64,000 bases of DNA from Fervidobacterium pennivorans. Lineage in GTDB: Bacteria > Thermotogota > Thermotogae > Thermotogales > Fervidobacteriaceae. Below, piece after piece: positions 1 to 64,000 of this stretch. How positions within the stretch are numbered: position 1 is the stretch's first letter; each line of letters starts with the position of its first letter. A program made the position numbers and the translations under genes. The stretch is taken from positions 62,001-126,000 of the forward strand of contig NZ_CP011393.1 in NCBI RefSeq assembly GCF_001644665.1, written 5' to 3'. The notes beneath the pieces are model-generated. The model saw only the letters and a program-made list of their open reading frames with translations. It did no database searches and was not told the DNA's origin.

Positions 1-960
1 CCCAAGGAGTTCTTTTGTACTTGAGTGTGAAGTTGTTATGTCCCAAAGAGAAAGGTTGTTGTTTTTATCCAAAAGATAAACGTAAAATTTCGCGTTAGCT
101 ATCGACGAAGGATAAGACCAATTTATCGTTAATTCGTTCGTATCAACATTGTAGATAGCACCATTAATTGTTGGAGCGAGTGCCCCGAATTTGTATGTAA
201 TCTGCGGATGACCTTCTGCTGGGTCAAAGAAAATCCTAAATCCATCTAAAACACTTGTAAGTCCAGGTTTTATTTCAACACTTACAGCTGTTTCGTCCAA
301 ATTGTTACTCCATTCTTCTGAAGTTGCCTTATCCTTCAGCCTTGCAGAAATACCAACAGAATACACTCTTGGATAGCAGTCAATAGAGATACTTAATCTT
401 GTAGCTTGTGGTGTTATCTGGAAAAACTCATCTTTGATAACATTACCTGAGCTGTCTTTCAGAAGAGCTCTTAATTCCTGAACATCATACATAACCAACA
501 ACCCATCATCTAAATCTACAAAGACTGTAAGATAACCATTTACAAATTTTGTATCTATGGAAATTGTGTAACTTTGTCCTGGTTGGAGCGTTTGAGTTTT
601 CTCACCTGTAAAGACAAAGCTGTTGTCGTTTCGTTTTCCATTTACAACGAACTTGTAAGTACCACCACTTGGTAATTCAAATGAAAATGATATATCTTTA
701 TTTTTGTTCACACTCTGCTTAATAACTTCCGTGTTCGCCGAATCGTAAACAATCAACTCGACACTCGATACTTCGTCGATGTATGCATTAAGACCATGTT
801 TTATGTCCTTCGTTTCTACCGGTTTGGGAGTATTAACATTTATCGAAATTTGTATCTTGCCAGCCGTTTTCAAAGAAGAACATGCTGAAAGACTAAGAAC
901 AATAATTAAGACAATCAATACCACAAAAGATAATAAGCTAAGCTTGTTGATTCTGAGCAT
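1..960 (-). CDS. Lipoprotein of unknown function, 3' end outside window
   Basis: The reading frame is open from an ATG at 960 to the window edge (320 codons), so the C-terminus is missing. The start has a GGGGAGGAAG ribosome site. Residues 1-27 form a lipoprotein signal: charged MLRINK, a hydrophobic stretch, then LSAC with the lipid-modified Cys. The rest is beta-rich, and the visible C-terminal part (APTINGAIY, then ELTINWSYP) resembles the start of a fibronectin type III-like module. It is probably anchored on the outer face of the inner membrane or in the periplasm/toga. Function not recognised. It has its own promoter and is separated from the opp operon by that operon's terminator. Confidence 0.75.
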   Translation of the reverse strand, partial: MLRINKLSLLSFVVLIVLIIVLSLSACSSLKTAGKIQISINVNTPKPVETKDIKHGLNAYIDEVSSVELIVYDSANTEVIKQSVNKNKDISFSFELPSGGTYKFVVNGKRNDNSFVFTGEKTQTLQPGQSYTISIDTKFVNGYLTVFVDLDDGLLVMYDVQELRALLKDSSGNVIKDEFFQITPQATRLSISIDCYPRVYSVGISARLKDKATSEEWSNNLDETAVSVEIKPGLTSVLDGFRIFFDPAEGHPQITYKFGALAPTINGAIYNVDTNELTINWSYPSSIANAKFYVYLLDKNNNLSLWDITTSHSSTKELLG

Positions 961-1005
961 GCTAACTCTTCCTCCCCGACAATTCATAATTTTTACTATT
1001 TTGTT

Positions 1006-1036
1006 ATTTTATCATCTTATCAAACCATAACTTCAA
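1006..1036 (-). promoter_or_regulatory. Probable promoter of the 1-960 lipoprotein gene
   Basis: On the minus strand there is TTGAAG, 19 bases, then TAAAAT. The TGA directly before TAAAAT makes it an extended -10. It lies about 45 bases upstream of the lipoprotein start and just downstream of the opp terminator. Confidence 0.5.
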
Positions 1037-1068
1037 GCTCTTGGAACTTTTTCCAAAAAAAAGAAAAG

Positions 1069-1098
1069 CCCCTTGTTGCCATTTCTGACAACAAGGGG
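1069..1098 (-). terminator. Intrinsic terminator of the opp operon
   Basis: A perfect 10-bp stem (CCCCTTGTTG / CAACAAGGGG) with a 10-base loop is followed on the minus strand by CTTTTCTTTTTTTT. It sits 22 bases after the oppF stop. Confidence 0.92.
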
Positions 1099-1120
1099 AT
1101 TATCATCTAGCATTGACTTT

Positions 1121-2116
1121 TTATTTTATTTTACCTTCATGCACTAAATAACAAGCAACGTAGTGACCAGGTGCAACTTCTTTTAATTCTGGGTGTGGAT
1201 CCGTTTTACATCTGTCAACTCTAAATGGACATCTGTCATAGAATCTGCATATTGGTGGTGGGTCAATTGGTGCACTTATATTTCCAATGATATTCGGCTC
1301 ATTCCTTTTGTATTCTGGGTCTGGCACAGGAACAGCGTCCATTAAAGCTCGTGTGTATGGGTGCATAGGATGATGTAATAATTCTTCAGTTTCGGCAAGT
1401 TCGACAATCTTTCCAAGGTACATAACCGCTATCCTGTTAACCATGTATCTTGCAACCGCAAGGTCGTGTGTTATGTATAGGTAACTCATTCCATGAATTT
1501 GTTGTAATTCCATCATTAGCTCCATAACTGCTGTTCTGACAGAAACATCCAACATCGATGTTGGTTCGTCTGCGACGATGAGTTTAGGATTCAAAACGAG
1601 TGCCCTTGCGATAGCAACTCTTTGTCTTTGACCACCGGAAAGTTCATGAGGATATCTCCACAAAAAGCTGTCAGGTGGTGTAAGACCAACTTCCTGGAGT
1701 AGTTGTGAGACTTTCTCTTCTCTGTCTTCAAGTGTTCCAACGTTATGTATATTTAGTGGTTCTGCTATTATGTCGAATATAGTCATCCTTGGGTTTAGAG
1801 ATTCGTATGGGTCTTGGAATATCATTTGAACCATCGCATGGTATTCCATCCGTTCATATTCATCGATGTTTTTGCCAAGTACTTTTATCGTCCCATCCGT
1901 TGGTGTTTCCAATCTTACAACCATCCTACCAGTCGTTGTTTTTCCACAACCAGATTCACCAACAAGTCCCAGCGACTCGCCTTCCAAAATTTCGAACGAT
2001 ACGTCATCTACTGCATGGACAAAATGTTTTGCCCTGGAAAAGAGTGCTCTTTCGGCCGGAAAGTATTTCTTCAAATTCTTTATTTCAAGTAGTACATTTT
2101 TATTTTCTAAACGCAT
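1121..2116 (-). CDS. oppF: Oligopeptide/dipeptide ABC transporter ATPase, OppF type
   Basis: This is the second ATP-hydrolysing subunit of an Opp/Dpp-family importer, on the cytoplasmic face of the membrane. The Walker A GESGCGKT lies at about residues 53-60, the Q-loop at 101, the signature LSGGQRQR from 159, and Walker B LIVADEP at 179-185. The C-terminal OppD/F extension has the typical cysteine-rich CRFYDRCPF segment, which in some relatives binds an iron-sulfur cluster. Length (331 aa) is normal for the family. The start overlaps the end of oppD by 17 bases, indicating translational coupling. It is the last gene of the operon, followed by a strong terminator. The substrate cannot be told from the ATPase. 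Confidence 0.93.
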   Translation of the reverse strand: MRLENKNVLLEIKNLKKYFPAERALFSRAKHFVHAVDDVSFEILEGESLGLVGESGCGKTTTGRMVVRLETPTDGTIKVLGKNIDEYERMEYHAMVQMIFQDPYESLNPRMTIFDIIAEPLNIHNVGTLEDREEKVSQLLQEVGLTPPDSFLWRYPHELSGGQRQRVAIARALVLNPKLIVADEPTSMLDVSVRTAVMELMMELQQIHGMSYLYITHDLAVARYMVNRIAVMYLGKIVELAETEELLHHPMHPYTRALMDAVPVPDPEYKRNEPNIIGNISAPIDPPPICRFYDRCPFRVDRCKTDPHPELKEVAPGHYVACYLVHEGKIK

Positions 2117-3101
2117 CTCTTCTCACCTCTTCAGTCAGTGGGTGCCAGCATGCTACATAGTGTCCTTTTTCAACCTCTTTGTATTCCGGCTCATCGGTTC
2201 GGCACTTATCCGTTGCCCATGGACATCTTGGTGCGAATCGACATCCTGTAGGCGGATTGAGCAAGTTTGGTGGCTCTCCAGGTATTGTAAATAGCTTTTT
2301 CTTCTCACCAACGTGGCTCGGGAATGCATTCATAAGCAAGAACGTGTACGGATGCATCGGACGTTTGAAGACAGTTGTTGCATCTGCTTGTTCAACAAAC
2401 TTTCCTGCATACATTACAGCAATTTTATCGCTTACTTCTGCAATAACTGCAATATCATGAGAAATGTAAATCATCGCCATGTTCAGTTCTTTTTGAATTT
2501 TCTTCAATTCTCGTAATATCTTGTCCTGAACGATAACATCCAAAGCTGTTGTTGGTTCGTCTGCAATTATAACCTTGGGGTTACAAGATAGCGACAGTGC
2601 GATAACTGCCCTTTGTTTCATACCACCACTGTATTGGTGAGGGTATTGGTCCATACGTTTTGGGTCGAGCGTTACTAATTCAAAAAGCTTTGCAACTTTC
2701 GCTCTTGCTTCGTCGATAGGCGTATCTGGATAGTGGTTGAGTATAGCTTCAACGATTTGGTCACCGACTCTGTACACTGGGTTTAGCGAATTCATTGCAG
2801 CTTGGAAAACCATTGAAATACCTTTCCATCTATAGTGGCGCATTTCTTCTTCTGATAAGCTAACGAGGTCGACCATCTTTCCATTATCATTGAACCATAC
2901 ATGTCCACCCTTAAATTCTGCGTTTTCTGGTAGTATCCTTAACAATGTCATTGAAACTGACGTTTTACCACAACCAGATTCACCGACTATACCTAGACTT
3001 TCTCCGGCTTCTAACTCAAACGATATCCCATCAACGGCTTTTACATAGCCCATTTTTGTTTTGTAATGCATCTTTAAGTCTTCAACTTTCAACACTGCCA
3101 C
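2100..3101 (-). CDS. oppD: Oligopeptide/dipeptide ABC transporter ATPase, OppD type
   Basis: Partner ATPase of OppF. Walker A GESGCGKT lies at about residues 40-47; the signature is YSGGMKQR, followed by Walker B IIADEP. A C-terminal extension has CRFAPRCPW, as in OppF. A GTG start at 3101 is preferred because AGAGGTGA lies five bases before it. A GTG at 3110 would overlap the oppC stop as GTGA but places its ribosome site too close. The 333-residue length is normal. It sits between oppC and oppF and overlaps both or nearly so, as expected for stoichiometric subunits. Confidence 0.92.
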   Translation of the reverse strand: MAVLKVEDLKMHYKTKMGYVKAVDGISFELEAGESLGIVGESGCGKTSVSMTLLRILPENAEFKGGHVWFNDNGKMVDLVSLSEEEMRHYRWKGISMVFQAAMNSLNPVYRVGDQIVEAILNHYPDTPIDEARAKVAKLFELVTLDPKRMDQYPHQYSGGMKQRAVIALSLSCNPKVIIADEPTTALDVIVQDKILRELKKIQKELNMAMIYISHDIAVIAEVSDKIAVMYAGKFVEQADATTVFKRPMHPYTFLLMNAFPSHVGEKKKLFTIPGEPPNLLNPPTGCRFAPRCPWATDKCRTDEPEYKEVEKGHYVACWHPLTEEVRRDAFRK

Positions 3102-3106
3102 AACAA

Positions 3107-5593
3107 TCACCTCTTTCTAAGTCTTGGGTTGACTATTTCTTCAAGTCCCCTACCGAGGAAGTAGAAGGCAGAACAAAGAAGCGTGATAGCTCCACCGGCT
3201 GGAACCCACATCCACCAGTAAGCGCCGATGTTACCAGAGCCAAGGTAACCAGAACTCCAAACAGTATTTATCATCAATCCCCAAGACATCCTTACTTTCA
3301 TTAGTCCAAAGAAGCTAAGAACCGCTTCTGAAAAGACTGCACCTGTGACATTGAACATCATATACAGGAACGAAAGAGGCATGACATTCGGAATTATGTG
3401 GTTAAATATGATGTACCCATGGCTACCTCCCGAAACTCTCGCTGCATCTATGTAAGGTTTGACCTTAATTGTAAGTGCTTGAGCTTTCAAAACAAGCGTA
3501 ATGCCTCCAAAACCACCGAGTAAACCAAGTATGACTGCAAGCTTAAATAGATTCATCGTCATGAAACCAGAGAGGACTATCAAGAACGCTGTTGATGGGA
3601 AGAGCATCATTAAGTCGGCTATGCGCATGAATATAACATCAACAACTCCGCCATAGTAAGCTGCCGCAGTACCAATTATCGTACCAATTACAACCGTAAT
3701 GAGTGCTGCGAGCACACCAAGAACAAATTCACTTGGAGTACTTACCATTAGTTGCACCAATGTATCCCTTCCAACAGGGTCCGTTCCGAGCCAATGCCAT
3801 CTGTTTGGTGGAAGCGGATGAGCAACACCAATTTTATTGGTAATAGACAGCCTATTGAATAACTCAACAAGCTTTGTCTCAGCAAATTTCTTATCCCACT
3901 CTACTTTTTTTGGTTGCATTTTTGCAACCGTTTCAGAAGAAATCTTGTCCCAAAGAGTGGTGTCCTCAAGATGCATCTTATGTTCTTCTATCATCCTCAG
4001 GTATATTTCTTCGTTGATATCTCCTTGACCAATCAAAAAGTTCACTGCTTCAATAGGCTCTTTATTTTCGTAGTTTTTCAGTTTTTCGACTATATCTAAC
4101 CGTTTGAAATCATCCAGCTGTGAATTCTCTATGTTGGAAATAACTTTTTGTAGTTTGTTCGTTCCTCCAAAGGCGTAGCCCATAAGAGATGTAACTGGGT
4201 CAGATAATACCTTTACAACCTGACTACCAAGTGTTTCGTAACTCTCAGGAACATTAGTATCGTTCAGAAGTAGTGCCATCATTGACCTTGCCATGGCTAT
4301 ATCTTTGAATATTTTGTTCAACTCATAGACATATGATTTATGAGTTTCTTCGGAGTATTTTCTTATACCATTCTCAAGTTTCGCTCTTGTCTCGGGACCG
4401 ATATCAACAGAAACTTTTGCTAGTTCAAAACCAGCGTATGCTTCCAAAAATTTTTCCACATCCTTGTAAGAAACTTCAACGCCAGCTTCCTTCATTTCTT
4501 CTTCGATTGTTGTAAGCGTTGCTTTAGCCTTTTTCAAAGCAGGTTCAAGTATTTCTTTTCTTGAAAGATCAGAAAGCTTACCCTTTGCAATGTCTACAAG
4601 ATGCTTAAATCTGGATGCGTTTAGTTTTTCGGTTATTTCTTTATCTTCGTATCCTACTACTAACAGTTCCTGAATCAACGGAAAAACGGCTGCGTTAACC
4701 AAATCGGAAACACCAACAATTTCGTTGTTTACTATTTCTGAAAATTGTGAATCCGAACTTACAAAAAGCTGTTGTCCAGTGCTTTCGGATACCAAAGACC
4801 TTGCAACTTCCAGCACTTTATTTTCAGCTTCCTCAATTTGCTCTTGTGGATACTCGGTAGATAATTTTGCATTGAAATCATCAATAACTTCGGGTCTATC
4901 TCTGTTCAAACTTCTGAACCAAAGTATTACTCTTGAGACCTCATCCGAATCTTTGTAAGGAGACAAAGCAACCGCCAAGGTTGTGTAATCAATTTTTTGG
5001 AGTAACTCTGAGAAGTTCTGGAACGAGAATTTTTCCCTGTTTCCTATGTCTTTAACACTAACTATGGCAGAGAATTTAATTATACCTTTCTCAACGAGCT
5101 CCGAAATACTATTTTGGAAATACATTCTCTCTTTAGCAGGAATGTAACTATCAGCTATCGTATCAAGTAAGTGTCTAAGAGCATCTGGAGCGTAAGTGGT
5201 CATAATTTCGTATTGTGAGTTTCTCACTAAGTTCTCCATTGATTCCTTAAAAGCTTCTCCTTTATCCATAAATGAATATACCCAAATTTGTGCTGTTGGA
5301 ATTTCGATTCCCTTGACCAAGTTTTGAGTTGATAAATAGTCCGTAATGTACTTGCTGGAAAGTATCCTTGAATCAAGACCTGTGACGGGATCATAGATGT
5401 TCGGGTCAAGTATGTTGAGGACAACAGGAGATAGCGCTCCAAATATACCAAAGGCTATGATAACCCAAAGTCCAAACATTCCCATCTTGCTTTCTCTAAA
5501 GAGCGCCCAGTTCTTTTTGAAATTTTTGATAAAAAGCTTGAATTTTATCTTCAGTATTGATTCTTTCAATTCTGTGTTTTTAGTTTGTGCCAT
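3107..5593 (-). CDS. oppC: Opp-type ABC permease (OppC) with a giant extracytoplasmic insertion
   Basis: The C-terminal ~237 residues (from about 592) are a normal OppC permease core: the HWLGTDPVGRD motif, five membrane segments and the ATPase-contacting EAA loop (YIDAARVSGGS...HIIPNVMP). The N-terminus has the usual first membrane segment (about 38-60). Between them, where family members have roughly 40 residues, there are about 525 mostly helical, charged residues (about 65-590). By topology these lie outside the membrane. Total 828 aa against about 300 usual. The reading frame is intact and base use is like the neighbours, so the insert is probably genuine. The insert matches no domain I recognise; it may contact the binding protein or the cell wall/toga. 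It sits between oppB and oppD. Confidence 0.88.
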   Translation of the reverse strand: MAQTKNTELKESILKIKFKLFIKNFKKNWALFRESKMGMFGLWVIIAFGIFGALSPVVLNILDPNIYDPVTGLDSRILSSKYITDYLSTQNLVKGIEIPTAQIWVYSFMDKGEAFKESMENLVRNSQYEIMTTYAPDALRHLLDTIADSYIPAKERMYFQNSISELVEKGIIKFSAIVSVKDIGNREKFSFQNFSELLQKIDYTTLAVALSPYKDSDEVSRVILWFRSLNRDRPEVIDDFNAKLSTEYPQEQIEEAENKVLEVARSLVSESTGQQLFVSSDSQFSEIVNNEIVGVSDLVNAAVFPLIQELLVVGYEDKEITEKLNASRFKHLVDIAKGKLSDLSRKEILEPALKKAKATLTTIEEEMKEAGVEVSYKDVEKFLEAYAGFELAKVSVDIGPETRAKLENGIRKYSEETHKSYVYELNKIFKDIAMARSMMALLLNDTNVPESYETLGSQVVKVLSDPVTSLMGYAFGGTNKLQKVISNIENSQLDDFKRLDIVEKLKNYENKEPIEAVNFLIGQGDINEEIYLRMIEEHKMHLEDTTLWDKISSETVAKMQPKKVEWDKKFAETKLVELFNRLSITNKIGVAHPLPPNRWHWLGTDPVGRDTLVQLMVSTPSEFVLGVLAALITVVIGTIIGTAAAYYGGVVDVIFMRIADLMMLFPSTAFLIVLSGFMTMNLFKLAVILGLLGGFGGITLVLKAQALTIKVKPYIDAARVSGGSHGYIIFNHIIPNVMPLSFLYMMFNVTGAVFSEAVLSFFGLMKVRMSWGLMINTVWSSGYLGSGNIGAYWWMWVPAGGAITLLCSAFYFLGRGLEEIVNPRLRKR

Positions 5594-5608
5594 CTGCTAT
5601 CACCTCAC

Positions 5609-6995
5609 TCAGTATCTGATTCTTGGGTCTAAGAATGCGTAAAGTATATCAGCAACCAGGTGGGCGACAAGTACTAAAACACCCGTAAAAACCAGACACC
5701 CAATAGCTAATGGTGTATCCTGAGAGGTTGTTGCGTCAAGAAGTGTAAGTCCCATACCTTTCCACGAGAACATCGTTTCTGTGATGACTCCTCCACTTAC
5801 CGTGGAAGCAAGACCTATAACAAAGCTGGTCATTAAAGGAAGCAAAGCGGTTCTTGCAGCATGTTTATCTCGTATAACCTTATCAGGAAGTCCCTTTGCT
5901 CTGGCTGTCGTAATGTAATCTTCTTTAATTACCTCAAGCATGGTATCACGCATAACAAGCATATCTCCTGCAAAGTGTAATGTCACAAGTGCAATGACGG
6001 GGAGTGCAAGATGGTAAATTATATCAAGAGCATAGCTCCCCATTTTGTTGGTACTCCAGTACATGATTGAAAGAACAACACCTGCTATAACAAACGACCA
6101 GGCGGCTATCTTCTTAGCCTTTATCGTTTTTAACTTCGACGCTAATACAATACCGATAATCCACATGACAAGCAAAAAGAATTCCGTCCACAATAACCTT
6201 ATGAACACATCCTGTGCACTAAAAGGAGCGTTAAACCACTTGGCAGGCGTAACAAAACCAGATAGCGGGAACCACTTTAATGTAACCGCAAAGAGCCATA
6301 TAAGGATAAGCATGTAGAATGGAGTGAATATCGTCCAAAAGACAATTCCCACAAATGTAGCTGCCTTATCTATTAATCCTCCCCTTCTCCATGCAATTCT
6401 TTTCCCAAGGTCAAAGCCAAGAAGGAACGAAAGAACAGAGCTTGCGAGGAACAAGAATAAAGTTCTCGGTAATCTTTCAGCGATGATTTCTTCAACTTTC
6501 CTAGGATATTCACTGAATGATATACCCATCTCCAAGTTAAAGAAATTTCTCATGTGTTTGTAATACTTAACATACCACGGATCGTCCACACCAAAGAGTT
6601 TTTTCATTCTTTCATACATTTCAGGGTTTCTCATCAACTTCGGATCCAAAAATTTCGTGGTATAGTCACCTGGCATGGCTAAGAAGATAAAGAAGACAAC
6701 GGTTACATAGATTATAAGCAAAAGGACAATCTGAGCAGTCCTGTTCCTGATGAACTTGGCAAGTCCAGGCAAGTCAAAACCGTAGAAGTATATTATTGGT
6801 GCAATGATGAAATTAAATCTTGGACTGAACAAGTAAAGGTATTCCACATTGAAAAGAGCACCATAGTACAACGCAAGTGAGATTGCAAGGAATATGTAAT
6901 TTGTAATTAATAGGTCTCTTGCCTTTCCTGAGGGAAAAATAGATACCTACCAAAGGTACCACGAGTGCGTATAAAATCAGTTCCCAACTTCTCAT
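5609..6995 (-). CDS. oppB: Opp-type ABC permease (OppB), with apparent +1 frameshift near its start
   Basis: From 6871 down to 5609 there is an open frame with an OppB permease core: a membrane segment around LLLIIYVTVVFFIF, the AMPGDYT motif, an EAA-type loop (DYITTARAKGLPDKVIRDKH) and a DPRIRY end. No ribosome site precedes the internal TTG at 6871. A good GGGAGAGG site precedes an ATG at 6995, whose frame begins MRSWELILYALVV and meets the permease frame if one T is skipped in the TTTTTCCC run (plus-strand 6932-6939). The joined protein is 461 aa with two or three extra N-terminal membrane segments. The shift could be a sequencing error, a real mutation, or slippage. It lies between oppA and oppC. 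Confidence 0.8.
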
Positions 6996-7088
6996 CTTCA
7001 CCTCTCCCTTTAATCAGTTTGGACACTTTTATATGATTTGGGAAGTTTTTTCTGCAAGTTTTGAATTTCTCAAGCGCCTCATTTAATA

Positions 7089-7108
7089 GTCCCCCCTTGC
7101 GGGGGGAC
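7089..7108 (-). terminator. Hairpin between oppA and oppB (attenuator/partial terminator)
   Basis: GTCCCCCC and GGGGGGAC form an 8-bp GC stem with a four-base loop, about 45 bases after the oppA stop. The following minus-strand sequence (TATTAAAT) is only weakly T-rich. Partial termination or mRNA protection here would give more binding protein than permease, a common arrangement. Confidence 0.65.
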
Positions 7109-7151
7109 CTTACGTATTTAGGTTTTAATAATTGAGTTGTTCAGCTTAGTA

Positions 7152-8966
7152 TCACTGAACCCTCCTTACACCTTCTGGGAATCCGAAGTAACCCTGGATA
7201 CCATCAAGCATATTGTCAAATGGGAATTTGATTGATGTTCTGTAGGCTTCTATCATTGGATTAGTGAAGAGGATTATGTATGGCAGATCTTCTGCAAGTA
7301 TCTTTTGTGCTTCGAATATAGCTTTCCTTGCTTGTTCAAACGTATCTGCATATTCGAATTCTTCAACAATTGCATCAAATTCTGGGTTGTTGTAACCTGG
7401 TGTGTTGAATCCATCTGGTGCCATTTCTTTACTGTGCCAGAATGACCTGAAGTATGTTGGCACCCTTCCGATACCCCAACCAAGTATGTACATGTCGAAG
7501 TCAACTTCATCAAATGCTTTCGTAACAATTTCGTTGAAGTCTGTGAGCTTCAAGTTAAGTGGTATACCGATGTTCTTTGCCCATTGTTCGATGTACATTG
7601 CTGTCTGTGCTCTCATTGGGTCGTAGTCCATACCCGGTGAAAGGAGTGTAAGTGTTGGTACTGGCTTTCCGTCTGGACCTTTCAAACCTTTACCAGGTGT
7701 CTTAACTGGGTTCTTTGCATCTTTTGGATCGATAACTGGTTCTGTATCCCATTTGAATCCTGCTTTCTTGAGCAAGCTGACTGCAAGTTGATACCTTTCA
7801 CCCATGCTGAGTCCTTCTCCGATGGTCTTAACAGCAGAGTTGTACCAGAAACTATTTGCTGGTGGTACTGGTGTTGCAAGTGGAATTGCTCTTCCTTGGA
7901 GCACTTGGTTACAAATGAAATCGCGGTCGATAAGTGCAGCTATAGCTTGCCTGAATTCCTTAACATTCATTGGGAACTTTCTCATATTGAATGCAAGGTA
8001 TCTGAATCCAAGTTGTGGGTTGGAAACTATCTTTATATCCTTTTGACCTTTGAGTTGTTCAGTCTCACCAGCGGTAAGTCCAACTGGGTTGTAAATATAG
8101 TCAATATCGCCAGCGATGAGAGCCTGGATAGCAACCTGTTTGTTACCGAATACCTTGTAAACAATTGTGTCTACAAATGGTCCATTCTCCACTTGAAGTG
8201 TGACAGGTTGTTTTGTGTCTCCAGTTGACCATTTGAAACCTGTTTTTGGGTTAACAATTGAGAACCCGCCACCTTTGTAGTAAATGTTCTTTTCACCGTA
8301 TGCCCAGTATTTGTCATTTGGAACTTGTTTTACAACTTGCACGAACGCACCTTTTTCAATCTTTCCAAGGTTGAGTGCCGTAATACCAGGGTCAATAACT
8401 TCTTGTGAAAGTAGCCATTTTACTGGGTCTTTTTGTTTCTTTGCTTTTTCTACTATTGGTTTCCAGTAGTTGCTGCATACGATAGCGGTCATGAGTGTGT
8501 CGTAGTAAATCGTCATCGTCTTCTTTTCTTTGAAGTAGAACTTCACTGTCCAAGTATCAATCTTTTCGACTTTTTCTGGTTCGTAAGCTCCACCCCAGTT
8601 ACCACCAGGTATTTCCATACCTTTTACAGTTGTGTAGGTGAAAACAACATCATCTGCTGTGAACGGAGCACCGTTTGACCAGCGCATATCTTTTCTGAGT
8701 TTTACTGTTACTGTGTACATGTTTCCTTCTTTTTCAATTTTAGGAATTTCTGCAGCTGCAGATGGAATGAGAGTACCGTCTTTGTTCATGCCAAGCAAGG
8801 AAGGATATTTCCACAACTGAACAACAAAGTTCCAAGAAGATGAACCTGAGCCGAGCAAGTTCCAGATGTTCGTTGTCGTAACATCAGAGAAGATACCGTA
8901 GTTAACCTGTACAGCGAAAATGGACAGTGCAACAAGCACCAAAAGTCCCACAAAAACTTTTTTCAC
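7152..8966 (-). CDS. oppA: Extracellular solute-binding protein, family 5 (OppA type)
   Basis: Secreted binding protein that captures the substrate for the OppBCDF importer. The start is taken as GTG at 8966, six bases after GGAGGGG; this gives MKKVFVGLLVLVALSIFA, a clean signal peptide, and 604 aa. The body matches family 5: the strand pattern RKDMRWSNGAPFTADDVVFT early on, LAFNMRKFPMNVKEFRQAIAA in the middle and QKILAEDLPYIILF near the end. Family members in Thermotogota bind peptides or oligosaccharides, so the ligand is open. It is the first gene of the operon, has its own strong promoter, and is followed by a hairpin. Confidence 0.93.
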   Translation of the reverse strand: MKKVFVGLLVLVALSIFAVQVNYGIFSDVTTTNIWNLLGSGSSSWNFVVQLWKYPSLLGMNKDGTLIPSAAAEIPKIEKEGNMYTVTVKLRKDMRWSNGAPFTADDVVFTYTTVKGMEIPGGNWGGAYEPEKVEKIDTWTVKFYFKEKKTMTIYYDTLMTAIVCSNYWKPIVEKAKKQKDPVKWLLSQEVIDPGITALNLGKIEKGAFVQVVKQVPNDKYWAYGEKNIYYKGGGFSIVNPKTGFKWSTGDTKQPVTLQVENGPFVDTIVYKVFGNKQVAIQALIAGDIDYIYNPVGLTAGETEQLKGQKDIKIVSNPQLGFRYLAFNMRKFPMNVKEFRQAIAALIDRDFICNQVLQGRAIPLATPVPPANSFWYNSAVKTIGEGLSMGERYQLAVSLLKKAGFKWDTEPVIDPKDAKNPVKTPGKGLKGPDGKPVPTLTLLSPGMDYDPMRAQTAMYIEQWAKNIGIPLNLKLTDFNEIVTKAFDEVDFDMYILGWGIGRVPTYFRSFWHSKEMAPDGFNTPGYNNPEFDAIVEEFEYADTFEQARKAIFEAQKILAEDLPYIILFTNPMIEAYRTSIKFPFDNMLDGIQGYFGFPEGVRRVQ

Positions 8967-9070
8967 AGCCAACCCCTCCTTTTATTGTGGTGTGGGAAGC
9001 CCCCCTATTTTTCTCATGAACAATTAAATTTAATGCACAAGAGCCTATCACCTTTACAATTTTCGTATTA

Positions 9071-9100
9071 ATTATACAACATTTTTATCGTCCATTGCAA
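9071..9100 (-). promoter_or_regulatory. Promoter of the opp operon
   Basis: On the minus strand TTGCAA is followed by 18 bases and a perfect TATAAT. It lies about 105 bases upstream of the oppA start, leaving a leader of roughly 95 bases. The remainder of the 8967-9227 gap holds the leader and the upstream region of the divergent HD gene; no riboswitch is recognised. Confidence 0.78.
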
Positions 9101-9227
9101 GTAGGTAAAAACAATGAATACCCAACCAACAAAAACATTTTTTGCAATTGTTGTGATAATACGTCCAATTTTCGTTGTTATATGGTAAAATAAAAATACG
9201 ACAAAATTTTAGCAGGAGGCGATAGTT

Positions 9228-10724
9228 GTGTATCATAAGGTTTCAAGAGACCCAATTTATTCAGAAATCATGCTTTATCCGGTTGAAATATTAATTATCG
9301 ACACGAAAGCAATGCAAAGGCTTAGATACCTCAGCCAATTGGTAGGTGCTGAATATGTTTACCCTGGTGCGACACATACCCGTTTTGCACATTCGCTTGG
9401 TGTGATGCACCTTTCTGGCGTATATGCCGAACATCTTTATGATACACCAGATAAGGTTCGTATTTTACGTCTCGCAGGACTCCTCCACGATATTGGTCAT
9501 GGACCTTTCAGCCATCAATTTGATGATGTCGTTTACAAAAGGCTTGGGTTCAATGATGGACACGATGAGTATCGAACAAGACTATTGAGAGAATACTTTC
9601 CAAAAGAGTTAATAAAAAAGTACGAAGAAGCTCCATCAACTCTAAAAAAGGCTGTGTTAGAAGATTTGGAGATAACACTTGGTGAACTCTCAACTAACAT
9701 GGAAGACAACTTTGCACAGTTGATGGAAGAAGTAATAAAAGTTTACGAAGGTGAAGAAAAAGGAACGATTGAATTTGCAGTTGTCCAGGGTCCACTTGGT
9801 GCTGACAGACTCGATTTTGTTTTGAGAGATTCATACTATGCGGGGACAAGAGGATTTGGTACGGGTTCTATAGACCGGTTGATTAGGAATTCAAAAATCG
9901 TTGAAAAAGATGGAAAAACTATTCTAGCTTACGATTCAAAAGTTGTCGACGAAATATACACAATCTTGTTTGGCAGATTTATGATGTACAAGAACGTTTA
10001 CTTCCACAAAACTTCAAGAGCAGCGGACATGATGATACAAGAACTCTTGGACCTTTCATACAAGGCGCTTAAATTAGACGAACGTGTTTTGGACATTGAA
10101 AAATTTTTGGACCTCACTGATCAAACAATCATTAACGAAGTTATATTCAATTTCTACAATCTCGTTGAACAATACGGTGGTGGAGAGGATACAAAGCAAG
10201 CACTTTTAAAATACGAAATAGATCTTCAACCTCTCGAACTTGACATTGTAATGGCTTACGAAATTGTCGAGAGATTAAAATCACGAAATTTGTGGAAAGT
10301 TGTCTTGGAAACACCATTTTCAATAGAAGGTGTCGACCCAACACTCGTAAGCCAAGGTATTGCCGGAGACTTGCTACAAAAAATTCGTCTAAGGCTTGAA
10401 AGATGCTTGGAAATTGCCGACGAAGAAGACATGAAAACAATCAAGCACATCCTTGGTAACTTTGATGAAATTTTCAAAATAGATACCCCTTACAAACTTA
10501 CAATTGTTCATCCCGAAGAGTTTCTGAGAAGTAATATATACATTCTAAAAAAACACAGCCTAATGACCTTTGAAGAATATGTTAGACAGTATCCGGCTTA
10601 CAACTTCATGAAGAGCAACCTGATACAAATTGTAAGAATATATGTTACGAAGGATATACGCGAGATACTGGAGAAATACAAGATACTCCCTGAAACAGGT
10701 GTGGAAGTAACGACGCGATGGTAA
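9228..10724 (+). CDS. HD-domain phosphohydrolase (dGTPase/YdhJ-like)
   Basis: A predicted metal-dependent phosphohydrolase of the HD superfamily, cytoplasmic. The metal ligands are visible: H50 and H55 (THTRFAHS), the HD pair at 87-88 and H91/H96 in LLHDIGHGPFSH, and the later GADRLDFVLRDSYY motif typical of the dGTPase-like branch. Length 498 aa. Start GTG at 9228 after AGGAGG with an eight-base gap. Substrate cannot be fixed: relatives act on dGTP, nucleotides or unknown phosphoesters. It begins the plus-strand run divergently from opp, 40 bases ahead of coaX. Confidence 0.85.
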   Translation: MYHKVSRDPIYSEIMLYPVEILIIDTKAMQRLRYLSQLVGAEYVYPGATHTRFAHSLGVMHLSGVYAEHLYDTPDKVRILRLAGLLHDIGHGPFSHQFDDVVYKRLGFNDGHDEYRTRLLREYFPKELIKKYEEAPSTLKKAVLEDLEITLGELSTNMEDNFAQLMEEVIKVYEGEEKGTIEFAVVQGPLGADRLDFVLRDSYYAGTRGFGTGSIDRLIRNSKIVEKDGKTILAYDSKVVDEIYTILFGRFMMYKNVYFHKTSRAADMMIQELLDLSYKALKLDERVLDIEKFLDLTDQTIINEVIFNFYNLVEQYGGGEDTKQALLKYEIDLQPLELDIVMAYEIVERLKSRNLWKVVLETPFSIEGVDPTLVSQGIAGDLLQKIRLRLERCLEIADEEDMKTIKHILGNFDEIFKIDTPYKLTIVHPEEFLRSNIYILKKHSLMTFEEYVRQYPAYNFMKSNLIQIVRIYVTKDIREILEKYKILPETGVEVTTRW

Positions 10725-10764
10725 ATATTGTAACTAGGTAACACGTAAGGAGGTTTTCCAATTT

Positions 10765-11532
10765 ATGGTTTTGTTGTTCGATGTAGGAAATACACATACA
10801 ACGATTGCTTTAACAAGAGAAGGTAAAGAATTCGAAAAATATCGAATTTCAACCTCAAAGTATGAAACAGAGGACGAACTATACGCATTTTTGAAAAGCT
10901 TTTTCAAAGACTATGTTGAAAATTTGCCTATAGTTGTTTCTTCGGTTGTTCCTTCAGTAAATGTTGTATTTGAATATTTTGCTCAAAAATACGGAAACGG
11001 AGAAGTCTATTTTGTCAGAGCGCAAGATTATGATAAAATAATATGGAACGTGCACTATCCTAAAGAAATAGGTGCAGATAGAGTTTGCGATGTCATAGCT
11101 GCCAAAAAAGATTACGGGAATAACTGTATCGTTATAGACTACGGAACGGCGATAACAATTGAAGTACTTCGAGACGGTGTTTACGAAGGCGGAGCAATAA
11201 TGCCAGGTTTTGCGATGATGGTAAATGCTCTGTTCAAAGGCACCGCGAAGTTGCCATTAGTCGAGCTTAAACCTTATCCAACGTTCATAGGCAAAGACAC
11301 GGAATCAAATATCCAAATTGGTGCTATTAATGCAACAATTGGTGCAGTAAAATATGTTATTGAGCACATAGTCAAAGAATTTAGAGAAGCTCCAAGGATA
11401 ATACATACTGGTGGTCAGTCTGTTTTTGTAAAGAATATTGTTGATGGAATAATCGACAAAGATTTGACACTGCGAGGGATGTACTACTTCTATGAAGAAA
11501 AGAAAAATACTGCTCGTAAACCCCTGGATTGA
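10765..11532 (+). CDS. coaX: Type III pantothenate kinase
   Basis: First step of CoA synthesis: phosphorylates pantothenate to 4'-phosphopantothenate using ATP. CoaX belongs to the ASKHA fold and differs from CoaA. Motifs: FDVGNTHT at residues 5-12 (phosphate-binding loop), GADRVCD near 97 and DYGTAIT near 127 (catalytic Asp and second phosphate loop), then GGAIMPGF. Length 255 aa is normal. AAGGAGG precedes the ATG. The 3' end overlaps the radical SAM gene by 41 bases. The window also encodes CoaBC (51331) and CoaE (60777). Confidence 0.94.
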   Translation: MVLLFDVGNTHTTIALTREGKEFEKYRISTSKYETEDELYAFLKSFFKDYVENLPIVVSSVVPSVNVVFEYFAQKYGNGEVYFVRAQDYDKIIWNVHYPKEIGADRVCDVIAAKKDYGNNCIVIDYGTAITIEVLRDGVYEGGAIMPGFAMMVNALFKGTAKLPLVELKPYPTFIGKDTESNIQIGAINATIGAVKYVIEHIVKEFREAPRIIHTGGQSVFVKNIVDGIIDKDLTLRGMYYFYEEKKNTARKPLD

Positions 11533-12862
11533 AGATTTCGCTGCTTACGATTTTTGGTTAAAACCCGTTGGTTTGCTATATGTAGGTAGCTTTTTGAAAA
11601 GTCTTGGCATAGAAGTCGAACTAATAGATTTGATGAACAGGTACGACCCTGAATTGCCGCTGTATACGAAAGTTCCAAAAGACAAATTCTACGGCACTGG
11701 GAAGTTTCCACACATAGAGATTAAAAAACCAGACATATTATATTTCATGCCTAGAAAATACAAAAGATACGGAATGCCTGAAGAACTTTTTAGGAAAAGA
11801 TTGAAAGAAGTTAAAAATGATATAAGTGCAGTTTTCGTAACATCTACTTTGACTTATTGGTATCCTGGTTATTTTGATACTATACGTGTTTTGAAAGAGG
11901 AACTTTCCGTTCCTGTTGTGCTTGGGGGGTTCTTTGCAAGAAATCAGCTTCACATAGCCAAGAAATCTGGAGCGTATGTTTTCACAAAAACAGACTTGAG
12001 TTATCTACCTCGCTTTCTTAACGATTTACTTGGATGGAATATTCCCAGCACAGATATTGATTGGTTCACAGACCTGTCACCTGCTTATGAGTTGTATAAT
12101 AATTTAGGATACGTTGTTTTGTTGACAACACTTGGTTGTCCTTATAGATGTACATATTGTATTGCCCACAGAAATTGGGATAATATGAAATTCAAAGATC
12201 CAGAGAAAATATTAGAAGAGATAGAGCTGTTTTCTGAAATGTTAAAGGTCAAAGACATCGTTTTCTTCGACGATGCGATACTTGTGAACAAAGAAAGGCA
12301 CTTTAAACCTATTTTAAGAAAAATCTTGGAAAGAAATTTGCATAAAAGCCTCAGATTTCATTTGCCAAACGGTATACATGCGCGATTGTTAGACCAAGAA
12401 ACTGCGGATTTACTTTTTGAAGCCAATTTTAAAACAATCAAACTTGGATACGAAACATCCGGTAAGCTCCAAATTGCAACTGGTGGCAAGGTTAGAGATG
12501 AAGATATCATTCGCGCATCGGAAATCCTACACAACGCTGGTTTTACACATAAAGAAGTCAGCGCATATATTATGGTTAATCTGCCTGAGCAAAGCGTTGA
12601 GGACGTCAAGAACGCAATAGATGTTTGTGCGAGTATAGATATAGATTTCTCCGTTAACGAATTTACTCCAATTGTTGGAACGGATATTTGGATAGACCTG
12701 GTAAACAAAGGAAAGCTTACAGGTCTTGAAGATCCATTATTGCTTAACAATACAGTGTTACCTTACTGGTGGAACAATATGAGTTACGAACAGATACATG
12801 AAGTGAAAGAATATGCTAAACAAAAGAAAATTGAACTTGGGTGGAGTAAAACAGAAGTTTGA
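11492..12862 (+). CDS. Radical SAM protein with B12-binding-like N-terminal domain
   Basis: A predicted radical SAM enzyme of unknown reaction. Residues 1-50 (KILLVNPW, GLLYVGSFLKSLG) look like the Rossmann-type B12-binding domain of the methyltransferase-like radical SAM group, though no DxHxxG cobalamin motif is seen. The iron-sulfur motif CxxxCxxC is C216, C220 and C223 in GCPYRCTYC, followed by a TIM-barrel half with FFDDAILV and KLGYETSG. Length 456 aa. The ATG lies 41 bases inside coaX with a GAGGGATG upstream; later starts would remove the first beta strand. Coupling to coaX suggests co-expression but not necessarily shared function. Confidence 0.82.
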   Translation: MKKRKILLVNPWIEDFAAYDFWLKPVGLLYVGSFLKSLGIEVELIDLMNRYDPELPLYTKVPKDKFYGTGKFPHIEIKKPDILYFMPRKYKRYGMPEELFRKRLKEVKNDISAVFVTSTLTYWYPGYFDTIRVLKEELSVPVVLGGFFARNQLHIAKKSGAYVFTKTDLSYLPRFLNDLLGWNIPSTDIDWFTDLSPAYELYNNLGYVVLLTTLGCPYRCTYCIAHRNWDNMKFKDPEKILEEIELFSEMLKVKDIVFFDDAILVNKERHFKPILRKILERNLHKSLRFHLPNGIHARLLDQETADLLFEANFKTIKLGYETSGKLQIATGGKVRDEDIIRASEILHNAGFTHKEVSAYIMVNLPEQSVEDVKNAIDVCASIDIDFSVNEFTPIVGTDIWIDLVNKGKLTGLEDPLLLNNTVLPYWWNNMSYEQIHEVKEYAKQKKIELGWSKTEV

Positions 12863-12929
12863 CAGAGCAAAAGGAAAAGTTATTACGTGCATCTTGTTAT
12901 AAGTATAAGCGCAGGGGAGGGGGACTTCT

Positions 12930-13550
12930 TTGAATCAGCTTGTTCTTTCTGCTTTGAAGAACGTTATTTATGGCTTTGCTGCTTATGTCTTAATTAGCTG
13001 GCCACGTGAGTTTTTCAGATGCCTATTTTACAGAATAAGTGTGGAGCGACTAAGTTCTTCGAACAGACTTTTTCCTCTTTTAAAAAAATCACCCATTGGA
13101 TACATCGACCCTGTAGGACTATTAACATTTCTATTCTTTGACTTTGGTTGGACTAGGTCTCCTTTAATTGATTACCTCAAAATCAGACGAAAAAAAATGT
13201 TCTTTTTCTCAATTTACGGTATTGTTGCTAGCTTCTTGCTAGGAATAATATACGGAATGGTGAGTAGGTTTTCCAACTCTCCGATAGTTTTCAACCTCTT
13301 TTACATTGCTTCAAAATGGAGCTTTACTTTATCTATCGTTTCTTTGATACCTCTCCCGCCCTTAGACGGTTCAAGGATAGTCTTGGCGTTTTTGCCAGAC
13401 AAATCGTATGAGTGGTACATCAAATTTAATTTTTATGGTATCCTATTCATGCTGGGACTTCTTGTCTTGTGGATTTTACCTATGATAATGCACCCGTTAG
13501 TTATTTTTATTACAAACGTTACAAACTTTATCATTTTTGGAAACTGGTAA
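12930..13550 (+). CDS. Site-2 protease (M50) homologue lacking the HExxH motif
   Basis: A 206-aa membrane protein whose landmarks follow the short M50/YwhC-type family: SPIGYIDPVGLL (about 54-65, matching NPxxHIDPxGLL), DFGWTRSPL and LIPLPPLDGSRI (about 139-150, matching LLPIPPLDGGRI). Where the zinc-binding HExxH should stand it has RExxR (R26, E27, R30). The glutamate and the later aspartate (D146) remain but both histidine ligands are arginine. It is therefore probably catalytically inactive. Four or five membrane segments. Start TTG at 12930 after GGGGAGGGGG. The gene precedes the ZapA pair by 21 bases. The homology is by eye. Confidence 0.68.
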   Translation: MNQLVLSALKNVIYGFAAYVLISWPREFFRCLFYRISVERLSSSNRLFPLLKKSPIGYIDPVGLLTFLFFDFGWTRSPLIDYLKIRRKKMFFFSIYGIVASFLLGIIYGMVSRFSNSPIVFNLFYIASKWSFTLSIVSLIPLPPLDGSRIVLAFLPDKSYEWYIKFNFYGILFMLGLLVLWILPMIMHPLVIFITNVTNFIIFGNW

Positions 13551-13571
13551 AACGCAAGGGAGCGTGGTATA

Positions 13572-13823
13572 ATGAACGAAAAGGTGCAAGAATTGGAACG
13601 TTTGGTAGAGGGCATAGTAACAAGTTACGTGGAGCTGAAAAAAGAAAACGAAAAACTATGGAATGAGCTCAATCAAGCGATTGAGAGGATTAGTCAATTA
13701 GAAAGAGAAAAGAACCATTTAGAGAACCTGCTTAGGAATAACGAAGAAATCATAAACAAGCTTGTTGTCAGAGTCAAAGATTTAATGCGCATATTGGAAG
13801 TGAGCGAACATGAGGAAGGTTAA
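13572..13823 (+). CDS. Small coiled-coil protein, ZapB-like
   Basis: An 83-aa protein that is almost entirely heptad-repeat helix: from about residue 3 to 75 it has Leu/Ile/Val at a and d positions with Glu, Lys and Asn between. GGGAG precedes the ATG. Its stop overlaps the ATG of the following ZapA-family gene by 14 bases, so the two are co-translated. Size, composition and partner resemble division factors of the ZapB kind, but coiled coils carry little family signal; the function is inferred from position. Confidence 0.6.
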   Translation: MNEKVQELERLVEGIVTSYVELKKENEKLWNELNQAIERISQLEREKNHLENLLRNNEEIINKLVVRVKDLMRILEVSEHEEG

Positions 13824-14064
13824 AATATCAGTTTTCGGCAAAGATTACGAATTTGCCACTGATGGCTCTGACGAACTCATAGATTATGTACTCAGAAGAC
13901 TCAAAGAGCTCCAAATATCTTACAGAAGCCTTTACGACGAGATTCCGTTTGATGAACTTTTGGTTCTCATGATTTGTGACTTACTTGAAAATGAATACAA
14001 TACTCAGAAAGAGCTTGACCAACTTTATAACCGAGTGAAAGAGAAGATTAGAACGCTGGGTTAA
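13810..14064 (+). CDS. zapA: ZapA-family cell division protein
   Basis: An 84-aa protein with the ZapA pattern: an N-terminal strand pair (VKISVFGKDYEF), then a short helix, then a long C-terminal helix for dimerisation. In well-studied bacteria ZapA binds and bundles FtsZ filaments at midcell. Here it directly follows and overlaps the coiled-coil gene and precedes murI, a cell-wall precursor gene, which fits a division/envelope role. Identification rests on fold pattern and length. Confidence 0.68.
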   Translation: MRKVKISVFGKDYEFATDGSDELIDYVLRRLKELQISYRSLYDEIPFDELLVLMICDLLENEYNTQKELDQLYNRVKEKIRTLG

Positions 14065-14109
14065 AAACTGATAACTGAAAAATCTTACCATGGAGGGATA
14101 TAGGAGCAA

Positions 14110-14916
14110 ATGAGAATTGGACTATTCGATTCAGGAATAGGTGGTCTTTCTGTCTTAAAAAAATTAATTGAAACCCTACCGGCTCATTATATTTACGTTG
14201 CAGACACTATGCGTGCCCCATATGGTACAAAATCACGTGATACAATAGAAACTTTCAGTAGGGAAATCATTGGCTTTCTGATGGAGCGAAAAGTTGAGCG
14301 AATATTTGCAGCATGCAACACTTCCGATTCAACAATGGCGAAATATCGCCATGCTTTCAAAATACCGTATCACAGCATTATCCAAGCAGGTGTCAACGCC
14401 TCAAAATATGAGAGAGTTGCGGTCATAGGCACTCATACAACAGTTCAGAGCGGTATCTATAAGCACGCTCTTGAAGAAAGAGGAAAAAAGGTTGCTCAAA
14501 GACCCGCTCAGCTTTTCGTTTCATTGGTTGAAGAAGGTATATTCTATGGCAACATGGTTGAAGCCGTCGTTAAATTCTATCTAGAACCATTTCGAAGATT
14601 TAAACCCGACGAACTGATTCTTGGATGTACACATTTCCCATTCCTTAAGGACATAATAGCACGTGTTATGGAAAACGTTAGAATTATCGACCCCGCAGAT
14701 GAAATGGTTAGAGAAATATCCCACCTTGTTGGCAGTGGAAAGCCGTTCGTCGAATTTTATGTAACTGGCAATCCAGAAGAGTTTGAGAAAAAGCTTAAAA
14801 AGATTGGATTCAGACATCCTTACCAAGTGAAACATCTTGAAGTCACAGAATTAGAACAGAAGGTGGTATACTTTGAAAGAGCTTGTGATATTGACAGGGT
14901 ACTCGGGAGCGGGTAA
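14110..14916 (+). CDS. murI: Glutamate racemase
   Basis: Interconverts L- and D-glutamate, supplying D-Glu for peptidoglycan; cofactor-independent with two catalytic cysteines. Seen: FDSGIGGLSVL at 6-16 with the substrate-contacting Asp-Ser, C69 in ACNTSDS (family usually CNTAS), and C173 in LGCTHFPFL. Length 268 aa normal. The start follows a GGAG site 18 bases upstream and a closer AGGAG. The 3' end overlaps rapZ by 44 bases. Confidence 0.94.
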   Translation: MRIGLFDSGIGGLSVLKKLIETLPAHYIYVADTMRAPYGTKSRDTIETFSREIIGFLMERKVERIFAACNTSDSTMAKYRHAFKIPYHSIIQAGVNASKYERVAVIGTHTTVQSGIYKHALEERGKKVAQRPAQLFVSLVEEGIFYGNMVEAVVKFYLEPFRRFKPDELILGCTHFPFLKDIIARVMENVRIIDPADEMVREISHLVGSGKPFVEFYVTGNPEEFEKKLKKIGFRHPYQVKHLEVTELEQKVVYFERACDIDRVLGSG

Positions 14917-15721
14917 GTCCACCGCTGCTGGTTTGCTTGAAGATTTAGGTTTCTTCTGTATAGATAACCTTCCGCCAGAAGTTACATATCAAGTAGCAAG
15001 TCTTGTATTGCCTAGCATTGATAAATTAGCAATAGTCATAGACATTCGAGGATATATGTTTGGGAATGTAAAAAAAGCAATTGCAGAGGTCAAAGAGAGA
15101 TTTCCTTTCACAAAGGTTGTCTTTTTGACTGCAACAAAAGAAACATTGGTCCAGCGGTTCGCACACACTAGGAGAGCTCACCCACTTTCAAAACAAACCA
15201 CGTCTATAATGGAAGCTATAGACTTGGAAATAGAAATGATGAAAGACGTTCTTGAAATGGCAGATATTGTTATTGATACCTCTCAACTAAATCCCCACCA
15301 ATTACGAGAAAAATTGACAAAGCTTCTTGGAAACGTCGAAACCAAAGATTTTACCGTACACATTATAAGTTTCGGATTTAAGTATGGAATACCACTTGAC
15401 GCCGATTTCGTTTTTGATGTTCGGTTCTTCCCCAATCCTTTCTATATCCCCGAACTTCGCCCAAAAGATGGGCGGGACAAAGAAGTAAAAGAATTTTTGA
15501 AAAAGGTCGACGGAGTAAACGATTATCTATACCAAATTAAATCCGTTGTCTCCTTTGCTATTAGCAGATACAGTTCAGAAGGCAGAAGAGAATTGGTAGT
15601 TGCAATAGGATGCACCGGTGGTAAACACCGGTCTGTTTATTTTGCTGAGGAATTGGCTTCCCAACTTAGAAAAGAAAACTTCAAAACAACAATTGAGCAC
15701 AGGGATGTGACTCTTGGATGA
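14873..15721 (+). CDS. rapZ: RNase adapter/nucleotide-binding protein RapZ (YvcJ)
   Basis: P-loop protein with Walker A GYSGAGKS at residues 9-16 and the family's C-terminal signature GCTGGKHRSVYFAEELA. In E. coli RapZ guides RNase E to the GlmZ small RNA and senses glucosamine-6-phosphate; in Firmicutes YvcJ binds GTP/ATP with looser roles. Length 282 aa normal. Start TTG at 14873 after AAGGTGG. The gene lies in the conserved order rapZ-yvcK-whiA, all overlapping by four bases or so. Confidence 0.94.
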   Translation: MKELVILTGYSGAGKSTAAGLLEDLGFFCIDNLPPEVTYQVASLVLPSIDKLAIVIDIRGYMFGNVKKAIAEVKERFPFTKVVFLTATKETLVQRFAHTRRAHPLSKQTTSIMEAIDLEIEMMKDVLEMADIVIDTSQLNPHQLREKLTKLLGNVETKDFTVHIISFGFKYGIPLDADFVFDVRFFPNPFYIPELRPKDGRDKEVKEFLKKVDGVNDYLYQIKSVVSFAISRYSSEGRRELVVAIGCTGGKHRSVYFAEELASQLRKENFKTTIEHRDVTLG

Positions 15722-16707
15722 AGGTTGTTGCTGTCGGTGGTGGCACTGGCCTTTCAACATTACTAAGAGGTCTAAAAAATTATCCCTTTGATATAACCGC
15801 TGTGGTCACAATAACCGATGAAGGCGGAAGTTCTGGAATACTCAGGGAAGAATTAAATGTCCCACCTCCGGGTGATATAAGAAACAACTTAGTAGCACTT
15901 GCAAATTCTGAAAGCATCTTGAGCACGTTGTTTAACTATAGATTCCAAGATGGTTCTTTGAAAGGGCACAGCGTTGGTAATATCATTCTGGCGGCATTAA
16001 CAAAAATTACCGGAAGCTTTGCAGAAGCCATAGCAAAGGCTTCTGATATCCTCGCGATAAAAGGAAGAGTTCTTCCTGTATCATTGCAAATGGCAAGATT
16101 GTTAGCTGTTTTCGAAGATGGAACGCACGTGGTCGGTGAAACAAATATTGTTGAATATTCCAAAAAGACAAAGAACCGTATAGTCGAACTGAAACTACAC
16201 GAGCCTGTGAGAATAAACCCGGAAGTTCAAAAAGTATTAGAAGAAAGCGACGCAGTCATCTTTGGACCTGGGAGCCTGTATACTAGTGTTGTTGCAAATT
16301 TAGTTATAGAGGGTTTTCAAGAATGTATCAAAAAGTCACATGCTGTAAAGATATACATAAGCAACATCATGACACAACCAGGAGAAACATTTGGATACAC
16401 TCTCAAAAACCATGTAAAAGAAATTGAAAGATACGCGGGAGTGTCTGTTGATTACATTATTCACTCATTTCCACCATCGAACGAAGAAGTTCTTAAAAAG
16501 TATATCGAAAAAGGTGCTGAACCTGTAAAAGTGGACATTCATGATAATCGTGTAATTACAGGTCACTATTCCTCCATAATATTTGAGGGTGAGTATAGAA
16601 TTCGTCACGACTCGATTTTAATATCAGAAATATTGTTTAACTTATTGAACTCAGTCAAGAACCAAAAAGCTGAAAGAAAACCATCAGATTTAGAGGTGAA
16701 GCTGTGA
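15718..16707 (+). CDS. yvcK: YvcK/GlmR family protein (CofD-like)
   Basis: Member of the CofD/UPF0052 family: VGGGTGLSTLLRGLK at residues 5-19, ITDEGGSSGILRE at about 32-44, PPPGDIRNNL and the FGPGSLYTS loop. In Bacillus this protein (GlmR) binds UDP-GlcNAc and stimulates GlmS, linking carbon status to cell-wall precursors. Here it follows murI and rapZ, a coherent envelope-control group. Length 329 aa normal. Starts with an ATGA overlap with rapZ. Confidence 0.94.
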   Translation: MKVVAVGGGTGLSTLLRGLKNYPFDITAVVTITDEGGSSGILREELNVPPPGDIRNNLVALANSESILSTLFNYRFQDGSLKGHSVGNIILAALTKITGSFAEAIAKASDILAIKGRVLPVSLQMARLLAVFEDGTHVVGETNIVEYSKKTKNRIVELKLHEPVRINPEVQKVLEESDAVIFGPGSLYTSVVANLVIEGFQECIKKSHAVKIYISNIMTQPGETFGYTLKNHVKEIERYAGVSVDYIIHSFPPSNEEVLKKYIEKGAEPVKVDIHDNRVITGHYSSIIFEGEYRIRHDSILISEILFNLLNSVKNQKAERKPSDLEVKL

Positions 16708-17615
16708 AATACACATTCTCTGAAGAAGTTAAAGGTGAATTATGTCAGGTAGAAGTTCTCAGCCAAGCCGAAGCACAGGCTGAGCTTATTGGTTATTTAA
16801 AAGGTAAAGGTACGTATGTAAAAACCTCTGTTGATAGTTATGTTTTGCTTGAAGTTGGATTTATACCTGCAGCCAGAAGGGTTATGAATTTGTTACACCT
16901 TTTGGGTATAGACAAAAAGAAGCTAACACTAATAAAGAACAAGCTTCAACGTAAAAGAGTTCAGATTTTCATTCCGACAGATATACTTGAGAAACTCCAA
17001 TTGTCCATTCTTTCAATGCCCAAAGAAATACAGGAGGATATTGGATTATTCGGTGCGTTCTTGAGAGGCTTCTTTGTTGCTTCTGGTTCTGTAACTGACC
17101 CAGCAAAGAACTACCATTTTGAACTTGTTTCGTATAGTGAGCAATTACTTTCTTTTGTTGACGAAAAATTGGAAGAATTCCTTGGGGTGATTGGAAAAAT
17201 CACAAAGTTGAGGTATAATTATAGGTACTACTTAAAACGCGGATACGATATACAAGAAGTACTAGAACTGATTGGGGCAATTCGTGCTGCGTCCCATATA
17301 GAAAAAATAACAACATCTCGTGAAATAAGAGCGGATATAAACCGCACGCTTAATTTTTTAAGTGCTAATGCCAAACGAACTGGTGAAAGTAATGCAAAAC
17401 AGCTAAAAATTATCAACGAAGTCATAGAAAAAGTAGGATTAGAAAACTTGCCTGATGAACTAAGAAAACTTGTGGAACTAAGATTAGAACATGAAGACCT
17501 CACTTTATCGGAACTTGGGGAACTCTTTGAACCACCGCTTACAAAAAGTATGGTATACAATAGGTTCAAAAAATTGGAAAAACTTCTGGAAAGGGTAAAA
17601 GGAAGTGGTGAGTAA
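16704..17615 (+). CDS. whiA: WhiA family DNA-binding protein
   Basis: WhiA combines two LAGLIDADG-type domains, without nuclease activity, with a C-terminal helix-turn-helix. Seen: FSEEVKGEL at the start, [17 protein letters not shown] in the first domain (about 113-129), [21 protein letters not shown] before the C-terminal part, and [24 protein letters not shown] as the HTH. In actinomycetes it controls sporulation/division genes; in Bacillus it affects division without clear promoters. Length 303 aa normal. Starts with a GTGA overlap with yvcK. Confidence 0.93.
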
Positions 17616-17617
17616 AG

Positions 17618-18073
17618 ATGAGGTGTCCATTCTGTGGATACGAAGATACAAGAGTGCTTGATTCAAGAGAACTTAGTGAAGGAAGGGCAATAAGACGTAG
17701 GAGGGAATGCCCGAATTGTCATGCGAGGTTTACCACGTATGAAAGATACGAAACTGGACCAATTACGGTTATAAAAAAAGATGGTAGAAGAGAGAAATTC
17801 GACAGAAGAAAGATACTAAACGGACTTTTGAAAGCCTTTGAAAAAAGGCCAGTTACATTGGAAGATATAGAAAGAATCGTAGATAACGTTGTTTCTACTT
17901 TGCAAAAAAGCGGAACGGTCGAGGTAAGCACTGAACAAATTGGCAGAATAGTTATGGATGAACTGAAGAAAACCGACCAAGTTGCCTATGTCCGTTTTGC
18001 ATCTGTCTACAAAGACTTCAGAGAAATCGATCAGTTTATAGAGGTTATAAAAGAATTACGACAAGAATCATAA
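17618..18073 (+). CDS. nrdR: Transcriptional repressor NrdR
   Basis: Represses ribonucleotide reductase genes when dATP is high. A zinc ribbon (C3, C6, C31, C34) binds DNA at NrdR boxes; an ATP-cone (about 49-139) senses ATP/dATP. The zinc-ribbon helix [11 protein letters not shown] is present. Length 151 aa normal. It follows whiA by two bases. Its likely target, the nrdG-nrdD operon at 44734-42213, has a near-perfect NrdR box upstream. Confidence 0.95.
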
Positions 18074-18134
18074 AAGAATGGTGAATAAATCTCTAAGGAA
18101 GAAGACTAATCATGATTTCAGGAGGGATAAAGTG

Positions 18135-18605
18135 ATGGAAAAAGTTAAGTTGACAAGAGCAGGTTACCAAAAACTCAAAGAAGAACTTGATCAATTAAAA
18201 CGCCAACTCATGTTTGAAATCCCAGAAAGGATAAAGGCTGCAAGAGAGCTTGGAGACCTTTCGGAAAACTCAGAATACCAAGAAGCAAAGAACGAGCAAG
18301 GCCGAATTGCTTCTCGTATTAACGAACTTGAACAAATGCTCATGAACGCTGAAATAATAGCCGAAGCTTTCGATTCATCAACAGTAAGTCTTGGTGACTG
18401 GGTACTATTGAAAAACCTTGAAACAGGCGAAGAATTAAAAGTCCAGCTTGTTAATCCACAAGAAGCTGATATATTTGCAAATAAAATCAGCATCGACTCA
18501 CCACTTGGAAGAGGTATAAACGGTGCAAAAAAGGGTCAAACAATAAAAATCAAAGCACCAAAAGGAATTGTCAAATATCAAGTGTTGGACATAACAGCTG
18601 AGTAA
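18135..18605 (+). CDS. greA: Transcription elongation factor GreA
   Basis: Rescues backtracked RNA polymerase by stimulating transcript cleavage. N-terminal coiled coil (about 1-75) has the hallmark [16 protein letters not shown] with the tip acidic residues; the C-terminal FKBP-like domain contains [14 protein letters not shown]. The ATG at 18135, after CAGGAGGG, gives 156 aa, the usual length. A longer in-frame extension to 18078 has no matching ribosome site and no family counterpart. Confidence 0.95.
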
Positions 18606-18678
18606 TAGAGTAGTTGTTAACCAAACGATAAAGATAAGCAAAAAGTCGAGAGGACAATATGTTCAGGAGGGATTTATC

Positions 18679-20196
18679 TTGCTTAAAGATTTCAGAGAAC
18701 AGAGAATCAGAGAAATCGAAGAACTTCGAAAGATTGGTATTAACCCTTATCCGTACTCGTATCCGAAAACTCACACCACCGAAGATATAAAGAAACAGTT
18801 TGAACATCTTGCTAACGGAGAAGTCACTGACCAGAGAGTATCCACAGCTGGAAGAATAATGTCCATAAGAGAACATGGCAAAAGTGCGTTCTTCCACATT
18901 AAAGACACTTACGGTCGTATCCAAGCCTATGTGCGTAAAGATAAGACTGAGAACTTTGATTTCTTCAAAGAACACGTAACAATTGGAGATATCATCGGTG
19001 TTGAAGGAATCGTATTCAAGAGTAATACTGGTGAAATTACAATACTTGTTGAAAAGTTCCAGCTCTTAGTCAAACCACTCAGACCTATGCCTGAAAAATG
19101 GCATGGTATAAAGGACAAAGAAATTCTATACCGTCAAAGATATGTAGACATGATTGCTAACGACGAAACCATAAAAAGGTTCAGAATACGTTCCGACATA
19201 ATTAGAATGATACGCGAATTTTTGCACCAGAAAGGGTTCTATGAAGTCGAGACACCTATACTACAATACCTTACAGGTGGTGCTTCTGCACGTCCTTTTG
19301 TCACCCACTGTAACGCGTTAGATATCGATATGTACCTGCGAATCGCAACAGAACTACATTTGAAAAGATTCATTGTAGGTGGGTTCGACAAAGTTTACGA
19401 AATAGGAAGGATTTTCAGAAACGAAGGTATTTCCTACAAACACCACCCAGAGTTTACTTCCATAGAGCTCTATCAAGCTTACGCAGACTACGAAGACATG
19501 ATGAACCTCACTGAAGAATTGATAACTTATATTGTTGAGCAACTTTTCGGAACAACGAAAATCACTTACCAAGGTCAGGAAATAGACTTCACAAGACCAT
19601 GGAGAAGGATAAAGATGAGAGATTTCATAAAGGAAAATCTCGGCGTAGATATACTTGAGGATTCTGACGAAAAGATGCTTTCTGTTCTAAGAGCTCGCGG
19701 AGTTGACGTGGAAATTGAAGATAGGGGACACATGATAGAAAAGCTCTGGGACCTTGTGGAAGACAGGGTTATCCAACCAACGTTCCTGCTTGAGCACCCT
19801 GTAGAAATTTCACCACTAGCCAAAAAACATCGGGAAGACCCAAGGGTTACTGAACGATTTGAGTTGATAATTTACGGTCGGGAGATGGCAAACGCATTTA
19901 GCGAGCTCAACGACCCTGTTGATCAACTCGAAAGGTTTATGAACCAATTAAAATTAAGAGACCTCGGCGATGAAGAAGCGCACATGCTCGATAAGGATTT
20001 CATCAGAGCTCTTGAGTATGGAATGCCACCAACAGGTGGACTTGGAATAGGTATCGACAGGCTTGTTATGTTGTTAACAGATAGCCCAAACATACGTGAT
20101 GTAATAGCATTCCCACTCGTCAGGCCTGAAGGCGATATCGATATAGAAGAAATTGAAATCTCTGAAAAAGCAGAAGAAGGGGGAGATAGAGTATGA
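18679..20196 (+). CDS. lysS: Lysyl-tRNA synthetase, class II
   Basis: Charges tRNA-Lys. N-terminal OB-fold anticodon-binding domain (about 55-150: [19 protein letters not shown]), then the class II core with motif 2 ([23 protein letters not shown], split in two by family insertions) and motif 3 [11 protein letters not shown] near the C-terminus. Length 505 aa normal. TTG start at 18679 after CAGGAGGG. The stop overlaps the next gene as ATGA. Confidence 0.95.
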
Positions 20197-21929
20197 GTAA
20201 GGAAAGTAAAGATGTAAAACTTAGGAGACATATCAGTAAGTGGCAACAAGTATTCATTTGGGTTATAGCTATTGCTTTTATAGCAGGTATCGCGTTGTGG
20301 GCACTCGCTGTCAACTACTCACCAGCAGCAAAAAAGATGAAAAGAACTATCGAAGAAACTGTCGGCTACGTTACTAAAGATGGTACAGCTTTAAAGAACG
20401 AAGCATATTGGGTATTCCCAGAAAATGTTGAAGAAGTTTACGGTAACCTTTTAGCTCAATATGGTAATCCATCGCTTGACCCCGTAATCGAGGAACCATA
20501 TGTCAAAACGTTAATCACTGTCGATTTACTCAACAAAAAATTGATGCTCTACTATGCCGAGGTTAACAAAATCAAACCGGACAAAAACAAAATAAAAGAA
20601 GAAGTGAAAAAAGCTATCGATGAAGCAAAGAAGGATAATGCAAAACTCCAACAAATTAAAGCCCAATATGGAAGCCTTACAAACTATGAAAAAGAGCTTA
20701 CGCGCCAAAAAGAAGAAGAGCTAACAATACAAGCTGTAAAAGACAAACTTGGAATGGTTGCTGACAAAGAAGTCCAGGACTACTACAATAAAAACAAGCA
20801 AGATATTATAAACAAATATACAAAAGCAGAGACATCCTATGTCACATTCTCTACCAAAGAAGAGATGGAAAAGTTCGTCAAATCCGCAATGGAAAAAGGT
20901 GTAACTCAAGCTGCATCCGAAGCATCTTTGACAATGACAGATTACACTTTGAACAAAGGCACACTTCCCAAAGAGCTCGAAAAAATGATTTTCGATGCTA
21001 CATCAACACTTGTCTCATTCCCATACAACGGCACTTACTTTGTTTTCAATGTTAAAAGTGTCCAAAAAGTTGACACATTCGAGAACTTCAAAAAATCAGA
21101 AGCATTCAACGAAATCCTTACGAACCTAAAGAACGAAAAATTCGGTGAAAACTTCAAGAAATGGAAAGAAGAAAACAAAGTGGCGTTCGAGATAAGGGAT
21201 GCTGTTTACAAGACATGGTACGAAGCATTAACGGCTGAAGGAAAAGATTTACTTACCGCCTATAAAAAACTCTATGAACAACTCTTCACAAAAACAGAAG
21301 AAGTAAGAACCGACATACCAGCCGAGCAAAAAGCAGCATTCTTGGTAGTTGCAGATAGAATCGCAGCTAGCACGGATACGTCATTCGATGCAGTAAAGAA
21401 AGATGTTAAAGAATTCGAAAAGAAGATAGTCCTATCCATCTATGACCAGGTAAAAGGTTCTTCTCTCGAAATACTTAGAAGGATGAAAGAATACTTCCCA
21501 GACAAGAAAGATGTAGCATTTGATTATTACACTAAATTGTACGACACCATCAAACCATATCTCTCAGTAGGTGGAGCTTACATCGTGATGAACCAACTCT
21601 TTGAAGTTTATCAAGGATTTGCAGACCTTGCCGAAGCAACGAATGTTGATATCAAGATAAGAGCGGATTCTTATTACAAGTTGTACGAGATGAACAAGCT
21701 ACTCGATGATCCGAAAACAGCAAAGGATTACTTACAAAAGCTTAAAGAACTCAAACCAGATTACAGTATAAACTTTGATTCGGCTGAAAAAGAACTTGAG
21801 GATATGATTAAACAAAAAGAAGCACAAGCTACTCAGCAATCAACACAAACAACAAACGAATCTACACAGACAACAAACACTTCAACACAAACAACCACCA
21901 AATCCACACAAACGGCAAATAACAGATAA
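20193..21929 (+). CDS. Membrane-anchored SurA-like protein with Thr/Gln/Ser tail
   Basis: 578 aa. One N-terminal membrane helix (about 20-42) anchors a large extracytoplasmic part. Residues about 90-330 look like the SurA/PrsA chaperone N-domain (helical, with [21 protein letters not shown] then YYNKNKQDI, followed by a parvulin-size segment), but no clear parvulin active-site motif is seen. A TPR-like helical region near 480-540 precedes a tail of four 7-residue repeats STQTT-x-x. The following gene is a paralogue. It may be a periplasmic folding factor. Overlaps lysS by four bases. Confidence 0.65.
21840..21923 (+). repeat. Four tandem 21-bp repeats encoding STQTT-type heptapeptides
   Basis: Units at 21840-21860, 21861-21881, 21882-21902 and 21903-21923 are degenerate copies of TCAACACAAACAACAAA-type sequence. 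They code for the C-terminal Ser/Thr/Gln tail of the upstream SurA-like protein. Such tails are likely flexible and possibly glycosylated or wall-facing. Confidence 0.85.
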
Positions 21930-21940
21930 CAGCGAGAATA

Positions 21941-21963
21941 TCCCCCGCAAAATCTGCGGGGGA
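21941..21963 (+). terminator. Terminator after the first SurA-like gene
   Basis: TCCCCCGCA and TGCGGGGGA form a 9-bp stem with a five-base loop, followed by TAATTTCATTT. The T-tract is imperfect, so read-through into the paralogue at 22034 is possible. Confidence 0.75.
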
Positions 21964-22033
21964 TAATTTCATTTGGCAAGTTACGGTTTATTTATAAGAT
22001 TTGGTTTGAAAAAATTCTAATGGAGGTGTTAGC

Positions 22034-23356
22034 ATGGAAAGGTATTTTAAGATTCTTAGTCTTTTACTTGCAGTCGGTATTTTCTTTTTCAGCTCTTTGG
22101 CATTAGCGAGTAATTTACAGAATTTTGTGGCGTACCTTGAAAAGAGCGGAGATATTATCGCTGGAATTAGCCAAGAGGAAATTGATGAAATGTATCAGCT
22201 TTACGAGCAATACTATGGTTTGTTTGACCCTCTATTCGAAAAACCTTACGTTGAAGCTCTAGTAATGAAAAAACTTCTAGAAGACAAATTTATCGGATAT
22301 CTATCCTCCGCAGAAGGTTTATCACCGGAAGATTTCAAATCTTCCCACTCGAACGTTTCGGAAGCTGACATGAAAGAATACTACGAGAACAACCGTGAGC
22401 AAATACAAAAAGAGGCATTCATTGATTTTGATTACGCTGCTTTCGAAACAGAAGAAATAGCAAAAGAATTTTACAAGAGAGTAATTGAAGTTGGTTTCGA
22501 AAAGGCTGTTCAAGAGTTTTCTGAAGCTTCCCCTTCAGAACTTTTGAGTACCGATACATACTTAGGGCTTAAGAAATCAGAAACTAATGAGGCATTCGTT
22601 GACGTTCTTTTCGCACCCTCAGAAAAACCAGTTAGAATGCATACAACTGATAACGCGAGTTTTGTATTCTACATAAAAAACCTGAATGACCTTTCAACAT
22701 TCGAAAAATTCAAATCTTCTCCAATGTACGAAGAAGTTATGAGTAGTCTTTCAGAAAATAAGTTCGAAAAATATGTGGAAGAAAAAATTTCAGCTGAAAG
22801 TATCAAATTCATAGTTCCATCACAGTATGCAATTTGGTTTGACATGGTCCAAAACGTCCCTGCGGAAAAATTAGTGGAAAAATACTACTCCTCCCTGTTT
22901 GACAAATCAGGAAATCTCCTTTCAGTTGAGCCGATAGAAATTTCTGGATTTATCACAGCTATCGAAGATGCTAAGCTAGACGAACAGTACAAAAAAGAAT
23001 ACGAACTAGCAATAAAGAAACTTTACGATATGGGATACAAATCATTCTTAGTTCTTGCAAGACTTAGGAATTTCGACAATTCCGAAAACGTTGTGCTAGA
23101 ATACAATGTAGAACTCGCAAAGATTTTGATAGGGTACATAAAGAAAGGTGACACACTTTCTGTTCTACAGTACATATATTCAAACCTTTCCGAACTTGAA
23201 GAATTGAGCAACTCTAAAAACCCCGAGGTAAGACAAAAAGCTCTTGAGTATCTGTACAGAATGAACAAAGTACTTGGAGACGAAGAAAGCTCAAAAAAAT
23301 ACTTGGAACAATTATATCAAGAGAATCCAAATTACAAAGTCGAAGACGATGAGTAA
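22034..23356 (+). CDS. Secreted SurA-like protein, paralogue of the preceding gene
   Basis: 440 aa with a cleavable signal peptide (hydrophobic segment to about residue 25, SLALAS cleavage region). It repeats the landmarks of the upstream protein: FDPLFEKPYVEALVMKKLL against [19 protein letters not shown], a YYENNREQI segment, FVFYIKNLNDLSTFEKFKSS against [20 protein letters not shown], and the TPR-like end LYRMNKVLGDEESSKKYLEQL. It lacks the STQTT tail and is secreted rather than anchored. Strong GGAGGTG before the ATG. Probably a chaperone-like periplasmic factor, by homology only. Confidence 0.68.
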   Translation: MERYFKILSLLLAVGIFFFSSLALASNLQNFVAYLEKSGDIIAGISQEEIDEMYQLYEQYYGLFDPLFEKPYVEALVMKKLLEDKFIGYLSSAEGLSPEDFKSSHSNVSEADMKEYYENNREQIQKEAFIDFDYAAFETEEIAKEFYKRVIEVGFEKAVQEFSEASPSELLSTDTYLGLKKSETNEAFVDVLFAPSEKPVRMHTTDNASFVFYIKNLNDLSTFEKFKSSPMYEEVMSSLSENKFEKYVEEKISAESIKFIVPSQYAIWFDMVQNVPAEKLVEKYYSSLFDKSGNLLSVEPIEISGFITAIEDAKLDEQYKKEYELAIKKLYDMGYKSFLVLARLRNFDNSENVVLEYNVELAKILIGYIKKGDTLSVLQYIYSNLSELEELSNSKNPEVRQKALEYLYRMNKVLGDEESSKKYLEQLYQENPNYKVEDDE

Positions 23357-23403
23357 CATGAGTAACAAATGAGAATAAAAAACTAAATTTTAGGGGGGAG
23401 AAC

Positions 23404-24048
23404 ATGCACTGGGTCATCACAGGTGCAAATAGGGGTATTGGACTAGCATTAGCAAAACAACTACTATTCGAAGGAGAACGATTGACCGTAGGTGTCAGAA
23501 CCTCTATGCCATTCGAGCATGAAAACCTTAAAGTATTGAAAGTAGATACTTCCAATCCCGTTTCCATAGAAGAGTTCGTTTCACAAATAGAAGAACCTAT
23601 AGACGTTCTCATAAACAATGCGGGGGTCCTCATCGAAGAACGGTTTCCCGAAGTCACAGAAGAAGGTATGCTTCTATCATTTAAAGTCAACACAATGGGT
23701 CCGTACATGATTGTACAAGAATCTTACAAACAAGGTAAACTTAAAGATGGGGCCAAGATAATAAATATCTCCAGTATCCTCGGTAGTATCTCAAGCACAG
23801 GTGGGACTACGTCCGTGCCGTATTCTATTTCAAAAGCTGCCCTAAACATGGTGACAAAATTGCTTGCTCATAAATTGAAGAATATGTACGTTGTTTCTAT
23901 CCATCCAGGATGGGTAAAAACAGACATGGGTGGACCTGAGGCTCCTTTGCTGCCTGAGGAATCCGCTGCTGGCATAATTAAAGTAATTCGTCATTTGAAC
24001 CAGACCGGAGTCTTCCTCGACTATACAGGTAAGGTTATCCCTTGGTAG
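23404..24048 (+). CDS. Short-chain dehydrogenase/reductase
   Basis: Classical SDR Rossmann protein, 214 aa (short for the family). TGANRGIG at 6-13 binds the dinucleotide; NNAG at 71-74; catalytic Ser in NISS (123-124), Y140 and K144 in the YSISK motif; the [11 protein letters not shown] segment follows. Resembles the csgA/YwfD-like carbonyl-reductase branch. Substrate unknown. Strong GGGGGAG before the ATG. Confidence 0.88.
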
Positions 24049-24110
24049 CTCTAAGAGCCCCAATACCACTACAACTAAAGTCAGGTACATGTTGTCAAGG
24101 AGGGGCACAT

Positions 24111-26132
24111 ATGAAAGTTTTGATGAAGAACTTACTTATAGCCGTGTCTGGTTTATTTATTATATCCCTAATAGTTGCATTCATGGGAGCTTACAGAAAT
24201 GTTCCTGGGATAGAGGAATTTAATGATGCAAAAGTTATAGTTAATGGTGAAGAAAAGCCATTCCCTTACTTCATCGCAGACAAAGAGAACAACCATTACA
24301 TCATGCAAATCAAGATAGATGGGTCCAGATACAAAGGGAAAACCCTAGCTTTTTCGGTAACAGCTAACCAGTATATAAAGGTTTATCAGGACGGTATGAT
24401 AATCTATTCTGTTTCATCAGAAAAAGGCAGCGTTAACCCTTGGCATAGGTATTTTCCGCTAATCCTACAAGGGGATGTACTTATTGAGCTTTCTTTCATT
24501 TCAAATGGTGGCATTGAACGAAAATTCTACATAGGTGGGCATGATAATATTATCAAATTCATCGAACGTGCTAACGCCATTGAAGAATCGATGTTTTACT
24601 TAGGCTCAGGTTTTATGATAGCCCTTTTCATCATCGTACTCTTACTGGCAATTGCTCTCAAAGAGAACACCTTCCTATACGGAGCCATAGTTGTAATCTC
24701 ACCACTATTGACAAGTATAGATGAGATGAACCTGTTTTTGTATCCTTTCATACTCTGGAAAAAACTAGCAATATTGGGTGCAGCGCTTAGTATGTATTTT
24801 GCGTACCGATTCATAAACGAAATTTTCAAAAGAAAACCTACAAAAGTCGAAAAGGTTTACATTTTGCTTTATTGGTTGTTCTTCATCCCGGTAATCTTAG
24901 CCAGAAATATGACACAGCTTAAGAGCTCTTATGCTATTTTCTACCTTTATTCTCTCGTTTTACTTTTGTGGATTCTTGGAATACTCGTTAAACAAGTAAA
25001 GACCAGACAAGAGCAACTGGTACTCTTTGGATTCTCAGCAGTTATAGGTGCAACGTTCTTATCTTTACTTTCTGTAGCCAACGTTGTTAAGATAGAATTT
25101 ATGTTCTTCAACATAGGTCAACTTTTCTTTGGACTTACGATAGCCATATACGTTTCAGCAAGGACTATAGAAGTCTTTAGAACCACACAAAACATGAACG
25201 AAGCTATCAGTAAACTTATGGAGGAGCAAACAAACTATATTCAAAATCTTGTTGCATCTAGAGATAAAGTGAATGAACTTTCAACATCTTCCGTAAACTA
25301 CTTTGAAGAAATCGAGGAACTATATAGAAACCTTGGTTCTTCTGTAAAAAATGCCGAAAACGCCCTCGAGAAACTACAAATTACAGTTGAATACTTCGAA
25401 AATTTCTTAAACGAAATGGTAAAGACCTCCTCATTGCTGGAAGAAACCGTTGACAAATCAGATAAAGTTATGTCCGACATCATCTCAATATCAGAAAGTA
25501 GCAAAGAAAACTTTTCTGAAATCGAAAATATCGTCACAAACTTCAATCAGATGAGCAGTAAATTGAAGTTAACATTCGATGAACTTTACAACGACTTTGC
25601 AAAAATAAAGGATATATCGAGCCTTATAAAATCTATATCAGTCCAAACAAACCTACTCTCTCTCAATGCATCTATCGAAGCAGCAAGAGCCGGAGAAGCA
25701 GGAAAAAGCTTTGCTGTAGTTGCTAATGAGATTAGAAAACTGGCAAACGAGGCATCTGAGTTTGCAGAACGAATAGAAAACAACATCACATCTATTTCTA
25801 ACAGATTTGAAGGTTTTTCGGAAGAACTACTTAATTTGTTTAAAAATGTAGAAATTATAAGTGAAAGCAACAGAAAGTTCTCAGAAGCTATTTACCAATT
25901 CTTTGATAGTGTACAATTGCTAACCCATGATTTCGAAAAAGTAGAAGCAACCTTTGAAAAACAGTCGTCTGAAATCAACAATCTAAAAGACAGCATATAC
26001 GAGATAACAAAAATCTCAGAAGAATTAAAACAAGCTCTTGAACTATTCGGTGAAACACAGAAGAAAATAGAAGAAACATTCTCCATTATCATGAACCAAA
26101 TCGTAGAAGTTCAAAAAGCCCTGAAAATTTGA
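24111..26132 (+). CDS. Chemoreceptor-like protein with 7TM sensor and MCP signalling domain
   Basis: 673 aa. The ATG at 24111 follows AAGGAGGGG; an in-frame extension upstream has no signal. Order: N-terminal membrane helix (about 8-26), an extracytoplasmic beta-rich domain (about 30-150), about seven membrane helices (about 160-355) in the manner of 7TMR-DISM receptors, a coiled coil, and an MCP signalling hairpin whose tip [27 protein letters not shown] lies near 510 (canonical, split by no insertion). It would signal through CheW/CheA. No chemotaxis genes are adjacent. A purH gene follows 26 bases later. Confidence 0.85.
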
Positions 26133-26158
26133 AAAATTAACGTGGGGGTGATTTTTTC

Positions 26159-27457
26159 GTGAATATCAAAAGGGCTTTGATAAGTGTCTCTGATAAGACC
26201 GGCGTTGTTGAATTTGCAAAAGAACTCCATACTCGAGGTGTGGAGATAATAAGCACAGGTGGAACGGCGAAACTTTTGGCAGATGCAGGCATCCCTGTGA
26301 AGCAAGTCTCAGAAATAACAGGCTTTCCCGAAATACTTGGTGGTCGCGTAAAAACTTTGCACCCTTTCATTTTCGGTGCCATTCTTGCTAACTTCGATGA
26401 ACAGTCCCATATCGCAGATTTAGAAGAACATTCCATAATTCCTATTGATATGGTTGTCGTTAACCTGTATCCATTTGAAGAGGTCCAGAAACAAACACGT
26501 GATGAAGATACTTTGATAGAGAATATCGATATCGGTGGTGTTGCACTGTTGAGAGCAGCCGCAAAAAACCATAGAAACGTTGTTGTTGTGTGTGACCCTA
26601 ATGATTATCAAAAAATCATAAAATTAATAGATTCGTGTGGTGACGTTCCTCTTCACGACCGAAGAATGTTTGCTCTCAAAGCGTTCTATTACACAATGAA
26701 ATACGACTCTACAATCCACAAAGTTCTCTCAGAACTATTCGCTTCTGAAAAATATGAACATATGACATTTGAAAAATTCTCCACTCCTCAAACTAGCTAT
26801 GAAATCCTCGACGACGTGAACGAAAAATTTGTAAAGCTCAGCAAATACACAAAACAAGCCACTGCAATAACACTGGGAGCCATTGTTGTTGCAAGTGAAC
26901 CAGATTTGGTTATTGGATTTAATGACTCATTTCCGGTCTCCATGGTCAACTTAAAAGCCTCTGGTGGAAGAATATGTGACCTTACCGGATCAACGGTTGT
27001 CTTAAGGAGCCTTACAAACGATATGGTGAGAAAACTCAGAGAAAGTACATTCATCACTATCGCGTTTGAAGAAATAGAAGACGAAGAATACGCAAAAGAT
27101 ACACTTAAAGAAAAAGAACTAATTAGATTTTCTTACACAGTCGATATCACCGAAGTTGATAAAATACCAGTTGCACAAATGGTGGGAAACATGATGTTAA
27201 AAAAGCTTGTAAAACCGTGGAATATATTCCAACTACTTCTAAGCTTCATGCCAAAAAACACATTAATTGCTGAACAAGAAGACGGATTCTTCAGATTTGA
27301 AACATGCTTAGCCGATATTATGGAAAACCTTGAAAAAATTCTAACAATATCCGAAAAGACAGGAACTAAGATACTAAATATCTATACGAACGCGGAGATT
27401 GATAGTTTGTTCACAAAAATCTGTGGTGAAAGGGGTATTAACATTTTCACTTTTTGA
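26159..27457 (+). CDS. purH: PurH homologue: IMP cyclohydrolase domain with decayed AICAR transformylase domain
   Basis: Residues 1-200 form an IMP cyclohydrolase: RALISVSDKTG at the start, STGGTAKLL, GFPEILGGRVKTLHP, VVVNLYPFE and NIDIGGVALLRAAAKN. This catalyses the last step of purine synthesis, FAICAR to IMP. The second half (to 432 aa; family usually 450-520) has only faint transformylase layout. Its RYGENPH, catalytic KHxNPCG and IGxGQxSR motifs are missing. Predicted: cyclohydrolase only, with formyl transfer done elsewhere. GTG start after GGGGGTGA. The terminator lies inside the convergent gene. Confidence 0.78.
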   Translation: MNIKRALISVSDKTGVVEFAKELHTRGVEIISTGGTAKLLADAGIPVKQVSEITGFPEILGGRVKTLHPFIFGAILANFDEQSHIADLEEHSIIPIDMVVVNLYPFEEVQKQTRDEDTLIENIDIGGVALLRAAAKNHRNVVVVCDPNDYQKIIKLIDSCGDVPLHDRRMFALKAFYYTMKYDSTIHKVLSELFASEKYEHMTFEKFSTPQTSYEILDDVNEKFVKLSKYTKQATAITLGAIVVASEPDLVIGFNDSFPVSMVNLKASGGRICDLTGSTVVLRSLTNDMVRKLRESTFITIAFEEIEDEEYAKDTLKEKELIRFSYTVDITEVDKIPVAQMVGNMMLKKLVKPWNIFQLLLSFMPKNTLIAEQEDGFFRFETCLADIMENLEKILTISEKTGTKILNIYTNAEIDSLFTKICGERGINIFTF

Positions 27458-27469
27458 AATTAAAATTTA

Positions 27470-28480
27470 TTAGTTTGACGGGACGGTTTTTAAAATAACC
27501 CCCTTAGCCAAGCTTGCGAGTGTACTCGCAAGCTTTTTTGTTAATTCATACAACCTGTCTAATTCTCCTTTTTCTTCCGCTCTTTTGAAATCTTGTATGG
27601 TGGCTTTTCTTTCGTAGAGTATCTGACCAAAAACCTTTTTAACTTCCGCATGTATGTCAAAAAATGCCGAATAGGAATACATTATTGCTTCGTATATCAG
27701 TTGCTCATCCGAAACCGGCAGTATCAAAGGTTTTGCGTCCCTTATCATCTGTCGGAACTCTTCTCTGTATTTTGAACTATGTAGCAAAAATGTCATATAA
27801 ACATCGTACGTGCTATGAGCATTCCTAAGAAATATTCTGGTTTTTTTATCGAAAATAAATCGAATAAGTTCTGGAACCGTTCCAGGTCTGACATGGTATG
27901 GTTGCATCAAATCCTCAAGATAATGGAGAGCATACGCAAGAAACCTGTATCCCCAATACTCATCTCCATTTTTAAAAGCTTCTTTTGACATTTTCAAAAA
28001 GTGCAAAAAAGATTTATCTCCTTCTAGATACTCAAAAAACGATATTTTCAAATATCCATGCCTATTTGCTTGTGTATCTCCAATTAAGCTTCTCAAAATC
28101 TCTGATTGCTCAACAAAATCCATACCGTTGTCTGGAAAGCAAGCATATACAAGAAATATAGCCCACACAGGAAGTTTACCATCTTGAACAACTCGGTTTG
28201 GCAAAAATCTTATTCCACTTTCTCTAATCAAATCCTCGTCGATATTTATCCTTGCCTTACCCGTCAGGATAAGGTCTTCTGTTACATACATTTCCTCGTT
28301 GTAAGCTCGTTTCTCCAAATATGTGTATTGTCTTATCTCAACAACTCTTTGATAATCAAATCCCGGAATAGATGTAGCGACCAAAAACGTGAAAACATCG
28401 TGACCGCTCCAGGCTAAGGTTATGCAAGAGGATACCAAAAGTCCCATTACAGTCGCAATCAATACTTTATAGTTTTTCAT
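27470..28480 (-). CDS. Secreted zinc-dependent phospholipase C/S1-P1 nuclease-like protein
   Basis: 336 aa from an ATG at 28480 (AAGGTGG five bases before). The signal peptide ends ...ITLA, and predicted cleavage leaves WSGHD at the N-terminus (W24, H27). In zinc phospholipase C and S1/P1 nuclease the mature N-terminal Trp itself binds zinc. HYLEDLMQPYH (H186, D190, H196) matches the zinc-binding signature HYxxDxxxPxH, and HSTYD (H222) adds another ligand. Likely an exported phosphodiesterase acting on lipids or nucleic acid. An alternative reading is lipoprotein processing at VSSC (Cys19). The 3' end carries the purH terminator in antisense. Confidence 0.75.
   Translation of the reverse strand: MKNYKVLIATVMGLLVSSCITLAWSGHDVFTFLVATSIPGFDYQRVVEIRQYTYLEKRAYNEEMYVTEDLILTGKARINIDEDLIRESGIRFLPNRVVQDGKLPVWAIFLVYACFPDNGMDFVEQSEILRSLIGDTQANRHGYLKISFFEYLEGDKSFLHFLKMSKEAFKNGDEYWGYRFLAYALHYLEDLMQPYHVRPGTVPELIRFIFDKKTRIFLRNAHSTYDVYMTFLLHSSKYREEFRQMIRDAKPLILPVSDEQLIYEAIMYSYSAFFDIHAEVKKVFGQILYERKATIQDFKRAEEKGELDRLYELTKKLASTLASLAKGVILKTVPSN
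27510..27539 (+). terminator. purH terminator, inside the convergent coding sequence
   Basis: AAGCTTGCGAGT and ACTCGCAAGCTT form a perfect 12-bp stem with a two-base core loop, followed by TTTTTT on the plus strand. It lies 53 bases after the purH stop and wholly within the 3' coding end of the minus-strand hydrolase, where it encodes the repeat-like KLASTLASLAK. Confidence 0.9.
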
Positions 28481-28557
28481 CAAAACCACCTTCCTTACTT
28501 CCTTAATTTCTTGTATCACGATTATATACCAGAAATGTCAGAAAATACCACCTTGGG

Positions 28558-28566
28558 TGTTATAAT
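28558..28566 (+). promoter_or_regulatory. Extended -10 promoter of the yhaO-yhaN operon
   Basis: TGTTATAAT is a perfect extended -10 (TGn plus TATAAT), 50 bases before the nuclease ATG. The -35 region is weak, as expected for this promoter class. Confidence 0.65.
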
Positions 28567-28615
28567 ACATGTGTATGCTACCAAAGAACAGCATAACCAC
28601 ATCGAGGTGATTGCC

Positions 28616-29683
28616 ATGAGGATTCTTCACACATCCGATTTACATTTAAGAACAGATACGTTTGAAAGATGGGAAGCGCTTGAACTCATAGTGAATAAAG
28701 CAAAGGACAATTCCGTTGATGTTCTGGTAATTTGTGGAGACTTATTTGATAGCAAAGAAGACGCTATAAAAAGCTACGAAAGACTAAGAAAAATATTCTC
28801 GGAAGCACCTTTTCAAACTCTTATTCTTCCCGGTAACCATGACGAAACATTTTACGAAGATGGGCTTTATCTCGGAAATAACGTCACTATCATCTCGAGT
28901 GAAAATAATGTCTTTGAACTTAGCGATGCGAGAATAATCGCTGTTCCATTCAAAAAGGAATGTTCATCTTCCAAGGAAACAGTTAAGGTAATACACGAAG
29001 CTAACACGCACACATCTCATACCAAGCCAAACATCCTTCTCTTCCATGGAGAGTTGATTGCTCCATTTTACGAATCTGACGACTTTGGTGAAAGAGGTCG
29101 TTACATGCCTATCGATTTAAATATCTTCAAATCACTTAATTTTCAATATATCCTGGCAGGGCATTTCCACACGAAACTAAGCATTTTGAAAACCTCTGAT
29201 AAATTCTTCATTTACTCCGGTTCCCCAGTTTCAATTACGAAAAAAGAAAGAGGGAAAAGAAAAGTCGATTTATTGGAAGTAGGCAAAGAACCGGAAGAAT
29301 TGGAAATCGAATCATTCTATTACGAAGAACTCGAAATCAGACTGGGCATATTCGATGAAGAAAACCCTGTCGACAAATTCATAGAAAAATTAAAAAGCCT
29401 AAACATTCCAGCGAACTGCTCACCTATCTTTAAAGTAACCGGACACTTTGATGGCGCAAAATACAACCTTAGTGAATCAGAATTAAACTCCAAACTACAA
29501 GTGCTTGCGAAAAACTTTAACCCAAAATCTGAAGTTGAATTCTTGGCAAAGGACCTTGGAAGACTTAGCAATAACCCGATATTCGAGAAAATACTCAAGA
29601 AGGTTGGAAAAATAAACGACGAAGAGCTCGACGAAGAAGGCAAAAGGCAACTCATCGAAATATTTATTAACGCTATGATGTGA
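28616..29683 (+). CDS. yhaO: SbcD/YhaO-type metallophosphoesterase (DNA exonuclease subunit)
   Basis: Calcineurin-like phosphoesterase, 355 aa. Metal-binding motifs in order: TSDLHL (D8, H10), VICGDLFD, LPGNHDE, a single H in LLFHGE, and AGHFHTK. The start ATG at 28616 follows GAGGTGA; an upstream in-frame extension has no homology. Layout matches Mre11/SbcD nuclease subunits. The next gene, 30 bases on, encodes a membrane-spanning Rad50-like ATPase, so the pair resembles Bacillus YhaO-YhaN rather than plain SbcCD. Role: DNA end processing or repair. Confidence 0.85.
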   Translation: MRILHTSDLHLRTDTFERWEALELIVNKAKDNSVDVLVICGDLFDSKEDAIKSYERLRKIFSEAPFQTLILPGNHDETFYEDGLYLGNNVTIISSENNVFELSDARIIAVPFKKECSSSKETVKVIHEANTHTSHTKPNILLFHGELIAPFYESDDFGERGRYMPIDLNIFKSLNFQYILAGHFHTKLSILKTSDKFFIYSGSPVSITKKERGKRKVDLLEVGKEPEELEIESFYYEELEIRLGIFDEENPVDKFIEKLKSLNIPANCSPIFKVTGHFDGAKYNLSESELNSKLQVLAKNFNPKSEVEFLAKDLGRLSNNPIFEKILKKVGKINDEELDEEGKRQLIEIFINAMM

Positions 29684-29713
29684 AAATAAGTTCCTATCGG
29701 GAGGGGAACTATC

Positions 29714-32128
29714 GTGAGAATAAAAAAATTCCACATTAGTGAATACGGACCTATCACGTTTTCAAAACCATTCCAACTGAGAAATTTCACAATATTCTAT
29801 GGAAAAAACGAAAGCGGTAAGACGTTAACAATAGAAGCTATCCTGAAAATGCTCGTTGGTAAAAAAGAGGCAAAGGAAAAATATTACGAAAACATTGACC
29901 GAGTGAAGGAATTTCCCACTGGTTATCTCATCCTGGAAGATGGTGGGAAGTCAATCTATGTAGAGAACGGTGAATTTTTAAAGCAGTTCAATTTATCCCA
30001 CGAAGAACTCAAGAATACCATCATCATTCGAAATAGCGATTTAGGTATCGAAAGCTCTCAAAAAAACAAAGAATCAGATGTGTACAGCATAGTCACTGAG
30101 AAACTGGTAGGCTCAAGGATATCAGAAATTCAATCCATTCGAGCAAAAATTTTGGAAAACAGTATCATCACGGAAAGCGGAATATTTAAAGACCAAAAAG
30201 ACGCAAAATACAAACAACGTTACGAAAAAGCAAGGGCTGTAATCCAAGAAATAGATACACTATTACCTGCACTTGAAAATGCCGATTATTTCGAAATAGA
30301 AGAAAAAATAACAAAAATACAATTAGAAATCGAACAATTAAAGAAAAAACTAAAAACTTTGGAAATCCTGAAACAAGAAAGCTTCTGCAACGAACTTTTG
30401 GAAGATATCCATAAACTCGAGTTGGTGGTAGAGAAGCTAAAAGAATACAAACCTTACACGAACGAAAAATTGCAAAAACTAATTGAGCTCGAAAACAAAA
30501 TCAAAAACTTTGAGGAAAAGGTAGATGAACTAACAGAAAGAGCGGAACAAGCAAAAGAATCTCTCACAAAAATTACAACCGAACTAACGAGTATACAAAA
30601 GAACATTCCAAAGATGCGTGAACAATCTGAATTTGCAGCAAAAATGAAGGAAAAAATTTTCATTTACGAATCGCAAAGCTTGGGGTTTGAAAAATTAAAA
30701 CACAAAAAAACTCTCTGGCTCATTTTAAGTATCGCTATGCTCATCACTGGAACACTTTCTCTCATCTTCGCACCAGGCGCTGTTCTCAAAAGCACGCTTT
30801 CTTCCATTTTCTATGGAATTTCTATCTTCATGTTGTTAAAAACTTTCGAAGCAGTTAAATTAATCAATAACCTGAAACAAGCTCAGATAGAAATACTAAG
30901 AGATGCAACCGAACTTTTCGGAACACCGTTCAGTGATGTTACTGAAGTTAAAGCCAAATGCCTCGAAGCTGAATCACAGTACAAAGAAATCCTCAAAACA
31001 GAAAGCCAACTCAGGACGAGTCAAATTGAGATTGAAAATAGCAAGAATAGTTTGCTCACCGAACTCGAAAGCCAACGAAACGCTCTTTCACAAGCTCAAA
31101 AAGAAAGAGACGAGCTATTAGACCTACTATCTGTAAAATCACCCAGTGAATTGAGGCAAAAGCTCGACGAAAAATCAAAACTCGACGGACAGTACCAAGC
31201 AATAAAATCCCAAATCCTCACGAAAATAAAGACCTCCGGTATAAAGTTTAACGAACTCCCAAATGACTTACCGGAACCCTTCGATACACAAGTAACTCAA
31301 AAGCTAGAAAAATTAAAAGATATAATCCGCAACTACCTGACGGAGCTCCGTATCAACAAACCAAAAGAAAGCGAAGAAACAGTAGAACCCACCGAATCAG
31401 TGGAATCAGAGGAAACGATAAAAAGTAAAATTGACCAACTCCAAAAAGAACTGGAAATCCTAAAAAACAATCAAAGACAGCAGCAAGAGAACATGAAGTT
31501 TATCTTCATCAAAGCGCAAGAATCACAACTAATAGAAGGTTTATTCGACGAAATACCAGATGTTCTATACAAATCGGACCTTGAAAAACTCAAATCAGAG
31601 CTCGAAAAGTTAATCACCAACATGAACAAGCAAAAGCAAATCGAACAAACCGCTCTTAAAATACTCCAAGAAATCGAGGAGGAAGAAAAGAAAAACATAT
31701 CCGACATCTTCAAGCAAAGCAACTTAATAAATCTCTTCGCAGAAATTACTGACGGGCGCTATGTAAATATATCATACGAAAGTAATCAAAATACCGGGAA
31801 AATAAAAGTCAAAGACGTCTCCGGAGTTGAATTTACACCCGAACAACTCTCAGCTGGCACTTACGACCAACTTTACTTTTCCATTAGACTCGCACTCGCA
31901 GAACATCTCTTTGGAAAAAACAGCGGAGAAAAAGCATTCTTTATCCTCGATGACCCGTTCATAAAGTACGACAAAAAACGCCTTGAAAAGCAAATCAAAA
32001 AACTTGTGGACCTATCAGAACAAGGTTGGCAATTTCTGTATTTCACAGCGAAAGACGAAGTTGTGGAAATAGGGGAAAAAATCGGCATCGATATTATCAA
32101 GCTCGAGGAATTTATAGAAGAAAGGTGA
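29714..32128 (+). CDS. yhaN: Rad50/SbcC-like ATPase with central membrane segments (YhaN type)
   Basis: 804 aa. N-terminal AAA half with Walker A GKNESGKT (30-37), long coiled coils (about 170-310 and 380-660) and the C-terminal half with the signature LSAGTYDQLYFSIRLAL and Walker B FFILDDPF. Unlike SbcC, there is no CxxC zinc hook seen; instead two membrane-length hydrophobic helices (LWLILSIAMLITGTLSLIF and following, about 335-378) sit in the middle, as in YhaN. The ATPase head is therefore likely tethered to the membrane. GTG start after GGGAGGGG. Confidence 0.82.
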   Translation: MRIKKFHISEYGPITFSKPFQLRNFTIFYGKNESGKTLTIEAILKMLVGKKEAKEKYYENIDRVKEFPTGYLILEDGGKSIYVENGEFLKQFNLSHEELKNTIIIRNSDLGIESSQKNKESDVYSIVTEKLVGSRISEIQSIRAKILENSIITESGIFKDQKDAKYKQRYEKARAVIQEIDTLLPALENADYFEIEEKITKIQLEIEQLKKKLKTLEILKQESFCNELLEDIHKLELVVEKLKEYKPYTNEKLQKLIELENKIKNFEEKVDELTERAEQAKESLTKITTELTSIQKNIPKMREQSEFAAKMKEKIFIYESQSLGFEKLKHKKTLWLILSIAMLITGTLSLIFAPGAVLKSTLSSIFYGISIFMLLKTFEAVKLINNLKQAQIEILRDATELFGTPFSDVTEVKAKCLEAESQYKEILKTESQLRTSQIEIENSKNSLLTELESQRNALSQAQKERDELLDLLSVKSPSELRQKLDEKSKLDGQYQAIKSQILTKIKTSGIKFNELPNDLPEPFDTQVTQKLEKLKDIIRNYLTELRINKPKESEETVEPTESVESEETIKSKIDQLQKELEILKNNQRQQQENMKFIFIKAQESQLIEGLFDEIPDVLYKSDLEKLKSELEKLITNMNKQKQIEQTALKILQEIEEEEKKNISDIFKQSNLINLFAEITDGRYVNISYESNQNTGKIKVKDVSGVEFTPEQLSAGTYDQLYFSIRLALAEHLFGKNSGEKAFFILDDPFIKYDKKRLEKQIKKLVDLSEQGWQFLYFTAKDEVVEIGEKIGIDIIKLEEFIEER

Positions 32129-32153
32129 CAGCGAAAAAAGTAAATGATAGAAT
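32125..32153 (+). promoter_or_regulatory. Promoter of galE
   Basis: GTGACA, exactly 17 bases, TAGAAT preceded by TGA (extended -10). The -35 overlaps the yhaN stop codon. It lies 47 bases upstream of galE. Confidence 0.7.
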
Positions 32154-32199
32154 TTAAAATGGCAAGCTCAAAATATACGAAAACCCGGGAGGAGATATC

Positions 32200-33189
32200 G
32201 TGGCAATCTTAGTTGCTGGGGGCGCAGGATACATAGGTTCACATGTTTGCAAGATGCTAAAAGAAAGGGGATACGACGTAATTATTTTAGATAACCTTTC
32301 TCATGGACATCGTAGCTTTGCAAAATATGGTGAGTTTATATTAGGCGACATCGCAGATGAAAACTTGCTTGATTTAATATTCACGAACTACAACGTAGAA
32401 GCCGTAATGCACTTTTGCGCTTACATCGAGGTAGGAGAATCTGTCAAAGACCCGAACAAATATTATAAAAACAACGTTTCAAATACCATTACATTACTGA
32501 ATGCCATGCTCAAACACAACGTAAAATACTTTGTATTCTCATCAACCGCTGCAGTATATGGCATGCCAGAACGTATTCCCATAAAAGAAGACGACCCAAA
32601 AGCACCAATTAACCCTTATGGCAAAAGCAAATACATGGTTGAACAAATACTCGAAGATTACGACCAAGCCTACGGATTAAAAAGCATTCGCTTCAGATAT
32701 TTCAACGCAGCAGGCGCTGATGAATCTTTGGAAATCGGAGAAGCGCACGAACCAGAAACACATCTAATTCCGTTGATACTCGATGCTGCTTGCGGAGTAA
32801 GAGAAAGCGTGAAGATATTCGGAACAGATTACGACACAAAAGATGGTACATGCATAAGAGATTTCATCCATGTCAATGACTTAGCGGACGCACACATAAA
32901 AGGTTTGGAATATCTAATGAGCGAAAACAAGACCGATTACTTCAACCTTGGCAATGGTTCGGGATACTCCGTCAGGGAGGTTATAGAAAAAGTCAAAGAA
33001 ATCACAAAGCTTGATTTTAAAGTCGAAGAAACTGGCAGAAGACCTGGTGACCCAGCATATTTAATAGCTGACAACGAAAAAGCAAGGAAAATACTCAATT
33101 GGCAACCCAAATACGACCTTGAGGATATTATTAAAACTGCTTGGAATTGGCACAGAAAATTGAGAAAGGATTTTTGCAGAAAGAAGTGA
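32200..33189 (+). CDS. galE: UDP-glucose 4-epimerase
   Basis: Interconverts UDP-glucose and UDP-galactose with bound NAD (extended SDR family), feeding galactose use and envelope polysaccharides. GGAGYIGS at 7-14 binds NAD; SST at 114-116 and Y140/K144 in the YGKSK motif are the catalytic set; RYFNAAGAD and RDFIHVNDLADAH are GalE landmarks. Length 329 aa normal. GTG start after GGGAGGAG. Monocistronic with its own promoter and terminator. Confidence 0.93.
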   Translation: MAILVAGGAGYIGSHVCKMLKERGYDVIILDNLSHGHRSFAKYGEFILGDIADENLLDLIFTNYNVEAVMHFCAYIEVGESVKDPNKYYKNNVSNTITLLNAMLKHNVKYFVFSSTAAVYGMPERIPIKEDDPKAPINPYGKSKYMVEQILEDYDQAYGLKSIRFRYFNAAGADESLEIGEAHEPETHLIPLILDAACGVRESVKIFGTDYDTKDGTCIRDFIHVNDLADAHIKGLEYLMSENKTDYFNLGNGSGYSVREVIEKVKEITKLDFKVEETGRRPGDPAYLIADNEKARKILNWQPKYDLEDIIKTAWNWHRKLRKDFCRKK

Positions 33190-33196
33190 CATAATA

Positions 33197-33229
33197 AAAA
33201 AGGCTTCGGTTTTTCACCGAAGCCTTTTT
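33197..33229. terminator. Bidirectional terminator between galE and the 33236 gene
   Basis: AAAAAGGCTTCGGT and ACCGAAGCCTTTTT form a 14-bp stem with T-tracts on both strands, serving converging galE (plus) and the small exported protein gene (minus). Confidence 0.95.
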
Positions 33230-33235
33230 GTTTGA

Positions 33236-33745
33236 TTATCTTCTGCATCCTCTTGCCTGCATTGGTCTTTGTGCTTTTCTAACTACACCTGCCCTATTTG
33301 CCTGCCATCTTGGTCCTTTCAAACTTGCCGTATCAATAATCTTTCCATCTACCGTAACTTTTTCAGCTAATATAAACTTACTTTCCCCACTTGTTGCAAG
33401 TTTTCCAACAATTTCTATTGGCTGTCCTGCTTTGAGTTCAACTGATTTGAATATAGGTCCTGCATGAACATCATATACCGTGTTTCCAACTTGAATTTTA
33501 AGTGTAAAGCCTTTGTTTACATCCCATGTGTATTCCTTAACCGTTCCTTTGAATGTCTGAGTCTCACCAAGTGTTGTTCCTGCAGGTAGATTTTTGTAGA
33601 GCCTTGTTTGTGTGTTTTGTTGAACTTGCGTTTGTTGAGTAGTTGCTGACTGATACCCATACCTTGGCGCACTTGCTGGACCAAATGCAAAAATACTACC
33701 TACCAAAAGCACACCTGCCGCTAAGACGACTAAGAACTTTTTCAT
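33236..33745 (-). CDS. Small exported protein, possible OB-fold domain
   Basis: 169 aa from an ATG at 33745, nine bases after GAGGAGG. Signal peptide MKKFLVVLAAGVLLVGSIFA. Then a Gln/Thr-rich linker (about 30-45) and a beta-rich domain (about 55-135) with alternating hydrophobics (FKGTVKEYTW, FTLKIQV, IEIVGKL, KFILAEKVTV) typical of small OB-like barrels binding ligands or metals. The end is basic, with C-terminal GCRR. I do not recognise a family. Ends seven bases before a shared terminator. Confidence 0.7.
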   Translation of the reverse strand: MKKFLVVLAAGVLLVGSIFAFGPASAPRYGYQSATTQQTQVQQNTQTRLYKNLPAGTTLGETQTFKGTVKEYTWDVNKGFTLKIQVGNTVYDVHAGPIFKSVELKAGQPIEIVGKLATSGESKFILAEKVTVDGKIIDTASLKGPRWQANRAGVVRKAQRPMQARGCRR

Positions 33746-33786
33746 ACTTACCAACCTCCTCTAAGTTTGTGGTTTTCTTGTTTTTC

Positions 33787-33805
33787 GTCCTTTCTTACAA
33801 AGGAC
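33787..33805 (-). promoter_or_regulatory. Inverted repeat upstream of the small exported protein gene
   Basis: GTCCTTT and AAAGGAC are separated by five bases, 42 bases upstream of the start. It may be an operator or a leader hairpin; no clear -10 and -35 pair could be assigned nearby. Confidence 0.3.
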
Positions 33806-33869
33806 AATGCAATTGTACTCAGCAAAGCTTAAAACGTCCTTGTAGTTTGCTGAAAGTTTGCTTAGAAAA

Positions 33870-33902
33870 TAAAAAAAGCAAGCCGAAAAAACCGGCTTGC
33901 TT
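33870..33902 (-). terminator. Terminator of the 33941 lipoprotein gene
   Basis: A 10-bp stem (AAGCAAGCCG / CGGCTTGCTT) with a seven-base A-rich loop, followed on the minus strand by TTTTTTTATTTT. Confidence 0.92.
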
Positions 33903-33940
33903 CAGATGGTCTATCTTATTTTATCTTTAAAATCTATACG

Positions 33941-35519
33941 TTATTTCTGACTAGTTTTCAACATCTCCTCAAGCTTTTGTTTCAAACCTTCCCTTATTAC
34001 GAATGTTTTTACCGCCGATGAAACTTTTGGCACAACTTCTGTATATTTGGCATAGAGTATAAACTCTATCTTTGCTGCAGGGTCATTTAGATCCCCATTG
34101 TTGTTGAGTTGGAACCTAACACCTGTGCTTGGGTTATTTGGGTCTATACTCAAAACGATGAATGGGAGGTTGTTAATTATCAAACTTACATCTTCGTTTG
34201 TTAACTGACCATTAGCAAGCCTTTGAGTAAAACCATTATAAGCATCCGCACTTGCAAAAATGGTATCGAAGAAAGCCTTTTTTATACCAATATTGTTATC
34301 TCTCAAATCGATAGAATCTTTGTACAATTTTCTGAAATCTAACGTGTAGATGAATTTGTATTTGTATTCATCAAAAAGAAGACTCATTGTAGCTTCCTGA
34401 GTTAATTCAATCATACCAACATTTGGAAGAGCTTTATTAAATTCTTCAAGAACATCTTTAACTTTTTCTGGAACTTTTCCGTTCAACTTAAGAGTTCCAA
34501 GGTTCTCTGGCATTTCAAGTTTGTTTTCAAGTACGTTCTTTGCTATGAAACACTCATTCATTTCAAATGCTTTCGCAAAGAGCGTTGTTATTGATTCTTT
34601 TCCATCTTTTCTGTAACCTTTATTATCAACTATACTTGTGTTGTTCTCAAACGCACCAATTTCGAGGTAACTCATAACACTCCATTTTAGTGCATCGAGC
34701 ATTTTGTTCACATTTACAAGCTTAAATGGTTCTGGGTTTAGTATGTCTGCCATGTTAAGTAAATCAGTAGGATTATTGATAGATAGCAAGTTTGTAGTAT
34801 ACTCTCTAACTTTCGAGAAATCAGTCAGAGGACCTTTTGCTAACTCAAAGAGTATTGCCCTAATGTAGTCTCTTGCATCTTTTATTACAAATTTTGTATC
34901 TGTACTTGTAATAGTCAGAACTTCTTTCCATGCTTTTTCAAAGTGATCTGCTTGCACAGCTGCAATATATGAATAGTAAAGGCCGGCAAGCATGTTGTAT
35001 GCCACAGAGAAGTCCCTGTAGTCCATGTACAACTTCTCCGGAGCATTTACTTCTGGATTAATCCGCTTAGCAAGTGCAACTATCTTATCTTTCCTTTCGC
35101 CTTGGATTTCAACAATGTAGTTTTGTCTTTCTGGATGGGTGTAGAATTTTTTCGCACCATCATTTAAGAAGGCTTCTATTTTCTTTATAAACGTCTCATG
35201 AGGTAAAACGATGTCCAGAATTTGTGAAAGGTCAAATTCCTCTGCCAAAGTTTTAACACTAAGTTTTCCTTCAAAAATGTCTTTCAAGCTTTTCGCAAGT
35301 AAAGGTTCAGAAAGTTCTTGAGAAATAGTTGCCAACTCTTCATCCGCAAGTAGCTCAATAACATACCTCGGGTCACGCGCTTCGAGTTTTGTTTGGTCCG
35401 TAACTGGTTGATTTGGTAACGGTTCTGGACCAAACAGCGCACACCCAGTTGCTAAAAGCACAATCAAGAATATTACTGTAAGCAAAAAAATACTTGGAAA
35501 ACCAACTCTGTTTTATCAT
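33941..35519 (-). CDS. Lipoprotein of unknown function with apparent +1 frameshift in the signal peptide
   Basis: An open frame runs from 35485 to 33941. The only good ribosome site (GGAGGTGAAGGGG) precedes an ATG at 35519 in another frame. Skipping one T in a run of seven (plus-strand A-run 35484-35490) joins them to give MIKQSWFSKYFLLTVIF... followed by LLATGC, a perfect lipobox (Cys near residue 26), and 525 aa in total. The rest is helical and charged, with no recognised domain; it probably works at the outer face of the membrane. Explanations for the shift: sequence error, mutation, or transcriptional slippage on the T7 run. Own terminator; divergent from the hemerythrin gene. Confidence 0.72.
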
Positions 35520-35594
35520 GCCCCTTCACCTCCAGTGATATTCTTACGACGTTTCCGCACTAGTCCGAGCTATATAAAAAACTCATTGTATAAA

Positions 35595-35719
35595 ATGTTA
35601 CATTTTTATTATAAATCCAGAATCCCGTTTATCAAGGTTATCTATAGTGACTATTTACAAAAAAACCATACAGAATAGCTATAGCGAATTTTTTTGATTC
35701 CTTCGTAACCTATGTTACA
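35595..35719. promoter_or_regulatory. Paired ATGTTACA sites in the divergent intergenic region
   Basis: The gap 35520-35787 is AT-rich and non-coding. It holds ATGTTACA twice in direct orientation, at 35595-35602 and 35712-35719; the second overlaps the -35 of the hemerythrin-gene promoter. They may be half-sites of a regulator shared by the two divergent genes, but only two copies are seen. Confidence 0.3.
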
Positions 35720-35744
35720 GACATCTACCTTCTCTTTTTATAAA
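35715..35744 (+). promoter_or_regulatory. Promoter of the DUF438-hemerythrin gene
   Basis: TTACAG, 18 bases, TATAAA; 44 bases upstream of the ATG at 35788. Confidence 0.55.
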
Positions 35745-35787
35745 ATACAATTAGGTATAACTAATAAAAGTGTAGGAGGTGCGAATT

Positions 35788-37098
35788 ATGGCAGAAATTT
35801 TTAACAAGAGAGAGTATTTGAAAAACCTGATTAGACGTGCTGACAAAAATCCGGAAGAATTGGAAAGACTCAAAGAAGAGATTAAATCAGTTATCAAGGA
35901 GTTAAAGCCTGTAGAGATTGCCATTGTTGAAAACGAGCTTGCGAGAGAAGATGGTATTTCAGTTGAGCGAATCAGGGAAATCTGTGATGTTCATCTTGAA
36001 TTGATGGAAGAATTTTTGAACGAGGAGCCAACGGTTGAACCGTGGCATCCGATTTACATATCCATGAAAGAACACGAAAAGATTCTGGAAATGCTAAAAC
36101 AACTAAAAGATTTGGTTGATACAGCAACAAAGTCTCCTTCTTTTGAAACGTTTATCGCAATTGGTAAGCTGACAGAGGAACTGAAAAAGATAGAGCTTCA
36201 TTTCCAAAAGCAAGAGTATGGAATCTTCCCGTATGTGGAAAAATACGGTGTAGAGCAACCACCAAAGGTTATGTGGTCTGAACACGACACGATGCGGGTA
36301 ATGATAAAGGACTTTGCAAAGATAATAGAAAACCGCGATGTAGAAAGACTCAAAACAGAAGGAGTGAATATCACAATACAACTGCTCGAAATGTTCATGA
36401 TGCACATGCATAAAGAAAATCACATCCTTTTCCCAACGGCGCTTAGTCTTGTCAGCGAAGATGAATTCAAGCAAATTAGAAAGACCTTCGATGAAATAGG
36501 TTACTGCTGCTATTTCCCAGAACCTATTGATTTTGAAAAACCACATAAAAAGGATTCAAAAGATATGCCTTCAGAAAAACCAGTGCAAATCGAGAAACTC
36601 TTAAAAGCCTACGACGAGCTGAAAAGTCTTCTACAAGAGATGGGCGTCCTTAGTCAAGAAAACACAGCAGCAGCTCCATTAAGCTCTCAGGGTAGGATTA
36701 ATCTCCCATCTGGTTCATTTAGCATCGAGGAACTTACATATTTGCTTAACACTTTACCTATAGATATAACATTCGTAGACAAAAACGATGAAGTTAGATA
36801 TTTTAGCGAAGGTAAAGAAAGGATATTCTTAAGAACAAGAGATGTAATCGGCAGGAAAGTCCAGAATTGCCATCCACCAAAGAGTGTCCATATTGTAGAA
36901 AAGATACTGAGAGATTTCAAATCTGGAAAGCGTGACAATGCTGATTTCTGGATAAAACTTGGCGAAAAATATGTGCTTATAAGATACTTTGCTGTGAGAA
37001 ATGAAAAAGGAGAATACATCGGAACATTGGAAGTCACTCAAGATATCGCACCAATACAAAAAATAACAGGCGAAAAACGAATCTACGATGAGGAATGA
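35788..37098 (+). CDS. DUF438-hemerythrin-PAS protein
   Basis: 436 aa from the ATG at 35788, preceded by AGGAGG. Three parts: a DUF438 domain (about 1-85; LKELKPVEIAIVENEL-like), a hemerythrin HHE domain (about 90-245) with metal ligands visible in WHPIYISMKEHEKI, ELHFQKQEYGIFP, SEHDTMR and MMHMHKENHILFP, and a C-terminal PAS domain (about 325-430) with VDKNDEVRYFSEG and RKVQNCHPPKS. Hemerythrins bind O2 or NO through a di-iron site, so this is likely an oxygen/NO-responsive sensor in an anaerobe. No output domain is present. Followed by a cupin gene 15 bases later. Confidence 0.88.
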   Translation: MAEIFNKREYLKNLIRRADKNPEELERLKEEIKSVIKELKPVEIAIVENELAREDGISVERIREICDVHLELMEEFLNEEPTVEPWHPIYISMKEHEKILEMLKQLKDLVDTATKSPSFETFIAIGKLTEELKKIELHFQKQEYGIFPYVEKYGVEQPPKVMWSEHDTMRVMIKDFAKIIENRDVERLKTEGVNITIQLLEMFMMHMHKENHILFPTALSLVSEDEFKQIRKTFDEIGYCCYFPEPIDFEKPHKKDSKDMPSEKPVQIEKLLKAYDELKSLLQEMGVLSQENTAAAPLSSQGRINLPSGSFSIEELTYLLNTLPIDITFVDKNDEVRYFSEGKERIFLRTRDVIGRKVQNCHPPKSVHIVEKILRDFKSGKRDNADFWIKLGEKYVLIRYFAVRNEKGEYIGTLEVTQDIAPIQKITGEKRIYDEE

Positions 37099-37113
37099 AA
37101 GGAGTGATTTAGT

Positions 37114-37419
37114 ATGGTCTACAAAGTTTCGGATGTTCAAAATCTTTTGGGTGGATTAATCGATGCAAGACGATTCTATGATTCTGAGAAGGCAATCGTG
37201 GCAAAGATTACCATCCAACCTGGTGGGAAGCTTGAAAAGCACTCATCAAAAGAATTTGCGTTGTTGTTCGTTATAAGTGGGAAAGTTAGAGTCGTGATTG
37301 AAAATGATTCTTACGAACTCGAGAAGGATTCATTGATTGAATTTCCGCAGAACATTCTTCATAGCGTGGAAAACACTGGTGATACGGTAGCAGAGGTGTT
37401 GGTGGTCAAGATTAAGTGA
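37114..37419 (+). CDS. Small cupin-domain protein
   Basis: 101-aa single-domain beta barrel. Cupin motif 1 lies around residues 33-52 (KLEKHSSKEFALLFVISGKVRV; first His kept, second His replaced by F/A) and motif 2 around 70-85 (FPQNILHSVENTG, with its His). The metal site looks incomplete. Such proteins bind small ligands or metals; no substrate can be named. GGAG precedes the ATG. It is probably co-transcribed with the hemerythrin sensor. Confidence 0.8.
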   Translation: MVYKVSDVQNLLGGLIDARRFYDSEKAIVAKITIQPGGKLEKHSSKEFALLFVISGKVRVVIENDSYELEKDSLIEFPQNILHSVENTGDTVAEVLVVKIK

Positions 37420-37451
37420 TGTTTTCCTTTGGAAATTTATGAGATTTAAAA

Positions 37452-37477
37452 AAGGTCGGTCCTTTTGGACCGACCTT
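37452..37477. terminator. Bidirectional terminator between the cupin and glycerate kinase genes
   Basis: AAGGTCGGTCC / GGACCGACCTT, an 11-bp perfect stem with a TTTT loop; the minus strand continues with TTTTTT, the plus strand with CATTTCTTTT. Confidence 0.92.
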
Positions 37478-37499
37478 CATTTCTTTTACACCTTTTTAG

Positions 37500-38780
37500 C
37501 TATCCAACAAGCAGGACGATAAGGTCGTTCACATTCGTCCCTGTTGGTCCTGTGATTAATAAGTCTCCTGCGATTTTGAGTGCGTTATATGAATCGTTGT
37601 TTTCCAAAAAGCTTTCCGGAGAAAGACCTGCTTTCCTTATTTTATGAGCTGTTTGTCCATCGACAATGCCTCCTGCAGCATCGGTTGGTCCATCCGTTCC
37701 ATCCGTTCCGAAACTGCAAAGTACGATGTTTTCAAGTCCTTCAATTGCAAGTGCAAAGGATAAAGCCAGTTCTTGGTTTCTGCCACCTCTTCCGCTTCCT
37801 TTTACTTTCACAACAGTTTCTCCACCAAGTATTATCGCAGCTGGTTTCTTGACTGGTCTGTCGCTGTTTTTTATCTCTTTTGCTATGGAAGCCAAAAATT
37901 TTCCTGCTTCTTTTGCCTCACAATCGAGTGTAGTTGTAAGAACGAATGTGTTGTATCCAAGCTGACTTGCAAATTTTTCAGCATTCTCACAGGCAACTTT
38001 TACACTGCCGATTATGAATGTCTCAACATTCGACAACTCTTTTGGAGTTTCCTGTGCTAATGCATTTAGAATTTTCTCACTCACCGTTATGTTATACTTT
38101 CTCAGCACATCAATCGCCTGCTGAGACGTTGTTCCATCTGGATACGCAGGACCAGATGCAATACTATCAAGTCTATCTCCTAATACGTCCGAAAGTACAA
38201 GAGACACGATTTTTGCTGGATAGACGTGCTGTGCAAATCTTCCACCTTTGACTTTCGATAGATGCTTTCTAACGTTGTTTATCTCTACTATATTTGCACC
38301 ACTTTTTAACAGTGCTTCGGTCAGTTTTTGGATATCTTCGAGGCTTACGCCATCCACTGGCATCTCAAAGAGTGCTGAACCTCCACCAGAAATAAGGAAC
38401 AGGACGACATCATTTTCTTTGAGATTGTTTGTCAACTCGAGTACTCTTTTGGTTGCCATGAGTGTGTTTTCATCTGGAACAGGATGTCCCGCTTCGTAAA
38501 TTTCGAAATTCTCAATATTGCCCTCGGAGTGGTTGTACTTTGTTACAACCACTCCATGAATAACTTTATCGCTAATCATATGTCTGAGCACATCATTTGC
38601 AGCCTTTGCCATACGCCATGCAGCTTTACCGATGGCGACAACATACAAGTTACCTTTTAAATCTTGAAATTTGGAAATGTTTTTCTTCAGCCAAATCTTG
38701 ACTGTGTTGTCTGGAAGAATTTCTTGTTTAACTTTCTCAATTATTGTCTTTATATCTTCTCGCAAGTTTTTGTTTTCCAA
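37500..38780 (-). CDS. gckA: Glycerate 2-kinase (GckA/MOFRL family)
   Basis: Phosphorylates D-glycerate to 2-phosphoglycerate, feeding serine/glyoxylate carbon into glycolysis. Features of the DUF4147-MOFRL enzyme: VVAIGKAAWRMAKAA near the start, LFLISGGGSALFE (phosphate-binding), LSDVLGDRLDSIASGP, and the C-terminal MOFRL block GGETVVKVKGSGRGGRNQE with SFGTDGTDGPTDAAGG. 426 aa, normal. The TTG at 38780 is chosen because GGGAG lies eight bases upstream; the GTG at 38789 has its site too close. Confidence 0.9.
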   Translation of the reverse strand: MENKNLREDIKTIIEKVKQEILPDNTVKIWLKKNISKFQDLKGNLYVVAIGKAAWRMAKAANDVLRHMISDKVIHGVVVTKYNHSEGNIENFEIYEAGHPVPDENTLMATKRVLELTNNLKENDVVLFLISGGGSALFEMPVDGVSLEDIQKLTEALLKSGANIVEINNVRKHLSKVKGGRFAQHVYPAKIVSLVLSDVLGDRLDSIASGPAYPDGTTSQQAIDVLRKYNITVSEKILNALAQETPKELSNVETFIIGSVKVACENAEKFASQLGYNTFVLTTTLDCEAKEAGKFLASIAKEIKNSDRPVKKPAAIILGGETVVKVKGSGRGGRNQELALSFALAIEGLENIVLCSFGTDGTDGPTDAAGGIVDGQTAHKIRKAGLSPESFLENNDSYNALKIAGDLLITGPTGTNVNDLIVLLVG

Positions 38781-38838
38781 TCCAGGCACTCCCTTAAGTT
38801 TGAAATCTCAGTAACTTTTCCCAGTGCGTGGTAAATTT

Positions 38839-38847
38839 CATTATATC
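38839..38847 (-). promoter_or_regulatory. Extended -10 promoter of the glycerate kinase gene
   Basis: TGATATAAT on the minus strand (TGn plus perfect TATAAT), about 58 bases upstream of the start. The -35 is weak. Confidence 0.6.
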
Positions 38848-38915
38848 ACTTGTACACGAATTTAAAGAGAAGAACAAGAACAGTGACTTGGGAAATAGAT
38901 TTTGCTCATCAACTG

Positions 38916-38924
38916 TGATAAAAT
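38916..38924 (+). promoter_or_regulatory. Extended -10 promoter of tsaB-mutS
   Basis: TGATAAAAT, about 48 bases upstream of tsaB. No convincing -35. It lies divergent to the glycerate kinase promoter. Confidence 0.5.
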
Positions 38925-38972
38925 AATGTGTAAGACAACATAAAAAGCTATGAAAGACAAGGAGGAATGACG

Positions 38973-39674
38973 TTGAAGGTTTTCTCAATCGATACGTCCT
39001 CACCACGGGTTGTTGCCTGTTATTTTGATGAAGAAAAAAAGATAATGGTTGAGCTCGATACAAAAGCCAAGCATGGTATTCAAGTGTCTCAGGTAGTTGA
39101 AAAGATGAAGGAAGTGGATTTTGGCAATTTAGATGTTATCGGAATAGGAATTGGACCTGGAGGATTAACAGGGCTTCGGGTTGGCATATCTTTTTCTCTT
39201 GGCTTGGGAATTGGAAAAAAGTTCGTTCAAATAAGTTCACTGAAGCTTATCGCAATGAATGCACTAACGTTCAACGGATACATAGGAGTTGTTAGAAAAG
39301 CAAGGGAAGGTTACCTCTACGCCGGGTTATATCATTCTGAAACTGGCAAACTCAGAACAATTGTTGAACCATTTATAGAATCTATTGATGTTGTAAGAGA
39401 GAAGTTCAAAGGAGTTGTATCAAACAAACCAGCACTGATACTTGGAGACGGGGCTGAGAATTTTAAGGATATCGGTATCGTTCTTGAAGAACCAAAGTAC
39501 TCAGAGTACAATTTACCAAGTGCAAGAAACCTTTATCTCTTAACTCTCGAAGAAATAAGCTCAAATAATTTTGTCGATGCTCTGCACATAGAACCGCTTT
39601 ATTTGCAAAAAAGTATCGCCGAGTTGAATTTCGAGAAAAAGCAAAAGCAAATACATCAACTGCAGGAAAAATGA
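38973..39674 (+). CDS. tsaB: tRNA threonylcarbamoyladenosine synthesis protein TsaB
   Basis: Scaffold/partner of TsaD in making t6A at position 37 of ANN-decoding tRNAs. ASKHA-fold N-terminus: FSIDTSSPR at 3-11, IGIGIGPGGLTGLRVGISF (about 54-72) typical of TsaB. 233 aa from a TTG at 38973; AGGAGGA is correctly spaced for this start but touches the ATG at 38967. The stop overlaps mutS upstream sequence as ATGA. Confidence 0.9.
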   Translation: MKVFSIDTSSPRVVACYFDEEKKIMVELDTKAKHGIQVSQVVEKMKEVDFGNLDVIGIGIGPGGLTGLRVGISFSLGLGIGKKFVQISSLKLIAMNALTFNGYIGVVRKAREGYLYAGLYHSETGKLRTIVEPFIESIDVVREKFKGVVSNKPALILGDGAENFKDIGIVLEEPKYSEYNLPSARNLYLLTLEEISSNNFVDALHIEPLYLQKSIAELNFEKKQKQIHQLQEK

Positions 39675-39685
39675 GAGGTGGTTTA

Positions 39686-42208
39686 ATGACTCATCGCCCA
39701 GAAACAAATTCAACCGATGCTCTCTTCCCCAATCTTAAGGATATGAAATTAACACCCATGATGAAGCAATACCTTGATATAAAAAGGAAATACCAAGATG
39801 CGATTTTGCTCTTCCGATTAGGAGATTTCTATGAGGCGTTCTTCGATGATGCACTCGTTGTGTCAAAGGTGCTGAATATTGTTCTTACAAAACGTCAGGA
39901 TGCACCAATGGCAGGCATACCCTACCATGCACTGGACAATTATCTGAAAAAGCTCGTAGATAGTGGCTATAAGGTAGCAATCTGCGAGCAAATGGAAGAC
40001 CCTGCAACTGCAAAGGGTATCGTTAAGCGGGAAGTGACACGTGTCATAACTCCTGGAACGCTTATTGAAGACGAACTTTTGACAACGAGCAACAATTACA
40101 TGGCATCTATTTACGAAACAAAAGCAGGAGAATTGTATTGCGTTCTCACCGACACTTCGACAGGAGATGTGATAGTAAAGAAATTTGATAATCTCGAAGA
40201 ATTTTATGACTATGCTGAAACACACGAAATCTCCCAAATCATTTGCCCTGAAAGTTTGTATCCCAAACTTAAAGATAGAATCAAAATTTTCATTGACAGG
40301 CTCGATGATTGGTATTACACAGGAGCAATCGATGCTATCAAAGAAGCGTACGGATTAGCAACGATAGAACACTTCGAACTTGGTGAAGCACATTATCCAC
40401 TGGGTGCAACAATCAAATATCTCAACTACACACTTAACAAACAAGCAAAGCTCAAGGTACCAAGAGTGCTTGATGAATCAATTTACATGGTGCTTGACTC
40501 TTCCACCATCGAGAACCTGTCACTCGTTCCAGGTGAACGTGGGAAAAACCTCTTCGATGTTTTGAATAAAACTAAAACCCCTATGGGTGCAAGACTCCTA
40601 AAGTGGATAATTCTCCATCCACTTAAAGACAGAAAAGCGATAGAGAAAAGACACGATATGGTAAGTGCATTCTTTGAAGATATGCTGCTCACAAACGAAA
40701 TCAGAGAATATCTCGATGGTGTGTATGACTTGGAGAGAATAATCAACAGACTCCAGTACGACAGTGCAAAGCCAAAGGATTTAATCAGTTTGAAAAACAC
40801 ATTGGAAGTTATAAAGCCTTTGCGAGAAGCTTTGGAAAGCAATGAAAATCTGATAAACCTTGTCGAAGAACTACCAGATTTGAGTATCGTTAAAGAAAAA
40901 ATTCAAAACACCTTAAATGACGAGATTGAGGGAGACTTAGGAGAAGGAAAAATCATCCGAGAAGGTGTATCCAAAGAACTTGATGAATACAGAGAACTTC
41001 TTTACCATTCAAACGAAAAACTCAAAGAATTTGAAGAAATGGAACGGATAAGAACGGGTATTCAAAAGTTGAAGGTAGGGTTCAACAATGTCTTTGGGTA
41101 TTACATCGAAATTCCGAAGGGTCAAACGAAAAATGCCCCGGAAGACTACACACGTCTTCAAACTCTCGTTAACGCAGAACGTTACACGAACCCAAAACTA
41201 AAAGAATTTGAACAAAAGATATTGGCTGCAAAGGAGCGCGTGGAGGAACTTGAAAAATTGATATTTGCAAACCTCTGCGACGAACTGAAGACATATACGG
41301 AGGCATTGAGAAAAACATCTGAAACACTCGCTTGGATTGATATATACACATCGTTCGCCTACATAGCCAGACTTTATGGATACGTTAGACCTGTTCTTTC
41401 AAACGGAGAATTTGAAATACTACAAGGTAGACATCCTGTCGTTGAAAGGTTTGTCAACGAATTCATGCCAAATGACACTTACATGGATGCAAATTTAAGA
41501 ATGTACATATTAACGGGGCCAAATATGAGTGGGAAGAGTACGTATATAAGGCAAATTGGACTAATTGCATTAATGTCGCAGATTGGGTCGTTTGTCCCTG
41601 CAAATTTTGCAAAGATTCCAGTATTTGACAGGATATTCACCCGCATGGGTGCAAGAGATGACATATCAACTGGAAAGAGCACGTTCTTAACAGAAATGAG
41701 CGAAGTCGCTCTTATCCTCAACAAAGCAACTGAAAAGAGCCTTGTTTTGCTCGATGAGGTTGGGAGAGGAACCAGCACATTTGACGGAATAAGCATTGCA
41801 TGGGCTATAAGCGAGTATATATACAATGAAGTGCAATGCAAAACAGTGTTTGCCACACACTTCACAGAACTGACCGAGTTGGCTGATATGTACCCAGGAA
41901 TTAAAAATTTAACTATCGAGGTTAGAGAAACTCCAGATGGTGTTATCTTCCTTCACAAAGTTGTGGAAGGAGTTGCCGATAGAAGTTACGGAATAGAAGT
42001 CGCTGCTATCGCCGGCTTACCACAGAGCATTGTTGAAAGGGCTAAAGAAATCCTCAATATAATAGTTGAAAAGAGCGATATAGAAAAGAAAGTTGGCATT
42101 TTGAAAGAAGGGCAGATGAAGAAAATAAAATCCACAAAAAAAAACTGTCCCGGAGGGACAGTTGAGAATGTTTTAATTAATTTGCGGAACAAAGGGGGAT
42201 GGGGTTAA
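39686..42208 (+). CDS. mutS: DNA mismatch repair protein MutS
   Basis: Recognises mismatches and small loops and starts repair with MutL. Mismatch-binding motif FRLGDFYEAF (the Phe-x-Glu reader) near residues 38-47; Walker A GPNMSGKST at about 611-619; LDEVGRGTSTFDG as Walker B. 840 aa. The ATG at 39686 follows GAGGTGG; an ATG at 39671 has none. The final ~30 residues are unusual because their codons also form the terminator of the convergent nrdD gene (KKNCPGGTVEN). Confidence 0.95.
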   Translation: MTHRPETNSTDALFPNLKDMKLTPMMKQYLDIKRKYQDAILLFRLGDFYEAFFDDALVVSKVLNIVLTKRQDAPMAGIPYHALDNYLKKLVDSGYKVAICEQMEDPATAKGIVKREVTRVITPGTLIEDELLTTSNNYMASIYETKAGELYCVLTDTSTGDVIVKKFDNLEEFYDYAETHEISQIICPESLYPKLKDRIKIFIDRLDDWYYTGAIDAIKEAYGLATIEHFELGEAHYPLGATIKYLNYTLNKQAKLKVPRVLDESIYMVLDSSTIENLSLVPGERGKNLFDVLNKTKTPMGARLLKWIILHPLKDRKAIEKRHDMVSAFFEDMLLTNEIREYLDGVYDLERIINRLQYDSAKPKDLISLKNTLEVIKPLREALESNENLINLVEELPDLSIVKEKIQNTLNDEIEGDLGEGKIIREGVSKELDEYRELLYHSNEKLKEFEEMERIRTGIQKLKVGFNNVFGYYIEIPKGQTKNAPEDYTRLQTLVNAERYTNPKLKEFEQKILAAKERVEELEKLIFANLCDELKTYTEALRKTSETLAWIDIYTSFAYIARLYGYVRPVLSNGEFEILQGRHPVVERFVNEFMPNDTYMDANLRMYILTGPNMSGKSTYIRQIGLIALMSQIGSFVPANFAKIPVFDRIFTRMGARDDISTGKSTFLTEMSEVALILNKATEKSLVLLDEVGRGTSTFDGISIAWAISEYIYNEVQCKTVFATHFTELTELADMYPGIKNLTIEVRETPDGVIFLHKVVEGVADRSYGIEVAAIAGLPQSIVERAKEILNIIVEKSDIEKKVGILKEGQMKKIKSTKKNCPGGTVENVLINLRNKGGWG
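42136..42163 (-). terminator. nrdG-nrdD terminator, inside the 3' end of mutS
   Basis: AACTGTCCC / GGGACAGTT, 9-bp stem with a three-base loop, followed on the minus strand by nine T. It lies 50 bases past the nrdD stop and entirely in the mutS coding sequence. The plus strand lacks a T-tract, so it does not stop mutS transcription. Confidence 0.92.
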
Positions 42209-42212
42209 TATT

Positions 42213-44138
42213 TTATGCTTTGTAGAATACCCGTTTTGGGTATTCTTCTTTTTTCCTCACACTGTTAAACGAGCTTACTGGCACAAGGTAACCAACTATC
42301 CTCATGTATTCGTCTGCTTTGTTCTTCCCACATGTTGGGCATTTGGTTCCATAGAACGCATGTCCTTCCTCACATACGCTTATCTTTTGATTAAACGCAA
42401 AGTACACCACACCCATCTTTGCAACCAAGTTTACCGTGTTCCATGCTTCTTCTTCTGTTCTGAACGGTGAGTCTATGTTGATATGCAAGATAGCCCCACC
42501 AGAGACTTTTTTATCGAGTATACCTGAATACTTTATCCTGTTGAGCATGTCTGTATCAGTTGTCAGAGGCAACCATTGGTTTGAATAAAGGACATAATTT
42601 GTGTTGTAAAGTAGTCTATCCTTTTGTGCAAACGTAACTGCTGCCTTTTCGGCTGGAGCTTGTTCTATGTTGAACGTAAATCCGTACTTTTCAAAAGCTT
42701 CGTCGTTAAGTCTTTTGATTTCGTCAAGCAATCGACTTGCGAACAGTTCACCTTCTTGAGAATATTTCACTCCATCTATATCGACCGTCGTTAGCCTCAT
42801 TATCTCCAAAGCTTCAAACAATCCGTTTATACCAACTGTTCCGTATTGTCTGTTCAAATCCATCAAACCCAAATTGTAAAGCGGAAGAACTCCTTGCTGA
42901 ATTCTTTCCTGGATGATGTTTCTTATTGCTGCCAGCACTTTCTGGACTAATATAACTTTCTCTTGGAGTTTTCTCAAGAATTCTTCTTTCGATTTGGTTT
43001 CCAGTGCAATCCTTGGCAGGTTTATGGTAACTACCTTGAACGAACCTATGTTCAAATCAGAACCACCGATAGAATTGACCATTCCCGCCAATTTATCAGG
43101 TCCCAACTTGAACTTTAACTCCCTTGTCGAACTTGTTAGCCTACAGCACGAAGCAACTGCATCGATACTATCAGAGACATACCAGTTCGTATCTTGCCAT
43201 TTCATATTAACTTTGTTTATGAACCGCGCACTATCTTCATCAACGAACTTTCCATCCTTGTAAAGCAAAGATGCTGTTAATACAGGGAAGGTAAACATCT
43301 GTTTTTCCCTTTCTTTAGATATCCACAACCAGTATTCTTTTTGCAGGGAGATTATATCTTCCACATATTCCGTAATAGCCGAACCATCAGGGTATGTCTC
43401 GCCTTCAAATATTGTTTTGATGTAATTCCTGTCAAGGTATGTAAAATTCGTGTAAGGTGATTGAGTGCCTCTAATAGGTTGGTTGATAGAATATGTGAAT
43501 ATCTGGAAGTGCTGGTGCAAGTATTCTTGAGCTTTATCTTTTGGTATTACACCGCTTTCCAAATCTTTCCTGTAAAAATAAGCAAGCCAGACAAAGAAAT
43601 CAGGCAAGCCAACAGCACCTGATTGTTGGTTGGAAGCAAACATGACAAACTGAATCACATGCTGAATGTATGAAGAAAGATGCTTTGCAGGGACTGATTT
43701 TATGCTATCAATAAAAAACAATCCTTTTTCCACAACTGGTCTTAGCGAGTAAGCATAACAATATGGTTCGAACGCAGCATGGTGGGCATCATGCAAGTAT
43801 ATGTCTCCATACATCTGGTATCTAAGAAAATTTTTTGCATCCTCTTGCCCAAAGAGTGATTTCATACGTTCGTAGATGTAGTAAATAGAATACAATTTTG
43901 ACCATGGCTTCACAACCTCGTTGAAGTATGTATACACATTCGTACTTCTTACATTTGCATTCGCATCTATTGTAGAATTCAAAATCCCATTATCAAAGAA
44001 ATGTTCAGTAAACTTCACAACATCGAGTTGCCAGTTGAGACCTTCTAACTCCAAAAACTCTGCGGGCACATTTGAAATTTCATCAACAAAGTCATTTGAA
44101 AAACTAAACGCTCTTAGCATGTCTTTCAAAAGCTGCAT
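42213..44138 (-). CDS. nrdD: Anaerobic ribonucleoside-triphosphate reductase (class III)
   Basis: Makes dNTPs from NTPs with a glycyl radical installed by NrdG; oxygen-sensitive. Seen: core motifs LHDAHHAAFEPYCYA, SNQQSGAVGLPDFF, NQPIRGTQSPYTNFTYLDR, the C-terminal zinc site (C...C, CPTC in GTKCPTCGKNK, about 590-606) and the radical loop RIVGYLVPVSSFN with its Gly. 641 aa. There is no obvious N-terminal ATP-cone, so dATP control probably lies with NrdR. GGGGGAAG precedes the ATG. Overlaps nrdG by 13 bases. Confidence 0.95.
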   Translation of the reverse strand: MQLLKDMLRAFSFSNDFVDEISNVPAEFLELEGLNWQLDVVKFTEHFFDNGILNSTIDANANVRSTNVYTYFNEVVKPWSKLYSIYYIYERMKSLFGQEDAKNFLRYQMYGDIYLHDAHHAAFEPYCYAYSLRPVVEKGLFFIDSIKSVPAKHLSSYIQHVIQFVMFASNQQSGAVGLPDFFVWLAYFYRKDLESGVIPKDKAQEYLHQHFQIFTYSINQPIRGTQSPYTNFTYLDRNYIKTIFEGETYPDGSAITEYVEDIISLQKEYWLWISKEREKQMFTFPVLTASLLYKDGKFVDEDSARFINKVNMKWQDTNWYVSDSIDAVASCCRLTSSTRELKFKLGPDKLAGMVNSIGGSDLNIGSFKVVTINLPRIALETKSKEEFLRKLQEKVILVQKVLAAIRNIIQERIQQGVLPLYNLGLMDLNRQYGTVGINGLFEALEIMRLTTVDIDGVKYSQEGELFASRLLDEIKRLNDEAFEKYGFTFNIEQAPAEKAAVTFAQKDRLLYNTNYVLYSNQWLPLTTDTDMLNRIKYSGILDKKVSGGAILHINIDSPFRTEEEAWNTVNLVAKMGVVYFAFNQKISVCEEGHAFYGTKCPTCGKNKADEYMRIVGYLVPVSSFNSVRKKEEYPKRVFYKA

Positions 44139-44734
44139 AACACTTCCCCCTTCTTCATTTGGTTGTTGATTTTCAAAGTCTCAAAAATCTGCTTGAGTTC
44201 CTCTTTAGTTAAGTAAAGTTGATTTGCTGAGGCAGGGAACCCATCGCGATGATATTTTTGTAGATAACGTCCAAGAACATACTCATCAAAGTAATCTAAA
44301 GGCACGTCGAGTTCTAACAAATCCTTGGGAGTCCTCCAAGAGTAAACAAGAACTACGACTTTCTCTTGGAAAACTTCCTTGACAACTCTTGCAAGTATGT
44401 AAGCATACTTTCTGTTCCTCGGAGAAAGTGGCTCTCCTCCAAGCAAAACAAGAGCAACCTTGTCATACACATTCAAAAGAACATCAAGCTTGGCTACCAC
44501 GTGCTGTACTAAGTGAGAAAAATCAACAGCAAACTTTTCATCAAAATCCCACGTCTCTGGATTGTGGCAACCCAAACACTTCGGATAGGCGTCGCATCCT
44601 TGGAAGTAAACGCTCACGGAAGGTAGGCTCGGATGGTCCCCTTGCATCACACGAACAACTCGTAAAAGTGGCTTTCCTAATATCAATGATTGGAAAGGTT
44701 CTAGAACAACACCCTCTGATTGCATAATCTCCAT
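44126..44734 (-). CDS. nrdG: Anaerobic ribonucleotide reductase activating protein
   Basis: Radical SAM activase that forms the glycyl radical on NrdD. The iron-sulfur cysteines are in QGCDAYPKCLGCHNPETW: spacing C-x5-C-x2-C instead of the common C-x3-C-x2-C, a two-residue insertion in the cluster loop. LVLLGGEPLSPRNR supplies the SAM-binding GGE motif. About 202 aa from the ATG at 44734 (GGGGGA five bases before); the ATG at 44740 is possible. First gene of the operon; NrdR boxes lie upstream. Confidence 0.9.
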   Translation of the reverse strand: MEIMQSEGVVLEPFQSLILGKPLLRVVRVMQGDHPSLPSVSVYFQGCDAYPKCLGCHNPETWDFDEKFAVDFSHLVQHVVAKLDVLLNVYDKVALVLLGGEPLSPRNRKYAYILARVVKEVFQEKVVVLVYSWRTPKDLLELDVPLDYFDEYVLGRYLQKYHRDGFPASANQLYLTKEELKQIFETLKINNQMKKGEVLCSF

Positions 44735-44824
44735 ACACATCCCCCACAAAGTCTAAGTTAGCGTTAGATAAATTAGATAAAAATGATAAGAAGCCGAAGG
44801 GAAGCCGATAAAACAAAGATAAAA

Positions 44825-44871
44825 TACGCTATGTTGTATAATTCTTAAACAACTACACTATATATAGTATC
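44825..44871 (-). promoter_or_regulatory. Tandem NrdR boxes upstream of nrdG-nrdD
   Basis: ACACTATATATAGTAT at 44856-44871 differs at one position from the palindromic NrdR box ACACTATATATAGTGT. A weaker copy, ATACGCTATGTTGTAT at 44825-44840 (10 of 16), starts 31 bases away, the usual three-turn spacing of paired boxes. The sites lie about 90-140 bases upstream of nrdG in the 247-base gap, which otherwise holds the leader and the liv terminator. Confidence 0.82.
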
Positions 44872-44894
44872 ATACCCTACGCCCTGCTGTCAAG

Positions 44895-44926
44895 AAAAAA
44901 GGGTGGGAATTTTCAAAATCCCACCC
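44895..44926 (-). terminator. Terminator of the liv operon
   Basis: GGGTGGGA with TTTT pairs with AAAA and TCCCACCC (one bulged A), and the minus strand continues TTTTTTCTT. It lies 56 bases after the livF stop. Confidence 0.92.
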
Positions 44927-44981
44927 GAGATATTGTATTTATTGTTTTTTGACAACTATCAATAGATGTTAAGATGAGATT

Positions 44982-45692
44982 TTACAATCCGAGGTAGGCT
45001 TTCTTTACTTGTTCGTTCTTTAGTAAGTCTTTTGCGGGTCCCTCAAGAACGATATTACCAGTTTCTAAGACGTATCCGTAGTGCGATATGTTCAATGCAC
45101 CGACGGCGTTTTGTTCCACAAGTAGTATAGTAATTCCTTCGGAATTGAGTTTTTTGATAATCTCAAAAACTTCTTCGACGAGTATTGGAGCAAGACCAAG
45201 TGATGGTTCATCCATCATGAGGACTTTTGGTCTACTCATTAGAGCTCTCGAAATTGCAAGCATTTGTTGCTCGCCACCAGAAAGTGTTCCGCCAAGCTGA
45301 TTTTTCCTCTCAGCCAATCTTGGAAAGAGTGTAAATACCCACTCGAGGTCTTGTTTTATTCCATCCTTGTCTTTTCTATTGAAAGCACCCATCATTAAGT
45401 TTTCCATAACCGTTAGGTTAGGGAATATCCTTCTTCCTTCCGGAACAAGGCAAACTCCCATCCTGTTAATTTGGTGTGGAGGCAGGTTTTGAATATCCTT
45501 CCCGTCGAACAATATTCTTCCCCTTTTTGGTTTTACCAAACCCGCTATTGTGGAAAGTGTAGTTGTCTTTCCAGCACCGTTGGCACCAATAAGAGTTACT
45601 ACCTGTCCTTTCTCTACCTTAAAAGAAATACCTTTAATAGCATGTATTGCGCCGTAGAATACGTGGAGTCCCTCAACTTCAAGCACCGGCAT
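44982..45692 (-). CDS. livF: Branched-chain amino acid ABC transporter ATPase LivF
   Basis: Cytoplasmic ATPase of the HAAT-family importer. Walker A GANGAGKT (about 33-40), signature LSGGEQQMLAISRALM, Walker B LMMDEPSLGLAP; the short C-terminus YVLETGNIVLEGPAKDLL is typical of LivF. 236 aa, normal. Overlaps livG by 14 bases. Last gene before the terminator. Confidence 0.94.
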   Translation of the reverse strand: MPVLEVEGLHVFYGAIHAIKGISFKVEKGQVVTLIGANGAGKTTTLSTIAGLVKPKRGRILFDGKDIQNLPPHQINRMGVCLVPEGRRIFPNLTVMENLMMGAFNRKDKDGIKQDLEWVFTLFPRLAERKNQLGGTLSGGEQQMLAISRALMSRPKVLMMDEPSLGLAPILVEEVFEIIKKLNSEGITILLVEQNAVGALNISHYGYVLETGNIVLEGPAKDLLKNEQVKKAYLGL

Positions 45693-46560
45693 GTTCCCAC
45701 TCCTTACCTAAGTAAGCTTCTATAACTCTCGGGTTTCTGCTTATCTCTTCCGGTGTGCCTTCTGCGATAATCTTTCCAGAATCCATAACTATTATCCTTT
45801 CACAAACGCCCATAACAACCTTCATATCGTGCTCAATGAGTATCACTGTAAGCTTAAACTCATCCCTGATGTATCTGATGAATTCCATCAATTCCTCTGA
45901 TTCCTTTGGGTTCATACCTGCTGCGGGCTCATCCAAAAGCAACAATTTTGGTTCCGTAGCCAATGCTCTTGCGATTTCAAGTTTTCTTTGTTGACCATAC
46001 GGAAGTGATGAAGCAAGTTCGTATGCCAAATGGTCAAGTCCAACCTTTCTCAAAAGTTCCATACCTTTTTCTCGCATTTCCATCTCTTTCTTTTTGTATC
46101 CTATTTTCGTTACAGCACGCCAGAACCAGAGATGTCCTTTTATCTTCGGCGGTTTACCATGGTTTCTGAGAATCTTATCCGCATCCCTTGTAGAGAGTAG
46201 ATGATGCATCGCTACAAGCACGTTATCAAGAACAGTTAATGTTCCAAAGAGCCTGATATTTTGGAATGTTCTTGCTATTCCAAGGTGCGTGATTTGATGC
46301 GGTCTGTACGGCGTAATGTCTATATCGTCAAAGATTATCCTACCCTTTGTTGGATAGTAAATTCCTGTGATAACATTGAACGCTGTTGTCTTACCAGCAC
46401 CGTTTGGACCTATAATTCCCAGAATCTCACCTTCATAAGCGACGTTATTAAAATCATCTACTGCAGTTAGACCTCCAAATTGCATTGTGACATGGTCCAT
46501 TTTAAGAATTACTCGTTTGTTTTTGACGTTATTTGGTTTATCTTGGACTACATTGCTCAT
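45679..46560 (-). CDS. livG: Branched-chain amino acid ABC transporter ATPase LivG
   Basis: Second ATPase. Walker A GPNGAGKT, LivG-type insertion with IARTFQNIRLFGTLTVLDNVLVA, signature LPYGQQRKLEIARAL (a variant of LSGGQ, as usual for LivG), Walker B LLLLDEPAAGMNP. 293 aa with a longer mid-insert (about 115-165) containing basic residues. Overlaps livM as ATGA. Confidence 0.94.
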   Translation of the reverse strand: MSNVVQDKPNNVKNKRVILKMDHVTMQFGGLTAVDDFNNVAYEGEILGIIGPNGAGKTTAFNVITGIYYPTKGRIIFDDIDITPYRPHQITHLGIARTFQNIRLFGTLTVLDNVLVAMHHLLSTRDADKILRNHGKPPKIKGHLWFWRAVTKIGYKKKEMEMREKGMELLRKVGLDHLAYELASSLPYGQQRKLEIARALATEPKLLLLDEPAAGMNPKESEELMEFIRYIRDEFKLTVILIEHDMKVVMGVCERIIVMDSGKIIAEGTPEEISRNPRVIEAYLGKEWEHAGA

Positions 46561-47624
46561 TTTTCACCACTCCTTCTCAAGCCAATTCGCTTGAAGAAGT
46601 TGATTATTCCTTCCCAAGTGAGTTCGCTTCTTCCAAAAATTCCCCTCTTCCACACAATCATTGTGACAACAAATAGCACAGACAACACCAGCATCCTCAT
46701 ACCTTGGATTGCTGGAAATTGTTTTCCAAAGAATGTAAATGGTTGCTCGAAAGCTCTAAGCCATTCCATCAGGAATGCAAAGATTATCGCACCAACAACC
46801 GAGCCACTTATGCTTCCAAGTCCACCAAGAACAACCATGATGAGTACATAGTAAGTAAGTATTGGTCCAAACGTTGTTATCCTTGGGTCGATTGTTGTAA
46901 GCCAGTGTGCGTAAAGCGCACCACTGACACCAGCAAAAAAGCCACTTATCACAAAAGACAAAAGTGTATGTTTAAAAACATTGATACCCATCGCCTCAGC
47001 AGCGATAGAATTATCTCGTATCGCCAAGAGTGCACGACCATACGAACTCTTTACAAGGCTAACAATAAAAACTATCGTGACAAAGAGCCAGCCCCAGCTC
47101 CACCAAATGTTTGTGTAATTCGGCAATCCTTTCAACCCAAGTGAACCATTCGTAATGGACTGTAAGTTAAGTGCGAGAATTCTAAGCACTTCAGAAAAAC
47201 CAAGTGAAGCTATCGCAAGATAATCACCTGAAAGCCTCAGAACCGGGAAACCTATGATAAACGCACCAAATGCTGCAACCAAACCTGCAATTATTGTTGC
47301 AGTTAAAAAGTCCGTGTGTAAATTTGCAATCAAAGGACTTGGCGGGGCTATAATGAATATCATCGCTTTCTGGTCTGGCGGTATCGTCAAAAGTGCCGAT
47401 GTATACGCCCCAAGCAATATGAAACCTGCATGACCAAGCGAGAATACACCGGTAATTCCATTGACAAGATTCAAACTCACCGCCATTATCCCGTATATTG
47501 CCATCAAAGAAAGAACTTGCTTTTTGTATGAATCAAACTTCGCATCAGCAACTGCCAGCAGAATGATAACAACTATTAGGAATAGAATTGTTAGACCTAA
47601 GTCTCTTTTTGTCTTGCTCTTCAT
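46557..47624 (-). CDS. livM: Branched-chain amino acid ABC transporter permease LivM
   Basis: Membrane subunit with about nine hydrophobic segments. Family landmarks: SLNLVNGITGVFSLGHAGFILLGAY, SLGFSEVLRI, LLAIRDNSIAAEAMGINVFKHTLLSFVISGFFAGVSGAL and VLGGLGSISGSVVGAI. 355 aa from an ATG at 47624, after GGTGGGAG. Base order livH-M-G-F is standard. Confidence 0.93.
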   Translation of the reverse strand: MKSKTKRDLGLTILFLIVVIILLAVADAKFDSYKKQVLSLMAIYGIMAVSLNLVNGITGVFSLGHAGFILLGAYTSALLTIPPDQKAMIFIIAPPSPLIANLHTDFLTATIIAGLVAAFGAFIIGFPVLRLSGDYLAIASLGFSEVLRILALNLQSITNGSLGLKGLPNYTNIWWSWGWLFVTIVFIVSLVKSSYGRALLAIRDNSIAAEAMGINVFKHTLLSFVISGFFAGVSGALYAHWLTTIDPRITTFGPILTYYVLIMVVLGGLGSISGSVVGAIIFAFLMEWLRAFEQPFTFFGKQFPAIQGMRMLVLSVLFVVTMIVWKRGIFGRSELTWEGIINFFKRIGLRRSGEK

Positions 47625-47645
47625 CGCTCCCACCCCAACTTCAGC

Positions 47646-48557
47646 TTAAACTTTCTCCACAGCGCGTTTGCCAAGAAGACCTGCTGGCCTTACAAGAAGA
47701 ATCAGTATAAGGATAATAAAAGCAAAAGCGTCTTTGTATTGCATAAGCGTTGGGAAAAACGTTATTATCATCATTTCTATAACACCAAGCAAAATACCAC
47801 CAAGCACTGCACCACCAATCGAACCAATTCCACCAAGAACTGCCGCTATGAACGCCTTCAACCCAGGCACAAAACCTGTGTAAGGATAAAAGCTCGGATA
47901 CCTTAATGCCCACATAACTCCTGCAAGAGCAGCAAGTGCAGAAGAAATGGCAAATGTGAAACCTATTACGTTATCCACGTTCACACCCATCAAAGATGTT
48001 GTTGGTATGTCAGCCGCTATTGCTCTCATAGCCATTCCAATTTTCGTTCTGTAAACAATTAAAAAGAGCACAAAAAGTGCAACTGCTGTTATTCCAAGTA
48101 TTATGAAAATAATCTTCGGCAGATACACATTGCCAATAACAAACGACTCAAACGCTATTGTTTTATTCTGCAAAGCCTCCAAGAATGCTTTGTAATTGGG
48201 ACCGAAAAACACCACAGCAAAGCTCTCAATAAAGAAAGAAACACCTATTGCCGTTATCAGCGCGGAAATCCTAGGCGAATTTCTAAGAGGTTTATAGGCT
48301 AGCCTGTCAATCAACACCCCTAGGACAGCCGTCACTCCAAGCGAGATAATCACAGCCAACGGAAAGCTCAGCCTTATCAAAGTAGCACCATAATAGGCAA
48401 AGTAAATACCCATAACCATAATGTCACCAAAAGCAAAGTTGATTAACCTCAATATACCATAGACCATCGTATAACCGACAGCGATAAGGGCGTACAGTCC
48501 ACCAACCATAAGCCCGTTAAACAAATTCTGAACAAAAATCGTCAGGTTTATAGTCAA
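47646..48557 (-). CDS. livH: Branched-chain amino acid ABC transporter permease LivH
   Basis: Membrane subunit of the HAAT importer. Landmarks: NGLMVGGLYALIAVGYTMVYGILRLINFAFGDI at the N-terminus, PLRNSPRISALITAIGVSFFIES, AIAADIPTTSLMGVNVDNVIGFTFAISSALAALAG and the loop AVLGGIGSIGGAVLGG. 303 aa from a TTG at 48557, six bases after AGGTG; the GTG at 48566 overlaps the ribosome site. Confidence 0.92.
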   Translation of the reverse strand: MTINLTIFVQNLFNGLMVGGLYALIAVGYTMVYGILRLINFAFGDIMVMGIYFAYYGATLIRLSFPLAVIISLGVTAVLGVLIDRLAYKPLRNSPRISALITAIGVSFFIESFAVVFFGPNYKAFLEALQNKTIAFESFVIGNVYLPKIIFIILGITAVALFVLFLIVYRTKIGMAMRAIAADIPTTSLMGVNVDNVIGFTFAISSALAALAGVMWALRYPSFYPYTGFVPGLKAFIAAVLGGIGSIGGAVLGGILLGVIEMMIITFFPTLMQYKDAFAFIILILILLVRPAGLLGKRAVEKV

Positions 48558-48594
48558 TACAGGCACCTCCCCATCTCAAGCTAAACAAAGAAAG

Positions 48595-48621
48595 CCCTGC
48601 CCCATGTTAAGTGAGGCAGGG
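48595..48621 (-). terminator. Hairpin between livJ1 and livH (attenuator)
   Basis: CCCTGCC / GGCAGGG, 7-bp stem with a 13-base loop, then CTTTCTTTG on the minus strand. Probably partial termination that lowers permease expression relative to the binding proteins. Confidence 0.7.
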
Positions 48622-48632
48622 ACTTTCAATTA

Positions 48633-49745
48633 TTATTGCAAATCCTTGGGCTCTATTCTTGTTTCGTATCTAAATTGTCCGTTTTGGACTTTGACTATTA
48701 TCACGTCTTTTATTGGGTTTCCGTTAGCATCTATAGTAATAGTTCCACTAACACCCTGGAAGCCTTTTGTGGACCTGATAGCTTCGTTTATCTTCACTGG
48801 ATCCTTTGATTTTGCTCGTTCAATTGCATCAACTATAAGCATATATGCGTCATACCCAAGTGCGGCATTCATGGCTGGTAGCATTCCGTATTTCTTTTTG
48901 AACGCTTCAACAAAATCTTTTGATATTTTGGTATTTGCCGCTTCTGGGACGTAATGCGTTGTGAAGTAGAGCCCCTCAACCGCTTTTCCGCCTATTTTAA
49001 CTAGTTCAGGAGCATCTGCACCATCACCAGCCAGGATGTAACCCTTGAACCCCATAGAGCGAGCCTGTTGCGCAATTAAAGCTATTTCATTGTAAAAACC
49101 AGGAATCACGATAGCATCGCTTCCAAAAGCAATTGCTTGTGCAATTTGAGCACTAAATTCCTGGTCTCCTGATTTATATTGAACCTTCTGAACTTGACCT
49201 TTGTATTTCTTCTCGAAGCGTTCAACAAAATAATTCGTCATAGATACGCTGTAGTCTTGTTCGATATCAATAAATATTGTCACCTTTTTGACCTTAAGAT
49301 TCTTCCCTGCAAATTCTGCCAATGCGGTTCCTTGGAACGGGTCAATAAAGCAAACCCTTGAAACAAATTTCTTTCCCTGAGTGACAAGTGGACTTGTTGA
49401 TGTAACCGCAACTTGTGGAACTTTCCTAGCTTCTGCTATTTCCGCGGCAGCTATCGAGTTGCTGCTGGAAATTTCACCTATGACTGCGACAACTTTTTCT
49501 TTGTCTATAAGCCGTGCCATAGCATTTGCTGCTTCTGTTTTTTCGCTTCTTGTATCAACATAAACAAGCACTATCTTTTCACCTAACACTGTCTTTTTCT
49601 GTTCATATGCAAGTTCAATACCTTTCTTCGTCCAATCTCCAAAAGCAGAAAGCCCACCTGTCATAGGTAGGAGCACACCAATCTTAATATCAGCAAAGAT
49701 ACTGAGGGTAAGCAGGAGAAGCAAGATACTAAGAGTTTTCCTCAC
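48633..49745 (-). CDS. livJ: Branched-chain amino acid-binding protein, copy 1
   Basis: Periplasmic binding-protein-like fold I receptor for the Liv importer. Signal peptide MRKTLSILLLLLTLSIFA, then IKIGVLLPMTGGLSAFGDW (ligand-binding first strand), VAVIGEISSSNSIAAAEIAE, VPQVAVTSTSPLVTQ, and AALGYDAYMLIVDAIE. 370 aa. Strong resemblance to the upstream copy 2 along its whole length shows a tandem duplication. Hairpins flank the gene on both sides. Confidence 0.92.
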   Translation of the reverse strand: MRKTLSILLLLLTLSIFADIKIGVLLPMTGGLSAFGDWTKKGIELAYEQKKTVLGEKIVLVYVDTRSEKTEAANAMARLIDKEKVVAVIGEISSSNSIAAAEIAEARKVPQVAVTSTSPLVTQGKKFVSRVCFIDPFQGTALAEFAGKNLKVKKVTIFIDIEQDYSVSMTNYFVERFEKKYKGQVQKVQYKSGDQEFSAQIAQAIAFGSDAIVIPGFYNEIALIAQQARSMGFKGYILAGDGADAPELVKIGGKAVEGLYFTTHYVPEAANTKISKDFVEAFKKKYGMLPAMNAALGYDAYMLIVDAIERAKSKDPVKINEAIRSTKGFQGVSGTITIDANGNPIKDVIIVKVQNGQFRYETRIEPKDLQ

Positions 49746-49785
49746 ACTACAACACCTCCTGTTTAGTTTTTTTGTGTTTCGTTTA

Positions 49786-49810
49786 AAAGTGGGGGATTTG
49801 CCCCCACTTT
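49786..49810 (-). terminator. Hairpin between livJ2 and livJ1
   Basis: AAAGTGGGGG / CCCCCACTTT, 10-bp stem with a five-base loop, followed on the minus strand by TTTTAAAC. Partial terminator or mRNA-stabilising stem. Confidence 0.75.
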
Positions 49811-49823
49811 ATCAAACAAAGAT

Positions 49824-50945
49824 TTATTTCAAATCACTTGCCGAAATCTTTGCCGCAAATGCAAATTGCTGGTTCTTAACTGTTAGAATTACTACATCTT
49901 TTGTTGGATTACCTGTGTTTGGATCTATCGAAATCACACCAGTAGCGCCTTGGAAGTTTTTAATTGACCTGATAGCAGTAGCTATCAATTCTGGCTTTGT
50001 CGTCTTCGCTCTTTCAATTGCCTCAACAATAAGCATGTATGCATCGTATCCAAGAGCTGAAAGTGTCGATGGTTTGACACCGTATTTCTTTACAAATGCC
50101 TCAACGAACTTCTTTGAAACCTGTGTTACAGGTGCATCTGGGTGGTAGTGGTCTGAGAAGTATATACCTTCAACAGCTCGCCCTCCGATTTTGATAAGCT
50201 CAGGTGCGTCAGCTCCATCTCCAGCCAGGATGTAACCTTTGAAACCAAGTGACCTTGCTTGTTGTGCTACAAGAGCTATTTCATTGTAATAACCTGTAAC
50301 AACTATTGCTTCACTACCAAACGCGAGTGCTTGTGAAAGTTGTGCACTGAACTCTTGGTCACCAGATTTGTATTGAACTTGAAGCACTTGTCCACCGTAT
50401 TTCTTAAACCTTTCAATGAAATAGTTCGAAAGTCCAACACTGTAATCTTGTTCCACATCAGTGAATACTGTCGCTTTTTTTATCTTCAGCGTCTTAACAG
50501 CAAATTCTGCAAGTGCAGTTCCCTGAAGTGGGTCGATGAAACAGACTCTTGAAACGAATTTCTTACCTTGAGTGACTAGCGGGTTTGTTGATGATGGACT
50601 AACCATAGGAACTTTCTTCTTTTCTGCAATCTCACCTGCTGCAATTGAATTACCACTGATAACTTCACCAATTACTGCTATGACTCCTTCTTTGTCAATC
50701 AATCTCGCAATACCGTTTGCAGCTTCCGTTTTTTCACTGCGTGTGTCCATGTACACAACTTCAATCTTTTGACCAAGAACTGTTCCTTTCTCTTCGTGCG
50801 CAAGTTCTATGCCTTTTTTCACCAAATCGCCAAACGCAGAAACACCACCAGTAAGAGGCAAAAGTGCACCTATCTTAATGACGCCGAATATACTCAGCGA
50901 ACTGAGTAAAAGTGCAATCACTAAAAGTTTCCCAAAGCTCCTCAT
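49824..50945 (-). CDS. livJ: Branched-chain amino acid-binding protein, copy 2
   Basis: 373-aa paralogue of the next gene with the same architecture: signal peptide (to about residue 19), IKIGALLPLTGGVSAFGDL, VAVIGEVISGNSIAAGEIAE, VPMVSPSSTNPLVTQ and SALGYDAYMLIVEAIE. The binding-site loop differs (SPSSTNP against VTSTSP), so ligand preference may differ. First gene of the liv operon, with the operon promoter about 100 bases upstream and GGGAGGGAG before the ATG. Confidence 0.92.
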   Translation of the reverse strand: MRSFGKLLVIALLLSSLSIFGVIKIGALLPLTGGVSAFGDLVKKGIELAHEEKGTVLGQKIEVVYMDTRSEKTEAANGIARLIDKEGVIAVIGEVISGNSIAAGEIAEKKKVPMVSPSSTNPLVTQGKKFVSRVCFIDPLQGTALAEFAVKTLKIKKATVFTDVEQDYSVGLSNYFIERFKKYGGQVLQVQYKSGDQEFSAQLSQALAFGSEAIVVTGYYNEIALVAQQARSLGFKGYILAGDGADAPELIKIGGRAVEGIYFSDHYHPDAPVTQVSKKFVEAFVKKYGVKPSTLSALGYDAYMLIVEAIERAKTTKPELIATAIRSIKNFQGATGVISIDPNTGNPTKDVVILTVKNQQFAFAAKISASDLK

Positions 50946-51042
50946 ACCTGCTCCCTCCCTTGAAAGGATTTAAAGAATCTTGAAAAAACCTTTCCCATCA
51001 TGGAACATATGGAAATGTAACATCCTTAATTTTTTTGTTTGT

Positions 51043-51072
51043 ATTTTAACGCAATTCTCGGTTTTAAGTCAA
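51043..51072 (-). promoter_or_regulatory. Promoter of the liv operon
   Basis: TTGACT, 18 bases, TAAAAT on the minus strand, about 100 bases upstream of livJ2. The rest of the 50946-51330 gap holds the livJ2 leader and the coaBC upstream region; no further structure is recognised. Confidence 0.78.
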
Positions 51073-51266
51073 GCTAAAATAGATAGAATAATACTTTACT
51101 TTAGAATAATACTTTTGACAACTTTTTTGGTTGAAAATCAGCTTTTTCCAAAAAAATCACGCTTCTCTTCCAGATTTAATCAATCATTATGAAAAAAGAC
51201 TCTTGACAGAACAAAAGTTTTTGTCGGATTCTTGGAGAATAGAGATATATGAAATCACCAATGTAG

Positions 51267-51275
51267 TGGTATAAT
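51267..51275 (+). promoter_or_regulatory. Extended -10 promoter of coaBC
   Basis: TGGTATAAT, a perfect extended -10, 55 bases upstream of the coaBC start. The -35 is weak. Confidence 0.65.
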
Positions 51276-51330
51276 TAAGGTGCGAAAGACCAGAAAAAGG
51301 CTTGGGAAGTTACAATGCGAGGTGAGAATA

Positions 51331-52500
51331 ATGAACATTCTGCTGGGTGTATCCTCCGGCATTGCTATTTACAAAGCAGTCGACTTGGCTAGCAAGATAC
51401 GCAAAGAAGGGTGGAATTTGAAGGTAATCATGACGGAGAATGCAACAAAGCTTATCAGTCCTATTGTCTTTTCTTCCGTTGGAAATTGCGAAGTGTTCAC
51501 AGATACTTATGAAATAGAACGAGGGTGGATTATCCACACAGAAGTTTCGAAATGGGCTGATGTATTACTCATCGCACCTGCAACAGCAAACACTATTGCA
51601 AAACTTGCACACGGTTTTGCTGATAATTTGTTGACAACAACAGCACTCGCTTTTAACAAACCGAACAAAGTTATCGTTCCAACTATGAATTCTAGGATGT
51701 ACGAAAACGATATGACAATAGAAAATATCGAAAAATTAAAACAGCACGGATGGAAGATTGTGGAGCCGGAAACAGGGCACCTTGCCTGCGGAGAGGTTGG
51801 AAAAGGCAGATATCCAGAAAATGAAAAGATAATAGAATTCATAAAGATTCTTACGGAAGAAAAACCTTTGCTCGGAAAGAAAGTATTGGTGACAGCCGGT
51901 CCTACGAGAGAGGCTATCGACCCCGTAAGATACATTTCTAATCATTCAAGCGGTAAAATGGGGTATGCTATAGCAAAGATAGCAAAAAGGTTAGGAGCAC
52001 AAGTGTGCCTCATATCTGGTCCCACTTGCCTGCAAATTCCTTACTACGTAGATTCGTACGTTCACGTAGAAAGTGCAAAAGAGATGTTCGAAGCTGTTTT
52101 GGAAAAATATAAAGAGTATGATATACTTATTATGTGTGCCGCTGTATCGGACTATTCACCTCTCCAAAGCGCACCAGAGAAAATCAAGAAGACTCAGGAC
52201 AAACTGATATTGGAACTTTCAAAAACTCCTGATATACTTGAGTTCGTGGGTAGAAACAAATTACCCGGTCAGGTGGTTGTAGGATTCGCAGCAGAAACTC
52301 AAAACATCGTCGAAAACGCCTATGAAAAACTTATGAAAAAGAATGCAGATGTTATTGTAGCTAACGACGCAAGGAAGGCTATGGGAAGCGATGAGAATCA
52401 AGTATACCTGGTTTTCGTGAACAAACCTACAATAATGATTGAAGGTAAAAAAGAAGAAGTTGCAAAGGAGCTGTTGAAAAGGGTATGCGAGTTACTGTAA
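51331..52500 (+). CDS. coaBC: Phosphopantothenoylcysteine decarboxylase/synthetase
   Basis: Bifunctional CoA enzyme (Dfp). CoaC half: flavin-binding GVSSGIAIYKAVDLA, H69 in IHTEVSKWAD, IAPATANTIAKLAHGFADNLL, the PTMNSRM clamp (N120) and C153 in LACGEVGKGR. CoaB half: VLVTAGPTREAIDPVRYISNHSSGKMGYAIA (from about 188), then CAAVSDYSP and FAAETQ. 389 aa from the ATG at 51331, after GAGGTGAG; a longer frame upstream has no homology. The next gene starts 16 bases inside it. Confidence 0.94.
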   Translation: MNILLGVSSGIAIYKAVDLASKIRKEGWNLKVIMTENATKLISPIVFSSVGNCEVFTDTYEIERGWIIHTEVSKWADVLLIAPATANTIAKLAHGFADNLLTTTALAFNKPNKVIVPTMNSRMYENDMTIENIEKLKQHGWKIVEPETGHLACGEVGKGRYPENEKIIEFIKILTEEKPLLGKKVLVTAGPTREAIDPVRYISNHSSGKMGYAIAKIAKRLGAQVCLISGPTCLQIPYYVDSYVHVESAKEMFEAVLEKYKEYDILIMCAAVSDYSPLQSAPEKIKKTQDKLILELSKTPDILEFVGRNKLPGQVVVGFAAETQNIVENAYEKLMKKNADVIVANDARKAMGSDENQVYLVFVNKPTIMIEGKKEEVAKELLKRVCELL

Positions 52501-53525
52501 AAAACTTGGCAGTAAAAGCTAAACAAAGTGCTTATAAAGCTTCTAAAAATCATCTTTTCATCTTCACCCTTTTAGTTCTACTAATTTTCTCCAACACACT
52601 ATTCAGTGTAGTTATCGAAAAAGTTTACGTGGGTATCAAGTACTCATTTAGAAACTACCGCACCAATGGCGATGTTATCTTTATCGACCCCTTCAGCAAA
52701 AAAATGGCACTTTACGAACTTTCAAGTAAACAGATCCTCGACTTTTATAGCTACATTGGAAACTTTGTTATTGCTGCATACGACTTGAAGGATAGTTACA
52801 TTATTGTAGATCGGACCGGTCCATCTTTATCAAAAATGGCACTTAGTGGTGAGTTAATTTCTACTGTAAAATTCGATAGACGGATACAAGCTAGTATCTT
52901 TGATAGTGAGAAGATTTATATACTACTTGAAGGTGGAGCAGCATACGTTTTCGATAAAAATTTGAAACAACTCTCCGCAAGTAATTTTACCGGTTCCCCA
53001 GCTTATATGTTCTTGTGGAATGGAAAGCTTTTGGGAACTTACCTTTGGAACGATAATTACGACGTGGAGTTTCTAGGGGAAAAACCTGTCAAAGTTGGGT
53101 TAACAACCCCTTCTATTCTTGTAAATGATTTACTTGTTGACACACGAGGTGGTAAAGTTTACAACTTAGCAACTGGAAAAATAACAAAGCTAGCTTCATA
53201 CATTTCAAGTGCGTATTACGACAAAGATTCAGGATATTATTACATTTCTTCTATGTCAAATTCAACCGTATACATAGTAAAAGATGATAGTGTAGTGGAT
53301 TCGTTCCAAGTGCCTTTCACACCAACTCAGATTTCCAAGATTGGCAATTTCATTGTGACACTAAGCGCACCTTACAATAAAGTCATGGTTACAACAAATG
53401 GCAAGGACATCACTGTCCTCGACACAGGAGATTACCCACTTGAGATATTCAAAATCGGTAATTCAAATACATCGTTTGCTGTTTATTGTTCTGACAGTGG
53501 CGAGGTTTATTATTACTATTTCTGA
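52485..53525 (+). CDS. Exported protein, probable beta-propeller
   Basis: 346 aa. Basic start, then one hydrophobic helix (about 24-45) serving as signal or anchor. The rest is repeating beta strands with turns such as YIIVDRTG, IYILLEGG, LLVDTRGGKVYNLATG and DSGYYYISSMSNSTVYIV, spaced about 40-45 residues, suggesting a six- or seven-bladed propeller. No enzyme motif. AAAAGGG precedes the ATG, inside the coaBC 3' end. Function unknown; co-expression with coaBC may be incidental. Confidence 0.65.
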   Translation: MRVTVKNLAVKAKQSAYKASKNHLFIFTLLVLLIFSNTLFSVVIEKVYVGIKYSFRNYRTNGDVIFIDPFSKKMALYELSSKQILDFYSYIGNFVIAAYDLKDSYIIVDRTGPSLSKMALSGELISTVKFDRRIQASIFDSEKIYILLEGGAAYVFDKNLKQLSASNFTGSPAYMFLWNGKLLGTYLWNDNYDVEFLGEKPVKVGLTTPSILVNDLLVDTRGGKVYNLATGKITKLASYISSAYYDKDSGYYYISSMSNSTVYIVKDDSVVDSFQVPFTPTQISKIGNFIVTLSAPYNKVMVTTNGKDITVLDTGDYPLEIFKIGNSNTSFAVYCSDSGEVYYYYF

Positions 53526-53581
53526 ATTTCTGAAAAACCAAAAATTCACAGCAGATAAAACTGCAAGGGAGGTATAAAAAA

Positions 53582-54187
53582 ATGAAGGCAGTGAGATGGG
53601 TTAACACATTCTTTCCAAAGGTAAAAAACACACAAACCATAACGGAAGCACTCCACGAAATGAGAAAGCATTCTTGCGATTATTGTATAGTAATCGACGA
53701 AGATGGAAAATTTGATGGTTTACTGCATAAGTCAGTAATCAAAGAAGTTGAAATGGACGAAAAGGTAGGTCCGTATGTTGTATTCCCAGATTTCTACATT
53801 GTTGAAGATTCAACTATCGAAGAAGCTGCGATGATGCTCATTGAAAACAAAGAAACGATACTGCCCGTTGTGAACTCTAACAGCGAAGTGATAGGTGTAT
53901 TAAGCATTCAAGAAGTTCTAGAAGCTATGACCGAAATGGCAGCTATGGATGAGCACGGTGTTAGGATTAACCTTACCTTACCAGACAAACCCGGTGAACT
54001 AAAGAAAATTATCGATGTGCTTGCAAATAACAAAATTAACATCCTTTCGATTTTGACAATCAAAGATGGTGATTCAAGACTTGTTTCAATAAAGGTTGAT
54101 AGCAAGGATGCTGAAAGCGTTGCAAGTATTCTAGAGATATACGAAATTCCTTACGAATCTATAGTTGAGGAAGAAGGTTTCTTCTGA
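53582..54187 (+). CDS. CBS-domain pair with C-terminal ACT domain
   Basis: 201 aa. Two CBS motifs (about 15-55 and 68-125: TITEALHEMRKHSCDYCIVID, TIEEAAMMLIENKETILPVVN) followed by an ACT domain (about 127-195: RINLTLPDKPGELKKIIDVLANNKINILSI, split by context). CBS pairs bind adenine nucleotides, ACT domains bind amino acids, so this is probably a metabolite-sensing regulator of the AcuB-like type. GGGAGG precedes the ATG. Nine bases ahead of scpA. Confidence 0.85.
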   Translation: MKAVRWVNTFFPKVKNTQTITEALHEMRKHSCDYCIVIDEDGKFDGLLHKSVIKEVEMDEKVGPYVVFPDFYIVEDSTIEEAAMMLIENKETILPVVNSNSEVIGVLSIQEVLEAMTEMAAMDEHGVRINLTLPDKPGELKKIIDVLANNKINILSILTIKDGDSRLVSIKVDSKDAESVASILEIYEIPYESIVEEEGFF

Positions 54188-54196
54188 TAACAAATT

Positions 54197-54883
54197 ATGG
54201 AGCTATTGTTCAAACTTGAGCAACTCGAATTCGAGGGTCCTCTTGATTTACTCTTGTACTTAGTGCAAAAGAAAAAGATAGACATCCGTCAGTTGTCGAT
54301 TTCACAACTGGCGGATGAGTTTTTGTATTATGTTAACCAAATGGAGGAACTTAATCTTAACGTCACATCCGAATTTATCGCAACTGCTGCTTACCTTTTA
54401 GAACTCAAATCAAAAAGCTTACTACCGATGAGTGAAAAAGAAAAAAAGGAATACGAGTACAAACGAGAATTACTCATAAGGCGTATTGAAGAATACGCCC
54501 GTCTCAAGGAACTAACCGAGCAAATTATGAACAAAAGCTCTGCTGACCAATATCCTGTCAAAGTGCCATACACATTCCCAAAGGTGGATGAGAAGAAACT
54601 GGTCAAAATCGTCAAAGCTGCATTGCAAGAGGTTGAAGTTAAACAGAAGGTCTACATAATAAAGAAAGAAAATTATTCTTTGGAGAGAATAATGGAAAAA
54701 ATCGAGGAAAAATACGATGTGGTCAATCTTTTCGATTTGCTCAGAGATAGCTCTTCCAAATACGAAATTATTGTAAAATTTTTAGCTGTTTTGGAATTAA
54801 TCAGGTTTGAAAAATACACAATGGACGATGATTTTGTTCTAAGAAAAGTGGTGAGACAAGATGTCGCAAATGTTCCAGAATGA
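54197..54883 (+). CDS. scpA: Segregation and condensation protein ScpA
   Basis: Kleisin that bridges SMC heads with ScpB. Hallmark start FEGPLDLLLYLVQKKKIDI (about 12-30) and YLLELKSKSLLPM (about 72-84); the C-terminal winged helix (about 165-225) follows. 228 aa. The ribosome site is weak (GAAGG, over 15 bases upstream), so translation may rely on coupling. Overlaps scpB by 23 bases. SMC itself is not in the window. Confidence 0.92.
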   Translation: MELLFKLEQLEFEGPLDLLLYLVQKKKIDIRQLSISQLADEFLYYVNQMEELNLNVTSEFIATAAYLLELKSKSLLPMSEKEKKEYEYKRELLIRRIEEYARLKELTEQIMNKSSADQYPVKVPYTFPKVDEKKLVKIVKAALQEVEVKQKVYIIKKENYSLERIMEKIEEKYDVVNLFDLLRDSSSKYEIIVKFLAVLELIRFEKYTMDDDFVLRKVVRQDVANVPE

Positions 54884-55574
54884 TGTAGACAAGACAATCC
54901 AAAATTTAGAACCCACCAAAATATCACTTATTGAAGCCATTATCTTCGCTTCAAGGGGTGTATCCAAAAATACCCTTGCTGAGCTAACTAAAATCCCCGA
55001 AGAAGAACTTGACGAGATACTTAAATACCTAAAAGAAAAATACGATTCTGAGGAACATGGGATTGAGTTAAAGCAAATAGAAGATTATTACCGTTTTTAC
55101 ACAAAACCGCAGTTTGCTGATGTGGTTTCAAAAGTAGCCAAGCGAAGAAATCTTGGTAGTCTTTCTCCCGCTCAACTTGAGATTGCTGTATTTTTAGCGG
55201 TTCGAAAGCAGGCTACCAAACTCGAAATAGATAGCATGCGCGGAAAGGACTCTTCTAACCTTATAAAACAACTCCTTGTTGCTGGGGTTATCAAAAGAAG
55301 GAAGCTCGGAAGAACTTTTGTTTACAGCTTAACAGATACATTCAAAGACGAAAGTATGATAGAAGAATTGGTAAGACAAGCTGGTGGTGCTTCGTTTGAA
55401 AGCATAGGCAAAATGCTCTTTGAAACTCCTGAACAAGTAGAAATCCGCGAAAGTCAGGAAAACCAAGAAAGTCAACATCAAAGTTTTTCACAATCAGATG
55501 AATCTGGAAGCTTGAGCAGTGAAGCTTTCGAAGTCGTTCGAAAAGAAGAAATCGAAATACCTCCTGAAGAGTAA
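54861..55574 (+). CDS. scpB: Segregation and condensation protein ScpB
   Basis: Binds ScpA in the SMC condensin. Two winged-helix domains: LIEAIIFASRGVSKNTLAEL (about 23-42) and LSPAQLEIAVFLAVRKQATKLEIDSMRG (about 95-122), then LLVAGVIKRRKLGRTFVYSLTD. 237 aa with a Gln/Ser/Glu-rich disordered tail (about 190-237). GAGACAAG precedes the ATG. Confidence 0.92.
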   Translation: MSQMFQNDVDKTIQNLEPTKISLIEAIIFASRGVSKNTLAELTKIPEEELDEILKYLKEKYDSEEHGIELKQIEDYYRFYTKPQFADVVSKVAKRRNLGSLSPAQLEIAVFLAVRKQATKLEIDSMRGKDSSNLIKQLLVAGVIKRRKLGRTFVYSLTDTFKDESMIEELVRQAGGASFESIGKMLFETPEQVEIRESQENQESQHQSFSQSDESGSLSSEAFEVVRKEEIEIPPEE

Positions 55575-55599
55575 AGAGCAAACCAAAAAGAAGGTGAAA

Positions 55600-56652
55600 A
55601 TGTTGACTGTTCGTGAAGCGAAGTATCTGTCAAGGAAAATAATGGAAGCAGGCGAAATTCCCCTGTTAATTGGTCATTTTGGCGTGGGAAAAACAGACAT
55701 AGCACGTGAAATTGCCCAGGAGACCGGAAGAAAATTAGTCATACTCGTTCTTTCCCAAATGGAACCAGGTGACTTAATAGGTCTACCTGCGAGGGATGAA
55801 AATAAGACAAGCTTTCTGGCTCCCGATTGGTGGCCAGAAGATGGGAATACGATTATTCTCTTGGATGAAATAAACCGAGCTCACAGAAGTATTAGAAACG
55901 CTATAATGCAACTTCTTGTGGATAAAAGAATACATAACCACATTCTTCCAGAAGGCACATGGATAATGGCTTCCATGAACCCACCAGACGAAAACTACGA
56001 CCAAGTCGAACTTATCACTGACCCTGCCTTTCTGAGCAGATTTTTCATCCTTGAGATTCACCCAGACCCAAAAGAATGGGTTGAATGGGCACGGAAAAAT
56101 CAAATAGAAGAAGAAGTGATAGAATTCATATCCAAATATCCAGAATTTCTCTCCGTTCACGAAAGTGTTTCTCTTAAGGCTTCTATCAAACCCAGCCCAA
56201 GAAGTTGGCATAAATTAAGCAGAGTCTTATCACTCATGTCTGAAGATGACAAAAAAGAATACTTGTATATTCTTGCAAGCGGTATTGTAGGACCAGAAGC
56301 TGCAAAAGTGTTTATAGACAAATCACTCGCAGGGAAAATACATAGTCCTTCTGAGATACTACTGGAAGGGAATATCCCGACATCCTTAGATATCCACCAG
56401 GCAAACGGACTTCTGATTAGGTTAATCGATTATTTAACAAATGTTGACGATAAAGAACTCGAGAAGCTTTCAAACCAAGTACAAACTATTGCCCAAAATC
56501 TTTTAAAACTTTCGAATGTCGTGCCCAAGGATTCTTTTGAAGCGTTCATACGAATGTTGGTCAACCTCTCAAACTTACCAGGTCTAAAAGGGGAATTTTC
56601 AGACAAGTTGCTCAGAAAATTGATAAGTGAAGTGACTGAAGAAAATAAATGA
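55600..56652 (+). CDS. MoxR-family AAA+ ATPase
   Basis: 350 aa from the ATG at 55600, after AAGGTGA; an upstream extension would overlap scpB without homology. Walker A GHFGVGKT (25-32), Walker B IILLDEINRAH, sensor 1 MASMNPP, and an arginine finger region DPAFLSRFF. MoxR ATPases act as chaperones, usually with a VWA-domain partner next door; none is adjacent here. It lies 25 bases after scpB and closes the operon. Confidence 0.87.
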   Translation: MLTVREAKYLSRKIMEAGEIPLLIGHFGVGKTDIAREIAQETGRKLVILVLSQMEPGDLIGLPARDENKTSFLAPDWWPEDGNTIILLDEINRAHRSIRNAIMQLLVDKRIHNHILPEGTWIMASMNPPDENYDQVELITDPAFLSRFFILEIHPDPKEWVEWARKNQIEEEVIEFISKYPEFLSVHESVSLKASIKPSPRSWHKLSRVLSLMSEDDKKEYLYILASGIVGPEAAKVFIDKSLAGKIHSPSEILLEGNIPTSLDIHQANGLLIRLIDYLTNVDDKELEKLSNQVQTIAQNLLKLSNVVPKDSFEAFIRMLVNLSNLPGLKGEFSDKLLRKLISEVTEENK

Positions 56653-56739
56653 ATCTTTCATTTGTCAAAGAGCAAAAATGTGCATTAGGATAAACAAAAC
56701 GTAATTTTAACTAAAATTTAAACCAAAAATCCCATTCTG

Positions 56740-56748
56740 TGGTATGAT
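56740..56748 (+). promoter_or_regulatory. Extended -10 promoter of the DUF1292 gene
   Basis: TGGTATGAT, 41 bases upstream of the ATG at 56790. No clear -35. Confidence 0.55.
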
Positions 56749-56789
56749 ATTACTTGTATTTTTATCTTTTTAAGGAAGGAGAGATTAAC

Positions 56790-57155
56790 ATGTTTGACCA
56801 CGAACACAACCATCACCACCATGATCACGAACATGAACACCATGACCACATCGATGCATTTACTCTTATGGACGAGGAAGGAAATGAACACCATTTCGTT
56901 CTTCTCGGAGAAGTTGAAAACAAGGGAAAGACATACTGGGTATGTGAAGAAATCTTCGTAGAAAATGATGAAGTTTCCGAATTTGGAGATACATACCTTT
57001 TCGTCAAGACAGAAGATGAAGATGGTAACGTCTTCCTTGACTCAATTGAGAGTGAAGAAGAATTCAACGAAGTAGCAAAAATATGGGAAGAGATGATGGG
57101 CGGAGAAGACTTCTTCGTAGACTTAGACGAAGAAGACGAAGATGAAGAAGAGTAA
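56790..57155 (+). CDS. DUF1292-like protein with His-rich N-terminus and acidic tail
   Basis: 121 aa from the ATG at 56790, after AAGGAAGGAGAG. Residues 1-28 are nearly all His, Asp, Glu and Asn (a likely metal-binding arm). Residues about 30-100 match the DUF1292/UPF0473 pattern (FTLMDEEGNEHHFVLLGEVE...GKTYWVCEE, then FVKTEDEDGNVFLDSIESEEEF). The last 18 residues are almost all Asp/Glu. Family function unknown; it may store or buffer metal ions. Own promoter. Confidence 0.78.
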   Translation: MFDHEHNHHHHDHEHEHHDHIDAFTLMDEEGNEHHFVLLGEVENKGKTYWVCEEIFVENDEVSEFGDTYLFVKTEDEDGNVFLDSIESEEEFNEVAKIWEEMMGGEDFFVDLDEEDEDEEE

Positions 57156-57181
57156 TATTTTCAAAATCGCATTGCGCAGTC

Positions 57182-57210
57182 TTGACCATTTCAGGAGTAT
57201 TTGGTAAAAT
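57182..57210 (+). promoter_or_regulatory. Promoter of tRNA-Thr
   Basis: TTGACC, exactly 17 bases, TAAAAT (preceded by TGG), ending 33 bases before the tRNA. Confidence 0.82.
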
Positions 57211-57243
57211 AAACATCGGTCTAGCGCCCAAAGTTTACCTGGT

Positions 57244-57320
57244 GCAGGCGTAGCTTCAAGCGGTGGAGCGCCTCCTTGGTAAGGAGGAGGGTGTGGGTTC
57301 GAGTCCCACCGCCTGCTCCA
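57244..57320 (+). tRNA. tRNA-Thr (anticodon GGT)
   Basis: Full cloverleaf of 77 nt. Acceptor stem GCAGGCG / CGCCTGC, D stem GCTT / GAGC, anticodon stem CCTCC / GGAGG around loop TTGGTAA with anticodon GGT at 57278-57280 (reads ACC and ACU), T stem GTGGG / CCCAC with loop TTCGAGT, discriminator T, and an encoded CCA. Monocistronic. Confidence 0.97.
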
Positions 57321-57339
57321 AAATAATGAAAAGTTGCGA

Positions 57340-57380
57340 AAGAGGGTACAAAAATGAACTGTACCCTCTTTTGTTTTTGT
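57340..57380 (+). terminator. Terminator after tRNA-Thr
   Basis: AAGAGGGTACA / TGTACCCTCTT, 11-bp stem, nine-base loop, then TTTGTTTTTGT. Confidence 0.92.
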
Positions 57381-57428
57381 AAACTTCGAAAAACACACTT
57401 AATCAATTTCCTTTAATTTCATGTACCG

Positions 57429-57457
57429 TTCAAATAGGCAGATATACGTAGTATAAT
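57429..57457 (+). promoter_or_regulatory. Probable promoter of the phosphate transporter gene
   Basis: TTCAAA, 17 bases, perfect TATAAT, leaving an ~80-base leader before the TTG start. No riboswitch fold recognised in the leader. Confidence 0.58.
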
Positions 57458-57539
57458 ATTTCGCTACCGTGCGTTATATTCTCCAGTACTGCGATGACAT
57501 CTACACAAACAACATGATACATCCTGATAGGGGAGGCGT

Positions 57540-58490
57540 TTGCAGACTGTGTTCTTATTTGATATTTTAATCTTCTTACCTTCGATATTTCTCGGCATAA
57601 TAATGGGTGGAAACGACGCAGGAAACACGTTAGGTGTTACTGTTGGAAATGGAATTTTCAAAATGAAAAAAATGATAACTATCGCCGCTTTGGTAGTTAT
57701 CATTGGCGCTTTACTGGGGGGCAGACCTGGACTTAAAGTATCTTCTGGCATAGTAAAAGTTGATTTGCCTGGAATGGTTATAATCAACATCTCAGCGGCA
57801 ATAGTAACACTATTTTTCTTAAGAAATGGCTTACCTATTTCCATGACACAAGCGATAATAGGTGCAAATGTTGGAGTTGGTATTTTACTCAAGAACATTA
57901 ACACACAGTTACTCCTGTATATAGTCTTAGGATGGTTCTCAACACCCGTGGTTGCATTTTTACTTGGCTTCATTCTTCAAAAAGTTTTGGCAACTATGTT
58001 CAGAGGTATACGTAACTTGCAAGTTAGAACTTACATTTTGAGAATATTCCTGTGGGTTTTCACAATATATGGAGTATATTCTATGGGTGCAAACGACGTT
58101 GGAAAGATTACAGGAATACTTTATCAAAAAGGCTACAATGTATATTTGCTTTTGCTGATAGGTGGTTTGTCACTTAGTATGGGCGTCATCTTTCTTGGCA
58201 AAAAAACGATTTACACACTTGGGCGAGAACTTATAGCTCTCGACGATTTTACAGCAATGGTTACAATAGCAACGCAAGCTTTGACCGTGGGGTTATATTC
58301 TTTCATCGGGCTTCCAGTTTCACCAGCCCATGCAATAGTTGGTAGTTTAATTGGTGTAGGTTTCTCAAAGGGTACAAAGTTACAGAACCCAAAGACATTT
58401 AACAAGATACTCTTTTCATGGTTACAAGCCCCTTTATACGGTGGAATATTATCTGCATTCATGTATTCAATCTACAAACTTTTGTGGTAG
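57540..58490 (+). CDS. pit: Inorganic phosphate transporter, PiT family
   Basis: Membrane phosphate permease driven by H+ or Na+. The two inverted PiT signature repeats are present: GGNDAGNTLG (about 21-30) and GANDVGKITG (about 181-190), each in a helix-turn-helix; the second half also has LPVSPAHAIVGSLIGVGF, mirroring LPISMTQAIIGANVGVGI. About ten hydrophobic segments, 316 aa (short, lacking the large central loop of some members). TTG start after GGGGAGG. Confidence 0.9.
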   Translation: MQTVFLFDILIFLPSIFLGIIMGGNDAGNTLGVTVGNGIFKMKKMITIAALVVIIGALLGGRPGLKVSSGIVKVDLPGMVIINISAAIVTLFFLRNGLPISMTQAIIGANVGVGILLKNINTQLLLYIVLGWFSTPVVAFLLGFILQKVLATMFRGIRNLQVRTYILRIFLWVFTIYGVYSMGANDVGKITGILYQKGYNVYLLLLIGGLSLSMGVIFLGKKTIYTLGRELIALDDFTAMVTIATQALTVGLYSFIGLPVSPAHAIVGSLIGVGFSKGTKLQNPKTFNKILFSWLQAPLYGGILSAFMYSIYKLLW

Positions 58491-58537
58491 AATATATACG
58501 TAAAAAAATACAGAGCACGATGGAGGTGTAAAAAGAT

Positions 58538-59050
58538 ATGGACTTGAAAGCTTTTATCAGAGATATCCCAGACTTCCCACAAAAGGGTGTTATATTCCGT
58601 GATATAACCCCTCTCATTAAGAATCCAGATGCATTTAAGTATGCCATTGATACCATCGTAGAAGAGGTCAAGAAATACGAATTCGACTTGGTTGTTTGCC
58701 CAGAAGCACGCGGGTTTATTATCGGTGCACCTATTGCTTACCTTCTTGGCAAAGGTTTTGTCCCTGTTAGAAAACCTGGAAAATTACCATACAAAACCGT
58801 CAGTGACACATATGAACTAGAATACGGCAAGGCAGAATTGCATATTCACGAAGATGCCATTGAACCTGGTCAGAAAGTTTTGATAGTAGATGATGTTCTT
58901 GCTACCGGTGGAACTGCACTTGCACTGAAGAGACTCGTTGAAAAAGTTGGAGGAACCGTTGTTGCTAGTGCTTTCTTAATTGAACTCACGTACTTGAACC
59001 CAAGAAACCTGCTCAAAGACTTACCAATAATTGCTCCAATTAAATACTAA
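58538..59050 (+). CDS. apt: Adenine phosphoribosyltransferase
   Basis: Salvages adenine to AMP using PRPP. Seen: IRDIPDFPQKGVIFRDITPL (about 7-26, split family motif), VCPEARGFIIGAPIAY, KPGKLPYKTVS, and the PRPP loop VLIVDDVLATGGTA (about 119-132). 170 aa, normal. GGAGGTG precedes the ATG. A weak extended -10 (TGGTAGAAT) overlaps the pit stop codon. Confidence 0.95.
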   Translation: MDLKAFIRDIPDFPQKGVIFRDITPLIKNPDAFKYAIDTIVEEVKKYEFDLVVCPEARGFIIGAPIAYLLGKGFVPVRKPGKLPYKTVSDTYELEYGKAELHIHEDAIEPGQKVLIVDDVLATGGTALALKRLVEKVGGTVVASAFLIELTYLNPRNLLKDLPIIAPIKY

Positions 59051-59171
59051 GATGCTAGGGGAGGTTTTAATATACTCCATAGATACCGATAATTGAATTA
59101 GAAACTGTAACGTCAATCAAAAAAATACTGAAAACACTATTGCTGTATAGGCCTGTGTGGAGGTGTGACTC

Positions 59172-60533
59172 GTGTTAAAATTCGATTTTACGTACACACT
59201 TGCGGAGAATGTGCAGGGCGGACTTGGAACCGCAGAAATTGATTCATATTCTACGAAAGTAGAGGAATTTTTGAAAAAGCTTGATGAAAATAAGCCTGGT
59301 TTTGTCAATGCTGTGCTAACACGAAAATGGATTGACTCGGTTAACGAGTTGAGTGACTTCATATTCACTTTCGATAACTTAGTCGTTTTGGGAATCGGAG
59401 GTTCCGCACTTGGTAATATCGCAATTCAAAATGCACTCAGACCTGCAAATTGGAACTCATTGAGTGTCGATGAAAGAAATGGCTATCTAAGAATTTTTGT
59501 TGTGGACAACGTTGACCCAGATTATTTATCCTCTGTTCTCGATTGTGTTGACCCGAAGACCACCTTGTTCAACATCATCTCAAAATCCGGAACCACAGCA
59601 GAACCTATGGCAAATTACCTCATTGTGAGAGGTCTCCTTGAATCATACGGACTTGACCCAAAAGAACACCTTATCTTCACAACAGACCCAGAGAAAGGAG
59701 TCTTGAGAAGACTCGGAAGAGCAGAAGGTATCAGAATGCTTGAAATACCACCAGATGTTGGAGGAAGATTTAGCGTTTTGACACCTGTCGGATTACTTTC
59801 AGCTAAAGCTGCTGGAGTCGATATCGAAGAACTGATAATTGGAGCAAAAGATGCTTACGAAAAGACCATAAACTCTTCACTTTGGGAAAACCCAGCAGCG
59901 TTAATTGCCGTTACGCACTATCTACATTATTTGAAAAAGCGCAACATATCCGTTATGATGGCTTACTCAAATAGATTGTATTACCTTGCCGATTGGTACA
60001 GACAACTATGGGCAGAAAGCCTTGGAAAAATGTATGACAACGATGGCAATAAAGTTCACGTAGGTCAGACACCTGTAAAAGCACTTGGTGCAGTTGATCA
60101 GCACTCACAAGTCCAGCTGTATAACGAAGGACCAGATGATAAGGTCATCACGTTCCTAAGAACAGAGCAATTTGATAGAGAAATCACCATACCAAAGATA
60201 CATGAAAACGAACCTGAACTTGCCTACCTTGGTGGTAAGAAACTTTCAACGTTGCTTAACAGCGAACAGCTCGGTACACAACTTGCACTTGCTAAACATG
60301 GAAGACCTTCAATAACAATAACGTTCCCAAAAATTGACGAATACCATATTGCGCAATTCATCATGTACTACGAACTTGCAACTGTCATCGCTGGCCACTT
60401 ATTCAACATTAACCCGTACGACCAGCCTGGTGTCGAACTCGGGAAGAAAATCACGTATGCGCTCATGGGACGCCAAGGTTTTGAAGAATATAATTACTCA
60501 GACAGTGCACAGAAAAGAGTTGAGATAGAATGA
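59172..60533 (+). CDS. pgi: Glucose-6-phosphate isomerase
   Basis: Interconverts glucose-6-P and fructose-6-P. Landmarks: [11 protein letters not shown] (about 74-84), [10 protein letters not shown] (sugar-phosphate site), [19 protein letters not shown], the base-bearing [24 protein letters not shown] and a C-terminal [13 protein letters not shown] with catalytic Lys. 453 aa. GTG start after GGAGGTG. The 59051-59171 gap before it is AT-rich with no assigned signal. Ends in an ATGATGA overlap with the next small gene. Confidence 0.95.
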
Positions 60534-60751
60534 TGAAAGAATACGTAGAGATTCTTAAGAGCGTTTTCGATCCAATTGCTGTCTTTCTAAAGGACGAAGA
60601 ATTCATTGTCGTTGTGAAAGACGAAAGGAACTTACAACAAGCCATTGCAGAACTTTCAAACAAGATTGATGACGATATAAGCTTAGTAGTACTCAGCAAA
60701 GATGAATACGAAAAGATGAGTCAACAAGACCTGGGAGAAAGAATTATATAA
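60533..60751 (+). CDS. Small conserved-looking protein of unknown function
   Basis: 72 aa (two adjacent ATGs at 60530 and 60533; either fits). Alternating strands and helices: FDPIAVFLKDEEFIVVV, then a helix ERNLQQAIAELSNKI, then DISLVVLSKDEYEKM. The layout faintly recalls a minimal nucleotidyltransferase fold but no catalytic motif is present. It sits between pgi and coaE in a translationally coupled run, which supports it being real. Confidence 0.6.
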   Translation: MKEYVEILKSVFDPIAVFLKDEEFIVVVKDERNLQQAIAELSNKIDDDISLVVLSKDEYEKMSQQDLGERII

Positions 60752-60776
60752 GTTATACAGACGTTGGTGAATAAAC

Positions 60777-61316
60777 GTGATAATCTGCGTTACCGGTAAA
60801 ATTGCAACCGGAAAAAGTACTGTATCTCAGTTCTTTGTCAAAAAGGGTTTTGACTATATAAACGTGGATAAACTCGGACATCTTGCCTTTGAAATGAACA
60901 AAGAGCATATAAATAAAGTTTTTGGAACTTGTGATAGGAAAGAAGTTGCAAAAATCGTCTTCTCAGATGCCAAAAAACTCGCACTACTTGAAAGCATTGT
61001 GCATCCCACGATGATTGAACTTTTGAAAAACGAATTGAATTCAAGGAGAGGTAAAAATATCGTAATAGAAGCGGCAATTAAGCGCAGGTTAGGGATAGAC
61101 TGTTGTGATATCACAATCACCGTTCTCAGCGATGAAAATGTAATAAAAGAAAGACTAAAGGGAAGGTACGAAGAAGAATTAATCGAAAAAATATTGGAAA
61201 GACAGAAAGATATCGAACCAGAAGGAATTATAATAATTAACAACTCTTCAATAGAAGACCTACATGTCCAACTTGAGAAAATATACGAGCAGTTAACAAA
61301 GAAAGTGAAGGGGTAA
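60777..61316 (+). CDS. coaE: Dephospho-CoA kinase
   Basis: Last step of CoA synthesis (phosphorylation of the 3'-OH). P-loop GKIATGKST (7-15), then NVDKLGHLAF (CoA-binding Asp), the VHPTMIELL motif and an adenine-side LKGRYEEELI. 179 aa, slightly short of the usual ~200. GTG start after TTGGTGA. The last four codons and the stop form the terminator hairpin. Confidence 0.92.
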   Translation: MIICVTGKIATGKSTVSQFFVKKGFDYINVDKLGHLAFEMNKEHINKVFGTCDRKEVAKIVFSDAKKLALLESIVHPTMIELLKNELNSRRGKNIVIEAAIKRRLGIDCCDITITVLSDENVIKERLKGRYEEELIEKILERQKDIEPEGIIIINNSSIEDLHVQLEKIYEQLTKKVKG

Positions 61317-61335
61317 CCCCTTCACTTTTCTTATT
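61302..61335 (+). terminator. coaE terminator, with the stop codon as its loop
   Basis: AAAGTGAAGGGG / CCCCTTCACTTT form a 12-bp stem whose three-base loop TAA is the coaE stop codon. Followed by TCTTATTTTT. Confidence 0.92.
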
Positions 61336-61336
61336 T

Positions 61337-61708
61337 TTAATACTCACTGCTTCCATTCCCCTTTGTAAACAACAAATTAATAAAACTCCCAACAACAACT
61401 CCTATCAGCATCCACGCAATTCCAAATCCAACAGCCCCGCGCGCTAGAACTGTCAATAAGATATTGTAAGTAGCATAGCTTCTAAAATTGAAATACGAAA
61501 CTACTTGAAGAAGGAAAAAAGAAACTATCGGTGAAATAACAGATATAACAAGTAAATCCTTCAGCTTAGTATTCAACCCCAGAATAACAAACATCAGTAT
61601 TACAAAAACAACCGGATACCATCCTACAGAAAAGTTCGGAAACAACAAATAGAAGGTAGCGTATGACTCTATCAATGAAACACCCATTATGAAAAGTATC
61701 TTCTCCAT
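61337..61708 (-). CDS. Small membrane protein of unknown function
   Basis: 123 aa with four hydrophobic segments (about 3-20, 28-46, 50-70, 90-115). No motif recognised. The ribosome site (AAGGAAGGGAG) is about twelve bases from the ATG, a little far. Codon use like its neighbours. Convergent with coaE. Confidence 0.6.
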   Translation of the reverse strand: MEKILFIMGVSLIESYATFYLLFPNFSVGWYPVVFVILMFVILGLNTKLKDLLVISVISPIVSFFLLQVVSYFNFRSYATYNILLTVLARGAVGFGIAWMLIGVVVGSFINLLFTKGNGSSEY

Positions 61709-61793
61709 AATCCCAATATTCTCCCTTCCTTAGGTTTAGGTTTGATATTCTCGGTCGCCACTGTATATTTTAACATGTTTTTTTATGAAAATG

Positions 61794-61802
61794 TGTTAAA
61801 AT
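61794..61802 (+). promoter_or_regulatory. Extended -10 promoter of nadE
   Basis: TGTTAAAAT, 36 bases upstream of the TTG start. No clear -35. Confidence 0.52.
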
Positions 61803-61838
61803 ATTAATGGAAAAACCTAAAAACCGGAGGGGATACAA

Positions 61839-62705
61839 TTGACTAAATTCAATCCTTCTGCTGAGGCTGAACGGATAGTAAACTTTATCAGAAATACAAT
61901 CCAAGAATACAACTTCAAAGGTGCCGTTATTGGCGTTAGTGGTGGAGTTGATTCCGCAGTTGTGTTAGCCTTACTTGTAATGGCTTTAGAACGTGATAGA
62001 ATAAAGGCATTAATTCTTCCGGAACGCGACAGTTCAAAAACCAGTATCGAAGATGCAAAGACGGTATGTGAACATTTCAAAGTAAACTATGAAATCATTT
62101 CAATCACCCCTGTGCTTCGTGCAATGGGCGTATATAAACTGTTTCCACCTGCGCTATTTATTCCGGAAAAAATAAAAGTTGATTATGCAAAAAGAAGATG
62201 GCAAAGATACCCTGACCCGTACGTTATGGACCTTAAAAACGAAGGTGACGAACTATTCTTGAAAGGCATCGCATATTATAGAGCCAAACACAGGACAAGA
62301 ATGTGCAAGTTATATTTTGAAGCTGAAAAATTAGGATACTGTGTTGTAGGAACTACAAATAAAACAGAACTTACCCTCGGATTATACGTCAAATGGGGTG
62401 ATGATTCAGTAGATATAGAACCTATCAAGCACCTTTACAAAACACAAGTCTACGAACTTGCAAAGTATTTGGGAGTACCAGAAAAGATTATACAAAAACC
62501 ACCAACACCGGACCTTGTTCCCGGAGTAACAGATGAAGAAGCATTTGGTTTGAAATATTTTGAAATTGATGAGATTTTAATGAAATTGGCTGCCGGAGAA
62601 GAAATAAACACGGAAAAAGCAAGAAGGGTTAAGGAATTGATGAAGTTAGCAAAATATCGGGAGCTTAAATCGTTGGGAATCGAAGATGAGCAAACAGCAA
62701 GATGA
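61839..62705 (+). CDS. nadE: NAD+ synthase, ammonia-dependent type
   Basis: Amidates deamido-NAD to NAD with ATP. PP-loop SGGVDS at 34-39; GTTNKTELTLGLYVKWGDDSVDIEP is the signature block (split in the family as GTxNKxE and GD...P); TPDLVPGVTDEE closes. 288 aa with no glutaminase domain, so it uses free ammonia. There is a family-variable middle insert (about 105-150, basic). TTG start after GGAGGGG. Overlaps the next gene by 20 bases. Confidence 0.93.
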   Translation: MTKFNPSAEAERIVNFIRNTIQEYNFKGAVIGVSGGVDSAVVLALLVMALERDRIKALILPERDSSKTSIEDAKTVCEHFKVNYEIISITPVLRAMGVYKLFPPALFIPEKIKVDYAKRRWQRYPDPYVMDLKNEGDELFLKGIAYYRAKHRTRMCKLYFEAEKLGYCVVGTTNKTELTLGLYVKWGDDSVDIEPIKHLYKTQVYELAKYLGVPEKIIQKPPTPDLVPGVTDEEAFGLKYFEIDEILMKLAAGEEINTEKARRVKELMKLAKYRELKSLGIEDEQTAR

Positions 62706-63168
62706 GTTGAAATTGCTTTGTGACTTAACCGTAGTCAAACTCGGGAAAAAATTAAGAATTCTGGGTTTTGATACGGAGATAATCAAAACAGTAAACCAGC
62801 AAACAGTTAAAGAACTCCTGAGAGATACAAAACGAACTTTGGTCACAAAGTCAAAGAAGTTGGCTAACGCATGTGGCGGGATACTTATCACGAAAAACAA
62901 AACATCTGAACAACTCGAAGAACTTTTCATAATACTTAAGAATACAAATACACAACTATCGAATAATCCCGCAAGGTGTGTTTATTGCAATGAGGTCTTA
63001 GTAGACTGTCCAAAAGAAGAAGTAATCGGGAGAGTTCCCGTGTATATTTTTGAAACGCTCGAACATTTCAAACGTTGTCCAAAATGTGGAAAAGTTTACT
63101 GGCGGGGAACTCATTTGGTAAAGTGTAAGGAATTTTTTGCTTCTCGAGGGAAAGAAACTGATATGTGA
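62686..63168 (+). CDS. Mut7-C RNase domain protein with zinc ribbon
   Basis: 160 aa. N-terminal PIN-like Mut7-C domain (about 8-90: LLCDLTVVKLGKKLRILGFDT, KRTLVTKSKKLA) with conserved acidic residues, then a zinc ribbon with C-x2-C pairs (RCVYCNEVL and RCPKCGKVYWRGTH). Predicted RNA-processing nuclease. Start overlaps nadE by 20 bases. Confidence 0.87.
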   Translation: MSKQQDELKLLCDLTVVKLGKKLRILGFDTEIIKTVNQQTVKELLRDTKRTLVTKSKKLANACGGILITKNKTSEQLEELFIILKNTNTQLSNNPARCVYCNEVLVDCPKEEVIGRVPVYIFETLEHFKRCPKCGKVYWRGTHLVKCKEFFASRGKETDM

Positions 63169-63179
63169 GGTGATAATAA

Positions 63180-64000
63180 ATGATAGGCAAAAAAATCTGC
63201 TACGCGTTAATTGAAATATTTGAAAAAGATAAATACTCTCCGAAAGCTGAGAATGTAGCAAATTTATTAGCCGAATTTGTCGGGGTTGAAAAACTTTCTG
63301 TGGCTTTTTACGAAAAATCCAGAGATGTTTACAGAATTCTTGTAAGTAACTTCCTCCCTCTCCAATCTAAAATCCCTGTTTCGGATATAGGCGATAGAAA
63401 TTCACTTTCAAAGTTACCTATAAAACTCAAAGATAGCACCACTGTAGAAGCACATGTTGAACAACTGATTCACAGCACTGCTGAGACCGGGGATGAGAAA
63501 GTTGGCATTATTCTGACGAACGATGTTCCAAAAAAGATGACAAACTTTGCTGAAGTTGTTGATTTTCTTGCATTTGCTTTGTGGTTTATTCCTTCATACG
63601 AAAAGTCGAAAAGTTACCTTTCCAAGTATCGTTCCCTATGGATGCTTACCAGTCTATTTGAATCCGCTAAATCGCAAGAAGAACTTTTAGAAGGGTTTCT
63701 AAAAGTTATTTCCGAAATCATCGAATCGGAAATCACTGCTGTTTTAAGCCTTACAAAAGAAGCAAATGAAGAATTTGATATGATGATTTGCGATTGTCCA
63801 AATTCACAAATACTCCGTAAAAAGCTTAACCGTTCAGAACTTTCTACTGAAACGTTACGATACTTCAAAGGAATGGAAAAGATAGTTTACAAACCAGATG
63901 GACTGAGTGAACTCTTTGCTACAAAGATTCTATCTGCTCTCATTGTGCCCGTAGAAAATTATTGGTTTGTTTTTGCCAACAAAAGAAACACGAATATTTA
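63180..64000 (+). CDS. Sensor-like protein with GAF-like regions, 3' end outside window
   Basis: Open from the ATG at 63180 (GAGGTGATAATAA before it) to the window edge, at least 273 codons. Two segments of alternating helices and strands (about 1-145 and about 155-273: LLEGFLKVISEIIESEITAVLSL) look like tandem GAF domains, which usually sense small ligands ahead of an output domain that is cut off here. Function open; GGDEF, HD-GYP or kinase outputs are all possible. Confidence 0.6.
   Translation, partial: MIGKKICYALIEIFEKDKYSPKAENVANLLAEFVGVEKLSVAFYEKSRDVYRILVSNFLPLQSKIPVSDIGDRNSLSKLPIKLKDSTTVEAHVEQLIHSTAETGDEKVGIILTNDVPKKMTNFAEVVDFLAFALWFIPSYEKSKSYLSKYRSLWMLTSLFESAKSQEELLEGFLKVISEIIESEITAVLSLTKEANEEFDMMICDCPNSQILRKKLNRSELSTETLRYFKGMEKIVYKPDGLSELFATKILSALIVPVENYWFVFANKRNTNI

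Follow-up and report, generated by a model that had tools for sequence, protein, structure and literature searches.

Accounts of type I ABC importers usually deal with a minimal core. In the Mal transporter, Daus reportedly found in 2007 that MalE contacts the P2 loop of MalF and the P1 loop of MalG, and MalF-P2 is said to touch the binding protein throughout the cycle (work cited in PMC3150292 and PMC3328499). MalF-P2, found in enteric and Thermotogales MalF, is a folded periplasmic domain inside a type I importer subunit; it comprises ~180 aa between TM3 and TM4 (PMC2246101) and contains beta-sheets (PMC3150292). In the cryo-EM structure of E. coli DppABCDF, the scoop motif between TM1 and TM2 of DppB enters the cleft of DppA (PMC12136057). 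Among the Thermotogales, Noll et al. (2008) described MalG1 and MalG2 proteins with a hydrophilic region of ~500 residues between TM1 and TM2, which resembled no other protein and to which no function could be given (PMC2246101).

Here we describe an OppC-type permease of Fervidobacterium pennivorans in which a block of similar size occupies the same loop. Within the window (the whole 64,000-nucleotide stretch of DNA that was analysed), the gene is a single uninterrupted frame in which 517 extra residues, which we call insert A, lie between a normal TM1 and a normal OppC core (Table 1). The preliminary description had proposed just this, an intact frame with a large insertion in the TM1-TM2 (P1) extracytoplasmic loop, and both points were borne out. 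Like insert A, the DppB scoop lies on the periplasmic side between TM1 and TM2 in a peptide importer of family 5, and in Dpp it engages the binding protein; it differs in being only ~30 residues long and in sitting in the partner subunit, DppB. MalF-P2 shares with insert A the general plan of a folded periplasmic domain within a permease subunit. However, insert A is not a MalF-P2 domain: it lies between TM1 and TM2 rather than TM3 and TM4, is almost three times as long, and is all-alpha by its model, with no matching fold in the PDB.

Table 1. Features of the opp locus; positions are those of the window.
Feature	Position	Strand	Basis
OppC-type permease gene, 828 aa, ATG start	3107..5593	-	ORF; Pfam and NCBIfam matches
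OppC TM1, residues 44-62, amid weak OppC_N match	5408..5464	-	hydropathy; Pfam 19.5 bits
Native motif YDPVTGLD, residues 67-74; upstream edge of insertion point	5372..5395	-	long and short orthologues
Insert A (type A), 517 aa, residues 75-591; by prediction a globular all-alpha domain outside the membrane	3821..5371	-	AlphaFold2
Best-conserved third of the insert, residues 75-200	4994..5371	-	identity to L040 and L041
OppC core of normal type, residues 592-828, starting with HPLPPNRWHWLGTDPVGRD	3110..3820	-	Pfam/NCBIfam
OppB reading frame in its present state, 420 aa, TTG start	5609..6871	-	ORF
Remainder of the N-terminal extension of OppB, with added membrane segments; frame shifted	6872..7001	-	frame open in G068 and G070
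OppA-type binding protein (SBP_bac_5), 606 aa, signal peptide	7152..8972	-	
OppD ATPase	2100..3110	-	
OppF ATPase	1121..2116	-	

The family assignment comes from the C-terminal core. Pfam places the BPD_transp_1 membrane core at residues 637-827 (2.8e-18), and the NCBIfam model Opp4C matches residues 591-824 (5.1e-49). All 14 of the matching NCBIfam OppC-type models, which are 236-341 positions long, are confined to the core, beginning at about residue 584-602. At the N terminus, OppC_N aligns weakly with residues 28-58, under its cut-off of 23.9 bits, and TM1 is clear by hydropathy. None of the named NCBIfam OppC equivalogs (Opp4C, OppC, DppC and others) reaches its curated cut-off, the best being Opp4C with 167 of 350 bits, and on sequence the protein is classed as OppC-type only, with no substrate assigned. 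We conclude that the gene is a genuine OppC to which a block has been added in the P1 loop.

The limits of this block can be read from short orthologues, in which TM1 is followed by the motif Y[DN]PxxG[FYN]D, ~5 further residues and then [HN]PxPPSxxHxLGTDPxGRD. Because the first motif lies at residues 67-74 of the window protein and HPLPP begins at residue 592, the insertion falls directly after the motif. A core starting near residue 592 agrees with the preliminary description; its insert start at residue 65 has to be moved to 75, since the native motif also belongs to the short orthologues. Searches with the isolated insert, which that description had recommended, found it unlike any Pfam, NCBIfam or PDB entry at significance: over residues 75-590 nothing in Pfam exceeded its cut-off and NCBIfam had no matching model, and the best PDB chain by sequence was a coiled-coil protein at E 0.063. 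By sequence there is no ligand-binding, peptidase, wall-binding or membrane-binding domain, and the fold search of the PDB was likewise empty. Neither insert A nor the second insert described below (insert B) contains detectable internal repeats.

An AlphaFold2 model of insert A, built from 16 sequences, has a mean pLDDT of 87.9 and a pTM of 0.83 and consists of ~27 helices, with short strands close to both ends. Foldseek returned no significant match for it in the PDB, and none among the viral folds of BFVD. As modelled, insert A thus appears to be a fold without a PDB counterpart, and it is new in relation to the PDB only. Its dN/dS is ~0.12 (NG86) against G070, the closest informative relative (96% identical overall), a figure that holds for this pair, dS being saturated in remoter ones; by this sequence measure the insert is under purifying selection. 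At the same time it diverges far faster than its neighbours, with a mean -ln identity of 0.98 compared with 0.30 for OppA and 0.16 for the OppC core. The change is uneven along its length: identity to L040 and L041 is 83-84% over residues 75-200 and 54-56% over residues 201-400. We also considered co-evolution of the insert with OppA, as measured by distance correlation. The residual correlations with the insert were 0.87 for the OppB core, 0.72 for OppD and 0.64 for OppA; the signal is therefore non-specific, and we discarded it as a sign of insert-OppA co-evolution.

Our survey covered 103 genomes of the class, and a query at the level of the phylum returned an equal number. Insert A is present in 18 of these 103 Thermotogota genomes, from six genera of two families: f1, which is the Fervidobacterium family, and f11. 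Genus g1 is tied to Fervidobacterium, and we take g3 to include Thermosipho melanesiensis and f2 to be Pseudothermotoga. In each of the 18 genomes the insert occurs once, always in the orthologous OppC of this operon, and no plasmid-borne copies were found. The orthologues in f2, f4, f6 and f8 are ~323-332 aa long, with an ordinary loop of ~40 aa and a core 66-71% identical to that of the window protein; the one in L062 reads 360 aa from an upstream start codon. The survey of OppC lengths suggested in the preliminary description thus yields short forms in these families and long forms in f1, f11 and f3. Neither reading that would have made the insert trivial holds: it does not belong to a misassembled neighbouring gene, being common to 18 genomes, and it is not an ordinary domain of all members, being absent from the orthologues of other families. 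Wherever an f1 or f11 genome encodes the orthologue, the loop is long; the f1 genomes without the insert (genus g4 and G071) have no copy of the orthologue at all, so that we found no case in which the operon was kept and the insert lost. We conclude that insert A was acquired in the common ancestor of f1 and f11.

A second long form of the same permease occurs in family f3 (genera g10, g11 and g14; L054-L058), where OppC is 950-960 aa long. It resembles the window protein in being orthologous, in carrying its insert in the same loop, in the all-alpha prediction for that insert and in its association with extra OppB membrane segments. It differs in that ~640 extra residues stand before the YDPxTGxD motif, which here lies at residues 702-712, 12 residues ahead of NPxPP. 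Inserts A and B are not detectably homologous (hhalign probability 1.9%); an initial MAFFT alignment did pair them across the insert, and the motif positions show this pairing to be wrong. The AlphaFold2 model of insert B, from only five sequences, is almost wholly helical (pLDDT 87.3, pTM 0.76), and Foldseek found nothing significant for it in the PDB, only small helical-bundle pieces. In a tree of OppC core, OppB and OppD, the A forms and the B forms each make up one clade (100/100 in both cases), and B stands nearer to the short f2 and f4 forms (92/100). We rejected a single origin of the two: a one-clade constraint has a p-AU of 5.7e-5, and the inserts lie on opposite sides of the motif without homology. 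Two independent gains are the simplest reading of these sequence data.

The permease gene belongs to an operon of the order oppABC-D-F, which runs on the minus strand from 8972 to 1121. The preliminary description called the operon otherwise standard; this holds for the set of genes, with OppA, OppB, OppD and OppF all beside OppC, but not for OppB, which has a lineage-specific N-terminal extension that is frameshifted here. The extension is out of frame in this strain because of a 7-bp tandem duplication of AATTACA at ~6902-6908, which may be a strain mutation or a sequencing error. OppB measures 383-393 aa in the short operons, ~461-497 aa with insert A and ~525 aa with insert B. In type A operons the addition is a hydrophobic N-terminal extension of 75-100 aa; in type B operons it is an internal hydrophobic insertion of ~140 aa that is absent from type A and from the short forms. 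By simple hydropathy, OppB looks as if it has gained about three membrane helices in type A and about four in type B. Its region equivalent to the DppB scoop is of ordinary length in this operon.

In the PDB, the OppA of this operon is matched best by the oligopeptide binder AppA (1xoc, 1.2e-25). G058, whose operon has the short loop, encodes an OppA of about the same length, with 47% identity to that of the window. In two g14 genomes (L057 and L058), a methyl-accepting chemotaxis-like gene occupies the position that oppA has in their relatives; the OppA orthologue, with 48-49% identity, lies at another place in G097 and G099.

The OppC insertion had been singled out as odd. The architecture is indeed as described, but it is not unique: given the ~500-residue MalG region published in 2008 and other long-loop permeases, it is already known as an oddity of the Thermotogota. 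The same genome encodes a MalG homologue of 803 aa (L141:2947-5358, plus strand) with TM1 at residues 12-30, the next helix at 595 and a helical-looking region of ~560 aa between them. It also encodes another CUT1-type permease of 719 aa (L142:1952-4111, minus strand), with helices at 7-25 and 520 and ~490 intervening residues without a Pfam domain, and an OppC paralogue of 571 aa (L093:3223-4938, plus strand) with a ~200-aa insert in the TM1-TM2 loop. Paralogues of the latter type carry a TM1-TM2 insert of about this size in every Thermotogota family sampled and are enlarged in f3 genera, to ~635 and ~905 aa; in g14 (L098:370-3093 and L104:1141-3849, ~902-907 aa) the enlargement is due to an unrelated stretch. 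Further Thermotogota OppC proteins (L089, L095) measure ~463 aa or bear propeller-like YCF48 repeats, which Pfam detects weakly and under its cut-off; in the 565-aa OppC at L095:1519-3216 (plus strand), the TM1-TM2 loop has such hits to YCF48/PSII_BNR and an HVO_0234-like model. None of the large inserts compared shows detectable homology to insert A, and derivation of insert A from MalG, the 719-aa permease or the OppC paralogues was rejected. Thermotogales MalG is like the window OppC in being a type I importer permease with ~500 aa, unlike known proteins, in the same loop; it differs in serving a sugar (CUT1) transporter and in its insert, which has no detectable homology to insert A (hhalign probability 0.2%). 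Insert A therefore resembles the giant P1 region of MalG functionally at most, and is not a member of its family by sequence. As far as we found in the literature searched, the OppC version, with its two independent origins and its altered OppB, is apparently undescribed.

We propose that insert A serves as an accessory domain for docking or retaining the binding protein, a tentative reading to which we give a probability of roughly 45%. From the topology of the Dpp and Mal transporters, the helical domain would lie above the permease, at the face that receives the binding protein. It could there serve as an accessory platform that holds OppA productively above the translocation pore, doing for OppA what MalG-P1 and MalF-P2 do for MalE. 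The ordinary scoop region of OppB and the OppC core would carry out unchanged transport, and the OppB extension would probably brace the heavier periplasmic part. Consistent with this proposal, insert A is a real, selected domain with a confident fold, is kept or lost together with the operon, sits in the P1 loop right after the native motif, and occurs in lineages in which OppB is altered as well. Against it, orthologues that have the short loop and an OppA about equally long evidently cope without the insert, and the residual correlation with OppA is no higher than that with the OppB core or OppD. The rapid divergence of the insert is also unlike a large conserved interface, only its first third being well conserved.

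The main rival is an envelope scaffold, in which the insert and the extra OppB helices anchor or cluster the transporter in the wide periplasm of the Thermotogota; we consider it rather unlikely, as we do the partners proposed for it (peptidoglycan, the toga, another copy of the insert or some other envelope protein, instead of OppA). It ranks as the main rival on two grounds: the trait is seen again in other transporters, and what OppB acquired was membrane helices, not a new OppA-facing loop. Within this phylum, large inserts are found in several transporters that are unrelated and differ in substrate, which points to the envelope and not to one substrate or binding protein. Yet no wall- or membrane-binding domain is evident by sequence or fold, and no homology is detectable between the inserts of different transporters, even though a partner common to all might be expected to select for the same domain.

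Less probable again is non-adaptive growth, in which a P1 loop tolerant of insertions acquired chance helical filler that was kept once its folding had become entangled. Several unrelated inserts of unlike sizes in the same kind of loop would fit such growth, as would the fast divergence of insert A; the purifying selection and the confident, compact fold do not, nor do the change of OppB in both insert lineages and the lack of any loss while the operon was kept among the f1 and f11 genomes examined. We regard as very improbable a second substrate site, that is, a domain above the pore that itself binds peptides, concentrates them beforehand or acts as a gate for large substrates. Family 5 binding proteins accept large ligands, and AppA is the best PDB match of this OppA, but the insert matches no ligand-binding or peptidase domain and has no cysteines and no recognised catalytic motif. 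The chance that the insert is an artefact or a selfish element (misassembly, fusion error, intein or mobile element) is negligible. Its abrupt boundaries are all that suggests one, and the identical architecture in 18 independent assemblies, complete genomes among them, excludes both misassembly and a chance reading frame. An intein was rejected as well: there is no HINT Pfam domain, the C terminus reads NKIGVA before HPLPP and not His-Asn, and the model is all-alpha.

What makes the case interesting is less its singularity than the repeated appearance of such inserts. We can imagine, as a possibility to be held with some doubt, that the Thermotogota envelope repeatedly selects large TM1-TM2-loop domains, with at least four and probably more unrelated ones (the two all-alpha OppC inserts, that of MalG and that of another sugar permease, the OppC paralogues coming besides) convergent on docking or retention and the partner subunit co-modified. 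Nature here offers one orthologous transporter that is short in some lineages and has been enlarged independently in two others, where the partner subunit is altered too. This natural experiment makes the role of extra periplasmic importer domains testable, a question that dates from the Thermotogales MalG proteins of 2008.

Elsewhere in the window, two adjacent secreted proteins of 370 and 373 aa (48633-50945, minus strand) are alike at their N termini. The pair adjoins an apparent branched-chain amino-acid ABC transporter (44982-48566), and the likeness suggests a tandem duplicate of a binding protein.
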